A stretch of 64,000 bases of DNA from Cylindrotheca closterium (lineage: Eukaryota > Bacillariophyta > Bacillariophyceae > Bacillariales > Bacillariaceae), in NCBI GenBank assembly GCA_933822405.4, contig CAKOGP040002358.1, positions 2,339 to 66,338 of the forward strand, given 5' to 3'. Shown here one piece after another: positions 1 through 64,000 of this stretch. Each line of letters starts with the position of its first letter. Position 1 is the stretch's first letter. The notes beneath the pieces are model-generated. The model saw only the letters and a list, made by a program, of their open reading frames with translations. It ran no database searches and was not told the origin of the DNA. A program made the position numbers and the translations under genes.

Positions 1-36
1 GTCAGATGATCCATCAAATGATCCGTCAGATGATCC
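1..36. repeat. 12-bp tandem repeat at window edge
   Basis: Three imperfect copies of a 12-bp unit built on GTCAGATGATCC lie at the very start and may continue beyond the window. No gene is visible here. Confidence 0.6.
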
Positions 37-249
37 AAAAATCAAGGTGAGGAAATACAAACTGGGAAGACATTGAAGCAGCACTTGCGAAAGGCCCTAT
101 TTCTTCCATTCTGATGACGATTTGAGGTATTGTAGAAGAAAGAAAGAAAGTAAATAAAAACGATTATGTCACTTAAAGTAGACGTATGGATCTTCTCTTT
201 TTCTACTTCTGTCAGAGGCTCGATTTTTTTTTTCATCACCAACCTGTGG

Positions 250-1110
250 TTTAAAAAGTAGAAAAAAATCTATCGCTAGCACCGCTTGATATCCAAATTA
301 AAATGTGAGGCTGGCTTTTGGCTGGTTGTTGTGTTTGATGTGAGGTGGTACTTGATTGATGGCCTAGTGACTGGAATTTTCGATTACTTTCCCCAATCTC
401 CGTTCTGTTGTATAAAAGTATTCGTAAAACCATCAATTCTTGCCCAAATGTAGAGCGAAAACGATCGCTAGCAGCCCCTAATATAGTAGTTGAGATCCTT
501 GGTTGATTGTTGTCTTTGATTTGACGTTGTTCTTGAAAGATGCCCATGTGACTGGAATTTCTGATCATTTTTCCCAATCTCCGTTCTGTTGTATAGAAGT
601 ATTTGTAAAACCATCAATTCTTGCCCAGATGCAGAACGAAAACGATCGCTAGCAGCACCATATATAGTAGTTGAAATCCTTGGCTTATTGTTGTCTTCGA
701 TTTGACGTAGTTCTTGATTGATGGCCACATGACTGGAATTTCCGATCATTTTTCCCAATTTACGTTCTGTTGTATAGAAGTATTTGACAAACCATCAGTT
801 CTTGCCCGAATGTAGAACCAAATCGATCGTTAGCGCCACCAAATATATCTAGTGAAGTCCTTGGCTGGTTGTTGTTTGATTTGATGTCGTTCTTGATTGA
901 TGGCCTTGTGACTTCAATTTCCGATTATTTTCCCAAATCTCTGCTCTGTTGCAAAAAAGTATTCGACAAACCATCAGTTCTTGCCCGAATGTAGAACCAA
1001 ATCGATCGTTAGGACCACCTGATATTGATGTAGGGTTTGCTGGCTGATTGTAGTCAATGATTTCACGTGGATCTTGAGCCACGGCCATGGAACTGAATTT
1101 ACTGGAAGTC
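250..1110. repeat. ~181-bp degenerate tandem repeat, about 4.7 units
   Basis: The segment CATCA(A/G)TTCTTGCCC recurs at 431, 612, 793 and 972, so the spacing is 181, 181 and 179 bp. A partial first unit begins near 250. Each unit also carries a CGATCG(C/T)TAG core and a TTCTGTTGTATA-like stretch. Read on the minus strand, units give similar peptides (around ASDRFRSTFGQELMV and YNRTEIG). Because 181 is not a multiple of three, the reading frame changes from unit to unit. I therefore treat the open frames of about 100 codons as by-products of the repeat rather than genes. The family is not one I recognise. Confidence 0.75.
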
Positions 1111-1575
1111 AAACGATTGTCAAAAAAAGGAATCAGACGATATCTCAATGCGAGAGCCTTTGTCGATTGTAACTTTTAAAACAATTGGGATACTCACATC
1201 TATTTGATTTTCGACTGGGAAAAGACCTCATTGTATGACATGCTTTGTATGGGTAACAAGTGCTCCAGCAAAATATGATGATTGATTGTCATTTTGGTGA
1301 TTTTGGAAACTCGTGGATAGGGTGAAGTGAATGATCCGTCTAGTACTGTACCTAACTCTACAGGATGGTACGGCCAGAGATGATCCGCAAATTGAATGTG
1401 CGGTCGTCCTGCGATTTTATAAAACAGTAAATTTGAAATTGTACGCAGTATTTTAAACGATGCAACAATAATAAGGAATTTAATCTATTGTACTAATACT
1501 AATATTGAGAAGAGCAATATGTAATTAGTTTTCAAATCAAACCTCGCTTTCTCATTCAGTTTATTATACGACGCA

Positions 1576-3487
1576 ATGGTAAAGCGACAGAAGGAAAAGC
1601 AATATCAATCTGGGCGAGAACATAGGCAAAATGCTCAGTTGCGATCTGGATCTGGATTGACTGGCGGTGTTGTTCAGCGTATACTCCCATTTCAGTGTTG
1701 CGCGCTAACACTCGTCCCATACACTCAACCAGTCTGCAATGCCCAAGGAATCTTATTTGATAGTGTCGCTCTGATGGAATTCGTGATGAAACACAAGAAG
1801 GATCCTGTCACTGGAGAACCGCTGACAACTCGGGATGTCGTTTCCCTTCGTATGGATAAGGACGACGAGAATCGATGGCAGTGTCCAGTTTTGACGAAAC
1901 CCTTTGCCGATCATACTAAAATTGTCGCAATCGTTGACCGAACCAGCAGCAAGAACAATAACGTCGAGGCCTATGTATATTCCTTTGAAGCCTACAAGGA
2001 ACTAAATGTCAAGGCAAAAAATTGGTTTGACTTGACGACGGGGAAGAAGTTCTCTCCAAAAAGGGATGTCCTAATTCTCAATGATCCACAAAACGAGGAC
2101 TTTCAGAAGCAGCGTGATATTCGAGGATTTTGGCACATACAGAACTCTCGATCGCTGGATCAAAAAAAGCAACAATTGAACGTACATCACTCTGTCACAG
2201 CAACCCGCATCATGGAAAAGCTCAAACAAGATAAAAAGAAGCGACCGACTCCTGGATCGACGTCCAACGACACGGAACATAATTGTGGCAGCGATCAGCC
2301 ATTGAAAAAACTCAAAATCTACTCCGACGATGTCACCAATGTGCAATACACGTCTGGGAAGGCTTCTGGATCCTTTACAAGTACCGCTATGGATGTTCGA
2401 AATGAAAATACTACACGGGAAGCAACGCAAGAAGAGGTCTTGCAGGCTCAGTTTCAAGTGATGCGAGCGCAGAAGGAAAAGGGATACGTGCGCATGATTA
2501 CGAGCATGGGGGATCTATTATTGGAATTGCATTGTGATATTGCCCCAAGGTTAGTGAATCCTGTACTTGGATTCTATGTATGTGTCGTATCATTTGTTTG
2601 CATACTTGTTTGCATAAGGCTCACAATGTTGCTTGGGGGGTGCTGCTTTGACTCCAACGCATATAGGACGTGTACCAACTTTTTGGGTTTATGCCAAGCC
2701 AAAAAATACGACGGGACTGCTTTCCACCGGTCTATTTCTTCTTTCATGATCCAGGGAGGACAAAGACTCTCTGGGGAAGGAAATAAGGACGACATGAGTC
2801 TTTGGGGTGGGACTTTTGCTGATGAATTTGACGACCGTTTGAAACATGATCAAAGGGGAGTCTTAAGTAGTGCTAACGGTGGTCCCAATACCAATAAGCG
2901 CCAGTTTTTTGTAAGTGCAATGATGTGATGAAAAGAAAGGATTCAAAAATTTGATGATGCTCAATCGATTCTTGTTATTCATTCATCCAAAACGCTCCTT
3001 CATTTTCCAAAAGATTACTTTCAAAGCAACACCGCATTTGGACCGAAAGCATTCTGTCTTTGGCCAAGTTGTAGACGGCAAAAAAGTCTTGAAAGAAATG
3101 GAGAAGGCTGCAACGGACAAGAAGGACAGACCTGTTGATCCAATCAAGATTGTAACAACAGAGGTTCTGGTAGACCCTGCCAAGGAGGCGGAGGACAAGG
3201 AGTTTTCACGCTTGCAAGGATTAAGAGAAGGAAGAATGGAAGCAGAGCGCCAAAAGCAAGCAAGGTCATTGGGCAAGACTGCTTTGCCTTTGGATAGACG
3301 TGGCGGAAGTATTGAGAGCAGAAATAACACTGCAACGATTGGGAAATACTTGTCCCAAACAATGATTCAATCAACAGACGTATCAGCAGACATTGATGTC
3401 ATTATTCCATCAGCACCATCTGCTAGTAAGATGAAAGAGAACAAAGTCAAAACAAATACTCAGTTTGGAAACTTTAGTTCTTGGTGA
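1576..3487 (+). CDS. U-box cyclophilin, PPIL2/CYP60 type (E3 ligase plus peptidyl-prolyl isomerase), 3 exons
   Basis: The exons are 1576-2549, 2667-2910 and 3014-3487, giving 563 aa. Introns of 117 and 103 bp start GTTAGT and GTAAGT and end in TAG and AAG. The first ~200 residues carry the bipartite U-box region of PPIL2 proteins (PFQCCALTL...PVCNAQGILFD, then RWQCPVLTKPFADHTKIVAI). A basic linker follows. The cyclophilin domain is split by both introns: MITSMGDLLLELHCDIAP, then YDGTAFHRSISSFMIQGG and GGPNTNKRQFF, then HLDRKHSVFGQVVDG. The family's architecture and the conserved DRPVDPIKI tail match. PPIL2 proteins are nuclear and associate with the spliceosome; that role is inferred from the family. 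The first intron is a multiple of three without a stop, so an unspliced message stays open through it. Confidence 0.92.
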
Positions 3488-3859
3488 ATCACATGATGGA
3501 ATTTTGGGTGTTGCTGCATGCTAATTGGATGAAATAGGGTGATCATGAGGACAGCATAGGTACTGGATATGACAATTCCCACTATAAAGAAAAGATAAGT
3601 TTTGGCAGCAGTGTCCACCTTTGCAATATTTGACATGGCAGGGCGCAGAAGGCAAACTAAGGCGGGATGCGATGCAGACTTTGTAAATTTAGTTTTATTT
3701 TAGTAGCATTGATGAGAGTTTTTATGCCCGATTCCGTTTGTGTTTGTTTTAGGGCTTCAAGTTGTGTCCTTTTCAACGCCACACCTGTTTCTCACAAACT
3801 ACCCAGTTCCAAGAGATTCCAAAAAGTGACTTTTCATATAAAACAATGTGCCCGCATTC
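3488..3859. other. intergenic, no gene seen
   Basis: This is AT-rich sequence between the 3' ends of the cyclophilin gene and the broken minus-strand gene. Open frames here are short and have no recognisable content. Confidence 0.5.
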
Positions 3860-4530
3860 TCAACCAAGGGTAATGTCTTTTGGTGGCCCATCCCCAGAAC
3901 GATCACCAACTTCCATTTTGGGAAACAGGTAACGATTATTGGGATTCTGCAGCATCATCCGGAAGATTTCATCTCGCCGCTCATCTTCATCCATAAAATC
4001 AAGATTAGAACGAGCAAAGGCCATTCGCTTTTCTTCTTGGATGCTCTCAACTCTGCCAAAAATACTATCCCATGGTGCTCGTGTCAGGAAGGATTCCGGG
4101 AAAGAATCATTTTCACTTGGATCATCCAGAAAATGCTTGATAAGGTATACTAGTACTGCTTCCTAACGTGATGCCTCGAGTTTCATGAGATCCCTGGATT
4201 CTTGCTTAAACCAATAAAAGTGTCAGCGATCATTTTGATCTGTCATAAGGGTTAGAACTCCAGTCTTGTGGTTCAATCTGGACGCAGCACAATGCTGCAG
4301 CACAGCCTGCCTTTGTATTTTGTCATGTTCTTGGTTTTTATCCTTTTTAAGTTCAATACCAATCAAAATACTGTATACTGTGTTTCGCAGTTGAGATGTT
4401 TGGAATGTGGCCGGCAAGAACAACAACGTCAATGTTTCCTTTCATTCTTGGCCCGGGTGAAGGCAGCAAGTCTGTTTCCAAGAGCTCCTTTGCTTTCGAA
4501 GCTTCGAATATATTTTAACTGAGTCCGGAG
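3860..4530 (-). pseudogene. broken minus-strand gene, possibly nuclease-like (unrecognised family)
   Basis: Read from 4432 down to the stop at 3860-3862, a single frame gives protein-like sequence, interrupted by TGA at 4223-4225 and TAG at 4163-4165. It includes IGIELKKDKNQEHDKIQRQA, HKTGVLTLMTDQND, HFYWFKQESRDLMKLEA and PWDSIFGRVESIQEEKR, ending FPKMEVGDRSGDGPPKDI. Further upstream (4433-4530) the similarity-like reading continues in another frame (LLPSPGPRMKGNIDVVVLAGH). I interpret this as a gene disabled by two stops and at least one frameshift. An ExK motif (IELKK) beside a helix-like stretch recalls PD-(D/E)XK nucleases and Crinkler-type C-termini, but that is only a suggestion. It is divergent from the gene at 4835. 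Confidence 0.5.
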
Positions 4531-4834
4531 CGAAATCCCAGCCCCTTAAGTTATGCCAACGGAGGATTTGTGATGAAAGCGGTGGGATGTAGACAAAGCA
4601 AAAGCAAAAAAAGCTGACGGTCTTGACCGAGCAGCTAAGCTCCTTCTATCGTCTCCATCATCCCACAAGCTCCCATTGCGAACAATGTCTTCTCCAAATC
4701 TTCCGTGACACTCTTCGCTCCGTCCGCCAACGACGGAAATTGAGACTAAGGAAGAGCTAGAAACGCCCATACGTCTCCCGTCTTGCCGATCAAGCACCGA
4801 CGCATATATAATAAAACACTACAGTATTTATATC

Positions 4835-6177
4835 ATGCCTGAGGATCAGGAAGACCTTCGAAAGCTTCGTATAGGCTTTTGCGTGAAGCAGAAGCTGGAA
4901 AAAAAGCAGCAGAAGAGAGAGCAGGTAAAGCAGAAGCTGAAAAAATTGCAGCAGAAGCTGGAAAAAAAGCAGCAGAAGAGAGAGCAATGGGAACTTTATA
5001 TGGAACCATCCACGATATCATAGATGAAAAACTAAAGCAAATTCCAGAAGGTGCGATACAAGCTGTAACGCGGCTGCATCAATGTGATGTATTCTACAAA
5101 GAAGCAATCGCCGCAGCAATGAATGCGAATAATGACACTGACCAAGTGGCCGATGGGAGTACCCGTTGCTCTGGTTACGATGAGGACAGGGATTCGTCAG
5201 CCAAGAAACGACGAATCCATTCCTTACAGAATTTAGCTCTTGATGGTTGCGAGCGTCAAACTGCCGAAAAGGCTCACCTTTTACCGCACAGCAGCCGCTG
5301 CGCATCGTATTATGGCGAATTGCTCGAGGCACTGGTCGGAGTAGAGTTGAAAGGTGATGCTAAGACACGGAAGCGCAAGCTGCAAATTCTCATTCACGGA
5401 GTGCTCGATAAGGAAACATCAAAGCGGAAAGCAAAAACTGGTATCAAGCATTGCAAAATGAACATGATACGGGTCCTGGGCCAGAGCGTCATGGATAAAA
5501 ATCCAAATCGAGTTCTCTTCTTACCAATCATGACTCTGGAAGATGTGCTCAACTTCAACGATCAAACTTCCTTTTCAGTTGCGATACTATGTGCTACTCC
5601 AAGTGTTTACCAAGCCATGTTGTGGCTGAACGAATATGAACTTGTTACCAAAACGGAGATGAAGCTTGCGTTGAAAACACTTGAGAGCTTTACATTGGCA
5701 GTAGCCAAGCATCGCAAAAATCTGCAAAATAATGGCCAGGACGACTTCAACTCTCTCGAAACAATTGGAACAGAGAAAACTTATCTTGATGAGGCAAGGG
5801 AAAATATCAAGAATTCCATGGTCCAAGTTGCAACTCTCAAAACAAAGTATGAAGGCACGAACGAAGAAGACACTTTTCCAAAAGTTATGAAAATTGAATT
5901 GTCAAATCAACAACCCAAGGGAAAAGTTGTCGCAACAACGTGTGATCCATGGTTGCTTTGCTTAAAGAGTGCTGTGATGTATTCCAGTTTCCTTGGAAAG
6001 AAGCTATTGCCAGGCTGTCGCGACCATGATTCGGAAACGACCTCGGATTGGTCTGGATTCCAAGACTGTTGGTATATTCCTCCGGTACCCGAGGAGGTGG
6101 AAGCAGTGGCGACTGACTGTGGCGATGATTCGGACCTGAGTAGTATTGGATCGGCGATGGGGAAACAAGAAAAATAA
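4835..6177 (+). CDS. coiled-coil protein of unknown function, start frameshifted
   Basis: The main frame (4879-6177, ~432 codons) has no upstream ATG before a stop at 4840-4842. An ATG at 4835 opens a peptide MPEDQEDLRKLR in another frame that would join naturally by one base near 4873. The gene therefore looks like it carries a 1-bp deletion, or a sequencing error. If translation starts inside the main frame, the first ATG is at 4987. The N-terminus is an Ala/Glu/Lys coiled coil made of an internal tandem duplication (EAGKKAAEERA twice). The rest (YYGELLEALVGVELKGDAK, VLFLPIMTLEDVLNFND, VYQAMLWLNEYELVTKTEMK) is globular, with no family I recognise, and ends in an acidic tail. The polyA-rich TAATAATAATAAAAT just after the stop may serve 3' processing. 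Confidence 0.6.
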
Positions 6178-6765
6178 TAATAATAAAATATTATGTATGA
6201 AAATGGATGCAAAGAAAGAAGAATGGGCCAGTTTTCAAGACGATGCAAAGCAAATTCTATTTGATACGTAGAATATTATATAGTCTTAGTCGACGATGCT
6301 GATGATCAATAGCCTGAATAATTGAGGTATTCAGATGATGACGACAACAAACGATTTTGAAGAAAAAACTAGCTGGATGTCGCACAATCGCACGTGTGGC
6401 TTCTTGAGTCCAATCTTTCATTTCTTCTCGAGTTCAACATTGTTGAGTACACTGATTGGTGTACAAATAATAAATGATCATTTAATTGCCGATTTACGCT
6501 AGCTTGTGATACATAGCAAATACTTGGGGGAAGAGCATACCCGGCAGAGTCTCGATGACTCTGGCGTTGATTATCAGAATCCAACATAGATCAGAGTAGC
6601 TGTATAATTGACTTTCATCTCTGGGAGAAACTCCCTAGACCTTCACTACCCATTTTAACGATTCTCCGGGACTTGCATGTTAATTGCGTGGCTAGTCAAA
6701 CCTCTTCTGAGGGTTCTGAGTATTCCTGCCTTCTCGCGCAAATCAATATCCGGGCTGATTAAGTC
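6178..6765. other. intergenic, no gene seen
   Basis: No coding sequence or repeat is recognised between the coiled-coil gene and the Copia remnant. Possible 5' flank of the Copia fragment, but no LTR is identified. Confidence 0.4.
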
Positions 6766-7896
6766 AGTGCAATCTTGTATATTTTGTGTTATGTTGATGA
6801 CATCTTATATTTTGTGTTATGTTGATGACATCTTGTGCATGTCTGAAAACGCTAAAGATGTTATGGAACAGATAAGCTACAAATTCAAGTTCAAGAAGGA
6901 CAAGATTGAACAGCCTGAAAGCTACCTTGGAGCGGGTGTCAAAAGAAAGGTTTTAGACGGTCAGCACATGTGGACTATGTCCAGTTATGACTATGTTACA
7001 GCTGCTGTGAAGAACGTCAAAGCAACCCTGAAAGACAATCAGAGGTGGAACTTACCAAAGAAAGCCGTCACTCCAATGAATAGCGATTATACACCAGAGC
7101 TAGATGTTTCAAGTGAGTTAAACGCACATGACCACACATACTTTCAAGAATTGATTGGGGTCTTAAGGTGGGCCACGGAGATCGGACGCGTTGATATTCT
7201 ACTGGAAGTTTCTCTTTTGAGTCAATACCAGGCAGGGCCAGGGGAAGGACACATGGAACAATTGTTGCGGATTTTTGCCTACTTGGATCAACACCCAAAG
7301 ATGACTCTATACTTTGATTGGAGAATCCCAAACGCAGATTTTTCCGGAGTCAAGTCATCGTACAAGGAGTTCCGTACTCTATACAGAGATGCTGAGGAAC
7401 AATTGCCATCGAACATGCCAAAACCAATGCCTTGCATGCAGCAAACAAGAAGACTCGTAGATCGCATACCGGCTATGCCATCTTCTTGAATAGGGCGCCT
7501 ATTGTTTGGCACAGCCGGAGGCAGAATACAGTGGAGGCCAGCACTTTTGGGGCTGAATTCATTGCTCTGAAATCATGTATTGAAGTAATTACGCAATTAC
7601 GCTACAAGTTGCGTATGTTTGGGATCCCACTGGATGAGGAACCAACACAGGAACCAACACAGGAACCAACACAGGCGTTAGTGGACAATGAAGCGGTTGT
7701 TAAAAACTTGTCACTGGTAGAAACTACGTTGAACAAAAAGGACAATTCAATTGCTTATCATTATGCACGTTGGAATGTGGCAGCTTGGGTGATTGCAGTT
7801 TCATGGATTGATGGTGCAATCAATATTGCAGATGCATTTACAAAGCGATTAACACAGATGAGGAGAGAAAACCTTTTTGGTTCTTGGGTTTATTGA
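6766..7896 (+). pseudogene. Copia retrotransposon 3' remnant: reverse transcriptase thumb and RNase H
   Basis: From about 6806 the frame reads ILCYVDDILCMSENAKDVMEQ, the YVDD active-site motif of Ty1/Copia reverse transcriptase, then FQELIGVLRWATEIGRVDILLEV and LLRIFAYLDQHP. RNase H follows in another frame (7432-7896): NKKTRRSHTGYAIFLNRAP, STFGAEFIALKSCIEVITQLRYK, LVDNEAVV, SWIDGAINIADAFTKRL. The shift near 7430 coincides with loss of the expected short segment between PNMPKP and the RNase H start. A 28-bp tandem duplication (6778-6833) disrupts the frame at the YVDD motif. A 12-bp unit (EPTQ) is triplicated at 7638-7674. Upstream RT, integrase and gag are absent on this strand. It is a dead fragment. 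Confidence 0.88.
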
Positions 7897-8075
7897 GCAA
7901 CCTATGGATCACATTGATCCTTAGCTTGAGGGGACCAAATAAAGGTCACCGTGCTATTAGATACGCACGCATAGTCTGTACGCAGTAACGTACAGAATTG
8001 GTGATGGACCACACACATCATCACAACTTTCTAGATTTCCTTTTACGAACGTCTATCAACTTTCCTTTACTTTTA
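7897..8075. other. possible 3' UTR/LTR remnant of the + strand Copia fragment
   Basis: A G-rich stretch (GCTTGAGGGGACC) follows the RNase H stop, as expected for a polypurine tract, and then AT-rich sequence runs to the end of the opposing element. No second LTR copy is found in the window, so the LTR assignment is unproven. Confidence 0.25.
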
Positions 8076-8609
8076 TCATCCTCCTAGTAAGTCTATCGCT
8101 ACACGACATATTTTACATTCATTGATATCATCAAATTGTCCATGTAGATTGAAATCATGTTCATCTTCATCTTCAGGTTCATAGTCCTGATCAAAGGCTT
8201 CTTCCAAGTAAACTTGTTTGGTGTCATCCACTCCTGCGATTTGATTGCCATCTTGAAATGTCTCCAAATCTCTCTTCTTATCGAAAAACTTTGTGGAAGT
8301 AACACCTTTGGCGGCAGCAGCCCAAGCTTCAACACACTGGATTACTTGGTCGGTAACAGGTAATACGACAACCTTGGGTTGGGAAATCATCTTCTTAGTA
8401 TTGAGGTTGAGCACTCGGTGCCCAGTACATTGTCCCTTTGTAGGTTCAATGTAAATCGCTTCGATACTTTGCGGTTCCATCAAATTGTTGGAATCCGTCC
8501 CAATTGCATGAACATATTGTCCAAGTTCAGCAACCATGTCACTCATGTAGTTGATATTGACATTATCAATGAGTTGCTGCAGACTGAAATGTAATGAGAT
8601 ACTGTCTTT
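8076..8609 (-). pseudogene. Copia integrase-RT spacer, truncated
   Basis: After TAG 8610 the same frame continues with KDSISLHFSLQQLIDNVNIN and MVAELGQYVHAIGTDSNNLM, then HRVLNLNTKKMISQPKVVVL. This is the segment after integrase in Copia polyproteins, where the element's amino-acid sequence usually switches to an acidic linker before RT. Here an acidic linker (DQDYEPEDEDEHDF) is present, and the frame then ends at 8076. Confidence 0.75.
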
Positions 8610-8612
8610 CTA

Positions 8613-9302
8613 GGGAAAGACATTCAATAGCTCGGCGGCTTGACGTCCAAGACATTCAGTGATCACCTTTGGGACCACTCTGTAGGGTAAACGTGCAAGA
8701 GCTACTCTGACTCTTTCTTTCAGCGTCCTATTGTTTCGCTCAGCGGTAGGCTTGTGGTCCCCAGCTGCAGCCGGGTCAATAGTAACACCCATACCCTCTA
8801 GCATATCATCCGTTAGAGGAATGAATGCCCAATCACACTTGATTGTCTTGACTTGAACGCCTGCCTTGTTGTAGCGGCGGAATATCTTATCCAATGCGTC
8901 AAATACAGGGTCAGTCTTCAGGTTCTGCATGTGAATACATGAGCGATAACGCACAGTGCTATCAATGCAGGTGAGAAACTTAGCATTCTCGATCTCCATG
9001 TGATCAATACAGACGGTAATAGATCGATTATGTTGATACAATTCCTCTTGTGGACTGAAGAAGTCATCGTGTGTCTTCTTTGGAGTTGGTCTTGTTGACT
9101 TGCCTTTTAATGTAGATGCCTCAGGTCCAAAGATTGCTTTGGCATGATTGATCGCTTCTCCAGTGATAGGACAGTTCTTGATGAGACCAGATTGGATCGC
9201 ATACTTCAGACTTTTGGTGCTTGGAGCATTGAGTATGTGCATCGCACTTCTTGCTTCCATCGCAGCCTTGACTTGTCTTGGAGTGAATCCTTACTTGTTC
9301 TT
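8613..9302 (-). pseudogene. Copia integrase
   Basis: It lies in the same frame as the protease, after stops at 9303 and 9291: GFTPRQVKAAMEARSAMHIL, then the zinc-binding-like region GLIKNCPITGEAINHAKAIF. Catalytic core: VCIDHMEIENAKFLTCIDST (first Asp), VKTIKCDWAF (second Asp) and PTAERNNRTLKERVRVALAR (Glu). The frame ends GRQAAELLNVFP at TAG 8610-8612. The three acidic residues of the DDE core look present, so the damage is in stops rather than in the core. Confidence 0.85.
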
Positions 9303-9305
9303 TCA

Positions 9306-10462
9306 AACAGTTGCCATCTTGGGGGTCATCCTGAGTCCAGCATATCCATTCTGTTTGTTTGAAGAAAGTTCGAAATTTGGTTGATTATTTAAGTTGCTTA
9401 ACTGGCGACGGTACATTGCACTTGTCTCTTTGGCAGCTGGTTCGACATTTGCTCCAAGTTGCTCCAACACATACACACCCTTACGATTCACAAATTGCAT
9501 CTTTCTGTCTCCATCACAATGCACAATAAAGGCATTGTCAGCATCAGTATCCATAGTAATGCGGTATCCCGCAGCAATCATCTCGCGCATAGCAAGTACA
9601 TTGGCAATTCCATCTTCATTGTGATAAACTGGAGGCGGAAAACCTTCTTCGTCGAGAACTCTGCTGCCCACGTTGGTGTGCAAATCGAGCTCCTTCTCAG
9701 CATGACGGAGTCCATGCATGAGTTCACCATTACAAATGGTGGTGTTGGTACAACCACTGTCCATGATGACATGATTGTACAATCCAAATGGGTCTCTTTC
9801 TCTTCTGCAGCTTTGAATAAACTGCAGACCTAGATCTGCCTCAGTGGGAAGATCAGGCAAATCTTCATCTTCACCAGCATAGTACCAGCCGGCTTGAAGT
9901 TCGACATTTGTCGTACCAGCAGGACATGGAATAAGATAGACATCATTGCCATTCTCATCCTTTCCCTTGATAGCATTGTGGAAGACATTTGACGTATCGT
10001 AATAGCCGGTCTTCACGACCTGCGGAGTTTGAGCTTGAGTTGCATCAAATCCTTGGCGCACTTGAGCAACACTGAAGCCTTGATGGCCAAGTTGCATTCC
10101 ACTGAACGCAATTTCACCATTAGCATTCATTGAGTAAGGGACAGTCAAAGTGCCGCCACCTTGAGTTGGAATCTGCATGAGCTGCATTCCCAAAGGAACT
10201 TGCATCATCTGATTACCTGTAGTACCAGCAAGCCGCAAAGGTGTGTTAACGCTTCCCGCAACGCTCGATGCTCCACTTGTGGATGCAGAAGCTCCAGGAA
10301 CTATAGCTGGAACAGTAGCTGGGAGAGTTGCTCCAATCTGATTCAGATTGAGCTTCTTCCCATAGTCAACATATTCATCAGGATGCTTCCATTGAATCTT
10401 TGGTAGCAGTCTGTCTGGGCATTTTGGAGACATATGGTCTTCGTTGCCACATACATAACATG
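9306..10462 (-). pseudogene. Copia zinc knuckle and aspartic protease
   Basis: The frame opens with the CCHC knuckle CYVCGNEDHMSPKC (CX2CX4HX4C). A Gln/Ala/Val-rich linker follows, then the protease signature VIMDSGCTNTTIC, with Asp in D-S-G as in retroviral-type aspartic proteases. Downstream are ITMDTDADNAFIVHCDGDRK and a G(V)YVLEQLG segment that typically precedes integrase. It ends at TGA 9303-9305, after KMATV. The frame is continuous with the integrase below apart from stops. Confidence 0.85.
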
Positions 10463-11482
10463 CTGCCTCCTTCTTTCCATCCTTTGGTTTATTTTCCCTG
10501 TACCTTTACCTTCATTAGGTTGGTATTTTTCTTGGTACAGGTTCGCTCCCGGATTTTTAATCACATCCATGTGAATCTTCAACATATCTTGTGCTTTGCT
10601 GACCGTCTTTGGATAGTATTCCACTTCCCTGCAATAGTTCGTCTGAAGATCCAGCATTAGAGGAGCTGTTCTTGTTTGATCGCAGTTGCACAGAAATCCT
10701 GTTGCAAGAACGGCATCTTTGAACTTGTCTTGATCAGCAGTATCGGTGCTAGCAATAGCAGCATACGATTTTGTCTTGACCGCAAAATTTCAGAACCAGG
10801 CAACGCCATGTAGATCTTGCAGGACTTCAGCATGTCTCAAGAATTGTTCCTTGAAATGCATCAAGTTTTTGTTTGTTCCTTGCTTCATCGCAAAGCACTT
10901 TTGGTTGGCTTCCCAGAAATCCAAGAAGTCATACTCAGCATCAGCACTCTTCTTCATGAATTGTTCAATATGTTTCAAGAGTTTGATTGGATCTTCAAGA
11001 GTAGTCGTGAAATTGGCTTCACCTTGAAGCTTGATATCCATTGCCTTTGTCACAAACTTCAGCATGACATTTGATTTGACGGTTCTCTTGTTTGTCTCAA
11101 AGTAGGCTGATCTTCTTATGGTCTTGTCAAGCTTTGCAGAATAGAGAATCTTGTTTTGGGCCATCTCTGTTTCTCTTGCAACAGCTTCAGTTTGAGTTGG
11201 AGCGTTCAATCTTGGAGCAATCGCATTGAAGTCAATCGACTTCCCATTGCAAATCGATTTCACCATGTCTTCTGAGCACTTCATTCCCAAAGCTTGGATG
11301 TAGTCGATCACTCTTTCTTTGGCATCTTCGTACAACGATCTTGCCTTTCCATCTTTTTCACCTTTCGTTGAAAATAGATGTTTCACAACTGTTAGACTTG
11401 GATTGCTCTTGACTTTCTGAGGAGTCACAAGTCCTCTTCCACCACCAGATGAAGAACGCCCCATCGTCAACGAATCACTCAC
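10463..11482 (-). pseudogene. Copia gag
   Basis: It starts MSDSLTMGRSSSGGG and continues as a helical, charged protein: HLFSTKGEKDGKARSLYEDA, IDYIQALGMKCSEDMVKSIC, TTLEDPIKLLKHIEQFMKK. An in-frame TGA at 10790-10792 follows GVAWF. The same frame then resumes with NFAVKTKSYAAIASTDTADQ and reaches LQTNYCREVEYYPKTVSKAQ. A frameshift near 10490 leads into the zinc knuckle frame. Gag would package the element RNA into virus-like particles. The identity is inferred from position upstream of the CCHC knuckle and protease. Confidence 0.75.
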
Positions 11483-11939
11483 TCCTTTGTAGATTGGGCA
11501 GTGCTGTTCTTGACGTAAATTTGTTTTGTTGCCTTTTGTGATTGAATGTTAGAATAAAGCAAAATGTGCTCTATCGTGAGTGCCTTTAGAGCTCAGATCA
11601 AACTCTCTGCAATCTAAATTTGAATCGACTGTACACCACTTTCACAACAATAGTTCTCCTGTGTTAGGTATACTTTGAGTGAAATTGTTCCTATTTGATT
11701 AACGTTTGGCTTGAATTGATGATTCAATCACAAAAGTGAGTTCAACGATTTTCCCTTGGAAAACCCATTCTTTACGGAACTCAATTTGACTTCTACGAGG
11801 ATTCTGTGTTGGATTCAGTACTTTGGGACATCTTGTATTATTCCCTACTGGATCGAATTCTGACATCACAATCAAAGTCCGATTGTGCCTTTCAAATCTT
11901 TGTGCTTGAATAGTTTTCTTGGAACGTAAAAAAACTCAT
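11483..11939. other. unassigned sequence, probable 5' leader/LTR region of the minus-strand Copia
   Basis: No ORF of note. Its position just upstream of gag on the minus strand makes an LTR and leader likely, but no matching copy exists in this window to confirm the LTR ends. Confidence 0.35.
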
Positions 11940-12333
11940 ATCCCAACACCCACCAACCTCAGGAGGCAACATCCCCTCCCTCTTCTGTCATTGAGCTATA
12001 GCATCAATCCAGTGACATGGCCTTGTCCGGCCCTCATGGCTGGGTCCCTGAGTCCATCACTATTGATGGCAGCAAAGTTTGTCTCTGGTCCAGCCTCTCC
12101 TTGCCGGTACTCTTTGTGTCATGAGTGACGGCTCTTACAAAGCTAAAGTGGGCACAGCCTGCGCACAGATTCTCACCACCGACCGGACCAACATCATCTG
12201 GATCACTTGCCAGACCCCTGGCAGCTTTGATGATCAGAGCTCCACCAGTAGCAAACTCATCGGCCTTCTGCCCTCCCTCATGGTGCTCAAGTGGATGGCT
12301 CAGATTGCCCAACTGAAACTCTTTGCCAGTCAC
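11940..12333 (+). pseudogene. non-LTR retroelement relic, 5' part of RNase H domain
   Basis: The readable part begins near 12015 in a degenerate frame (GPHGWVPESITIDGSKVCLW). From about 12118 it becomes an RNase H domain: MSDGSYKAKVGTA (first Asp), then PGSFDDQSSTSSKLIGLLPS. The usual catalytic Glu of the SEL motif is Lys here. The frame is cut at 12333 by an LTR retrotransposon and resumes at 16315. It looks like a 5'-truncated 3' end of a LINE-like element, as is typical for non-LTR insertions. Confidence 0.7.
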
Positions 12334-12829
12334 TGTTGGATATATTATGATTTTCAAAGTAAAAGATGTGGACTGATACAACTAGAAATATTGCGCGTGG
12401 CGAGTCAGAAAAAGGATCATATTTCTATGGAAATCCTATTGATGATGTAAGAAAGCAAGATCCAAGTAGGATCCAAAGTTGGATACTAATCAAAGTACCG
12501 GCTACAGTGGAAGGTGAATGGATAGACAAGGTGAACGGATAAACAAGTTGAACTTGCAGCACATCAGGCTGACAAAGAGAGAATTCTGAGAATTTCCACT
12601 GAGCTGGAGAAGAAAGAGTCAAAGTCAAAAATTGACAGATTGTTCTCAGTTTTTATGATATAACACAAGCAACGAGTGAATTGGTTGATAAAGTAGGGTC
12701 TCTGATAGATCTATATACTCCTATATACTGTAGATTCATATACTTAGAAGGCAACAATACCTGGACAGCTAAATTGCAGTCAATTGAACATGTAGATTGC
12801 AGGCAGCAGTGGATCGCTTCCTTCTAAAA
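12334..12829 (+). repeat. 5' LTR of the nested Copia
   Basis: The sequence aligns with 14589-14906 plus 16129-16314, sharing AAGATGTGGACTGATACAAC, the TAGATCTATATACT segment and GGATCGCTT(C/A)CTTCTAA. Compared with the 3' LTR it lacks about 45 bp near its start. The many differences indicate an old insertion. Confidence 0.85.
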
Positions 12830-13229
12830 TATTATAAAAAGTCACTGAATCAAATTGGGGGTCGATATATTCCTACGACTTGAAAGAATAGGAACTTGCT
12901 CATGATTAGTGGTAGATTTCAGAGTTCTGGATGTGGTTTCAATGGAAGAAATGCTGGACAAAACAGTTTGCTGCAAGGCCAAGGTAATTGTCAATATAAT
13001 ATTCAGTCGAAGGAAAACCAGGAGTGGTAAATCTTCTGTTCAGGATGGAATAAAAATGAGACCAACCAAACAATAATCACAGTCAACCAAGGTATAACCA
13101 ACAATACCTGAATTGAAACAAACTGAAGTACACCTCGTTAAAGAACAGGAGTGCGATGAGAAAAAGGAAAAAGTCAAGAAATTGAAAGGTTCTTTGAATG
13201 AAATAATTTAAAAAAAAGAGTCGAAATAT

Positions 13230-14525
13230 CATCTACTATTCCAACAGGTTGGAAGTGACAAGAAAGCCAAATATGGAAGAGATGAAGCAACTCTGATCGC
13301 ACGATTCATGCAACAAATCAAGGATAAAATCCAAAATGAAGGAGCATCGTTTATCCAACAATACTACCTGAATAAGGGACTGAAAATATTCAAAGAAGAA
13401 GGTGACAGAGCTGTGATGAAAGAGCTTGATCAATTGGTACAACAAGAATGTTCGGAACCAATTCATGTTGACGACATGACTGATTTGGAAAAAAGAAGAG
13501 CCCAAGATGCTATGATGTGATTGGCTGAGAAAAACACTGGTGAAATAAAAGGAAGATGTGTCTACAAAGGAGATGGAACTTGAGAATGGCTATCTTGATA
13601 GGATACGTCAAGTCCAACTGTAGCATTGGAAGCAACTATGATCACATGTGTGATTGATGCGTATGAAGGACAAGATATGATGTCTTTGGACATTCCAAAT
13701 TCATTCATCCAAACTCAAATACCGATTGATGTAAAATTGAGAGTGACAATAAAGATCACTGGATTATTGGTCAACATGATGATACGACTGGGAAGTTCAA
13801 GGAAAATGAATGGTGTAACACACCAGCAAGTAATGATTTATTATCAATGGGAAAAGGAGAAAAATTGTATGATGAGAAACGTGAAAGATTTCACACATTC
13901 ATTGCCAAAGGATTATTTCTGAGTAAGATAGCAAGATTGGATATTGCGCCAACTATTTCAGTGCTTTTGACAAGAGTACAGAAACCAAATCATACGGATT
14001 GGAAGAAGCTAGTGAAGCTGATGTATTATCTGAATGGAACAAAGGGAATGCACCTGATGTCAAATGGTATATTGATGCATCATTTGCAGTTCATCCAGAT
14101 TTCAGAAGTCACACTGGAGGTTTATTGACTATGGGTGAAGGAGGACTACAAATAATCTCAAAGAAACAGAAGTTGAACAGTGGAAGCTTGACAGAAGCCA
14201 AACTGATTGGTGTTGATGATGATGCAACACAGATATTGTGGACAAAATTATTTGTGGAAGCACAAGGTTATCCTGCTAAGAGAACATCCCATATCAGGAT
14301 AACAAGAGTTCTATTCTATTGGAAAAGAATGGACGTGATAGTGCTGGAAAGCAAAGTCAAGCTTTGAACATTCAATATTTCTTTATGACTGATCAAGTCA
14401 AGAAAGCAAATGTGACTACTGAATATTGTCCAACTGAAAAGATGTGGGGAGATTTCATGAGCAAACCTCTACAGGTTCAAAAATTCTTGGAACTCAGACC
14501 ATTGATCCAAGGAGAACAAGTTTAG
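13230..14525 (+). pseudogene. Copia RT/RNase H remnants inside the nested element
   Basis: Frames in order: an RT N-terminal region (RAQDAMM, then LAEKNTGEIKGRCVYKGDGT, ITCVIDAYEGQDMMSLDIPN and SFIQTQIPIDVKLRV); a thumb region (FHTFIAKGLFLSKIARLDIA, DWKKLVKLMYYLNGTKGMHL); and RNase H (DVKWYIDASFAVHPDFRSHT, LNSGSLTEAKLIGVDDDATQ, YFFMTDQVKKANVTTEYCPT, EKMWGDFMSKPLQ). The central RT part with the YVDD box is missing, a deletion of several hundred bases near 13800. In RNase H the usual TEAEL motif reads TEAKL. Confidence 0.8.
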
Positions 14526-14910
14526 GAGCAAAGCAATTTCCTTTGATGTTCTGTTATCATCAACCATGTTAATGAAACAGCAGGAGTGTGTTGGATATAT
14601 TAGGATCTTCAAAATACATATTTGGAGAAACGAGAAAAAGAGAATAAATGTGAACGATAGAGAAAAGATGTGGACTGATACAACTAAAAATATTGCACGT
14701 GGCGAGTGAGAAAAAGGATCATATTTCTATGGAAATCATCCTATTGATGATGTAAGAAAGCAAGATCCAAGCAAGGTCCAAAGTTTGATACTAATCAAAG
14801 TACCGACTACAGTGGAAGGTGAATGGATAAACAAGTTGAACTTGCAGCATATCAGGCTGACAAAGAGAGAATTCTGAGAATTTCCACTGAGCTGGAGAAG
14901 AAAGAGTTAA

Positions 14911-16124
14911 GAGACCGTTTTGGAGAAAATCAGTTGCAAAAATGACAGACGGTTTCAGGGGAGATTTGCGGGTAGCTGTATTGATTCTGGGGGGGGAGAA
15001 CCCGTTATTTTGATTGCGTAGAATATGTACCAAGCCTGAAGTATGTAGAATATGCTACCTCATTTTCGTACAAATGATGGGATTTAAATAGTTGTTATTA
15101 TTATGAAACCAGCAGCCCGCGGGTCACATTTTCACAAAAACTCCAACCACTAACGGCATGATGGCATTCAAAACGTGTTCGAAACGTCTACAAGTCTCAA
15201 AACAATCACAGCAACATTAATCTTTTATATTTATTGATGTAGTTCACCCTAATCTTAGCCAGCTGCAAGAAACACATGATCAGATTGTCATTGTTCCTCT
15301 TGATAATACTTCTTTTCAAACCATCATAAACCATCATCATGGGGAGGAATACTCCATGCGAGTCCAACTCTTGTTTGTGGAAATTCCCAAGAAAGAAAAC
15401 TTGAGAGAAGATATATGTCCAATGTGCAAGGAGTTGGATGGGAAAACTCAGTTTTACTTGGCCAGTCACAATATTGCACACAAAGGTGTCTGCCACATTT
15501 TGCACCCACATCTTTGGCAAGCGACCAAGGAGGATCCATCCAATCCAAGTGAGAACCGTCGTCAAAAGCGAAATCGTACCTTAACAGATCAATACGAAGC
15601 TTGTGCATTGAAAGGAGCGCACCAAATGATGTGCAATCGACCTGATGCTGCTCTATCTGCTTGATATTTGTGTATCAAGCTTGAATGGAATGGCGGTAAA
15701 GAGAGCAAAGTTGATTGACTTGAATTTGGACAAATCTCGCATTGATGCCATGATTTCTGAAGGTTCAGATCGCATCGAGATGTTCACTGTAAGTATTGCA
15801 GCGTCTTGGGGAAACAACCTGCGTGCAGAGGCTCGAAGAGGAAGAGTTTGCCCGAATCCAGGAACTTGCAGCCTCTGAGAATGACTAGAAGTGAAAATTT
15901 TGAAACAAAAAGTCACAGTTTAGAAAGCGGCTTAATTTTTTGTTGCTATTTAGTTTTTCTTGAAATATTATGGTTTCAGTAGGTTGTTGCCATTGCATAG
16001 AAGCTAGATCAACCTTTTCAATTCAAAAATGTAGATGTTGTTACATTGTTATGGACGTTATCGTCATTGTGACTTTTGGTGTGCGTGTCCCCAAAATGTG
16101 ACTTTTTTTGTGGAAAACCGTCTC
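14911..16124. mobile_element. 1,214-bp TTAA-flanked transposon with short inverted ends
   Basis: It is flanked by TTAA at 14907-14910 and 16125-16128. The ends are GAGACCGTTTTGGAGAAAA and, reverse-complemented, GAGACGGTTTTCCACAAAA (14 of 19 identical). TTAA duplication is typical of piggyBac, but piggyBac ends usually begin CCC/CCY, so the superfamily is open. No transposase is visible; the + strand instead has gene-like sequence (separate entry). Probably non-autonomous. Confidence 0.75.
15356..15890 (+). pseudogene. gene-like fragment inside the TTAA element
   Basis: The first frame (15356-15664) includes ENLREDICPMCKELDGKTQF and YEACALKGAHQMMCNRPDAA. A +1 shift near 15650 leads into LDICVSSLNGMAVKRAKLID and DAMISEGSDRIEMFT. 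A GTAAGT at 15790 and CAG ending at 15831 bracket a 42-bp intron-like segment; splicing would continue with RLEEEEFARIQELAASEND and a TAG. I cannot name the family. An intron-bearing, frameshifted coding piece suggests a captured host gene fragment, which is inference. Confidence 0.4.
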
Positions 16125-16314
16125 TTAAAGTCAAAAGTTGACAGATTGCTCTCACTTTGTATAATATAAAACATGCAACAAGTGGATTGGTTGATAAAGT
16201 AGGGTCTCTAATAGATCTATATACTTCTATATACTGTAAATTCATATACTTAGAAGGCAACAACTAAATTGCGGTCAATTGAACAGGTAGATTGTGGATC
16301 GCTTACTTCTAACA

Positions 16315-17065
16315 GTCATCCCTCCGTTGAGATGCCCTGCAACGGCCTTGTTGCCTTGGATAATGCCTTTGCCAAAGCCCACCTGTCCTCTTCTGGCGCT
16401 CAGTTTGACCTTGCCTCTACCATCCGGGCCCTGCTTTGCACCCTTCCCCTTGAAGTCCTTCTGCGCCACATCAAGGGACATCTGGACAAGCACCTACCCT
16501 TCTCCCAACTGGACTGGTGGGAGCAGAGAAATGTGGAAGTTGACGCCAAAGCCCAGGCCTACCGTTGTCTCCTGGAGTCCACGGGTTGATCTGCTGCCTC
16601 CAACCCACGCTTCTTCAACAAACCTGTGGTTCTCTTCACTGATGGCATCAGGTCGTCTCGCCTGGACAAAGCTCACATCATGGAGCTAGTCTCCCTTCCG
16701 GCCCTTCACAAGTATTGGTCCACAAAGGACCGCTTCTCTGAGCAGTCCATCCCTGAGGTCGATTGGTTGTCCCTTGCAAGAGGCATGAAGGCCCTCCCCT
16801 TCAACGCTGGACACCCAAGCATATCTTGGGTATGACAGGTGTGGGAAAATTCTTAGCCATCTGGAATCCTTTGGCTAAGAGCTCTTGTCCCCAGTGCACT
16901 TCTTGCCCAGTAGAAGATCACCTCCATGTCCCTTGCTGCCCCGCACCGACCGCAGCTGCTGAATGGTCCAATCGTCATCTTGCCTTCCGGACCTGGATGC
17001 AAACTCAAGAGACCTCTCCAGAGATAGAGGCCTTCCTGTTCGGCTACCTGAAGACCGTCCGTTAA
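16315..17065 (+). pseudogene. non-LTR retroelement relic, rest of RNase H and C-terminal zinc-finger-like region
   Basis: The relic resumes in frame with the part before 12333 (LKLFASH then PSVEMPCNGLVALDNAFAK). It continues RALLCTLPLEVLLRHIKGHL and DWWEQRNVEVDAKAQ, the later RNase H motifs (Asp in LDNA, the HIKGH histidine region, Asp in VEVDA). A stop at 16587 and frame changes follow. The end of the reading has a Cys/His cluster, CPQCTSCPVEDHLHVPCC, and finishes AFLFGYLKTVR at 17065. A palindromic CATAATAATATTTTATTATG lies directly after the stop. Confidence 0.7.
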
Positions 17066-17212
17066 CATAATAATATTTTATTATGCCCATCCGACGTAAA
17101 ATCTCAGACAGTCACGGCAAGTGCTTCCTTGCAACCCGCCGGCGTCATCCAACGGATGCTATAACTATATACCGCACGATCAATGTCTGATCCAAGATTT
17201 TTAAAATCCAGC

Positions 17213-19017
17213 CGAGTGGAGCTACAAGTAAATTGACGGCACACCTTGCGCCAGCAGTCATCATTCACAGATCGTAGAGCCAATGTCATTGGTGACACGT
17301 GTCACAATATCCGATGATCAGGCCGGCTTGCGTGATCCCTTGCGTAAAGAAAAAACTTGCAACAACAAACAAGACACAAAAAACATCATCACCACAATAA
17401 GTTGCTGAAAGCTATCCCATTGCCCGCAGCATAGTTGCTCAACTCAACAATCTTCTCTCTCCACCACTAGTCTGTAGCGACATTTCCAAACTCCTCAGAG
17501 ACAGGTTCCTCCATCCACTTGTGCACAGTCTAGCTTTTTACACATCTGTTTTTCATTTGCATTGTGCGGAGTGACATACAGTGTGTAACTAGGAAAGTTT
17601 TTTTGTGTTGTGTCTTGTCCTTGCCTCTTGTAGGTTGGGGGCTTGGCGCGGTGAAGTACTATGATGGCAGGATTGTCTACAGGTAGGAACAATGGTACTG
17701 CTGGCAAGGGTCGAAGGAAGAAGAAGGGTTAGGGCAGGCTAATAGTTCAATATTCCAACTACATTTGCGTTAGGAAAATTTGTAAACAAAGACAAAGAGC
17801 GACAAGTCTACAACCTTGCTGATATCTTTCTAAAGCATTTGCCTACAGCTTGTCCTTTTCTTACAGAATACACTGGCTACAAGACCTAGTGGAAATGTAT
17901 CCTCGAGGTACTGCAAAAACCCAAGAATCATCGGAGCGAGAGTATTTCCACCGCAGTGAATAATGCTGGAATTCTCCTGCCTCCTGATGTGCAGCAAGCT
18001 TGGCTGATACAACAACAGTGTATCAACTTTGGCGAGACAAAGCTATCAGGGTCCAGCCAGTCAAGGTGTTTGCTTCTTGTTTGCTTCTTGAGAGTGTGGA
18101 GTTCTAGTCCTATCCTACAATGTTGACCGTCACTTTGACCAACCACTGGCACTGCCCCTTGCCAAAGAAAACCTTCATGTTGCTTTTAAATGATTCCTGG
18201 TCCACAGTTATATGGCACCATGATTCCCAGGCAAGAAACCAATGAATTGCCTCCATCACCTGCAGGATCATCAAATGTGAAATGATCAAACTCCGCATGC
18301 CCTCCTACTCCCCCATCAGTGTTGCTTATTGCTTTGTTTGTGCTTCACACCAATAGATTTGATACAGCACTGTCTTGTCCCCAACATTAACTGTGATTGT
18401 TCTGTCTGTTTCATTCCAATTTTTGAGCATCTACTTTTCAATTTGTACTCATCATGATGATATGGAGCGGCATCAGCCTTATACAGGGTGACAAGTCTTG
18501 TTGTTGTTTGTTGTTTGTACATAGGTCTTCTTCTTCCATGAAGTACTAGAACGTTTCCCATCATGAGAGAGTATCTCAAGTAAATTCGACTAGTTGAGAT
18601 CATGGAATTACTATGCATGTGGATGGGAACGTTTAGACCTTCCATCAAGAGGCCACTGCAACAGCCTGTTGCTCTGTGTCTTCTGGTGGATGCCCTCCCC
18701 ACAGCAGAGAACTTGCAAGAAGGTGGCTACTAGCCAATTCTTGCAGCTTGTAGAAAAGAGTCGGAGAGGGAGTTGAAAAACAAGCATGCTTGCAATATCT
18801 AGTACTTGCAGCTCTTTTGTTCTGTCTTCATGTTTTGGAACTTTGATTCAGCAGCTGCCAACTTCTGCTTTTAAAGTAATCCTGAAGAACAGGGTAAAGT
18901 AGTTTTGGACTTCAGTGAATTACCCACTTCTTCAGTGAGAGAAAGCGCGTCAACACCACGGATGAGGGTCAGGGAAAGGCGTGAGGTGTGCCGGCGATTT
19001 ACTTGTAGCTCCACTCG
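17213..19017. mobile_element. 1.8-kb element with 40-bp terminal inverted repeats, carries a decayed 5' region of the 47.9-kb transposon
   Basis: Ends 17213-17252 and 18978-19017 are inverted copies with 36 of 40 bases identical (core GAGTGGAGCTACAAGTAAAT). Inside, about 17280-17735 aligns with 47990-48430 of the large transposon: shared pieces include GTCATTGGTGA, CAGCATAG, CCTCAGAGAC, AGCTTTTTACACATCTGTTT and GAAAGTTTTTTTGTGTTGTG, and the ORF start MMAGLSTGR beside MMPGSSTGR in the large element. That ORF stops after about 23 codons here. The inner 17.75-18.9 kb has no gene I recognise. The TIR sequence differs from that of the large element. Target duplication not found. Confidence 0.7.
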
Positions 19018-19149
19018 CGCACTGGGTGCTTGCTCTGTCTATAGCCCGAGATTCAAAGCCCAAACGCATTCGATTCGCAGAGCATCATCGTCACGCGACA
19101 ATAGCAACGCAACAAAACAATTCTTGTACCTCATTCACAACAGACGAAC

Positions 19150-19911
19150 ATGAGCCCTTCCAAGTTTCGAGGCATTGTCAATGACGAAAAGAAGCTTTTG
19201 ACAGAATTGTGCGAGAAATGGGAAAAAGTGCTCACCATTGAGTCCGAGTCTACGGCCGATGAAGCTGCCACCAATAAAGAAGGAAAAGAAGTTCCAACAG
19301 GCGAAGACGGTCCTCCCAGTTCCAGAACGAGATCCAAGACGCAAGCGACTGGTACTAACAATAATAATGCTACCGATGTTGAAGGAAATATGGACGCATC
19401 AAAACCCGCCACCGAACAACAGTCATTACCAGACCAAAAGACTAAGCCAGCCGTCGTCATACCTGTGGAAGATGAAGAACTGATTGGGCTTGTCCGTGCC
19501 ACGACAGGACAAGGTCGTATGCTCTTAAGACAGCGATTTGTTCAATTCGAAAGCCTTATTGATGATGCGGAGAACAAAACTAGTGAGAAACCTATTCGCG
19601 ACGACGATTTGCAAGGATTCTGGGATATGATTGGCTTTCAGGTAGACGACATGAAGGAAAAGTTTCAAGTGTTGGAACAAGCGGAAGCTAACGATTGGAA
19701 ACTAGTACCGCCCGAAACGAAAAAGGAGCCACCGAAAGTAGCGTCCAAACCAAAGGCTGTGAAACCCTCGTCGAGTACCGGGAGCAATACTAGTAGAATC
19801 AAGAAAGCTGCCCCAACCAGTGGGATGAAAGATTTCATCGCCCAGAAGAGGCGAGAAGCTGCTGCTGCGAGAAAGAAGCAACTGCAAGAAGAAGCAGAAG
19901 CGGGGAACTAG
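19150..19911 (+). CDS. GKAP/DLGAP-family protein (HURP-like)
   Basis: This is a 253-aa intronless protein. An N-terminal segment NDEKKLLTELCEKWEKVL matches the start of the GKAP domain. After a Thr/Asn-rich disordered insert comes the core: DEELIGLVRATTGQGRMLLR, QRFVQFESLIDD, DLQGFWDMIGFQVDDMKEKF and a trailing EANDW. In animals this C-terminal region is shared by synaptic GKAP/SAPAP proteins and by the mitotic microtubule-binding HURP (DLGAP5). A diatom copy is more plausibly HURP-like, acting in spindle or microtubule work; that is inference. The C-terminus is basic and Ala-rich. The start lies 133 bp beyond the right end of the 1.8-kb element, so that element forms part of its promoter region. 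Confidence 0.8.
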   Translation: MSPSKFRGIVNDEKKLLTELCEKWEKVLTIESESTADEAATNKEGKEVPTGEDGPPSSRTRSKTQATGTNNNNATDVEGNMDASKPATEQQSLPDQKTKPAVVIPVEDEELIGLVRATTGQGRMLLRQRFVQFESLIDDAENKTSEKPIRDDDLQGFWDMIGFQVDDMKEKFQVLEQAEANDWKLVPPETKKEPPKVASKPKAVKPSSSTGSNTSRIKKAAPTSGMKDFIAQKRREAAAARKKQLQEEAEAGN

Positions 19912-20105
19912 TACAAGGTAATCTATTTTATCCTATTACTTTTAACAATAGGGGGGGAAATATTAATAATACAATTGTCATGTGATTCAAATCATGTGTT
20001 GGTCTTTTATCAAAATACGAATACACTTTGCGGGCCAAATAACTATGACCCAGGATAAAAATAACTCATACAAGAAAAAAGTGGCAAGCAACAACGAACA
20101 CTACT

Positions 20106-23073
20106 TCATCCCAGTGTGAGTACAGCAGTAATCGAAGCAAGCGCAATGGTCCAAATACCCCCTGGATTCCCCTTTTGTATGCGAGTACTTGCTCCGCTGC
20201 TTGTTGCTTCATTTCCAGCCAGAACTGGTGCTTTATTGGCTTCCCCCTTTGATGATTGGAGTGGTGCGGTGATCCCGTTGCTGTTTAGTCGACCAGGATG
20301 GTCGATAGAAGCATACCGATCAAGATAGTATGGGCCACGATTGCCAGCGTCCACTTGACGACCAATCCCATTGACAATGGACCGAACGATTCCTGGACCA
20401 CTCAGATTACGAGTCATGATATGTTCCAAAACAATACCGCTACGTCCTTTGGGTACCGAAAATCCTTGTTCCGTAATGATATCTGGATTGTTTCGATTGT
20501 AGCAATATACACCACCTCCCAATAGGTAGTGATTCTGGACAGCGTCACCAACTTTATAGGCTTCGTAACCCAACATCCCCGAGGGTTGGGTCCACTCGCT
20601 CTGCGACGGGGGTTCGTACGCCAATTCACTCTGAAACATGTACACCTTTCCATTGTCCCCATTCCAGATTAAATTGTGTTGTTGGAAATGTTCCACGAAG
20701 AGCCCCATGGCAATCACATTATTTCCGTTCACTATGGCCCCGTTGATACCAGTATTCGTCCGCCAGCGTTCGTTGTCCCCGCCATATCCATCCGATTTGT
20801 CAAAGTTTTCAATTCCTGCAATGACCATACGACACAAAAAAAGAAAAAGGGATGGAAACAAGGGAAGTTAACGACCAGCACGTATGGCAATAAGCATTCC
20901 ATTTCACAGTTGACAGTCACACTTCATTGTAGAAACTCACCATGATCGGCTCTCCAAATCCAAGTATGATCAATCAAGACATGATTCGCATTGATCTCCA
21001 AAGCAATGTTTGACTTGCCCACATATGGTCCACCGACTCGAATGTAAACATCTGATAGAGTTATGGGATGTGCTGGATTGCTCGTTGCAAGCGAGGGTTG
21101 CGATTGACTGCGATCTCCAATTTGAATGAGGATCGGCGAAACAGCATCTGGTCCAGCATCGACAGTGATCCCCGCCAAGACGATTCCTTCCGAATCAGAT
21201 GTTTGTAGTGGAAGTACTCCATTTCGTGCTGTCAGCGTTGCATGGCCCAATCCCAACACCACGGTGTGAGCTCGTTCCACTCGAATCGTTTCGTAAATGT
21301 CGTACACACCAGGAGTAAATAGCAAATGCTTGCCCCGCTGCAATGCCTGACGATATTCTTGCGGCACAGTAGAAGGAGTTGCAATGAAAAAATCTTGGAG
21401 CGGCAGCAGCTTTCCAGGTGTTTCGCCCAAGTTCCAACTGACGCCACGAGTATTGGCGACTGCTGACGGAACAAAGACTGCCATTTTCCCATCTGCCTGA
21501 CGAACCAGAAATGGTTTCTCTCGATTGATGGGAGTGTCCGGTACCGTCGAGACTGGTGGATCCGGAAAGGTAGCATCCGACAAGACACCAGTGGACCCGA
21601 GAAAAACTTGATTCCAAACTGACCCCGACCACCCGTTTCGAACCTCAATGTTTCGTGAAATCCACTGTTGTTGGGATCCATTTTCAATTGCCCCTTGGAC
21701 AAGGGTGTCGGCCATGAACCCGCCACTAGCAAAGGCTGGATTGGTACAAAAATCCATGAGACTGAGCTTGCCGCCCACGATCGAAACACGGCGCATGGAC
21801 GAAGCTTGTGAGACGGCCCAAAAGTTGGCTTGTCCTCGACAAAAGTCTTGTTGGGGTGGAGTGATGATGTTAATTTGAAGATTGGAAAGGGATCGCCAAA
21901 AGTTGTTGAGGGCAATGCAATGTCCCGACCCATCAGTAGGGTTGAACTCTCCCTCGTCAAAGAATTCGTCCGGTTCGAAGCATCGATTGTAGACTTCAAT
22001 CTTGCCAAAGACTACTACATCTCTCGGATTGGCACCAAGCCCCGCCACTTCGGTATAATATCCCACTTGCACTAGCAATGGTTCTATAACACTCCCATAC
22101 GTTCCGGGCGCAAAGTAAATCCCATATCGCTCCGATCCCATTTCATTATTGACTTGTTTGTTAAAGACGGAATCAAACAAGAATTGAATTTCAGCAGTGG
22201 TCCAAGAGGAATCAATCATGTAAACATTCGGACCCAAATCGTTGTCGCTGTTTTGATTGGAAGCAAAAGGCGGCAGCAAGGGTGTTACCTGCGGTGTCGG
22301 AGAAGGAGCAGTAGGTCTCTCAAATATATTGTCACCAACAGTCTCCGGCACATCATTATCATCACAACAATCCATGTAAAAGCCATCGACTTTTGACGGA
22401 CAACATTCCACATCCACATTGGGACAGTTCGAATGACTACTGCAAAAAGCGCCATTGCTGGATGTGATGGTAGTAGTAGGAGTGGGTGTAGGACGCCGAG
22501 TGGGCGGGGGTATCGGTGCTGGGGTTGGTGCCGGTACTGGAGGTGCAACCGTGTCCACCAATGCAGAGTTGCAGCAATACTGAAAAAGGAACCAATAGAC
22601 AAGTAGACAAGAGGACAGATCGAAGACAGTGTGAGAATGAATGAATGAATGAATGAATGCGAATGAATGCGAATGAATGCGAATGAATCAAGCAGAATAC
22701 GCGAGTAGATGTATACGTTATTGTGACTCACCAACATGACATTGTTGTCGGTTGGACAACAGTTCCCCGCCAGTTGTTGACATGCCGAGTATCTGCTGCA
22801 TTGTGCTGTACCAGCACTGGTCCTTCTTGCTTCCAGATGCAGAGGCTGCCTGGGGCTTATTGTGCCGGCAGCAAAAGAAGAATTGCTCGAGGACTCGTCG
22901 TTCAAGTCCGACAATTGCCGAGTATTCATGTCTTCGGCTTTAGATGGCACAGATGGCATGGATAACAGATGAGTAGACGGTGCTTCAGTTGTATGTGAAT
23001 GGCATGTTGCTATTATGCACACGTGAAGCATTAGTAGCGCTAGCAATAACGAGGGGGAGGACACGGAATTCAT
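20106..23073 (-). CDS. secreted beta-helix (pectate lyase-like) protein with Cys-rich modules and GPI-like tail, 3 exons
   Basis: Minus-strand exons are 23073-22732, 22579-20941 and 20815-20106, giving 896 aa. Introns of 152 and 125 bp are GTGAGT...CAG. Residues 1-27 are a signal peptide (LLLALLMLHVCIIATC). Two Cys-rich motifs of the form C..L.GNCCPTDNNVML.CC and C..NCPNVDVECCPSKVDGF follow, separated by a Pro/Thr linker. The main domain has DSSWTTAEIQFLFDSVFNKQ, YGIYFAPGTYGS, MRRVSIVGGKLSLMDFCTNP, GSQQQWISRNIEVRNGWSGS, KHLLFTPGVYDIYETIRV, HTWIWRADHG and GLFVEHFQQHNLIWNG. This repeat-rich layout is that of a right-handed beta-helix polysaccharide enzyme, related to bacterial proteins often annotated as coagulation factor 5/8-type domain proteins. 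The tail ends in a hydrophobic GIWTIALASITAVLTLG, as in GPI-anchored proteins. Substrate unknown. Confidence 0.82.
22636..22690. repeat. GAAT-type tetranucleotide/decanucleotide repeat in intron 1
   Basis: Tandem GAAT units followed by GCGAATGAAT copies lie inside the first intron of the beta-helix gene. Confidence 0.8.
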
Positions 23074-24384
23074 GAGATTCTCCTTTCTACGTTGGTCGTC
23101 GTTATGATATTATATTGTGATGAACTCAAGAGTTGGAAAATTACTGCGTTGTTCACAGTAGAGGATCTCTGGCAATTGACTTATTCTTTCTAGCTGTCGT
23201 AATGCCTTATCTTCTCTGTTTTTCACTACGAGTATACAGCGTCTTTGATATGTTATTGTCACTGGAATGAATCTACGGTTGTGCAAGATGTGCAGTATTA
23301 TTCATTCTTCCTTCCGTTCTCCTGACCGGGAAATGCATGTGACTCAAGCCCATCCTATCCAATTTTTTCGAACCCGCGCAAATAGGCGTCTCGGTCCATA
23401 ATTAGAGCATGCCAAACGGTGTGAAATACCGTTTTTCTCCCTAATTGAAGCAAGTCCAACGATGAAAATACCGAGGCTGGCGGCTCATGAATAACGGGAT
23501 CAGTTTCGCAAGCCATGCAACTATTATTATATTTTATGGCTGATATTGAATATTGTCATATATTCCGATATAAAATTATATGCCAATGCATGGATGGCAA
23601 TATGTTGCGATGCACACGAGCATGCCCTTTATTGCATTGGATCAGGACCAGGACCAGGAGCATGACCATTCATTCTTCATGGTGCCAAACAAGTACCAGT
23701 ACCAGTACTGAAAAACAAACAGGAAGATTTATCTAGTAGATACACATCAGCCTTATTGTGAATCATGCTGAGCTGTGAAAGCAAGATTGCGATTGATTAT
23801 GAATACGGTATATGATCATGACCAGCATCAAGTCGTCATCTTTTTGGAATCGGCATGAGATATATTGGAATTGTTAGGGCAGTTGGTGCTGACGGAGCAC
23901 TTGAACCCGACTCCATTAGGCTCTCAAATTTCAAGAGAGGTTTCCTCGCCGGATCTTGAGAAAATTGAACCAATGGACAGCTCTATAGATGAACAATGAA
24001 GCATATCAGTTTTCAACGAATGGATATTCCCGACATCCTGGATGATTGCTCTAGTGTAAGCAATCATTGGGTTTGGAAAGAAGATTTCAAATACCAAGTC
24101 ATCGGAATACAATGCGAAAATCAATACCGTCTGTTGCCCACGCGCAGCCACATGAGTGAAGAATCGATACCCGACTTGTGCAAATCTGTCTTTATCTATA
24201 TACCGTGCAAATCTGTCTTTATCTATATAATACCGTATACGCCAGATAGTACGGTACAGGAACGATAAGTAAACTTCCAGTGATCAAAGAGTCAAAGACT
24301 AGGAATATCTAATTCTCTAATGGTAGCTCATTATGGTGATATATAACTTTCCTATCGTAATACTTCCCTCATCACTCATTATAT
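23074..24384. other. intergenic, no gene seen
   Basis: This region contains the upstream flank of the beta-helix gene and the 3' side of the Cdc37-like gene. A ~27-bp direct duplication (GCAAATCTGTCTTTATCTATAT, at 24180 and 24208) and short CCAGTA repeats near 23695 are the only structure noticed. Confidence 0.5.
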
Positions 24385-25915
24385 TTATCCCCATAGACCA
24401 GAATCTTCACATCGCTTCATGTGATACTCTGCTTCTTCCGTGGACATGTGGGACAAGGCACTCTCCAGCATGGTCATGTCTTGCATTTCAAATGCTTGCT
24501 GCATCAAGGGAGGCAAAGATTGCCACACTTCCATTGGATCCAACCCACCAGGACCTGCCGCTTGTTGCGGTTGCCATCCTTGTTGTTGAAGTTGCGCAAC
24601 TTGCTCTTCTGTCCACCACAGTCCCGAATTGATGCATCCGTCCAAATAATAGATAGCTTCTTCTTCTGGCATGGCTAGGAGACAAGATTCCAGTTTGTGA
24701 AAGTCTTGCTGTTCAAATGCAGCGGCCATTTCTGCTGGCAAGGCGCCAAATACTTCATTGGGATCATATCCACCAGGACCGAGTTCGTTCCAATTGACTT
24801 GAGCAAACATGCCTCTCAATTTACCGACGGTTTCACTGGCAAAGGTATATTCACTTAGCTTCAAACCCTTGGTCTTGTCAATCTCGTACTTGAACCTTCC
24901 TTCCAAAGCATAACTCTCTCGCTCGTCCGTGTCGTCGACCTGTATTTTAAAACAATAACATACCGGTACAACAATGGCGATGATATAGTGGCCATATATT
25001 AACAACAACAACAACAACAACAAGAATGAATAATATAATAGGAGTAATATAAGTAATAGTGTGAGGAATACGCACGGGAGATGAGATATATACATATAAA
25101 TATACTCAAATGATATCCATAACGCACCATGTTGAAATATCCCACTTCTGCGTTGATTCCGAAACGAGTGGTGTGCGTGTGCGTGTGTGTGTATGCATCA
25201 GTGAGTCATGGCAAGAATGTGGTTCGTCAAAGAAACAATCTTATTCGTCGCTTTCATAATGGCATACCATCCATAAAAACAAGAAACAGTACATAGCAGT
25301 AAACAATTAAAAAAAACCAAGCTCACCTTTGTCACCCAATAATTCATCCTTATTGACAATAGTACCAGTAATGGCCACACTTTCGCCGACCATGGTCAAA
25401 TCACCTTTCAATTCTCGCATAATCTCAAAGGAAAACTCTCCCATGTCGCTGCCCTTCTTGCCCGTACCAAAGACACGACGAATCGTCATTTTAAATTGAT
25501 CCGTTCCCTCCTCGACGAACCATTGACCTTCTACATAGTCTGGCACTGGACCGTCCGTCTTGCCAAAGTCCACTTGCCGATCTTGCATGAGGTAGACTTC
25601 CGTTCGGGAGGATTCTCCATCTTCCGCTTCCTCCAGCTGATAAAACTTGTCTTCGCATCGAATGCCATAGAGCTTGGAAAAAGAGGATGATGATGAGGAA
25701 GATGATGAGGATGAGGAAGATGAAGAAGGAAAGCAAATGTTGGAGTGTGTGGCAGAATAAGAATAATAGCAATCATCAGACGTTGATGATTGGGTATTCG
25801 AATAATGTGACGTCGTAATTGGTGTTCCGATCGGTAGGAAAGATTCCACAGCTTGCCACAAATGACTGGCGCTAATTAGAAGGATATTCAATAGGATAAC
25901 ACTTGAAGGGTTCAT
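24385..25915 (-). CDS. predicted plastid protein with two Cdc37 C-terminal-like modules, 3 exons including a 20-nt microexon
   Basis: Minus-strand exons are 25915-25327, 25147-25128 (20 nt) and 24939-24385, giving 387 aa; phases fit. The N-terminus MNPSSVILLNILLISASHLWQ...VES|FLP is a signal peptide followed by Phe at the expected cleavage point, as in diatom plastid presequences. A poly-Ser run follows. The middle (KLYGIRCEDKFYQLEEAEDG, FKMTIRRVFGTGKKGSDMGE) is a compact domain I do not recognise. The C-terminus has two copies of a module: GPGGYDPNEVFGALPAEMAA...INSGLWW and GPGGLDPMEVWQSLPPLMQQ...HMKRCEDSGLWG. Both resemble the last helices of the Hsp90 cochaperone Cdc37. Role with a plastid Hsp90 is speculative. 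Confidence 0.75.
25676..25731. repeat. GAN-type microsatellite encoding poly-Ser
   Basis: GATGAGGAAGATGATGAGG-type triplets on + encode the Ser run in the Cdc37-like protein. Confidence 0.7.
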
Positions 25916-26281
25916 TTTGCCTGTTCCTGTTGGATGTCGGCTCTTTCGCTGGTGGAGTACCGGTATACTGTTGACTATACTGTGATGATGGTGATGATAC
26001 TGATGACGTTGAAAAATTAAGTGTCACGGTACAATTAATATTCATACAGTATATATGGATCTGCATGCGCATTCTCGATGATAATGGCTGACGAACTGGA
26101 TCGAAGAAGTCCATCATCTGTTCGACCCCTCCGACCTTGCAAGCTATAACTCCAATAATATTATGATTACTGCTGGCAACCTTATTCATGTTTCATACTC
26201 GAGTATGAATGTAATATAAATTATAATATCATCGATATAACATATATCATATCGCATCATCATCATCATCATCAAAACAGG
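25916..26281. other. divergent promoter region
   Basis: 366 bp between the Cdc37-like gene (-) and the first glycosyltransferase-like gene (+). Contains TATA-rich sequence and a (CAT)n run ending just before the ATG at 26282. Confidence 0.4.
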
Positions 26282-27923
26282 ATGGCAGCAAAGAACGAAA
26301 AGTATTGCAAGCCGAGGCATCTTTTTCTCATTTGCTTTCTCCTTTCCATGATCTCGTTTTCACACCTTTTGTACAAGCATTCGACTGTGCCAACAATAAA
26401 CGGTTCCTCATCATCACCAGCATTATTATTACTATTATCAGATGAGCATGCATCACGCGGTCTTCCTGGTCTTGGTCATTTGAAGCCACCAAAGAATCCA
26501 CGGTCCAAAACAAAGAGAAAAGATGAAGCCAAAGTCGAGACACGACACGAAGAAGCAGATGCGAACGCAAAGGAACAATCCAATCACGACAGCAATGGCA
26601 ATATGAATACCAATACCAATACCAATACCAATACCAATACCAATACCAATACCAATACCAATACCAATACCAATATGAATACCATTGGCATTGGCATTGG
26701 CATCAACACGAATGCGTCCATTGTTTCTACGGCCACCAACAACTCCAAAGAGAATAAACGTTGCGCTCTATGCTTCTTTGGTCTTCCTCGATCGTATGCC
26801 ACAATGGTCCTGCCGAGCATTGAAAAGCACATACTCAAGCCCAATGCCGATCATTTCTGTGACATTTTTGTACACTATTTCCATCAAACAAGCGAAGCTG
26901 CTGGTCGATACAACAATGGTGGTGAGATTAATCCAGACGAAATCTTGATGCTGCAACAGTCGGTGAAGAAATTGTACCAAAACTATACTACAACTACAAC
27001 TTTGAATGGAATACGGCCCAATAAGTTGACCCTCTTGTTCACCAACGACACAAATGAAGCCTTTTTCGAAAAGCGAAGCTCCAAACTGCACCGATACCAC
27101 ACAACACTTGACCGCAAAGGTCACCAAGTATACTTTCCTTGGAGGAGTAACTGGGTGAATGCCAGTTTAGACAATATGATTCGACAGTGGCACTCGATCG
27201 AAGGGGCCTTTGGATTGATGCGTCGCTACCAAAAGATACATGACATTGACTACACGCGAGTCGCCATGTTGCGAAACGATGTTGTGTACTTGACTCCCAT
27301 CGATATTATGAGAGTTGACAATGGGACTCTGGATACCAACAATGAATATTTTGTCATGGTAAATAATGATTGTTTGTTATGTTCAATATGCACCAGCAGC
27401 TGCGGATGATTGATTGATTGATTCATTCGTTCAATCAATCGCTATTTTTCTTTCCGGACAATAACCGTTCTCATCTTTGCTCTCTCTTTTTGTCTTTCTC
27501 TCTCTTACAAATAACAAATAGCCAAATTTCGGAAAGTACCCAATATGCGACCGAATGATATATGGGCCCTACGAAGCCGTCAAGGTATGGGCCAAGCAAC
27601 GATTCAACTTGGTGGAACAGCGGATCAAGACCCAACATGACTTTGGATGGAAAATGCATTCGGAACGATTCATGAACTCGACCATTGTTCCTACGATTGA
27701 AGCTTTGGGATACAAGAAGAATCTGAATCGAGACATTTGCTTCTTTCGAGCTCGCACGGGAGAGATGCTCATGGCGAGTGACTGTTTCATGGCAGGCAGT
27801 GTAAGGGGATTTGTCAAAAATGAAACCAATATTCGAAAAGTGGTGGAGGATACGGTCGATCGAAACTGTTCGGACGTTATCATTGATGAGAAGGATACCA
27901 ATATTCACGTCTTGTACTGCTAA
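26282..27923 (+). CDS. type II membrane protein, glycosyltransferase-like, paralog 1 (2 exons)
   Basis: Exons 26282-27358 and 27522-27923 give 492 aa; the 163-bp intron is GTAAAT...TAG. A single membrane segment (HLFLICFLLSMISFSHLLY, about residues 13-31) is followed by a low-complexity stem with an Asn-Thr run encoded by an AATACC minisatellite. The conserved domain begins CALCFFGLPRSYATMVLPSI and includes CDIFVHYFHQ, FPWRSNWVNASLDNMIRQWH, VAMLRNDVVYLTPIDI, DRMIYGPYEAVKVWA and MHSERFMNSTIVP. The two other members of this family are at 36642 and 38902. A Golgi type II topology and the R-N-D motif suggest a GT-A-like sugar transferase, resembling DUF7796-type proteins, but the activity is unproven. 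Confidence 0.8.
26606..26675 (+). repeat. AATACC minisatellite, about 11.5 copies, coding Asn-Thr
   Basis: Hexamer repeat in frame within exon 1 of paralog 1, followed by three ATTGGC units (26683-26703) coding Ile-Gly. Being a multiple of three, length changes keep the frame. Confidence 0.9.
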
Positions 27924-28775
27924 AAAATTGATTGCGAGGCTGCGAGCATGATTGCTAATCATGAGCGTGGAAGATGACAGGATGAGACGCCTTGGAACAC
28001 CGCCCGGCATGCATGGTCCAACAGTATGCACCCTTATTGCTTCAGGGTTGGGGTTAGGGAAGAATGAATCGGTATACCTTCAACAATGGATGGATCTGCT
28101 TCCGTCTACCGCCCATTCTCGAGAAAGAAAGACTCTTTCCAATCAATGGGTCGCAACCTTTCCACTGTTTGTATCGCTCATCAGATGATTTGGTTCCATT
28201 GCTATCGCAATGAATACTTATTCTGGTGCCCTCGCGTACTAGCTAAGCATATACTGTTTGAACTGACCGTTCGATATGGTCCGAACCATGCGTCGCACAT
28301 ATATCAATGCAAATGCCAATGCCATATTCCCACGGCTTGACAAAAAGTCCTACCATCGAATAATTAAGTCGCGATGATTCCCGACCAACTTCTTCGAGTC
28401 GTTTGCTGTTGGTGGTGGTGAAAAACTACTCATAGTTGCTGCAAAAGAAGATGGATTCTAGTCTCCTGGTTCTATACTCCAGTGTTTTGCTGTCATACCT
28501 CGCCATCATGGGGTACCTGGTACCTGGTATGAGTTGCGAGGTATTGCTTCTCTATATCTAATATTGTCTGTGCCAAAGTCTCAATATGAGTCAGTCAGTC
28601 GACCGCATGATGCTGGTCGAAGGAGTCGATATCATGACACCATCCGGGTTCCGACAATGCATGTCTCAACGGATGTGCGCGAGACAATCGTGCCAATATT
28701 AATCTTTCTCGATCATCACCATACCTCAAATAAGAACCTTCCATATTCAAACCTATATCGAATAAGACGTCGACC
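27924..28775. other. intergenic, no gene seen
   Basis: 852 bp between paralog 1 and the endonuclease-like gene. Short open frames show no recognisable content. A TACCTGGTACCTGGTA direct repeat lies near 28515. Confidence 0.5.
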
Positions 28776-30402
28776 ATGATGACCAATAGCTGGAGCATCC
28801 TACTCCCCTCCTTCCTTTTTACGACGGCATATGCAGCAATATACAATGATTGTGGTTCTGGCGATTATTACTCAAGTTTCCCCACCGATGTGACGTCTTG
28901 GAGTCAAGAAGAAGCAAGATCCAATGTGGCTGCCCTGTCCAAGTCGAAGCATCGCAATGTGGTTCCAAACATTGTGGTTCCGCTAGGCGAAAATGACATC
29001 TTTGAAGCACTCATGGCTTTGGATAATGGGAGCATGTACGGCATGGCCAACAGCACTGTCAGGCTCCTCTTCTCCATCGATGAGTTTGTGCCTGCGATTC
29101 CATTTAGCGGAACAGGCTGGCAGAAGGAATGGATTTGGCCACGTCGAAGGGCCATTTGCGAGAATTCTTTAGACTGCGTTGGAAAAGATTTGAGTGATTT
29201 GCACAACGTTCGACCGACGTCTCAGCTGAGTAAACTCGTCAGAGATTCCAAGTATTTTGCAAGTTGCGATCTCTTGAATCACGGTGGAGGTTGCATGTCT
29301 CCAGCTGAAGATGGGTCCAATACCACATGTAGTTGCAATCGTGCATATCAACCACCTGAAAGTCAACGAGGAGAAATAGCCAGAATTCTCATGTACATGG
29401 ATGTTCGATATGATGGAACCGAGGAGGATTCCGAAGATCTGAGGCTGGCCGATTGTCCATTCAATGCTCCTTATGACTTTGCCTATCTCAGTCAAATGAT
29501 CAAGTGGCACAATCAATATCCACCAAGCGAACAAGAAAAGATGCGAAACGAACTTGTATGTACTGATTATCAAGGAAACAGGAACCCGTTTGTCGACTAT
29601 CCCGCACTAGTGTCCGTCATTTTTGGAGAACCATTGCCCGATCCAGCAGCTGGTCGTGAGAACTATGAAGTCTGCGACGAACTCACGACTAGCTCTCCAA
29701 CCTTTGCACCAAATGAATGCGACATGATTGCCCCTGGAGACATTGTCTTTTTCATGGTCAATTCGGATGGTGGACCTGACGAAGTTGCCTTTTGGAATTA
29801 TGAAGAAATACCCGGTGAACTGGAATTATTTCTTACGGACAGACCGTGGGATGGAAGTAGCTTTATTGGTGGAGCCAACAATGAAGAAGGAACTATCAAG
29901 GTAGGTTCAACCGACTACGGCCCTTTCCATCCTCGCAAGATTGTTCTCTAATATTTCAAACTTTCAGCTCGTGGTTCCGAGCGAGGGAATTGATGGTGAG
30001 ACTATTATTGGATTTGGTGCTGGTAAACTAGGAGGTAGCTGGGCCCCTGAAGAAGGGACATTTTCACTGGCTCCGAATGGAGAACAAATCTTTCTCTACT
30101 GCATGGGTGCTCTCGGTGGCCCGGTACCTCTCGCATCTATAGCATATGGCCCCACAGCGTCACAAAATACCGTGGCCGATCGTCTCAAAGATCGAGGCGC
30201 TGTTATCATTGAGGGACCATTTCCTAATTGGATCTACAATGGGCCTACTGATACTTTGGAAAAGCTTCAGTTGCAAGAAGCGTCGAAGGATCCTGCCAAT
30301 TGGAACGGTGGTGAAGGACGAGCCACACTTACATCGTCGGCTAACTCAGTGGGTCTGACGTTTGCCTTCCTTGGGCTGTTTGCTGGCGCAGTCTTAATAT
30401 AG
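28776..30402 (+). CDS. secreted endonuclease I-like protein, catalytic residues replaced, with C-terminal beta-rich domain (2 exons)
   Basis: Exons 28776-29900 and 29968-30402 give 519 aa; the 67-bp intron is GTAGGT...CAG. A signal peptide (residues 1-21) leads into an EndA/NucM-type domain: NVVPNIVVPL, WQKEWIWPRRRAIC, DLSDLHNVRPTSQLSKLVRD, RGEIARILMYMDVRYDG, QMIKWHNQYPPSEQEKMRNE and YQGNRNPFVDYP. In active members the first motif is EH.(W/V)P, with His as general base; here it is E118-W119-I-W-P. The metal-binding Asn of the VN..RSN motif is also absent. A second domain (PGDIVFFMVNSDGGPDEVAF, LFLTDRPWDG, FSLAPNGEQIFLYC) resembles domains appended to secreted nucleases. A hydrophobic end (LTFAFLGLFAGAVLI) suggests a GPI anchor. 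Confidence 0.8.
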
Positions 30403-30645
30403 TTTAACATTGGTGCTGTACGGTATGCAAAACAAGAGTATGCCACTCGACAGATTATTCGATTATCCTCATCCGGGATCTGAATCTGATTCTTTGCCCA
30501 TATCTCTACCGTCATTCTTGGTAGCCACAGCAAGGAGAGGCATCACCATTTTGCTTCGTCTAGATATATTGACAACTTTCTTTCCAGATTCTATTTTACA
30601 GTAGTAGTTTTGTAACAAGAGAGATGTGACATACGACCACATCGG

Positions 30646-31185
30646 TTAGTAACCCTGATGAGACGTTGTAGACTCAGAATATTCCGAGCCCTCGCTTTGT
30701 GTTTTTCGCAGTTCTTCCTCTTCTTCAACGCATATGAAGAAGGCGTCAAAAAAGTTCACGCACCCCCCTGCTTCTGTCATTGCTACACTTGCAGTCATAT
30801 CCATCGTCTGAAAAGACTTGACCCTGTCGAATGCTTCCGGTTCCTTCTTTTTCCGTGTAGTCGGCTCTTTACTACTTGCTTTGGATTTTGGCAATATCTC
30901 TTTCTTCTCTCTTCGTTGGACTGGTATCGGATCAATAGGCCCGGCAGCCATGTAGCGGTCCTCATCTGGAAGTTCTACGGAACCATCATCTGCCAACGGG
31001 TCCAACGGAACAATACCCCGCGTCGCGATATCATCGATTGAATCCATAAACTCATCATTAAAAGATCTGTACTTTGCTGGAGGCTCATGTTGTTTTTTGT
31101 TCTTGAAGACTGATGAATTTGTCATGGTGTCTTCATCATACGGATGGACATTTCGATCGCAATGTATTACTACTGCCTCTTTCAT
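30646..31185 (-). CDS. hypothetical protein, acidic C-terminus
   Basis: I do not recognise it. The frame is open from 31326, but the ATG at 31185 has a better context (AACC before ATG), giving about 179 aa. The sequence is polar and probably disordered: KYRSFNDEFMDSIDDIATRG, LDPLADDGSVELPDEDRYM, a Lys/Glu-rich stretch, then CVNFFDAFFICVEEEEELRK. It is followed upstream by a minus-strand gene of similar style at 31517-32896. The 5' flank has GGTTGAGCCA repeated three times near 31285. Confidence 0.45.
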   Translation of the reverse strand: MKEAVVIHCDRNVHPYDEDTMTNSSVFKNKKQHEPPAKYRSFNDEFMDSIDDIATRGIVPLDPLADDGSVELPDEDRYMAAGPIDPIPVQRREKKEILPKSKASSKEPTTRKKKEPEAFDRVKSFQTMDMTASVAMTEAGGCVNFFDAFFICVEEEEELRKTQSEGSEYSESTTSHQGY

Positions 31186-31516
31186 GGTTTTTTTAGATGG
31201 TTTATTATGACAGTTTGGCAATTTTGAAAATGTGGAGTGACATGCGAAAAGAGCACGTGGCAATGAGGAATTTAACAAGCCGTTGAGCCAGGTTGAGCCA
31301 GGTTGAGCCGTTGAAGATGAATACATAGGAATCTAAGATAAGTGAACGGCGCTATAACGGGCGTCGAACAGTTTAGTAATATAGTCAAATAGTTTCCATT
31401 GGGATGGTAACGTCAAGGATAGAGGTCATATGCAGTAGAGCTGAAAGCAGTTTTTCTATGAATATTATTGGAATTTTGCTTTTCTTACATCCAACTAGCA
31501 AATGAAGCCTCGACAG

Positions 31517-32896
31517 TTATGGATATGGAACAAAAAAGTAGTCAAAGACGTCCAGAAGACTGACCATGAAGAGGTTTTCATCGCTTTCGCGCAATGTATA
31601 AGGGGAATACTCTGTGTCGGCAACAGTTGGAGCATAGGTTTCGAGTGTAGAACGCGTATATACTGTGTTCTCGTCCTCATCTATTTCCCCATCAGCATTG
31701 TGCTGACGAGTCGTGCCATAAGTGATGATGGTGCCGTCGTCAGGAGTGTCATGATCGGCAGCAATGAATCCGGGCCGTTGGCTTCGTTCATCATGTTGTA
31801 CGGCATTCATCAACTCCATTTCATTCACTCCTAGTCGTTTTGCGTGGACACGGAAAGTCTCAATAGCCATCGCAACCTCTTCGTCCAGCGAGTTGGACTC
31901 TTCGGGGGTATCATATTTGTCGACTGAAGGTTGAAAAACATTGGCGGTGGTTCTTACTGGAGACTCAAATTCAATTTCGCTTGTTGGCCTGGATTGATAA
32001 AGAATGAACGATTCTCTTCGTGGTATCAGTTTTTGTAGTGACTTTGTTTTCAGGATCGGCTTGGGCATTGGTGTCCACTTCACCTTCATGGGAAGTTCCT
32101 TGGCCTTGATCTTTAGCGTCCTAATCGTCTTGTATGACCGCCGTCGCGCCACATCACGCCATCTGTCGTCTTGCTGTTGCGGCTCTTTTGGTACTTCATG
32201 TACTATCGGTTCCATTCCGATTGGGCGTACCAGTTCTTTTGCCTCCTCTTCCATTTGCTGTCCGAGGAAGTAATTTACCATTTTTTCTGTTGCTACAAAG
32301 AGTTCTTTCCACTGATTGTCGTCAATGTCCTTTGAATCTATGGGGTTCGGCTGGTAGTGAGCCTCATCTTTTATCCTCCGTGCTGTAGATGGGATCTTAC
32401 GGCAGACTTCGTTCACCTCTAGCGTGGAGTACGAGGCATTATCCGATATGGTACTCCCGTCGTCACGTTCACAGATGGTACTGATCACCTCCATCTTGCT
32501 GTTTCTCTTGAACATTCGCCTCATCTTGGCCTTACGTGTCCGAAGCGGAGGAATACGATTCAAAAAATCATTCTCGGCCCGTGCAATAGTAATCGACGAG
32601 TTCCCGTTGTCGTCACAGTTTGGAAGCAGTTCGAATCCTGTCTCTTCCAGAATGGTTGGAGGTGCATCTCGTTCGTTGGATGAAAACTTGAGCTTGGAAG
32701 ACACTTCATCTCGCATAGCCTTCAGTGAGAACTTTGAGACGTTGCTATTCCTTGATCCATCCTCATCCATATTGTCGCTGTTGAAGAAAAACCTGACCTT
32801 CTTTTGTCGTTCGTCGTCACAATTCTTCTTGGTGATCATGGAACCTGGGTGACCATCGTCGGCTTGACATTCCACAGCGACATTCGTCTTTGACAT
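31517..32896 (-). CDS. hypothetical protein, 459 aa, low complexity
   Basis: A long intronless frame with no domain I recognise. Features: a Ser/Asp-rich N-terminus with KKVRFFFNSDNMDEDG; a basic patch (RTRKAKMRRMFKRNSKM); WKELFVATEKMVNYFLGQQM; another basic region (KTIRTLKIKAKELPMKVKW); and a C-terminus rich in Thr/Asp ending in hydrophobic SLLDVFDYFFVPYP. The length and codon regularity support a real gene. The FF.D.FF-like aromatic ends of this and the neighbouring 30646 gene are similar in flavour only. Confidence 0.7.
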   Translation of the reverse strand: MSKTNVAVECQADDGHPGSMITKKNCDDERQKKVRFFFNSDNMDEDGSRNSNVSKFSLKAMRDEVSSKLKFSSNERDAPPTILEETGFELLPNCDDNGNSSITIARAENDFLNRIPPLRTRKAKMRRMFKRNSKMEVISTICERDDGSTISDNASYSTLEVNEVCRKIPSTARRIKDEAHYQPNPIDSKDIDDNQWKELFVATEKMVNYFLGQQMEEEAKELVRPIGMEPIVHEVPKEPQQQDDRWRDVARRRSYKTIRTLKIKAKELPMKVKWTPMPKPILKTKSLQKLIPRRESFILYQSRPTSEIEFESPVRTTANVFQPSVDKYDTPEESNSLDEEVAMAIETFRVHAKRLGVNEMELMNAVQHDERSQRPGFIAADHDTPDDGTIITYGTTRQHNADGEIDEDENTVYTRSTLETYAPTVADTEYSPYTLRESDENLFMVSLLDVFDYFFVPYP

Positions 32897-33214
32897 TCCT
32901 GTTGTTCGTATTGTGTTATCTCTCTGATAGAACTAACTTTGCTGAATGAATACTATAGCGTTGGAGGGAAACCTGGGAATTTCGGCGAGAGTTTCAACGG
33001 ATCAATTCGTGACTGGAACACTCCCGCCTTTCATGCGAGGTCCGCATGTCAACAAAAATGTGACAGACCGCTCATTTGCAATATAATATATCATCACATG
33101 TATATATAGCCGCATACCAGCCACTCGTCGTGCTCATCGTCATCCCTACAGTATAGTCCTCATAATAATACGTACCAGCATCAGCGGCTGTGCTTTCTAT
33201 TATAAAAAGGGACA
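32897..33214. other. divergent promoter region
   Basis: 318 bp between two divergent genes. Contains ATATATATCATCAC and a TATAAAAAGG just before the ATG at 33215. No gene seen. Confidence 0.4.
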
Positions 33215-34373
33215 ATGAATATCCGCAAGTACATCTTGTACTCTTCTCAACTCAATGTTCGACTGCGAACAACTCTATATTCTACGACATCAGCCTCGTC
33301 TCTATCAACAATTGGAGAACCTTTCGGCAGCGGTGGCAGCAGGCTGAAGGGTCTCTTTGGTGGATCCGGATCCGATCTGATGAATGATCCAAGACCAATT
33401 CAGAGAATTCTTGCGATGGTGGACAAACCAGTTCAAGATGTTCATGTGCTGTATATGGGGACTGCGACATACGATATTCAGGCCTTTGAATCGAGACAGA
33501 CAGATCGATTTAGAGAATTGAACTGTAAGATTTCCGCTTTGAAAGTTGCACTGGACGATTCCGTTCCTTTGGCAGACGCTGAGGATCTGATTGATCAAGC
33601 CGACGTTCTGGTGGTCGGAGGAGGAAATACTTTGTATGCTCTGGATCGATGGACCAACTTAGGGTTGGTTCCTGCACTTCGGAAGGCAATGGAACGCGGA
33701 GCAGTAATATCAGGAGGCTCTGCTGGTGCCATTTGCTGGTTCGATGGTGGTCATTCTAGTAAGTATTGGTATTGGAGAATCCAAGACGATGTACGTTGGA
33801 AACTAAACAGTTTTGCACACTCAAAATCTAGATTCCATGGATCCAGATACCTACAAGGTCACGAGGCTGTCCAAATTCGCGGGGTCGTCTTCGACCGCGA
33901 AGGATGAAAGCTCAGTTGCCTCATCAGATGATGTCAAGGATTGGAAGTATATTCGAGTACCCGCGTTGGGATTCTTGCCAGGCCTGCTATGTCCTCATCA
34001 TGACAGAGTACAGTCGAATGGAATTTTGCGAGCTGTTGATTTTGACCGCATGCTTTTGCGATCACCTGACGAATTGGGAATTGCTATTGACCACTGGGCA
34101 GCATTGGTGGTAGATGGGGATTCCTACGAGGTCCTGTCGCTAGAGGGAAAACCTGGCTCTCTTCCAGCAGATGGCGGAGGCGAATTTGTTTCTGATGGCG
34201 CTGGCATACCAGGCATTTGGATTAAAGAAGTAGTGGACGGTAAGGTTCAACAACGCCCCTGTCCGCCCAAAGGGGCTACATCGGACTTGTTGCGCGAATG
34301 TACCGGCAAGATGATCAATGACGAAGAAGCTCTGCGTATCTGTCGCGAAGAGAATCCTCCACCAAGAAAGTGA
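33215..34373 (+). CDS. peptidase S51 family (dipeptidase E-like), likely mitochondrial (2 exons)
   Basis: Exons 33215-33758 and 33832-34373 give 361 aa; the 73-bp intron is GTAAGT...TAG. The first ~30 residues are Arg/Ser/Thr-rich without acidic residues (MNIRKYILYSSQLNVRLRTT), suiting an organelle presequence. Peptidase E motifs: VHVLYMGTATYD, ADVLVVGGGNTLYALDRW, then the nucleophile elbow ISGGSAGAICWF with Ser169. Exon 2 continues SMDPDTYKVTR, VPALGFLPGLLCPHHDRVQS, LGIAIDHWAALVVDGDSYEV. S51 enzymes use a Ser-His-Glu arrangement and cleave Asp-X dipeptides in bacteria (PepE); substrate here is unknown. Confidence 0.88.
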
Positions 34374-34993
34374 ACTGCATGTTTTTCTAATGGACTCATT
34401 CACACATGTGGTACTAGAAACTTGACGAAATGACATGGGATTACAAGACAAATGCTGAATATGTCATTCTTCTACGAGGGTAGCTTTTGCATGCGCACTT
34501 GATTGGAAGAGGATGAATATCATAGGTATGCTGGACCGCGGCATCGTTCGGTAGTTTCAAAATTGACTACGTACTAAACACATTTGTGCTACGGTCAACA
34601 TATATACATAGCAATGCTGCATGCAAAATTGCTACATACACAATTTTAAATCTACGTTTGCAGTTGCCAAGGATGTAGCTAGTTGCTATATATATGCCTC
34701 TAGAGTTTTTCAACGCAACAGTCTAATCGTTTATAACCGACTAACTGGATCAACCTATCCGCAATCTTAACCGCTACGATCATCATGAAATGTGTTAAAA
34801 TATTTTTTTGATGCATGTTTGGCATCTCATTACTTTTTGTGTCGAACGAGTCGATTTCTAGTATCGCATGCATCGATCGCATCGCATCGCATTGGCATGC
34901 GCAGTAAAACGCAATGACGAACAACAATACGATGACACGCATATATATACCTTCCATCATCATAATATCAACACCACAGTAGAATAATCTAAG
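34374..34993. other. intergenic, no gene seen
   Basis: 620 bp, AT-rich. A GCATCGATCGCATCGCATCGC run lies near 34870 and TATATATA sequence 40-50 bp before the MAPEG gene start. Minus-strand open frames here have no content I recognise. Confidence 0.45.
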
Positions 34994-35674
34994 ATGGGCT
35001 CCGAGAAGAAAACCGATGACATCGGACCAGCGCTGCTTCCTCCCGAGAAGGCAAAGACGGAAGAATTCATGAGAAACAAATACACCAAACAACTGACGAT
35101 GGTGGTTCTTGTTCAAGGCCCGATCATTGGATGGGCTCTCTATTTCATCAACAAAGCGTTGCTCTCGGAGGAATCTCAAGCAATTATGGACGCAAAATTC
35201 GATTTTTTACAGGACTATGACTTACATTATCTTTATATTGCAATCTTCATGGCCTATGTGTCCAAGCTCCCGTTGATAGTGAATGCCAACGGTTCCCGTT
35301 CTCCAGCTCGCGTCGATCGCCCTGACCAGCACATTTATCAGGTGGTGGGTACGAAACAATTGGTTTTGATGGCTACTGATGGTGTCTATGGACGCTTCAA
35401 TAGGGCACAGCGAGGAAGCATGAATATGGACGAATCGCTGGCCCAATTCCTTACAAATACACTTCTCGTTGCCCCCATCCTCGGCACCATTGCTTGCTAT
35501 TTCCTTCTCCCGATGTATGCATATGGACGCATCAGCTTTGCTCATGCCTACAAAGTGGACAAAAAAACACGGACACACGGATTCTTGTTTTCGATGATTG
35601 CTGAACATGGAATGGGAGCGCTGGTTGGCCTCATTGCAATCAAAGCTACATTTGGAGGTGCCATTCCAGTTTGA
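34994..35674 (+). CDS. MAPEG-family membrane protein
   Basis: A 226-aa intronless protein with about four hydrophobic segments (LTMVVLVQGPIIGWALYFI; LHYLYIAIFMAYVSKLPLI; LLVAPILGTIACYFLLPMY; GMGALVGLIAIKATFGGAI). The polar loops carry ARVDRPDQHIYQVVG and GRFNRAQRGSMNMDESLAQF, which correspond to the glutathione-binding region of MAPEG enzymes (FNR.QR..N..E). These are ER or organelle glutathione transferases/peroxidases and eicosanoid synthases. The length is greater than the ~150 aa of typical members because of an N-terminal extension and a longer first loop. Substrate unknown. Confidence 0.8.
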   Translation: MGSEKKTDDIGPALLPPEKAKTEEFMRNKYTKQLTMVVLVQGPIIGWALYFINKALLSEESQAIMDAKFDFLQDYDLHYLYIAIFMAYVSKLPLIVNANGSRSPARVDRPDQHIYQVVGTKQLVLMATDGVYGRFNRAQRGSMNMDESLAQFLTNTLLVAPILGTIACYFLLPMYAYGRISFAHAYKVDKKTRTHGFLFSMIAEHGMGALVGLIAIKATFGGAIPV

Positions 35675-36641
35675 GTAACAATACGAAACTGGCTCTTCAA
35701 TGATTCCCATTTCATGTCCGATACCTTATACAGGCAGAAATAGTTGCTATCCAAGTCCCGAGATTTGAACGACTACTCCAGTCTTCCCGTGTGGTTGGGA
35801 GGTGTCGTATTAAAAGCACAAAATCTTCATCATCCAAATCCTCCTCCTGAAAAAAGAAGATTTTGCAAAAAAAGGTCATTGTTCGAACTGTCTCCAATGA
35901 CGACGGATGGCCTCCAGATTGTCACTAGAAACGGTATACTATATTCAAAAACTTCCCACCTTCCTTTCTTGTCACTGTCCACTCGTCGTCGCCAGCCCAA
36001 TAACACATGGCTGAACGGTTGGGTATATTCTTCATTTTCTTCTTGAAGCTATATTGTTCCTTAGTAGTCCAATGTTTGACTGACTCACTCGTCCCAGCGA
36101 TGTGTTCAGCCGCAGTTTCTCCTTTTGCATGTGATGCAGTTCTGCTTCTAGGATATATATGCAGCTTGAGTGATGATGATGAGTTCCGATGCAAACGATT
36201 GAGCAATAATAATGGTTCCAGATTTTGCATGTCATTTTCAATACTCAATACCATAGACATCAAATTTCTGGGTCATTTTTGTTTCGTCGCGCGATCGATC
36301 TGAGCAATGTTATTGGCTGACAAAACGAGAAGGTCATCATCTTTCATCCCACAACCGCAAATACACAGTAAAATAAATTTGCGAGATCGATGAATGACAA
36401 TAAAAAAATAAAACAACAACACACCATCATCGCATACACCTGACGGCATTATACACCCTTCTCAATCTACACTACATGACCATATAATGATGTTATCTCG
36501 TCTCCCTCAGCATTAGAATTGGTACTTCCAACTTTTAAAACATCTGCGCAAGTCGGTTGTCGGTTGTCGGTTGTCGTTGTTGCAGTGCTGGTCTTGTTAT
36601 TGGTCTTACTTAGTGGTCATCGTCAACTATAAATCCACACC
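35675..36641. other. intergenic, no secure gene
   Basis: 967 bp. A minus-strand open frame at 35925-36263 (112 codons) ends CYWAGDDEWTVTRKEGGKF... but has no recognised family and is not supported further. A triple GTCGGTTGTCG repeat lies near 36550. Confidence 0.4.
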
Positions 36642-38111
36642 ATGCGAGCATCAGTCCTGCGATCGACGCGGGAACAAACAGGATTTTGCAAGAGAAAGAG
36701 ACTTCTTCCATTGATCCTTCTAGGATTCGTCATTGCTTCAATAACACTTCCTTATTATTCCCCTGCCACCAGCGTGTCCCAGCAAATAATTTTGATGGAA
36801 AATATCATGTCGACTACTACTGTTGGAATAAGCATGAGCGCCAATAATGAAACTCTTCGTAGCAATCTCGCCAATTTTTGGCTGACTACCGAAGAGCCGA
36901 TGGAAGACGAGGACGCACCTATGGACGAGGACCTATCTATCCATGAAGCGGAGAAGGCGGTGGATGGCGAGGAGGACAGCACAGTCGGGGAGGACGCATC
37001 GGCCGAAAGGGACGACGAAGATGGAAGAAGTTCAGAAGTAAAAGTAGCTATAGAAACTGACGCAGCTGATGGGTTTCAATGTGCCATTTGTTTTTTCGGT
37101 TTGCCTCGGTCGTACAAAGAAATGGTGCTACCAAGTATTGTGAAGAACGTTTTGGAGCCGAATGCAAAGTACAATTGCGACATCTTTGTGCATTTTTACG
37201 CCCGAAAAAAGGAGCTGAAAGGAAGGTTTAATCCAGGGGGAGAAATGGACCCCAAGGAGATTTATGCTCTGGAAAGTGCCGTGTGGGAGGTGATGAATTA
37301 TTCGACAGCATCGTTGACATCATCAGCATCCACACCAGCCGTCATTTTCAGCAACGATACCGAACGAGCCTTCTTTGATTTACGGGGGGGACAACTTGAC
37401 AAGTACCTCAAGACGAGGGATGTGGATACTGGCAAGAAACTTTACTTTCCGTGGAAGCAGACCTCCTGGAAACGATCGTCATTGGTCAATTTGATACGTC
37501 AGTGGCACTCGATCGAAAACGTCTTTCGGTCGATGGAGAATTACATGTGGAAGGCGCAGAAAAATTACACTCGAGTGGCCATGTTGCGAAATGATGCCAT
37601 GTACCTGAGCCCTATCGACATTCTACAGCTCGACAACGACGACGCGAACAGTAGCACGGACAAGAAGAAGAAACGATCCAATGTGGATTCCAACAATCGG
37701 CATTTTGTAATTGCACCCTTTGCCAAGTTTCCCGTGAATGATCGAATGATATATGGACCTTACGATGCCATCAAAATATGGGCTACACGACGTTTTGATT
37801 TGATAGAGAAAAGAGCAAACAAGACTTCAAATCGAGGAATGGTCATGCATTCGGAAACTTTCATGCAACGAACCATCATACCAGCAATGAAACGCAAGGG
37901 TTACAAAGAACACGTCCATCCTGGCCTTTGCTTTATTCGAACACGACCAGATTCAAAGGCTCTCTTCAACGACTGTCGCACCCGGGGCGTTGCCAAAGGA
38001 TTTGAAGAGGAATCTGCCATTGTTTCTACGATTGAATCGATTCTTCAAAGGTCTTGCGAACCAACGTCGGGACAGAAAGGCATCCCAGCGGGGCATCTCA
38101 TCCAGTGTTAA
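36642..38111 (+). CDS. type II membrane protein, glycosyltransferase-like, paralog 2
   Basis: 489 aa, intronless. A membrane segment (LLPLILLGFVIASITLPYY, about residues 21-39) is followed by an acidic stem (Asp/Glu-rich, residues ~85-130). The conserved domain begins CAICFFGLPRSYKEMVLPSI, then CDIFVHFYARKKELKGRFNP, YFPWKQTSWKRSSLVNLIRQ, VAMLRNDAMYLSPIDI, DRMIYGPYDAIKIWA and MHSETFMQRTIIPAM. At the position of paralog 1's intron the coding sequence is continuous. Most divergent stem of the three. Confidence 0.8.
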   Translation: MRASVLRSTREQTGFCKRKRLLPLILLGFVIASITLPYYSPATSVSQQIILMENIMSTTTVGISMSANNETLRSNLANFWLTTEEPMEDEDAPMDEDLSIHEAEKAVDGEEDSTVGEDASAERDDEDGRSSEVKVAIETDAADGFQCAICFFGLPRSYKEMVLPSIVKNVLEPNAKYNCDIFVHFYARKKELKGRFNPGGEMDPKEIYALESAVWEVMNYSTASLTSSASTPAVIFSNDTERAFFDLRGGQLDKYLKTRDVDTGKKLYFPWKQTSWKRSSLVNLIRQWHSIENVFRSMENYMWKAQKNYTRVAMLRNDAMYLSPIDILQLDNDDANSSTDKKKKRSNVDSNNRHFVIAPFAKFPVNDRMIYGPYDAIKIWATRRFDLIEKRANKTSNRGMVMHSETFMQRTIIPAMKRKGYKEHVHPGLCFIRTRPDSKALFNDCRTRGVAKGFEEESAIVSTIESILQRSCEPTSGQKGIPAGHLIQC

Positions 38112-38901
38112 AGAGCTACGGGATCAAGCGAGATTGGAAGTACCACAACGCAGGCATCAATACTTTGTAGTTGCAAAGCCTTATATATTTCTTTATCCAA
38201 TCGACCCCAGAAGGGGCCACGTCCTCGACGACCGAAACGAGCTATCTGCTAAAATAATGGCATGGTATAGTGCAAAAACAGAATGATGTTGCGGCAAACA
38301 GCTGCGAAGAACAGTCGGAGCATGCTGATTGTTTGTGGGGTTGCAGTGCTTTCGAGATCTCCAAGATATCTCAGTACACGTACAGGAGGGGAACTGTGAC
38401 TGTATATTTGAAGCAGATAATATAAGTAGATTATTATTTTAATAGTTAGCATAACTAAAATTCGATCTATCCAAGAGTATACCACTATGTACTCTTGAAT
38501 ATTGATCTATCTCTGCCCAGAAGAGGCGGTATATATACTTCCGTAGTTGTTTTGGAGTCCAAGTAATCCAATGTGCCCTGGCATTTTTCATCCGCCATCA
38601 TCATCATCATCAAAAACACAATAAAATAACGCGGAACCACCATCAATAATATTATTGCGGGTATCGCATCATCATCCGTTCTTCTCTCTTCCACGGCTGA
38701 TTCACACCATCTTTCTCGTCCCTTTCAGAACTGAAGGGACTATTAGCCGAGACCACCTGACGAATTTCGATTGTAGCGCAAGATTAGCAATCATTAGGGA
38801 CAGCAAAGTTATTCAGGGCAGTTTTCTTGCCTCACGTCATAGCAGCTTTGGCACGATTCCCCTGCTGCTCTGTCCTTCAGCCAAACAATTCAACAATCAC
38901 A
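38112..38901. other. intergenic, no gene seen
   Basis: 790 bp between paralogs 2 and 3. The frame of paralog 3 is open upstream to 38827 but without an ATG before 38902. CATCATCAT runs near 38600. Confidence 0.5.
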
Positions 38902-40185
38902 ATGGCGGTAGTGTCAAAGAAAATCGAGCAAATATTAGGGACACTGGGATTAATGTACTTTCTGGGCATTGTTTATTTGGCACGATCCTATGACAGTAGT
39001 GGTCTCAGCACATCAAGTAGCAGCAAACCAGAAGTAGCAACGAACTCTGAAATACCCCCCCCGGCTGCAAACAGGGGACTACAATTACGTGTCAATAGCG
39101 CCACGACGATGCAAAGCAATGGAAGAAATAAATTGTTTGCGCCAGATAACGAGCCTTGGGAGAAACGATGCGCTCTGTTATTCTTTGGACTGCCGAGGTC
39201 CTACAAAGACATGGTATTGCCCAGTTTGGAACAGTTTGTGCTCAATTACAATGCGAAATACAATTGCGATGTTTTTGTTCATTACTTTCATCAACGAAAA
39301 GAAGCTGCCGGTAGATACAATGATGGCGGTGAGTTGGATCCTACCGAAGTATTGCGATTGGAACGAGCAGTACATGCCATGTATCAACGGACCCACCCAC
39401 TTCGCAAGCAACCGCCCACGCAAAACATTTTCAAGGAACGCAAGTCGCCACCCATAGTCAAGTTCATTCATGATACCAACAAGACCTTTTATAGAAAACG
39501 AGGCGAAATACTGAAGCACTACCATAAGACCAAGGACAAGGAAGGCAATCCGTTGTTCTTTCCTTGGAAGAACAAGACTTGGAAGAAATCCAGTCTAGAC
39601 AATGTTGTCCGACAATGGCATTCCATTCAGGCCGTATTTGAATTGATGGATGAATATTCTCGGACGAACCATGTGAATTATACCCGGGTCGGTATGTTAC
39701 GGAATGATGTCATGTTTCTGGCGCCAGTAGACATTCTGCGATTGGACAATGGGACCATGGATACCGACAACAACCAAATGGTGGTCTGTCCCTTTGGACG
39801 ATACCCCGTCTGCGATCGTATGGTATATGGTCCATACTTGGGTGTCAAGATATGGGCGACCTACCGATTCCAGCTGATTGAAGAAAGAGTCAAGTCCAAT
39901 CTGGATCCTGGATATGGCATGCACTCGGAGCGATTCTTGAACGATTCCATTATTCCGTACGTTGAAGAGAACTTTGGATACCACAAACACATCAACTATG
40001 ATATTTGCTTTGTCCGAACCCGACCTGATAATGTGGCGCTGGTGGACGACTGCATCATCAAGGGTAGCTCGAGAGGATGGGATGAAATCAATCGTACGGA
40101 AGCCATCGAAAAAGTACTTGGGTTCAAGTGCGAAGAGACAGAGGTAGACGGAATCGCCTCGAACATGTTCTATCTGTACTGCTAG
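38902..40185 (+). CDS. type II membrane protein, glycosyltransferase-like, paralog 3
   Basis: 427 aa from the ATG at 38902 (context AATCACAATGGCG); upstream in-frame sequence has no ATG. Membrane segment ILGTLGLMYFLGIVYLA at about residues 10-26, a short stem, then the domain: CALLFFGLPRSYKDMVLPSL, CDVFVHYFHQRKEAAGRYND, FFPWKNKTWKKSSLDNVVRQ, VGMLRNDVMFLAPVDI, DRMVYGPYLGVKIWA and MHSERFLNDSIIPYV, ending LYC as paralog 1 does. It is closer to paralog 1 in the domain than to its neighbour paralog 2. Intronless at the site of paralog 1's intron. Confidence 0.82.
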   Translation: MAVVSKKIEQILGTLGLMYFLGIVYLARSYDSSGLSTSSSSKPEVATNSEIPPPAANRGLQLRVNSATTMQSNGRNKLFAPDNEPWEKRCALLFFGLPRSYKDMVLPSLEQFVLNYNAKYNCDVFVHYFHQRKEAAGRYNDGGELDPTEVLRLERAVHAMYQRTHPLRKQPPTQNIFKERKSPPIVKFIHDTNKTFYRKRGEILKHYHKTKDKEGNPLFFPWKNKTWKKSSLDNVVRQWHSIQAVFELMDEYSRTNHVNYTRVGMLRNDVMFLAPVDILRLDNGTMDTDNNQMVVCPFGRYPVCDRMVYGPYLGVKIWATYRFQLIEERVKSNLDPGYGMHSERFLNDSIIPYVEENFGYHKHINYDICFVRTRPDNVALVDDCIIKGSSRGWDEINRTEAIEKVLGFKCEETEVDGIASNMFYLYC

Positions 40186-40335
40186 TGGATTAAATTGGCT
40201 GCACATAGCAAGGTTGTATTTTCCTATTCAACTAAAAGGTACTGCGTACACTTACCCTAAGAATTGCTAGTCCTTTCACCAACTTCGATCGTTCCGACCT
40301 CGACTTTTTCCCATGCGCTGAGTGCCAGCATCATT

Positions 40336-41665
40336 CTATTCGTCTCGTGGATTGCTTGGATACATTCTCCATACAAAATTGACGGAATCCAACAAGGCAA
40401 TACGATCACCGGTCATGCTGCTTGGCTTGCCTCGGTCTCGCAATCGTTTTTGGCGTCGTTGACACTTGACCTGTGAATATATACATAATATGAAAGTGAG
40501 AAGTGCTAGCATTGATTGATTGATTCATTCATTGATTCATTCTCAACGAATTCTGTCATGTCTGAATACAATGCTATATACGTACCCATGTGGCCAGCCG
40601 TTGATTCGGCTTGTACGAGGATGGAACTTGGGTATGCCCAAACTGCAAATGGAATTGCAAGAGTTCTTCGTAGCGGGATTGCCAGACGGACATTTTGTTT
40701 TGCCAACAAAATCCGAAATCTTCCAAAACTCGAATGCGTTCCGCCGTCATGCTGGATTTGGTTGGATTGGATTGGAAGAGTTGGTACTGACATCGTTGTC
40801 GTTTGGCCCATCTATCGTAGATATTGTCGGTAGGTCAGAACGAAGACGAACAAAAGAAAGCATAGTCTGGGCAAAACTCACTTGGCAAGCTTTTGATTGG
40901 GTGGATAGTCGCTTGGAATCATGCAATGGCCATGCTGCCTTACAAAGGCCTGGACTTCCTCGAGTCTTTGAGACCAAGTGGTGACTTGATACTGTCGAAA
41001 CCGAACATTCCCATTTCCTTGGGTTGGAGGAGTAGCTGTTGCTTCAGTTCCAACAACTGGCTTTGACAGGCAACGTGTTTGCTTGGTTCGAGGCTGATAT
41101 GTTCAATGTGTCGAAGTGTTTCAGGAGAGAAATGGAAGCGCATTATATGAGTTGGTCTCTGATTGGAGTGTTATTCACGAAAGCGATTGAGTGACAGAAA
41201 CAAGTAACGTAGACGTACCTTGATGGATGTCGAAGAAGTAGCCGACTTTGATGATACTGAGTCTGAGCTTGATGCTGAAGGTGCTTTCTCTGCCAGAATT
41301 GACCCGTCTCCTCGAAAGACAACGGGTGATTGGGACAATTCTGCAAGGGACAAAGAGGCTGATAGAACATCTCCGACCATGTTTCTTTGTTGATTCAGCA
41401 AAGAATTTCTTAGTGGACTGACTGGTGTAGGTTCGGTCAACGTGGCGCCCGGAAATCTGGGAGCGACAACCCTTATTATAGACGGCCTCGTGTTGCTATT
41501 GAACAATTTGGGAAATACCAATTTCGAGTTCATTGGCGGCCTACCGTGTGACAAAGAAGGGGGGTTCCCATATTCTTTGCAGTCACAGAGTTCCGCCAAG
41601 GCAGCCAGAGCACCACCTCCAGTGGTGGCCGTTTGTCGCCGTTGCATGGCAATTGATTCCATCAT
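40336..41665 (-). CDS. helicase-associated (HA) repeat protein, 4 exons
   Basis: Minus-strand exons are 41665-41219, 41093-40882, 40811-40586 and 40470-40336, giving 339 aa; all junctions are GT-AG and phases fit. Exon 1 is a Ser/Pro-rich N-terminus. From exon 2 the HA pattern appears: TTWSQRLEEVQAFVRQHGHC...PPNQKLAK | WAKRQRCQYQLF, MTAERIRVLEDFGFCW, SVWQSRYEELLQFHLQFGHT...PNQRLATW | VKCQRRQKRLRDRG, MTGDRIALLDSVNFVW. HA modules are ~60-70-aa three-helix units with an early Trp, GH(T/C) and a closing F.W. They are abundant in diatoms, with no established function there; DNA binding is often suggested. Confidence 0.85.
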
Positions 41666-43914
41666 CTAAAGTGAAAATGCGAAGTCGGTTTCTCTTGTAT
41701 TTTAGGTTTGTTTGATGAGATGAAGAATCTGACGATGAGGCGTTGACAATCTGCTATGCTATGTGAACTATATTCTCTGCAGATACAGTGCAGAAAAATA
41801 TAAGAAATATTGTCTTTTTGCTTTGGGTTCAGCCTGCAAAGCACTTTCAACTGCAATGGATACGATTTCTTATTTCTGCTGCTGCCAGAAGATGATGCGG
41901 TTTTCTTTCCTGATATCGAATTTAGGGATTTCTCAAGTTGACACCATCCAGCTTGAACTTGTTCTTCGATATATATTGAAAAACTTTGCATTCTTGACTC
42001 ATCATCTTCAAGCCGGATTTTGAGGTGCACTACTGTGTCTACGTGTAGGGCATCGCGTGATATCATTGGATGAACAGTAGAGAACAGATGGCACGACGCT
42101 GAATTTAGATACCGTTCAACCACCAAAGACCTAAATCTGTACTATCCAAATTGGCAATGTTTGGCTGCATGTCAATGTGCCGACGTAGAACGAAAGGAGG
42201 AGACTCTAACTATTGGTCAGATGGTCTACGAGTGTTAGATACAAGGTTGTTATTCTTACTTGAAGCAGTGAGCAAGATTGGAAAGCCTATCTTTCTTATC
42301 ATCTTGTAGTTGATAGAATAGATAGATGTGAACCCGAATGAGATTGATTTCTTCGACCAAAGATGGCAAACAGATTTTTTTAAAATTGCATGTCACCACA
42401 ATTAATGATTATTATTATGTGAAAGATTGCATCGCCACCGCACCGAATGTACCATGGTTTGTCACAATTTTGACGTCCTCTCGCCAATGATTGTCTATCT
42501 ACAATCGATGTGTACACCCATCCCGTTGCTACTGATGCCATATGCTTATTCATCATCGCTTCCGAGGTCAAACAAGATGATGATGACCAAGACGATTATC
42601 TTTGCATGCTGATGGTTGGCCACCGTTGAATTGAATGGCTTGACAAGTAATGGCTTATTATATGGGAAACAATCTCCCTATTGGAAGCCATGGAACTTGG
42701 CTTCGATTTGACAGCAGCGACTTACATCGGTCCAATACTGGCCCACGGGGTGGGTGATGATGATTGAACTTCTCGCTCGTCGTCGTCGCCAGCTTGCATC
42801 CAAAAAAGATCGACAATGCTACAGCATCACATGTTATTGATATTTGGTACATGAACGGGAACAGATCGGACGATGAGCGGCTCAAGAAACTCACGACAAC
42901 AGATGCATTGCCATCAAATAATGACAATGGTGGAGGAGGGTTGCGACAGACATATTCGGGGTTATTTCAGAACGACGTTGGAACAACCTCATAGGCGAAA
43001 TGGCGATCGGCATATGCCAGCCAGATCAGGAAACAAAACGAGACGATGATGATGATGATGGGGGGGGTCCTCCTGCCTTAATTGCCCAGCAGGCAGATCA
43101 GGTCCAAAACACCTTCAAGAACAGTTCCCAGCACTTGCGGAGTCTTAACGATCAAAATTCAGTTGAGACAGTCGGAATTACAGTTTCCGTCAGCATGCGA
43201 GATTATAGAGATCGGGATTCAATTCCATGAGGGATTTCAGTTCCGTGTGTTGCAGTTGACGTCAAGAGGAGGAGCGACTTTCAATGTCAGGATTCAGCCA
43301 TCCCCGATCGATCGTGTCTAACCAAAATGATATATTGATCCAAGGAGGTGCCATTCTTTTTCGTGAGAATCTGAAGGGGTCAGTCTTCCGATGTTGGCGT
43401 GCCTTCTCATTCTTGCGGTGGTTGGGAAGCTACTAGAAAGTCTCGACCATCAAAACGTGCTCATTACAATTGGTTTGAAATATCTACTACAGTAGGAGCA
43501 ATCGCTGGTCATGCTGTTCATCATGTGTCCATTGAGCGTGGCTGCATTTCTGGAATTCATCACGACCAGATAATAGCTTTGACGATGATATTCGAATGCA
43601 ATAACGCCAAGTGCTGCGAAACATAAGAAAACTATGGCTTGTACCCAAATAGCAGTGCACAAGTCATGATAGTAGCCATACTAGAGGCACTTTAGGCGAG
43701 GCATTGCTACTATTTAATTTTAAGATACACTAATAGTATTACATATTGAAATATCATTGGTATTCAGATCGTCATGCTGTAGAAAGTAATATACAGCAAG
43801 TTTCTAATGTGTGTCTTGGTATTTATTCTATTCCCGTTGTGTGCTCCACTAGCCTTCCCTTGATCATCTACTTGACCTGCATAGTTATTGTTCCAAAGGA
43901 AACAAGGAGGAACA
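41666..43914. other. long intergenic stretch, no secure gene
   Basis: 2.2 kb. Open frames at 42764-42994, 43000-43230 (+) and 41662-42126 (-) were examined. None gives a domain or a convincing splice path. A GATGATGATGATGATGGGGGGG tract lies near 43045. Confidence 0.4.
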
Positions 43915-44997
43915 TCAATTCAAATGACAACGAGACTCGCAAGACCGAGTACAACTAGTACATCCCGATGGTCGTTGTTCTCGTTCTCGTTCGCGTTCCC
44001 GAAGTGCTTGGGATGCTTTGTGTACTGCTCTTTTGTGTGACACTTCCACCCATTTATTCGATCCACATTGTTCGGCTGATGTCGAGGATGATCGCATCAG
44101 GAATCGTCCCCCCGATTCTTGAATCTTGGCCACGACGTTTTGGGCAATCCAAATCTTGTCAAATTTGGGAACCGTTCTATACAACTCTTGTCGATCATGA
44201 ACCACTTGACGGAATCTTTTATTTCCAGGGTGCATGTTGGTCTTGCCACCACGACCGAGAAGGACGTCATTCGCTCTTGGTGGATCAACTTCATCCTCGT
44301 TAGAGCTGGTGGCTGCGTGTTCGTCTTCTGTATCGATAGGACGAGGCGACAGTAATAATACTGTCGACAAGGGTGTATTCAACAGTTCCTTTTCCTCATT
44401 GGTCAATGGAATACGATCCTTTTGTTCTCGTGCTAGCAATTTGTCAGCATGATCATTTCGAGAAATGTGAGGTGGGCAAGGAGTTTGTTTCATCATTGTG
44501 GTGGTCATATAGTAATTGCTTTGAGTAAAAGTAGTAGTAGTACCAGCCATACTAGTAGCAGTAGTACCAGCAATACCAGCGCTGCCACTACTAGCGACTC
44601 CTAGTACACTTTGTCCTTGTCGCAAGGCATGAAGAAACCTAGATTCCCAGTCGGCCAATCGAAATTCAAATACACCTGGTCCTCGATCGTCGAACTCCAA
44701 TCCTGCTGGAGAAGACGAGGCAGCAGCAAGAGGAGAATTCGAGGTAGTGGTAGCATTACTTCTTGTTGGAAGACGCATGCGAGATGTGACCCGACTGCTG
44801 TTGTGCTGTCGACGGGAGCCAATCTTGTCTCCTGCTGTTTGTTGTGGTTGTGGCTGTGGCTGTGGCTGTGGCTGTGGTTGGGAAGATGACATCCGTAAGA
44901 GTTCTTCAATAAGTCGCTGTTGCACCGAAGCGACTTGGTTCTTGTTGTTCATGTTTGAGAAATTTCCAATGCTATTCATGTTCATGCTGCGAGTCAT
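43915..44997 (-). CDS. DUF6824-domain protein
   Basis: 360 aa, intronless. The N-terminus is rich in Asn/Gln and has a Gln-Pro run coded by a hexamer repeat. The conserved domain lies at about residues 235-340: PPRANDVLLGRGGKTNMHPG, KRFRQVVHDRQELYRTVPKF, WIAQNVVAKIQESGGRFLMR, KWVEVSHKRAVHKASQALRE. The NDVLLGRGG...N.HPGN signature and the closing KASQALRE are characteristic of this family, found widely in diatoms; function unknown, though a nuclear role is often assumed. The very C-terminus is Arg/Glu then Cys-rich (CTSCTRSCESRC). Confidence 0.85.
   Translation of the reverse strand: MTRSMNMNSIGNFSNMNNKNQVASVQQRLIEELLRMSSSQPQPQPQPQPQPQQTAGDKIGSRRQHNSSRVTSRMRLPTRSNATTTSNSPLAAASSSPAGLEFDDRGPGVFEFRLADWESRFLHALRQGQSVLGVASSGSAGIAGTTATSMAGTTTTFTQSNYYMTTTMMKQTPCPPHISRNDHADKLLAREQKDRIPLTNEEKELLNTPLSTVLLLSPRPIDTEDEHAATSSNEDEVDPPRANDVLLGRGGKTNMHPGNKRFRQVVHDRQELYRTVPKFDKIWIAQNVVAKIQESGGRFLMRSSSTSAEQCGSNKWVEVSHKRAVHKASQALREREREREQRPSGCTSCTRSCESRCHLN
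44838..44879. repeat. GGCTGT hexamer repeat coding Gln-Pro
   Basis: About seven copies, coding PQPQPQ in the DUF6824 gene on the minus strand. Confidence 0.85.
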
Positions 44998-46073
44998 GGT
45001 CTATTGCTGGAATAAATAGGACTGTTGTGCATTATTGTGAGATGCAATATTTACAACGTGTGACTGGAACTGGGATTGGGAAGATCTTTGGAATGCTTGT
45101 AAATAGAGAATTCTTCAGTTCCGTGTCCATTTCATGTCGTTTGTCCTAATACATCATGTCGGAAAGGTATTTTTTGGTCACATACTGTTATGTATCACAC
45201 ATCGAAACCATTGGAATTCCAAAGTGTGTGATTGAATTGGTGTCAAAAACCTGTTTGTACACTTGCATACAAGTACAGCTTGCGATATGACTCTTTTAGG
45301 CGCCATGCCGTAGAAATGTGACGGTACAAGAATGAATGCTCGAGAAGAGCCATCGATCGAATTGGGATATTGAATGGATGAATCGACGGTTATAAGTTCA
45401 AAGTACTATGATGGACGTACTAGTCGTGCTGTGGCTAACAAGAGGCCGAGGAGGATGCACCATGATCATCATCATGATCATGGGGCGCTGTACACGTACG
45501 CAGAGGCATGTTGGAGAAGCAGCTTGGAACTAGCCAGAAATCATGGGGGAAAAAGTCTCTATTAAGACATAGTCGAGTTAGTGTTCAGTGGTGTTGCCCA
45601 TAGCTTGTCCTCTACCGGTACCGCCGGAACAACTATTAATCCTGACGTCTGACGTATGGACGCTGCCGCAGGTCCTTTTATTTCACAGTTCTGTTTTGAC
45701 ATCACGTGTAGCCACTGTGCTGTAGCCTTGCTGTGTAGCCACTAGTACTGTAGCCACATGTCAAAAAGGATGAAATTCAAAATAAATAAATCATCATACC
45801 TGATAATAATACTGTACGAGCACCGTCATTGCTCATAAGCAAGCTGGTGCATACCTATCAGAGGCAACAAGAAAGATTAACGACAGAGCTCTACTGTTGT
45901 CATTATAGCTTCCGTGAGTTTCAGCTGCGTTATTTATCGAACACTTGAATTGCAGTTTGTGTTGCTATTATATATGGTTACTATGTATTTTTATTGCTAT
46001 TTTTATTGCTCAGGACACTCGCTCACTCGTTCATACTCACTCACTCAGACTCACCAACAATATCACAATAAGC
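44998..46073. other. intergenic, divergent promoter region
   Basis: 1.08 kb between the DUF6824 gene (-) and the second HA gene (+). Near 45463 there is a palindromic ATGATCATCATCATGATCAT. A GTAGCCACTGTGCTGTAGCC-like unit repeats near 45708-45760. No gene seen. Confidence 0.45.
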
Positions 46074-47144
46074 ATGACCCACCAATCCCGGCTAGACGAC
46101 GAGCGATGGAAAGAATACATGAAAGAATTGCAAGACTTTAAACAAAAGTTTGGACATTGCAAAGTCCCTCAAAAGTATGCCAAACTTGGACAATGGGTCC
46201 ATCATGTACGGTGCGCACAAAAGGCCTTGCAACATGGCAAACCATATTCCCTCAAGTTGACTCCCCCACGAATTGCCGAACTCGAGGCGATTGGCTTTGT
46301 TTGGGGAGAATCCAGACCGGCTTGGAACGACCATGTGGAAGATTTGAAGCAATTTCGACAGCAACATGGACATACTCTGGTTCCAGCCAACTTTCCAGAG
46401 AATACTGGTCTCTCCAAGTGGGTCCGTCGAGTTCGAGTGGCTTATTCGCTCATGCAACAGGGCAAATTCAAAAAGGGTGCCACCATCAAGCTTGACGAAT
46501 CACGAATGAAGCAGCTCAAGGACGTTGGATTTGTATGGAATACCAAGAGCAAGAATGGTACACCTACTGGTAGTACTAGTGGTGTTGGCGGTGTTGGCAC
46601 TAGCAGTGATAGTACTGGTAGCGCCGGTGGTGGGGCTACTGCCACGAGCAATGATGTCGCGGCATTTGTCGTGGATGGTACTGGTCATGGTGTCGGCAAT
46701 CATGATCATGACCACGATGGTGAGCCTGATCCCTTCCATCATGCTCAATCAGTACCACCACAACATCAACGAGACAATGCTACTACTATTGGTGGTGTGG
46801 ATCATCGAATCTCCCAAGGATATCCTCTTGGTGCAACAGCTCGAGGACGGAGTACTGGTGGTGCCCATAACAAGAGACGTCGGACCGATGACTCATCATC
46901 CACCACATCCAAACTGTGTCCCGAAGGTGTTCGCATTCAAGAAGAACTACACCTATCTCAAGAAAGATGTAGTCAGCTGGAAGAACAGACGAGAGAAATG
47001 GAACACAAGTTCAAGGAACAACAAGAGGTGGCGGAATTTAGACGTATACAGAATGAAGGTCTTTGGGATGAAAATGAAAAACTGCGTCGAGAAATTGCGG
47101 ATCTCAAGGCGGGGCGATTGGTGTTCCAACATTGGAATCGATGA
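46074..47144 (+). CDS. helicase-associated (HA) repeat protein with C-terminal coiled coil
   Basis: 356 aa from the ATG at 46074; the frame is open further upstream (ATG-like codon at 45945) but that stretch is hydrophobic and probably 5' UTR. Two HA modules: RWKEYMKELQDFKQKFGHCK...GQWVHHVRCAQKAL, RIAELEAIGFVW; then AWNDHVEDLKQFRQQHGHTL...LSKWVRRVRVAYSLM, RMKQLKDVGFVW. A Gly/Ser/Thr-rich linker with His/Asp repeats follows, then a basic KRRRT patch (nuclear signal-like), then a coiled coil (LEEQTREMEHKFKEQQEVAE, DENEKLRREIADL). The coiled coil suggests dimerisation. Paralog-like to the HA gene 4.4 kb upstream. Confidence 0.85.
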   Translation: MTHQSRLDDERWKEYMKELQDFKQKFGHCKVPQKYAKLGQWVHHVRCAQKALQHGKPYSLKLTPPRIAELEAIGFVWGESRPAWNDHVEDLKQFRQQHGHTLVPANFPENTGLSKWVRRVRVAYSLMQQGKFKKGATIKLDESRMKQLKDVGFVWNTKSKNGTPTGSTSGVGGVGTSSDSTGSAGGGATATSNDVAAFVVDGTGHGVGNHDHDHDGEPDPFHHAQSVPPQHQRDNATTIGGVDHRISQGYPLGATARGRSTGGAHNKRRRTDDSSSTTSKLCPEGVRIQEELHLSQERCSQLEEQTREMEHKFKEQQEVAEFRRIQNEGLWDENEKLRREIADLKAGRLVFQHWNR

Positions 47145-47919
47145 ATTGAATTTAAAATCCATTACTGAATTGAATAAAAACTATTTGTACTGTTAACAAT
47201 TATAGGCCTAATACAAAACGATACAGACATGATAGTCGTTGTAATAGTAATAGGGACCACAAAAGAAGCGACTCACTCATTTTCGACCTTCTTGAAGTTG
47301 GCTCCTTCTCCTTCTCTCTCAGTCCTTAAATTTGATACGGGGCGCTCGAGACGGGAAAAGATGTCGGCATGGGCACCCTATCTTGAGACATGTTGACATC
47401 TGGGTCATCGACGCTTTGCGGGGCGGCTCCGCCTCCGTGGTAGCTCCGTCGTTTGTGAGCTCCTTCTTCTTCGTCTTTAGCAGGACGAGGAGCCCCTTCT
47501 CCCAACGAGGTATGATCTTATCCTTGCCCTCCAAAAGCACCGCAGCACTTGTTCCTCTGCACCAGGGGGGTGTACACGATTCTTCTTCTTGGTTCCGATC
47601 CTCGTGGTCGCTCGAAGGACGAGAATTCTTGGAGATGAAATACTGCGGTTGTAAGTTGGGAATAAGTTGGATTATCGGTTCCTGCAGTCTCGAAACAAAC
47701 ACTATTGAAAGCAGAGTCCCACTTACTCGGGTGACGTTACGAAGTTATCTGCATGGCAGCGGCGGCAAATAACATACCGCCAAAACAATCAATACTGATA
47801 ATGTGAGACGTTTTTTGCGCGGGTGGGATGGCGTTTTTATTTTCAGCGCCCGCTGTACACGTGTACACGCGTGTTGTTGAATATGACGGGCGTATATAGT
47901 GTACCGTATAGTCGCGAAA
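47145..47919. other. intergenic; weak minus-strand coding potential at 47319-47702
   Basis: A 128-codon minus-strand frame (KGLLVLLKTKKKEL, ending RAPRIKFKD) and an alternative frame (KDEEEGAHKRRSYHGGGAAP) both read protein-like; I cannot decide between them. Left flank of the large transposon. Confidence 0.3.
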
Positions 47920-47969
47920 CGACCAGGTAAGAGCGACCCAAATGTTGCCGGCCGGCCATGCGCCTGCCA
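47920..47969 (+). repeat. left terminal inverted repeat
   Basis: Inverted partner of 54219-54268, with 5 mismatches. Contains a GGCCGGCC palindrome, a CG-rich block unlike the surroundings. Confidence 0.9.
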
Positions 47970-48348
47970 ACCATCCGGCTACAGGACAAAAAAGCCAACG
48001 TCATTGGTGATAGACCGGGCTTGCTCTCCTTTAAAAAACATTTCAGCGACAAGACATAAAAAAACATCAACATCAACACGACAACTGGCATTCCTATCAG
48101 GTTGCTCGCAGCATAGCATAGTTGCACAATTGAACCATCTCCTCTTTCCTTCACTAGCCCGTAGCAACGTTACCAAAGTCCTCAGAGACCGTTTCCTCCA
48201 TCAACTTCCGCACATTCCAGCTTTTTACACATCTGTTTCTCATCTTCCATTGCGCGGAGTGACAGGCAGTGTGTAGCTACGAAAGTTTTTTTGTGTTGTG
48301 TCTTGTCCTCGCCTCTAGTAGGTTGGAGACTTGGTGCGGTGAAGTATT

Positions 48349-50715
48349 ATGATGCCAGGATCGTCTACAGGTAGGAAGCGCACTGCTGGAAAGGTTGGAA
48401 GGAAGAAGAAGGCTGATATTAGTTGCATACAAAATGCCACAACCCAAAAGATTGCTTCAAAGGTTGTCACTCGTTCTGTTGCTGCAGCATCTACTGCTAA
48501 GTCCGCAATCACTCAATTGAACAGTCCTTCCAGCAAACAGAAGCCTGCTCCATCCATGACCCGCGTTGAAGAAAAAACGTCAACTGCCCCATCTGATTCA
48601 GAAGCTCCAGCCTCGAGCACCAGGGCTGAACAGAAACAGAATTCTGCTCCATCCATGAAAAACGTTGAAGAAGCAATGGTGTCTGGCCCATCCCATTCTG
48701 AAGCTCCCTTGGCATCAGAAGATCATGTTCATGATGAACAAAAGGTGATTGCATCCCTTCCAACAGAAAAAAGCATTCCACCACCACTCAAAGACAATGA
48801 TCAAGTTGTACCACAACAAGAAGATAATGGTGATGACGGAGAAGATATCAGGCAATCATCACCAGAGGACAACGGCCCGCCTGCACCGCAATTAGAACAT
48901 TATGAGAAAGAAGAAAAGGTGACCACCCCACCAGAAGCGACACCCTCCCAACCATCAGAGAATTGGAGCCTGTCGTTATCTGATGATAGTCTGGAAGAAT
49001 TCTCTGACGAGATTTCCGAGTGGTCTTTTGCGTCCTCTCACCGGACTGCCATTCCTGGTGACGAAGACTATGAAAGCAACAACGAGGAAGCTGCTCTCAG
49101 CCCCGTTACTGAAGCTAGAGACTGCCACACTACTTTCAAACACGGACCCAACATCTCCTTTACCATTCTTGACTTACCATTTGAAATGGCTCAAGGTGAC
49201 GAAATCTATACAAAAAGAAATTGGAGTGTAGGCAGACTTCATGCCAGGGTCCAAGGCTCCAATACACTAAAGAATGTAGATTTCGATGAAGGTATTTCCA
49301 GTGACGAGGTGAACCATCTAGTGTGGAATAGTCAATCGGAAATCAGGCATGTTTTGGGTAAAGGAGAGAAAAGCGGGTGTAGGGACAAGTATCTTGAAAT
49401 ACTTGGTGCTCAAATTGGCTTCTTGAAAAGACAAGGGATCGGTGCCAGAATAGATGCAATGGAAAAAAAAAGGGAAGGGAAGGCAAAAAAGAAAGTTGGT
49501 CCTGGCGATGAAGGAGTTGGTGCACTAGAAACAGAGATGGCAACAAAGAGGGCTCGGAGGAAAGCTGGCCTTGGTGACGAAGACTTGAATGACTATTGGG
49601 ATCCATCAGGTGTAACAAGAAACAGAAAGCCAAACATTGGACTATCTGCGGAACAAGTGCAGTTGAGGGAGCAGCGGATGAAGAGGACCGATCTGAAAGC
49701 TGTTTTTGCAAATGACAAACCTACACATCATACCGAGGTCTTTAGTAACTTACTTTTGCAGTCAGAAAATCTTTTGCAAGCCGCCCGCCAAGACGAGAAT
49801 GAAAGGCGTGTAGCCTCCAGAATGAAAAAGGCTACTGCCCAATACCAAAAAGAACTCAACCGCTGCTACAGGAATGATATTGAAGCCAACAGGTTCATCA
49901 AAAAGTACAAGATCAGCCCCCCAGTTCTCAACAAGTTCCAGGACCATGACGAAATTTCAATGATACGATACGAGCCACCTACCGCTGAGAAAGGAAACAA
50001 AGCGACCTTCACAATCACTTGTGGCCCAAAAAAAGGAATACGCATCCCCAATGTCCGAGTTGAATACCTCGAATATTACCTTGGTCGTGGATTTGTTGAT
50101 AATTGCATCTCATTTGGAGAAAAGTGTGCTACAAACGGTCTAAATCAACCCTCTTTCCATGTACCACTTGGAGACAGCAACTCTGACATTGCGTCTGACA
50201 TCTGTCTTTTCAAGATTGACAAAAACGGTAATGGTGTCAAAGCCTTACCGTTTGTCCAAGGTGCCAGTGATTGTTGCCTTGGGTTTTCACTGGCAAACGC
50301 ATTGCACCATCTCAAGTATCATGCCAAGGCTCATGCCCTGTATGCCTTCTCCCACAATCTTACTGATTACGATGCCACTTCTCAATTCAAAATGTTGTCC
50401 CACTGGGTCCACTGTTCTGTTGGAGCTGTCGAGTGTTTGTCAGTCAAAGCGTCTCGGAAATTTGACGGGCTTAACGGATTTGCCCAATGCATCACACTCC
50501 TAGAAGAACAAGAACTTGTTATTTTTGTACCACAGGCGAGGGATGGGACCAAGACTCATGCTGTAACATTCTGTCATGGATTGATATTTGATGCCACGCA
50601 ACAATACCCCCTGAGGCTATCGGAAGAGTCCCTTAGTTTCATCGCCGGATCTGCAGGTTTTGCAGGCATCTGGCGTGCACGTGTCTTTAGCCTTACCAAG
50701 AACACTCCAAAGTAG
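48349..50715 (+). CDS. transposon gene: 788-aa protein with predicted papain-fold cysteine peptidase C-terminus
   Basis: It starts MMPGSSTGRKRTAGKVGRKK, a basic N-terminus, then ~230 residues of Ser/Pro/Glu-rich disordered sequence with a repeated PSMTRVEEK/PSMKNVEEA...SDSEAP unit. A middle region is charged and helical (RARRKAGLGDEDLNDYWDPS; RMKKATAQYQKELNRCYRND). The C-terminal ~150 residues look like a compact enzyme: ASDCCLGFSLANALHHL (Cys642/Cys643), THAVTFCHG (His737) and LIFDATQQY (Asp748). The order Cys, His, Asp and the spacing fit papain/OTU/C39-type folds rather than Ulp1, where His comes first. I know no transposon gene of this exact build; peptidase activity is a prediction. Confidence 0.75.
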   Translation: MMPGSSTGRKRTAGKVGRKKKADISCIQNATTQKIASKVVTRSVAAASTAKSAITQLNSPSSKQKPAPSMTRVEEKTSTAPSDSEAPASSTRAEQKQNSAPSMKNVEEAMVSGPSHSEAPLASEDHVHDEQKVIASLPTEKSIPPPLKDNDQVVPQQEDNGDDGEDIRQSSPEDNGPPAPQLEHYEKEEKVTTPPEATPSQPSENWSLSLSDDSLEEFSDEISEWSFASSHRTAIPGDEDYESNNEEAALSPVTEARDCHTTFKHGPNISFTILDLPFEMAQGDEIYTKRNWSVGRLHARVQGSNTLKNVDFDEGISSDEVNHLVWNSQSEIRHVLGKGEKSGCRDKYLEILGAQIGFLKRQGIGARIDAMEKKREGKAKKKVGPGDEGVGALETEMATKRARRKAGLGDEDLNDYWDPSGVTRNRKPNIGLSAEQVQLREQRMKRTDLKAVFANDKPTHHTEVFSNLLLQSENLLQAARQDENERRVASRMKKATAQYQKELNRCYRNDIEANRFIKKYKISPPVLNKFQDHDEISMIRYEPPTAEKGNKATFTITCGPKKGIRIPNVRVEYLEYYLGRGFVDNCISFGEKCATNGLNQPSFHVPLGDSNSDIASDICLFKIDKNGNGVKALPFVQGASDCCLGFSLANALHHLKYHAKAHALYAFSHNLTDYDATSQFKMLSHWVHCSVGAVECLSVKASRKFDGLNGFAQCITLLEEQELVIFVPQARDGTKTHAVTFCHGLIFDATQQYPLRLSEESLSFIAGSAGFAGIWRARVFSLTKNTPK

Positions 50716-50740
50716 TAAAGACATTATATGTACTAGTTCA

Positions 50741-53700
50741 TTATCTTCGTCCCTTTCTCTTGATTCTCTTTCGATGGTATGTATCCTGGGTACTCTTCTT
50801 ACAGGTTTCTGTATTCAGTGCAAAAGATACCATGTCCCGTCCGGTTGCCCCAACAAATGCACGTTTCTGGCTCTTCTTCATGGCCAAGGCTTTCCTTTCA
50901 AAGAGCTCTCGATCAATTGCCTCCAGTTTTGACGTAACAAAATTCACGTCATCTCGACTCATGCAATTTCGGTCAATGTCCTTGAATTTTTGGAAATTAT
51001 ATGCTCTTTTTTTTTGACATTGCTCCTTTGGTTGTTGGGAACACAACTGGTTCATGTTGAAGGCTAGTGTAGTAGTTCTGTCGCCCTCTTCATCGTCGCT
51101 CTCTTCATCCTGTGCAAAATCGCTGTTTCCGTAGTCTGAGGGTGAACACGTTTCAACAGTATGGTATGCGTTTGTTTGACTTGGAGATTCGCTAAAGGTT
51201 CCAGTATCAGGATACTCATTCAGCGTGTAATTCCAACAATGTGGGATGGGGCTGAGATATATATCCATCAAGTCTTCAATGGTTGATTTGCAACAACTAG
51301 CTTTTGCAAATATCCGTGGATACATAGTAGTTTGGTCCGGACTCGTAATACTTTTCAACAAGGATTGCGTCTTCACCACTATTCCAAAATGTTCTTTCTT
51401 CTGGAGTTCACCAAAGTTGTGAGTGATTTCCTCATAACCTTGTTTAAAAGCGTAATAAGCATAATCTGAGCGCCAGCGACATGCAAAATCGTTGATGTCA
51501 TAATGGTGCTCCAACGCTATCAAGTGTCTACAGGGGATACCATACTGATGTCCAAACCCACAAGAACAAGTCAGCACTACCCTGGACGTGTCGTTGGTGC
51601 ATGCTTTAACATCCAACTTATGAGCTGTGCGAAACTTTGGTCGTCCCTTCACGCCTGGTGGACAGCGGACTAACGTTGAGGGGGGTCCTGCACGAATAAG
51701 AAAGAACGCTTTTGTCGACAGTTGTACAATGGTGTATTTGTCAAGAGCTTCATCCATTTGTTCAATGATAACAGAAGTGGCAATTGGCACCAACTTTTGA
51801 ATACATTCTGTGTTGTGCACCGTACACTCTGCGGAAACATACAGTGGTGTAGAGTTTGACAGGCGCATTTGGGTATACTCCCTGTCACGATTTTGAATAT
51901 CCATATGCGCTGACATGTTGGAAGCCGAAGTCTTCATATTATTTTGGGGCTGTGCTGCCATAGCACTGTGCTTTGCTGCGTAGTTCATGCCCTCTGTGGC
52001 ATTAGTAGTGTATTCGTGTAAGCATCGAACCTTCTGCTTACAATGGAAGGCAAACTGTTGGTCATCAAGTGTAAGAATGTGATTTAGGATCCATCTAACA
52101 CATTTTTCTGCAGCTTTGTCCCCAACAAAGCGTCTGAGAACTTGGTTTGTTTGGAGCTCTTGTAGCAGTAAAGCCTTAGACAATTCGAACTCCTTCTTGC
52201 TCCGACATGAAGTTCCATCAATCCAGGATCTAACCCACCGCCTCACCTCCAGTAGAATTGCCTGTCCATTAGATGGATTCTTTACCTCGCTATCTTTTGG
52301 TCCGTGTTTTAGGAATGTTTTTTCTATGAGATGATGTCCGCATCTACCGCGAATTGCATTCTTCACATAACGAAAGATGGTCTGATCGACAGCATTGTAC
52401 TCGTTGGAATTTAGGAGCTCCACATTGGAAGAATCTGCTACAGCAATGGTTCTGCCACTACCAAGCTTCAAGGATGCTGCTTTGATAGCCTTGGCTTCAA
52501 TTGCCTCTAGCCTTTCATGAATGAATTCAGTCCGTGTCAATTGGTCGTCAACAGTCAACGTGGATGTGAAGTGACAAAACTGTTGCCGTATCATTGGGGC
52601 TGCAGCGGCTTGAATCACTGTGCGCCTTGCAGCCAGACCACCGCGACCCATTAGCGGCGGACTTACAATAGGTATAACCGCAGGTCTTCTCTTTTCCAAA
52701 TCAAAGTTTGTGTTGCCACTGGCAGCTGCTGCAATTTTGTTTGTTCTGGATTGGCTGAATTGGGACAGTACCTTGGCCCGTTGCTTATATTGTTGTGCAG
52801 AAAGGAAAAGCGATCTGTTCCTATCCCTTGATACCATGGAATTCCCTTCTGCTAGTTTGTCCACGCTTAAGTTGGCAACATTTTTAGCATGTACAATAGA
52901 ATGCACGTCCTCCTGCTGCGGAATTCTTGGGCATGCGGGAATAGATGTAATGCCACAATCAACAGACTTGTTACCAGACTCTTGGCAAGGAACGGTGTTC
53001 ATATACGTCAAGTTTCTCATCACAGCCTTCGTATTTGGAGGTGGATTCGTCTTTGACCTCCTACCCTTTTGATTTCTGATAGTGCTCTGAACCATGTCTT
53101 CATTTGTTGGGGTCAGCTCATAGGATAGGACGGTATAGTGCAGATTGACCTCGGGGTTCCCAGCCTGGGTTCGCAACCATTGTATAAAGTCAGCAGCCGA
53201 AGAGTTTGCTTCATTGGCAGCTTTGGCTTCAATGTATTCCGGTGAGGTTACCACTACTGATCGATGCGCAGACCTAGAGACATAGCCGTGCTTCAACTCA
53301 AGAAGCATCTTCCGAGATTGAGTACCACTAACTGCTGCCTTCTGTTGAGCAATGACGGCTTGTCGAGCTACTTTTGTGAGGTTGTGTGCCTTTATTGGTA
53401 ACTCGGCCGCCGGTTTTGCATGATATCTATGGACTGTGCTTCCAGTACAGGAAACGTAGATGTATGATGGTTCACTTGCCTTTTTGCTCTTGTGAATACG
53501 CAGTCGCAGTCGGCAAGAGCAAAGCTTGTCTCCTGTGGTGTCCTTTGAAGTATGTGTAGCACGGGGTCGCGTTAGGCCATCTGGACGATTCCTTAAGCGA
53601 TCATGGTGGTAGGACTTGTGTCGGTACTGGAGAAGGACCCCCTTTTCATTATATTGCTCTGAGTCTTGTAGTTTTGTCCCATGGTATGGCTTTGATCTAT

Positions 53701-54010
53701 AACAAGCCAACCAGCCTTTTGAGACGTCATATATGAATTCGCTTCCATGCTTGAGACCAATTACTTTCAAATGGTGAAGCAAATCTTTCAGACCTTTTTT
53801 GGTGGGTGGCCATTGCTTTGGATCAAATTTTGCAGCTCTTGTTTCAATGGCGTTGGTGACAAACGAGAACAAATCAGCAGATTCACCATCATAATCTACA
53901 AGACCGTCAAAGGGGAGCTTGGCGCACCATGTTCGTGCTTCAGCAACTTTGATTTGTAGTCCTTCTTCCAATTCTTCCTGGGTGAGATCTGACGCATTTT
54001 CTAAAGACAT
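50741..54010 (-). CDS. transposon gene: Mutator-like protein with SWIM zinc finger, probable transposase
   Basis: 1,089 aa, intronless. The N-terminus has a FAR1/WRKY-GCM-like zinc cluster (GWLACYRSKPYHG, KLCSCRLRLRIHK, STVHRYHAKP). The middle has GRCGHHLIEKTF, which recalls the C..H motif of MULE transposases after their second Asp, then YTTNATEGMNYAAKHSAM, as in the segment before SWIM. The SWIM finger is CSCGFGHQYGIPCRH (C815, C817, C827, H829; CXCX9CXH). An acidic stretch (AQDEESDDEEGD) and a Lys/Arg-rich tail (RKRIKRKGRR, nuclear signal-like) follow. The first part of a MULE DDE core (D.TY..N) is not evident, so catalysis is uncertain. Its promoter would lie next to the right TIR. Confidence 0.8.
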   Translation of the reverse strand: MSLENASDLTQEELEEGLQIKVAEARTWCAKLPFDGLVDYDGESADLFSFVTNAIETRAAKFDPKQWPPTKKGLKDLLHHLKVIGLKHGSEFIYDVSKGWLACYRSKPYHGTKLQDSEQYNEKGVLLQYRHKSYHHDRLRNRPDGLTRPRATHTSKDTTGDKLCSCRLRLRIHKSKKASEPSYIYVSCTGSTVHRYHAKPAAELPIKAHNLTKVARQAVIAQQKAAVSGTQSRKMLLELKHGYVSRSAHRSVVVTSPEYIEAKAANEANSSAADFIQWLRTQAGNPEVNLHYTVLSYELTPTNEDMVQSTIRNQKGRRSKTNPPPNTKAVMRNLTYMNTVPCQESGNKSVDCGITSIPACPRIPQQEDVHSIVHAKNVANLSVDKLAEGNSMVSRDRNRSLFLSAQQYKQRAKVLSQFSQSRTNKIAAAASGNTNFDLEKRRPAVIPIVSPPLMGRGGLAARRTVIQAAAAPMIRQQFCHFTSTLTVDDQLTRTEFIHERLEAIEAKAIKAASLKLGSGRTIAVADSSNVELLNSNEYNAVDQTIFRYVKNAIRGRCGHHLIEKTFLKHGPKDSEVKNPSNGQAILLEVRRWVRSWIDGTSCRSKKEFELSKALLLQELQTNQVLRRFVGDKAAEKCVRWILNHILTLDDQQFAFHCKQKVRCLHEYTTNATEGMNYAAKHSAMAAQPQNNMKTSASNMSAHMDIQNRDREYTQMRLSNSTPLYVSAECTVHNTECIQKLVPIATSVIIEQMDEALDKYTIVQLSTKAFFLIRAGPPSTLVRCPPGVKGRPKFRTAHKLDVKACTNDTSRVVLTCSCGFGHQYGIPCRHLIALEHHYDINDFACRWRSDYAYYAFKQGYEEITHNFGELQKKEHFGIVVKTQSLLKSITSPDQTTMYPRIFAKASCCKSTIEDLMDIYLSPIPHCWNYTLNEYPDTGTFSESPSQTNAYHTVETCSPSDYGNSDFAQDEESDDEEGDRTTTLAFNMNQLCSQQPKEQCQKKRAYNFQKFKDIDRNCMSRDDVNFVTSKLEAIDRELFERKALAMKKSQKRAFVGATGRDMVSFALNTETCKKSTQDTYHRKRIKRKGRR

Positions 54011-54218
54011 TGAAAAGGATGGGGGGGAAGGGGAAGGTAGTGCTACTAGTATGCTTGTTTCACAGGAAATTTATTTCAATTTCACTCCAGTTACTTTGAT
54101 GATTTGCGGAGCGCCAAGTCCGAATTCAATTTTGGCGCCAATGTCTTTTGTCAGTCAAAGAAGTCGGCTAGGAGTCAGACAGACGACTGTCAATCCACTT
54201 GGACCGATCAAACAGTCC

Positions 54219-54268
54219 TGGCAGGCGCGTGGCCGGCCAGCAACATTTGGGTCGCTCTAACAGGGTCG
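54219..54268 (-). repeat. right terminal inverted repeat
   Basis: Inverted partner of 47920-47969. Confidence 0.9.
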
Positions 54269-54597
54269 TATATTTTGAGTGATCAGTCATTCGATTTTGA
54301 TTGAATGTCACGCACGTCGCTCGGTTCCGATGACAGCGTTACACGACTCTGTTATTGTTGTATAGGTATTATACCGGTATAGATATAGATATATATAGTT
54401 ATTAGTCCTACTGCAGCTTCACGATTGGATACCGAAAGTTTTATATCTTAGGGTAGATATGCAACGCTTATTCCGTGAGATTATGGCGCCTGAGAGATTG
54501 TGTTGACTGCAATGCAATGTAGCTATAGCTACCGGTATATATAGCTATAGGCTCTTACCCATCTTCTCATCGTTATCTACTCCTTCGGAATATTATC
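54269..54597. other. P450 promoter region
   Basis: 329 bp between the transposon end and the P450 start. Several TATATATAG and TAGCTATAG copies at 54385-54555. The transposon's right end now forms the distal upstream region of the P450. Confidence 0.4.
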
Positions 54598-56205
54598 ATG
54601 GCTCTGTCAGATCTACCATCACCCTTCGCCCAATCTGCAATCGCTGCCATCACCAACCTTTTTCCTGAAACCTGCTCACAACCTGGAGGATTACTGGTTG
54701 CCGTATATTATATATTGCTCATCAGCATCATCCACTTCTACCTCAGAACAAGGCCACTTGCCATCCCCTCAACGCTTCCGGGACCGAAGCGATTTCCTTA
54801 TTTTGGTTATCTCCCTCACGTTTTACAACATTGGCATGTATGGCCAACCGAGACGACGCGTCTTGCGAAGCACTTCAAGCAGACGTGGGGTGGACCTCTT
54901 CCGAAATTTGGTGGGCTTCCTGGAGCCTACTTTTACATTCACGATGTTGAAAACGTCCAGCACATATTGTCATCTCGCTTTGACAACTACGTGAAGGGGG
55001 ACATTTGGGATCGAGTGCTGGGGGAAATGCTTGGGGTTGGAATCTTTGCCATCGATGGGGACAGATGGAAAGTTCACCGAAAGTTGATGAGCAACATGTT
55101 CTCTCGCAATTTGCTCCGGCATACCGCGGCAATCACAGAAAAGAAGCTTGTGGGAATGTTCGAATCGTTCGATAAGAGATGCTCAGAAGCAGAAGTCAAG
55201 GGCGACGATGGCGGATTCAGCATCAACATTCAAGACGTTTTCTTTCGCCTTACTATCGATGTTACGTCGATCCTTACGTTTGATCTTGATTTGTACAGTG
55301 TTGAGAATGAGAAGCAGCATGAGTTTGCACTCGCGTTTGATGAATTGAGCGACCTGTGTCAGAAAAGGTTCACGGATCCATTCTTTGAGATTAAAAAACT
55401 GTTTCGATTGACACATAGAGAGCGACGAATTCCGGTTCTAAAGGGCGTTGTGGACGAATTTGCCTACAAGGTTATATCGAGCAAGAGACGTTGCGCCGCA
55501 GATGGATCGCCTTTGGGTCCTGATCTACTGAGCAGATTCATTGACCATGCTCGCCAGAACGATGAAGAAATTTCCAATTCTGAGCTGCGGGATGTGATTA
55601 TGAATGTATTGTTGGCGGGAAGAGACACCACGGCGTGTGCCTTGTCCTGGACATTCTACGAGCTCACAAGGCATCCCGAGGTAGTGGTAAAAATTGTACA
55701 AGAAGTCGAGTCAGTATGCGGAGTAGGAAAGGATGCAGAATACTCATACGATACAACGGCCAAACTGAAATATGTTCACTGCGTAGCTTTGGAAGTCCTT
55801 CGACTGCATCCATCTGTAACCAACGACCCGCGATATGCCGTGAAAGACGATGTTCTTCCCGACGGTACAAGAATACCAGCAGGAGCTGGGATTGATATCT
55901 GTATCTTCGCCATGGGTAGGAAGGAAGAGATATGGGGAAACGATGCACTCGAGTTTCGACCGGAACGGTTTATGGGCGAAAAGGATCCATCGGCATTCAA
56001 ATATCCCGTCTTCAATGCCGGTCCTCGCACGTGCCTGGGACGGCCACTGGCCATCATGAACATGAAACTAGTGATGAGCATGTTGCTAACATCCGAGTTT
56101 GAGATCGTTGATTCTATTGGCCACGACGGAAATTATTATTGGACTTTGGTGGAATCGATGAAGGGTGGATTTGAGGTGACAATTAGGAGGAGGAAGCGTC
56201 TATAG
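54598..56205 (+). CDS. cytochrome P450, CYP4-clan/CYP86-like
   Basis: 535 aa, intronless. An N-terminal membrane anchor (LLVAVYYILLISIIHFYL) is followed by the Pro-rich hinge STLPGPKRFPYFGYLP. Motifs in order: FDNYVKGDIWD and GIFAIDGDRWKVHRKLMSNM (C-helix); AGRDTTACALSW (I-helix, residues 340-345); EVLR (K-helix ExxR, 399-402); FRPERFM; and the heme loop FNAGPRTCLG with Cys479. The order and the YVKGD/DG..W..HRK pattern are those of CYP86/CYP94/CYP704-type fatty-acid omega-hydroxylases. ER membrane, cytosolic face. Substrate is inferred only. Confidence 0.92.
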   Translation: MALSDLPSPFAQSAIAAITNLFPETCSQPGGLLVAVYYILLISIIHFYLRTRPLAIPSTLPGPKRFPYFGYLPHVLQHWHVWPTETTRLAKHFKQTWGGPLPKFGGLPGAYFYIHDVENVQHILSSRFDNYVKGDIWDRVLGEMLGVGIFAIDGDRWKVHRKLMSNMFSRNLLRHTAAITEKKLVGMFESFDKRCSEAEVKGDDGGFSINIQDVFFRLTIDVTSILTFDLDLYSVENEKQHEFALAFDELSDLCQKRFTDPFFEIKKLFRLTHRERRIPVLKGVVDEFAYKVISSKRRCAADGSPLGPDLLSRFIDHARQNDEEISNSELRDVIMNVLLAGRDTTACALSWTFYELTRHPEVVVKIVQEVESVCGVGKDAEYSYDTTAKLKYVHCVALEVLRLHPSVTNDPRYAVKDDVLPDGTRIPAGAGIDICIFAMGRKEEIWGNDALEFRPERFMGEKDPSAFKYPVFNAGPRTCLGRPLAIMNMKLVMSMLLTSEFEIVDSIGHDGNYYWTLVESMKGGFEVTIRRRKRL

Positions 56206-57628
56206 CTCACCATCATTACCTATCCGTAATAAATGACATTATATATGTGGTACTGTATTAGTAGCAATAATAGTAGTCGAGAAAAAAACTGTCTTTGTGC
56301 GTAGGTATAGTTTTTTTCTTGAGGGACAGCAACGAATGAAGTATACTTCGGAAGCTTCTATGTCATTCAACAACAGATGATCGCCAGCACGTCCGATTGT
56401 GCCTGTAGTGGCTTCAAAACGTGCAGTAGTAAACTGCGCAAGTTGATTCGTCGACAGAACTCACGCTACTCTTCTGTCATTCATACCGGTAGCGCTACAT
56501 ACATGTAGTCTTTCATTCAATCAATCAATGGAAGCAAGAGATAAAAGTATTGCCAGTACACGTACTATGCATGTCCGGTTGTGCTTGTAGTAGCTCCAAG
56601 AGATTTTCCAAATAGTGATGCAAGGGAAGCCGTCCTGCTGGCCTTCCGCTCATTGTATTTCAGTTGTCCTTGGTCGCGAGATTGAATGCTCGAAAGCCGC
56701 CACGATGATGATAGATGATCACCATAGTAGGAGCCAAAAAGCAAGAAGCCCCGTAATGCATGTATGTCTTCGTCTCTGTCGCGTTTCTCATATCGCCTAC
56801 TACGGAGTATAATGAAATGGTATCGACAAGATAACCTGCTGAGAAAGATTGATGATTTTGATTCTTGTTCAGGTGGAAAATGAAGATGCTTCGCTCCTCT
56901 CAGTGATGCTGAAGCCAATGAGCCCCTTGGAAGGGCATCGGGCCGTCTTGTTTCGATTGAAACAGATGATATACATCACGTCGGCTTCGTCCGTACAGTG
57001 TACAATACAGGCCTGCTGTTCCGCTGCATATTATTGGCGGGTGAGAATAATGGGAACTGTTGTCAAACTGTTTTGTGGATTGCAGTTGTAAATACGCTCC
57101 CGTTGGAAGGGAGAATAATGTAGTGAAGGCAGGTTTTGGGCCGTTTCAACGATGCTCCCACCATTCTGACGTATTCTGAACATATTAGGACTGACGTTCT
57201 GATTACACATGTATAAGTAAAGTTGGCGCTGGAACAATTAACGATGATCAGACAAAAGTCATGAGGAGTTCTCCATGAACAAAAAGTCACAACCAAATTG
57301 CATCATTTATCAGACAATATCATTCCTGCTGATTCTAATCAAGCAATGCCGGATAATATGACTGTGCGGAAATGTCCCACGTAAAAGAGAAGAGAAAAGA
57401 AAAGAGAACAATAAGACTACAAACGGTGCAATACCATCACCCTCGTCCAGTCAGAAGAATACAGAGTACATGGTACTTCTTCTGGTCTATCTATTGACAT
57501 CATCTTCACTTTCATTTGCTTCAGTGTACACCCCACCAATCCAATCTACTAGCCTCTATGCGTCAGGAATAACAAGGATTGAAAAGTAAAGCCTCAGCCA
57601 TACTTCCGTACGATCAACGATTGATTCA
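56206..57628. other. intergenic, no secure gene
   Basis: 1.4 kb. An imperfect ~40-bp repeat (ACGTCCGATTGTGCCTGTAG near 56390 and ATGTCCGGTTGTGCTTGTAG near 56573). A minus-strand frame at 56565-56918 has no recognisable domain. Confidence 0.45.
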
Positions 57629-60397
57629 ATGAGTAAAAGTCACAAGACTTTGACCCTGCGGCTGAGTTCCATCCAGAATCGACCAGAAAACAAGACTTGC
57701 TGTGAATGCTCCTGCAGCAATCCTAGCTGGGCCTCTCTAGCGAAATCACCGCTAGCAGATGCTCGAGAAGATGATCGTCTTGGCGCCTTTATATGTTATG
57801 CTTGCTCAACGGCACACAAACAGTTGGGAGAAAGTCTCTGCACTGTAAAGAGTATTGCAGTGGGTTCCTGTAAGTCTACTTTATCGTTTGCGCGAAGGAT
57901 CTGAAACAGCTACTGTATGACATACGACTTCATCATTTGATGGCGTATCTGGGGAGCGTGTGTCATGAAACTCGCATGCTAATTCACCTACTCGTTGCAA
58001 CTTCTTCTTCTCCTTTTTCAACAACTTTCAGGGACAATGGCTGATGTCATGGCCATGGAACGTGGAGGAAATGATGTAATGAATCAAATCTTTGAAGCAA
58101 CCTTGCCAACAGAAAGCTCAAGCTTAAAGCCCACCGAATCGTCAGAAACGCCCGAGCGATGCGCATTTTTCAATCTGAAATATGGAGAGCGAAAATTTTA
58201 CTGTCCGGATACTGCCAGTCGGCTTATCCTGCCAAATCCCAGTCCAGCAGCATCTAGTAGTGATTCGCCTTCTTTGAGTGGGAGAAGGTCCGCTCTATCG
58301 GCCTATCGGCAAAGGTCTTTGCCCACACTGAGCTTGGACGAGCATTTGAATAGTAGTCCGAGTCGATCAGGGAGACGTGGCGTACGTCGAGTCCATTCAT
58401 CAGATGAAGATGAATGGGAGCCTCTCTCACCAGTTAGCATTGGTGTATATTCGAATTCGATGAGCACCATTTCTACGAAATCCACTCTCTTTACCAACAG
58501 CAGCAGGTCCAATCGCCGGATTCAATTCATCAAGGAGTCTCCGGTAAAGTCCTCCACTGGTCGGCTCATCAATGTTTCTCTCGAGTCCTTTATCGAATCA
58601 TCCAACAATCTAGATCCAAACAATAAACGAATGAGAAACAATGGATTGGACCTCAATACTCCCCCGATCATGGAGGTCTCGGATCGAAGACCCTCGTTAC
58701 TGGACGAAAAGAACAAAGACACAAGGCCTAAAATGTGTCAACGACACCGAAGCGAACGAAGCTTTTTAGCTGCTGGTGACTTGAACTCGGAAGAAGGAGC
58801 AAGTCGAAGAAGTAATTTCTCAAGAGGAGGACGGAGGACACTCAGTCTCGATGCTGACCAAGTCTTGTTGGAAGAGAGTGATCACAAGGATACGAGGCCA
58901 AAAATGTGTCGACGACACAAAAGCGAACGGTCATTTGCAGTCGGTGACTTGAACTCGGACGCAGGAAGTGGCAGTAATTTTTCAAAAGAGTGGCGGGCGC
59001 CTAGCCTCGATGCGGATCACAAAGATACGAGGCCTAAAATGTGCCAACGACACCGAAGTGAACGAACCTTTGCTAGTACTGACTTGATCTCAGAAGCAAG
59101 AAGCCGCAGTAATTTACCCAAAGGACGAAGGACACTCAGTCTCGATTCAGATCAGAACTTTTTGGAGCAAATAATCGCCAGCGAACAACCAGCGACAGCA
59201 GAAGATCAACAACCGGTTCGAAGGCGCCGAGGAAGCATGGGCGGACGAAGAACCTCGCCCATTCAATCCTTAGAGAATGGACCTGTTCGTCGCCGAGGAA
59301 GTATGGGTGGACGTAGAACCGCGTCCATTGAACAGCAAGAACCACTATGCCTAGAGAATGGACCTGTTCGGCGGCGAGGAAGTATGGGTGGAAGACGAGT
59401 TTCGTCCATTGAACGCTTGAATCGTCGAACGACCAGTATTGATGATTCTCAGCAACAAGGAAAGCGCAGGGCAAGTTTGAGCCGTCGAAACCTAAGCCTA
59501 GATTCCGACGACATTATGGGAAGCCCTCAAGCACCCCGAACGCAACGTCGCAATTCCATCGAATCCACTTCCCAGCGGGAACGGCCCAAGTACTCACGAG
59601 ATCTAAGCGCATTGGACACGAGTGGACACCCTACGCCGGAAGCCCAGCCACGAGCAGCATGGATGGAGGGCAAGACTCCGAGGACTACTGGCCGGAGAAA
59701 ATCTGTCGGCGTGGAAAGTGGTACTACTACAAGACGAAATTCCTTGACTGCTGGAGGAATGAATGGATTGGACCGCTCGGATCGATCTCTTTCAAGTCAT
59801 GGTACCGGTCCAAGCATCGTCCGTCGCGCCAAGCGAAACTTTGCTAGACAAGGAAGAAACGAGACGAAAGAGGCGAAGGGGGAACTCAGTGATTCCGAAC
59901 GTTCTTCTAATGTTCGTCGAACATATTCAGGCGACAGCCTCAAGAACAGCAGTCACCATAGGAGACAGGGTTTGATCTCTGGTGACAAGCGACCATCCTC
60001 ACGAGGTTTGGACCTTCGCAACAGTCTTGGAGTTCCTCGAATAAGGACCGATTCCGATATGTCATCCAGCCTATTAGCATCTACGCAAAGTGGCAGACGA
60101 AACAGTAACATTGCGGTTCTGGGGAGGAACCAAAATTCTAGGTCTGCGTCCAACAGCGATTTGGCATCAAAACTGGACTTCATCGATCGAGAATCGAATG
60201 GAACGAATTCCAGTAGTAGCGGAAACAATAAGGCTCCCGCCTCGCCTCTCACGACGTCCACGCGAAGGCCGCCACGAAGCTTACATGTGGTGGTGTCTGC
60301 TGATGGTGATGGGGACCGCACCTTTGTCAGCACCGTCACGGGAAATAGTTCCCTTGAATCCCACTGGTCATTGCACAAAGAGCGTTGGGAGGCATAA
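57629..60397 (+). CDS. ArfGAP-like zinc finger protein with long repetitive tail (2 exons)
   Basis: Exons 57629-57869 and 58032-60397 give 868 aa; the 162-bp intron is GTAAGT...CAG inside the ArfGAP domain. Residues 20-105 form the domain: NKTCCECSCSNPSW, GAFICYACSTAHKQLG, TVKSIAVGS|WTMADVMAMERGGNDVM, NQIFEATLP. The Cys pairs are C24/C27 and C56/C59, so the inner loop has 28 residues instead of the usual 16. The residue that is the arginine finger in active GAPs (HR.LG) is Lys64. The rest is Ser/Arg-rich and disordered, with three copies of KDTRPKMC(Q/R)RH(R/K)SER and four of RR(R)GSMGGRR, basophilic-kinase-like sites. A scaffolding role is inferred. Confidence 0.8.
58711..59060 (+). repeat. 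coding repeat, KDTRPKMC unit x3
   Basis: Units begin near 58714, 58882 and 59020, spaced about 168 and 138 bp, each followed by a divergent Ser-rich spacer and, in two cases, RTLSLD. Confidence 0.8.
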
Positions 60398-60553
60398 AAA
60401 AAAGGAGAAAAAATGGGTATGACGAACATGACAAACATGGTCGCACCCATGCAATTGCAAACAAATGTATACTATGCATACTATTATAATCGAAACAAAT
60501 ACTAAAAACAAAACACGATATTTCTCAAACGACTATGGTTCTACGTTTCATTT
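60398..60553. other. convergent 3' intergenic region
   Basis: Short gap between the convergent ArfGAP-like and HIBCH genes; AATAAT/AAACAAAA sequence likely used for 3' ends. Confidence 0.35.
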
Positions 60554-61863
60554 CTAGAGTTTACTGCTACTGGAAACTTGATGTGATGGTGATTGATGTG
60601 ATGGTGATGACGATGAAGATGACTCTTCAGGAATGACTAGTTCATCGTCCACGGGAGCAAAGAAGGCTGCGACACGTTGATCTGTGACTTCTTCCAAAGT
60701 GGGTGGATTCCATTTTGGACTGTTATCCTTATCAATCAAGATAGAACGAACTCCTTCATAAAAGTCTGACTTTGGTGACATTGTGATGAATGTCTTGGCC
60801 ATTCGGTATTCCATTTGAATGTCTTGTGCCAATGTTTTGCATTGTGCACCCCGACAGAGACCTTCCAAGGTGACCTTTAGACTCGTGGGAGACATTTTTT
60901 GCAAGGTGGAAAGAGTCCTTTGCTCAAAATCGGATTCCCCTTGCTCCAAATTCTGAACAATGCCTTCGACAGTATCCGCAGCAAAGGCACGTTCAATGTG
61001 GTCTTGATTCTTGACCAGGATAGAATCCTCCTTGGTTGCGACGGGTTGGTGAAAGGATTGAAGAATATCTTCCACCGATTGGATTGATTGGATTGGACCC
61101 GAGGTTGCCTCCACCAATGCCTTTTCCAGATTGGGCAATTCGTCAGAAGGAAGGTAATGTGTCGCAATTCCGTAATGGACCAAGTCGTAGGCTCGGATCC
61201 GGTCCCCTGTGAGAGCTAAGTAGTTGGCCATTGGTCTTGATAGCAGGCGCGGCATCCAAAACATGCTACCAATATCTGGAAAAAGTCCCAAGGCAGTCTC
61301 GGGCATGGCAAACAGAGTGTTTTCTGTAGCTATTCGGTAAGTGCCATGAATCGAAATACCTTTTGTGATACCGGTAGGTGAATTTCAAATTGGAGAAATA
61401 ATAATAATATAATATCAGAACACACAATAGAATACAATAGAATACAATAGAATGCAATAGAATATAATACAATAGAATACAATAGAATAGACAATAGACA
61501 ATACATTGCTTGTCGCATCTTACCGACTCCACCGCCCATGACGACTCCATCCCAAAGCGACACAATCGGAATCGAACTCGTCGCAATGTCATGATTCACT
61601 TGATATTCATCAAAGAAGAAGCGATAGTTTTCATGCTCATAGATTTCTTTGACGTCTCCACCGGCGCAAAAGGCTGGACGCTGGGAGTTTATCGACTTTA
61701 TCAAAATTGTCTGAAGCGATTTGTCCTGCTTCCAAGCTTGTAAGACATCCCGCATGTAATGAACCATCTCGAAGGTGAGAGCGTGCATTGATTTGGGATT
61801 GTTGAGCGCCAAAACTCCTAGATTCCCAATCTTGGAGGGAATGAGTTGCGTTGTTGTTCTCAT
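60554..61863 (-). CDS. 3-hydroxyisobutyryl-CoA hydrolase, predicted peroxisomal (2 exons)
   Basis: Minus-strand exons 61863-61524 and 61359-60554 give 381 aa; the 164-bp intron is GTAAGA...AAG. The crotonase fold is clear: GVLALNNPKSMHALTFEMV, RPAFCAGGDVKEIYEHEN, WDGVVMGGGVG|ISIHGTYRIATE, FAMPETALGLFPDIGSMFWM. The GGGVGIS oxyanion loop, and Glu of PETALG followed by Asp in PDIG, match HIBCH rather than enoyl-CoA hydratase. The enzyme acts in valine breakdown. The protein ends SSSSKL, a canonical PTS1 peroxisomal signal, and has no obvious N-terminal presequence. Plant CHY1-type homologues are peroxisomal, animal ones mitochondrial. Confidence 0.9.
61395..61502. repeat. AATAGAATAC tandem repeat in HIBCH intron
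   Basis: About ten imperfect copies of a ~10-bp unit, AT-rich, filling most of the intron. Confidence 0.75.
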
Positions 61864-63536
61864 GGTTGTTCTTGTTTACTTGAGATGCTTCATCCTTTGT
61901 AAAATATCTAAACAGTACAGTAATTGAGGCGTCTTCCTCTCTGGTTATTTGACGGCCCGAAAGCAAATCAATGGATCTTATTGTTGTTGTTGTTCTCGAC
62001 TGCTTCGGTCCAAGGTGTGGCTTCCCCGAAAGACGAAAGGTACCATGGACTCGGATACTTTCTATATTTCCGCGCTTTTGGAAAACGGCAAAATCGGTCG
62101 GATTCTAAAGCAACGCAATGCCAAAACGTGACGTAATTTCTAACTCGCAACGATTTTGATTGGTCAAGGAACTTTCATGGATAAGACTTTTCTATGACAC
62201 ATCCAAAATGTTACGCGTCTTTCGTAACGGTTTCTGCAGCCGCATGAGCGCAATAGCGATGCAGAACACCGCGTTACTTCACCGATTCAATTCAAGAAGA
62301 AGGAATGGTTTGGGGATCTCCCACCCCTTCGTACGACCCGAAATACAACAAAAAATCGATTTCCAAAATGGAATCAGGAATCTGGAAGATCACTGAAGCT
62401 TCAACAAAATGAAAATATGATATCCAAATTGGATCATTCCGATTAAATGTGAATTCTAAGATTCCGTCCTCTGCTCATGTTCGAACATTCTACCTCCGTA
62501 TATGCATGCAACATTGGTCTTCTGGACTCCTAATCTTTAGCTTAGTATTCGATTACTATAACGGATCGAATGGTATACTTTTGTGGCCAGATTTCAGAAA
62601 TGAAAATTTGAACTTCTCAGAATTCCACTAAGCGTCTACTAAAGTTCTAAACATGATTTCTACGAGTATTTCACTATTAGGTTTATCAATCATATTCTGA
62701 TCATTAATCCTGTGAGAAAAGCGACCAGAAGCCAAGGGAAATTTAATGGCAGCTTGGAGCGCTGTCGCATGCCAAACAACCCTTCTTCTTCTTCTTCTTC
62801 TTCAAGACCACCTCCTATAGGTCGCGCTGGGTGCATTATTCGCCAACCAATGAAATGAATAAGCTATATATAGATAGTTCCATGGTAGTTTTGATGTAGT
62901 AAGCCAAATCGTCTGAGACCACCATCCCGGCACTTCATAATTGATACTGATATGCCAAAGAATGATCGGATCGTTCGACATGTCCTCAGTATCCTGTTGG
63001 AATGAAGGATTGCGAGTAGTCACCACCAGCACCTTGTGTCAACGGCAGCCACCACCGCATCGATCTCGTTATTCTGGTGGCTTTTCTTGAGCAGGCAGTC
63101 AAATTGTTTCCAGATCATGGATCACATGTCAATGCGTCAAATAAAGATGAGGGCAACTTCTTGACGACGCGCACGACAAGAAGAAGAAGTCCCGTGCTGA
63201 ACCCAAGTAAGTATTTGATACTCAATCAACACCGAATCATGTAGATTTCCTGAGACATTCCTATTCGATTGCATAAGACATTGCTTCTCATGCAAGGTTT
63301 TTTTTTCAATTCAACTTTGTTACCAGCATATTAATATGATCGTTCATTATTTAGTCCTAGTCCTACCGGTATCCTACTGTATTTTTTAATATAATTTTTG
63401 CGTTTGTTCAGTTTTGAAAAGCATCATAATGAGGGAACCATCCGAATAAGTATCCGAATGAAGTATGAAAGGTGACATATCCCTCAAACGATACCTAATA
63501 CCTAATACTGAGCATTCATCGATTTCGAAAGAGAAT
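61864..63536. other. intergenic, no secure gene
   Basis: 1.67 kb. Short open frames only. A (TTC)n run lies at 62780-62802. Sequence around 62000-62350 is somewhat GC-richer but gives no domain. Confidence 0.4.
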
Positions 63537-64000
63537 TCAGGGATGATATCCATCTTGGCAAACACCTTCGCAAGAACTACTCATGATACATTGCATTTCA
63601 TCAATCTCACAATAGTCACTCTCGCACCAAACATCAGAAACACACACAGCGCCGATACCAAGCTTTGGGGTGGCTTCGCAGGTTCCATCACTTCCACATA
63701 CTAAGCCAAGCCAAGCTTCGCAGTCCTTGTCTTCATCACATTTGTCACCAGCTTCTCCATGACTCCAATCTACGCAAACGTTATGCACACATTTATCTGA
63801 GTAGCATTGATCGTTAGAATCACAATCAGCACCAGCAAGCTGAGGTCTGCAGATTCCATCAGGTGCACACTTTAGGTTGTTCCAAGAATCCCAAGAATCG
63901 CAGTCAGATGCGTCATCGCAAGCGTCGCCAGAGTCTCCGTGATCCCAATCCTTGCAAACGTTATGAACACATTTTCCACTCTCGCAGATAGAGTTAGTCT
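63537..64000 (-). CDS. Cys-rich repeat protein, 3' end only (partial)
   Basis: The minus-strand frame enters from beyond 64000 and ends at 63537, so only the last ~150 residues are seen. They form repeats of about 40-60 aa: CVHNVCKDWDHGDSGDACDD...CDS, then CAPDGICRPQLAGADCDSND, then CYSDKCVHNVCVDWSHGEAG...DKDCEAWLGLVCGSDGTCEA. The even Cys spacing points to disulfide-rich extracellular modules (EGF/Dickkopf-like in style). The protein ends QDGYHP. Cell-surface or secreted location is inferred; the signal peptide is outside the window. Confidence 0.75.
   Translation of the reverse strand, partial: TNSICESGKCVHNVCKDWDHGDSGDACDDASDCDSWDSWNNLKCAPDGICRPQLAGADCDSNDQCYSDKCVHNVCVDWSHGEAGDKCDEDKDCEAWLGLVCGSDGTCEATPKLGIGAVCVSDVWCESDYCEIDEMQCIMSSSCEGVCQDGYHP

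Follow-up and report, generated by a model that had tools for sequence, protein, structure and literature searches.

Ubiquitin-kind cysteine proteases (Ulp1, OTU and VTD) have been gained repeatedly by transposons, and published examples include Ulp1 and OTU proteases carried by Mutator, Ginger or Helitron elements (PMC6446971, PMC13317346, PMC2836005, PMC9741609). Kaonashi and other Ulp1-carrying Mutator elements are described as Mutator-like elements (MULEs) with a long-kept cysteine-protease domain (PMC13317346, PMC2836005), and Table 1 of PMC6446971 lists MuDR-6_HM, a MULE carrying a papain-fold protease in the form of an OTU domain. Papain-fold proteases, the VTD and OTU deubiquitinases, are also described on Helitrons, there together with a helicase, and YopT/AvrPphB-like proteases are named as their structural relatives (PMC9741609). 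The terminal inverted repeats of MULEs span 14-500 bp in the set of PMC6446971, which also reports that MULEs capture host genes. The same table holds a diatom group, MULE-Diatoms (group 37), with a SWIM-type MULE transposase in one ORF, no other motif given, 123-124-bp repeats and the entry ‘No TSD’.

Here, we describe a 6.35-kb unit of the marine diatom Cylindrotheca closterium, located in a 64,000-nucleotide stretch of DNA (the window), in which 50-bp inverted repeats surround two convergent open frames (Table 1). With a probability of roughly 0.7, we read it as a defective copy of a two-gene MULE family of this species, composed of a SWIM-type transposase (ORF2) and a companion with a C-terminal papain-like cysteine-protease domain (ORF1), and it is best filed as a variant of the protease-carrying MULEs. 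The family resembles MULE-Diatoms in its SWIM-type transposase and diatom host but differs in having two ORFs and repeats of 50-76 bp. In contrast to Kaonashi and the other Ulp1-carrying elements, its ORF1 has no Ulp1 match, shows the order Cys-His-Asp and belongs to another host lineage; unlike MuDR-6_HM, it has no OTU match in Pfam. A preliminary description of the locus spoke of a new kind of system. The combination of a MULE with a non-Ulp1 cysteine-protease-like gene stands, but the label is too strong given the Ulp1 and OTU proteases already published in transposons. The apparent novelty lies in the family of the protease, its host lineage and its occurrence next to a helicase gene elsewhere in the genome; among the matches listed in a literature search covering titles and abstract openings, no such protease in a diatom MULE was found described.

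Table 1. Features of the unit, with positions in the window
Feature	Position	Strand	Basis or remark
Whole unit	47920..54268		6.35 kb
Left terminal inverted repeat	47920..47969	+	50 bp; 45/50 identical to right arm
ORF1	48349..50715	+	788 aa; low-complexity variable front part, conserved C-terminal papain-like domain (predicted)
Modelled region of ORF1	49945..50712	+	aa 533-788; papain-like matches cover model residues 83-256
Gln637 (presumed oxyanion Gln) to Cys643 (presumed nucleophile)	50257..50277	+	alignment; roles inferred
His737 and Asp748 (presumed rest of triad)	50557..50592	+	alignment
ORF2	50741..54010	-	1089 aa; SWIM-type MULE transposase, front of DDE core deleted
SWIM zinc finger	51500..51571	-	aa 814-837; PF04434, E 2.7e-6
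TTNATEGMN, retained in ORF2	51983..52009	-	sequence; largely conserved in C433
Junction of internal deletion in ORF2	52401..52402	-	comparison with C206; 2-bp overlap
N-terminal Cys/His cluster (CSC...C...HRYH) of ORF2	53420..53521	-	sequence
Right terminal inverted repeat	54219..54268	-	50 bp; 45/50 identical to left arm

The boundaries of the unit are as first described: its arms form terminal inverted repeats such as Mutator-like elements have, similarity between copies stops at the same base at their outer edge, and 12 exact occurrences of a 19-base repeat core were counted in the 47.6-Mb genome, where about 0.0003 would be expected of a random 19-mer on both strands. Within them the two open frames lie 25 bp apart. 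That a small repeat-bounded element and two unrelated genes were brought together by chance or by misassembly might be suspected from the target-duplication result below and from the shortness of several related contigs, three of which (C344, C375 and C406) stop within the element, but this explanation, which has practically no probability left, is refuted by the other copies. C206 carries a near-identical unit flanked by the same repeats and C406 a near-identical partial one, deletion derivatives with the same end lie on C13 and C562, and the same convergent pair recurs at lower identity on C433, C189, C230, C360, C114 and C17. ORF1 and a SWIM gene are found together on 13 of the 22 ORF1-matching contigs, tail-to-tail in all 13 and down to 37% transposase identity, and the pairing is not chance. 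The remaining nine ORF1 contigs lack an ORF2 match (four have a helicase match and five neither), and 10 of 23 ORF2 contigs lack an ORF1 match.

The preliminary description had looked to multiple copies with both genes and 8-11-bp target duplications for support, and to a pair never seen together elsewhere for its refutation. The pair recurs in many copies, but none of the six two-ended copies has a clear duplication of that length; one doubtful 9-bp pair was seen at C433. For the published diatom group, too, ‘No TSD’ is given (PMC6446971), and we therefore base the filing as a MULE on the transposase domain. Neither 500-bp flank of the unit was found elsewhere in the assembly as an empty site, and no far (right) end was found in the piece examined at C562. 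At C13 the sequence runs into an assembly gap at the right end, and C377 sits within a tandem array.

ORF2 contains the expected zinc finger of a MULE transposase, the SWIM finger already pointed out from the sequence. The unit had further been called complete, with two long intact genes, a claim that holds for the open frame of ORF1 but not for ORF2, which is missing an in-frame stretch of 555 bp (185 codons) of the DDE core present in C206. The missing block presumably contained the first two catalytic Asp residues, and we take the retained TTNATEGMN to be the site of the third (Glu). Because this block is missing, the MULE DDE domain PF10551 is absent from the ORF2 protein of the window, with no match on its contig; the domain has 10 matches in the genome, including C206 and C230, and is found in the transposase of C433 at E 7.6e-15. 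The window unit is thus a deletion derivative of a MULE family. Zisupton/KDZ, considered as a home for a SWIM gene with a protease, was rejected, since PF10551 matches the transposase. The N-terminal Cys/His cluster has no Pfam match and is presumably a DNA-binding zinc cluster. In the proposed model, this cluster would bind the repeats and the RNase-H-like DDE core, which precedes the SWIM finger, would cut. With two of its three presumed catalytic acids deleted, the window copy would therefore be movable at most by the transposase of a relative. No copy with both genes whole was seen among those examined: in C206 both genes carry deletions and the DDE stretch contains two stops, and ORF2 of C433 is interrupted by a stop.

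ORF1 has no Pfam match, and a sequence-only PDB search found nothing. Neither it nor its scanned relatives match Ulp1 or OTU in Pfam, although the OTU result excludes little at such divergence. A first homologue search (query A1) returned no relatives; the likely reason is that its words were drawn mostly from the variable front part. With the C-terminal region, four proteins were recovered, three of them from C. closterium, and with a profile (A3) eight, seven of them from this species. Among viral contigs, 53 pattern matches included no relative. In an alignment of 13 rows, two of which (P0006 and P0007) end upstream of Gln637-Cys643, Cys643 is kept in 11/11 covering rows, Gln637 in 10/11, and His737 and Asp748 in 10/10 each, so that the four residues are nearly invariant down to a relative at 26% identity. 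In P0009, an OTU-like DGNC motif was noted by eye in addition to the ORF1-like domain. The four conserved residues of ORF1 follow the Gln, Cys, His, Asp/Asn order of papain-like (clan CA) proteases. The catalytic order of Ulp1 (C48) is His-Asp-Cys; in ORF1 the conserved Cys comes first, and the Cys-His-Asp order and the distinction from Ulp1 noted earlier both hold. The Asp-x-His motif described for VTD (PMC9741609) is likewise not found, as no Asp lies two residues ahead of the conserved His, and Asp748 follows His737 in the conventional order.

An AlphaFold model of the C-terminal region (pLDDT 83.6) has a predicted papain-like fold, as would be expected of a clan CA protease. AvrPphB is its best structural match, and AvrPphB/YopT-like, C39 and Josephin proteases are among the best, at 6-15% identity in the structural alignments; no sequence-level relationship to these families was found. 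Foldseek gave no match at E<=0.001 against the PDB (best 0.049), nor did BFVD at the same threshold. Matches of an earlier, poor model of a longer piece (pLDDT 52.9) were excluded from the evidence. The peptidase-like end proposed from the sequence thus gains support from the modelled fold and the near-invariant Gln-Cys-His-Asp. ORF1 could instead share the fold without being a protease and serve as a structural or DNA-binding accessory like MURB or VANC, given that a shared fold shows no function; we consider this unlikely, as the conservation of all four residues is the pattern an active enzyme needs. We infer that ORF1 is an active protease working in the nucleus. It would most likely strip ubiquitin, or a tag resembling it, from the transposase or else from host proteins of silencing or repair, a role that has been proposed for the transposon-borne Ulp1, OTU and VTD proteases; self-processing is the main alternative.

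A long, variable front part and the known capture of host genes by MULEs (PMC6446971) would also suit a host gene fragment recently taken up in Pack-MULE style, a passenger with no part in transposition. Such an origin is very unlikely: relatives of ORF1 occur in several lineages, with 34-73% identity between lineages, a SWIM or helicase gene adjoins it on 17 of the 22 contigs, and no single-copy host source was recognised among the matches found. Furthermore, dN/dS ratios from 28 pairs, many of them with dS above 1, show purifying selection on the domain; four near-identical pairs gave 0.36-0.57 and one saturated pair gave no value (5/28 pairs).

On four other contigs (C245, C273, C201 and C327), relatives of ORF1 adjoin a PIF1-like helicase gene. 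Helitrons were rejected as the type of these loci: PF14214 has a single match in the genome, on C151, and none at the four. Upstream of the helicase frame on C245, 1.5 kb inspected by eye showed no further helicase or Rep frame, and no inverted repeat stands out at the helicase-bearing locus, where a targeted test gave a score of 11.0, compared with a mean of 11.35 after shuffling. Because of these loci, and because the histories of ORF1 and the transposase disagree, the companion gene seems to have been exchanged between elements. An apparently separate protease family in diatom MULEs, under selection and apparently exchanged, argues for a general role of such proteases in transposition and offers a compact system for testing it. 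More tentatively, and at somewhat less than even odds, ORF1 may be the founder of a new transposon-borne family of papain-like proteases, swapped between MULE lineages and also placed beside the PIF1-like helicase of a different kind of element, such that unrelated transposons would share one protease, presumably as a deubiquitinase-like helper. On three of the four helicase-bearing contigs, the two genes are arranged tail-to-tail.

The element in the window belongs to a recurring two-gene Mutator-like (MULE) family, in which a SWIM-type transposase gene (ORF2) is accompanied by a new, protease-like partner (ORF1). The two genes converge with a gap of 25 bp; the unit is preceded by a frame with helicase-associated (HA) domains, followed approximately 330 bp downstream by a cytochrome P450 frame, and bordered on each side by a 500-bp flank that occurs once in the assembly of the pennate diatom Cylindrotheca closterium (47.6 Mb, 572 contigs; window, G000:C556:2339-66338). 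Elsewhere in the window (6677-11482), frames resemble, by eye, pieces of one Copia-type retrotransposon, and a Pfam scan of three of these gave no match at E<=0.001.

The pairing of ORF1 with a SWIM gene, put forward in the preliminary description from the window alone, is borne out across the genome: both genes are found on at least 13 contigs (C556, C206, C406, C189, C230, C433, C13, C537, C360, C114, C17, C562 and C377), several of them carrying deletion derivatives, and in 13/13 the listed coordinates give a tail-to-tail layout with a gap of under 200 bp. All contig counts are lower bounds; the ORF2 search scored 42 of 60 candidates. ORF2 matches lie on at least 23 contigs, 10 of which have no ORF1 match among the matches listed, and ORF1 matches on at least 22 (at least 19 with the window protein as query and three further with the C433 protein). 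The remaining nine ORF1 contigs comprise four with a helicase match and five with partial ORF1 matches and neither partner among the matches listed (C453, C237, C267, C435 and C35).

The terminal repeats also define copies elsewhere (see table). A 19-base repeat core has 12 exact genome matches against approximately 0.0003 expected and, with up to three mismatches, 17+15 matches against 2+3 for a reversed control; in an alignment of the exact copies on the repeat, the point where likeness ends is approximately shared (CGACCC...), and the flanking sequences beyond it are unrelated. The ORF1 copy on C406 contains a 1.3-kb insertion (C406:9502-10781) with 23-bp inverted repeats at its borders and rich in CTGTAGATGATCGTGAA-type repeats. 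Three terminal-repeat families that are unlike in other respects (window, C377 and C433) have, by eye, a CCGGC motif at a similar distance from the end, approximately 28 bp; their alignment scores are no better than with unrelated sequence.

Coordinates and properties of the window element, its copies and a helicase-linked locus (C, contig; L, piece of a contig)
Feature	Location	Strand	Identity or repeats	Remarks
Inverted-repeat-bounded unit	window 47920-54268		repeats 45/50 bases identical	
ORF1	inside inverted repeats	+		788 aa
ORF2	inside inverted repeats	-		1089 aa
Second two-ended copy	C206 6347-12323		97.7-99.5% identical in four long aligned pieces	parts of both genes
Third copy	C406		96-98%	interrupted by contig end
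Derivatives	C13, C562			share one end
Two-ended element	C433		76-bp repeats, 93%	related genes
Two-ended element	C537		71-bp repeats	related genes
Two-ended element	C17		67-bp repeats	related genes
Two-ended element	C377		54-bp repeats	related genes
ORF1 relative and PIF1-like helicase frames	L048 (C245): 2-694, 915-1631, 2020-3273	+, +, -		

Target site duplications of 8-11 bp, which had been expected of such an element, are not evident: direct repeats of 6-12 bp were looked for at the ends of the six two-ended copies, and none is clear. None abuts both ends in the window, C206, C537 or C17. The single-mismatch 9-bp pair at C433 is displaced from one end by 4 bp and lies within a palindrome, and C377 is located in a tandem array, where direct repeats are uninformative. 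The lineage as a whole may lack a duplication, since Table 1 of PMC6446971 enters the diatom MULE group as 'No TSD'.

The window copy is itself a deletion derivative, and its genes are not both intact as had been described. ORF2 lacks a 555-bp block, present in frame in C206; the two sides of the junction overlap by 2 bp (window 52401-52402). In C206, C433, C537, C230 and C17, this stretch encodes F(I/M)D(T/A)THKTN...LTDGD, which presumably contains the first two catalytic aspartates of the MULE transposase. The MULE transposase domain PF10551 is matched by the C433 protein (E 7.6e-15) and at 10 places in the genome, including C206:10158-10460; neither the Pfam scan nor the genome-wide search found it in the window protein or contig. 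Window ORF2 retains the SWIM finger and TTNATEGMN (presumed third catalytic site). The C206 copy is damaged as well: two stops interrupt the DDE stretch that the window copy is missing, and 333 bp of ORF2 present in the window and approximately 600 bp of ORF1 are absent; none of the copies read has both genes whole. Another SWIM-MULE lineage (C80:29335-32570 and C450:447-5521), approximately 51% identical at the N-terminal part, carries this part opposite in strand to the rest (C80) or on both strands flanking it (C450), with no ORF1 among the matches listed for either contig. C113 holds three successive open frames of 335, 298 and 296 aa (L056:551-1558, 3341-4237 and 8184-9074) that retain only the N-terminal zinc-cluster part (51-52% identical); dN/dS among them is 0.29-0.45, and they are possibly transposase-derived domesticated genes.

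ORF1 has no Pfam match, and those of its relatives that were scanned gave just sub-threshold matches to unrelated families. Its C-terminal 250 residues, predicted to form a papain-like cysteine protease domain, are conserved across all lineages. In an alignment of 13 rows, from whose counts P0006 and P0007, which stop short of the active-site stretch, were left out, 10/11 of the rows that cover the position have Q637 (C189 has Lys), 11/11 have C643, and 10/10 have H737 and D748; a stop ends the C245 row immediately short of the His, and beyond it the C245 DNA continues in frame with HAV and FDS. Two protein-collection relatives match no C. closterium contig: P0003 (455 aa), which is 60% identical to the window protein over 254 residues, and P0009 (876 aa), which matches the profile at 26% identity (probability 96, E 2.7e-9) and in which, by eye, an OTU-like DGNC motif is also present. 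Among eight copies, 23 of the 28 pairs have a domain dN/dS of 0.10-0.29; the other five comprise four near-identical pairs, at 0.36-0.57, and a saturated one. All these ratios are rough, as dS is above 1 in many pairs.

A MULE transposase encoded by an intact copy would act on the repeats, and ORF1 would assist in trans. Passages in PMC2836005, PMC9741609, PMC13317346 and PMC6446971 describe DNA transposons as repeatedly carrying ubiquitin- or SUMO-type proteases, proposed either to prevent the degradation of proteins needed for transposition or to target repair factors, and tie Ulp1-bearing VANC-type genes to hypomethylation of related elements. By analogy, ORF1 may have a similar role.

The relationships of the two genes conflict. 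Over approximately 260 C-terminal residues, the C189 transposase is 70% identical to that of the window and 34% to that of C433, whereas its ORF1 domain is 56% and 65% identical, respectively; dN values for C230 conflict in the same direction. The simplest reading is an exchange of genes between lineages of elements.

A set of helicase-linked loci was the greatest surprise of the analysis and most deserves pursuit. On C245, an ORF1 relative converges with two consecutive PIF1-like helicase frames, the first matching PF05970 (E 1.2e-16) and the second weakly, below the cut-off (best E 4.3e-4), which are probably one broken gene. The second frame has seven genome matches on five contigs (C245, C327, C273, C158 and C201), four of which carry ORF1: tail-to-tail on C245, C273 and C201 (where the match is just 29 residues) and rearranged on C327, with no MULE match on these four among the matches listed. 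C201, C327 and C273 cluster in the ORF1 tree with the window and C360 (moderate support, 81/87), distant from C245; the best tree requires two partner changes, and its strongly supported branches would also fit one. On C360, a helicase-like frame (L011:3229-3798; DEAD E 0.02, below the cut-off) lies close behind a truncated ORF1 copy.
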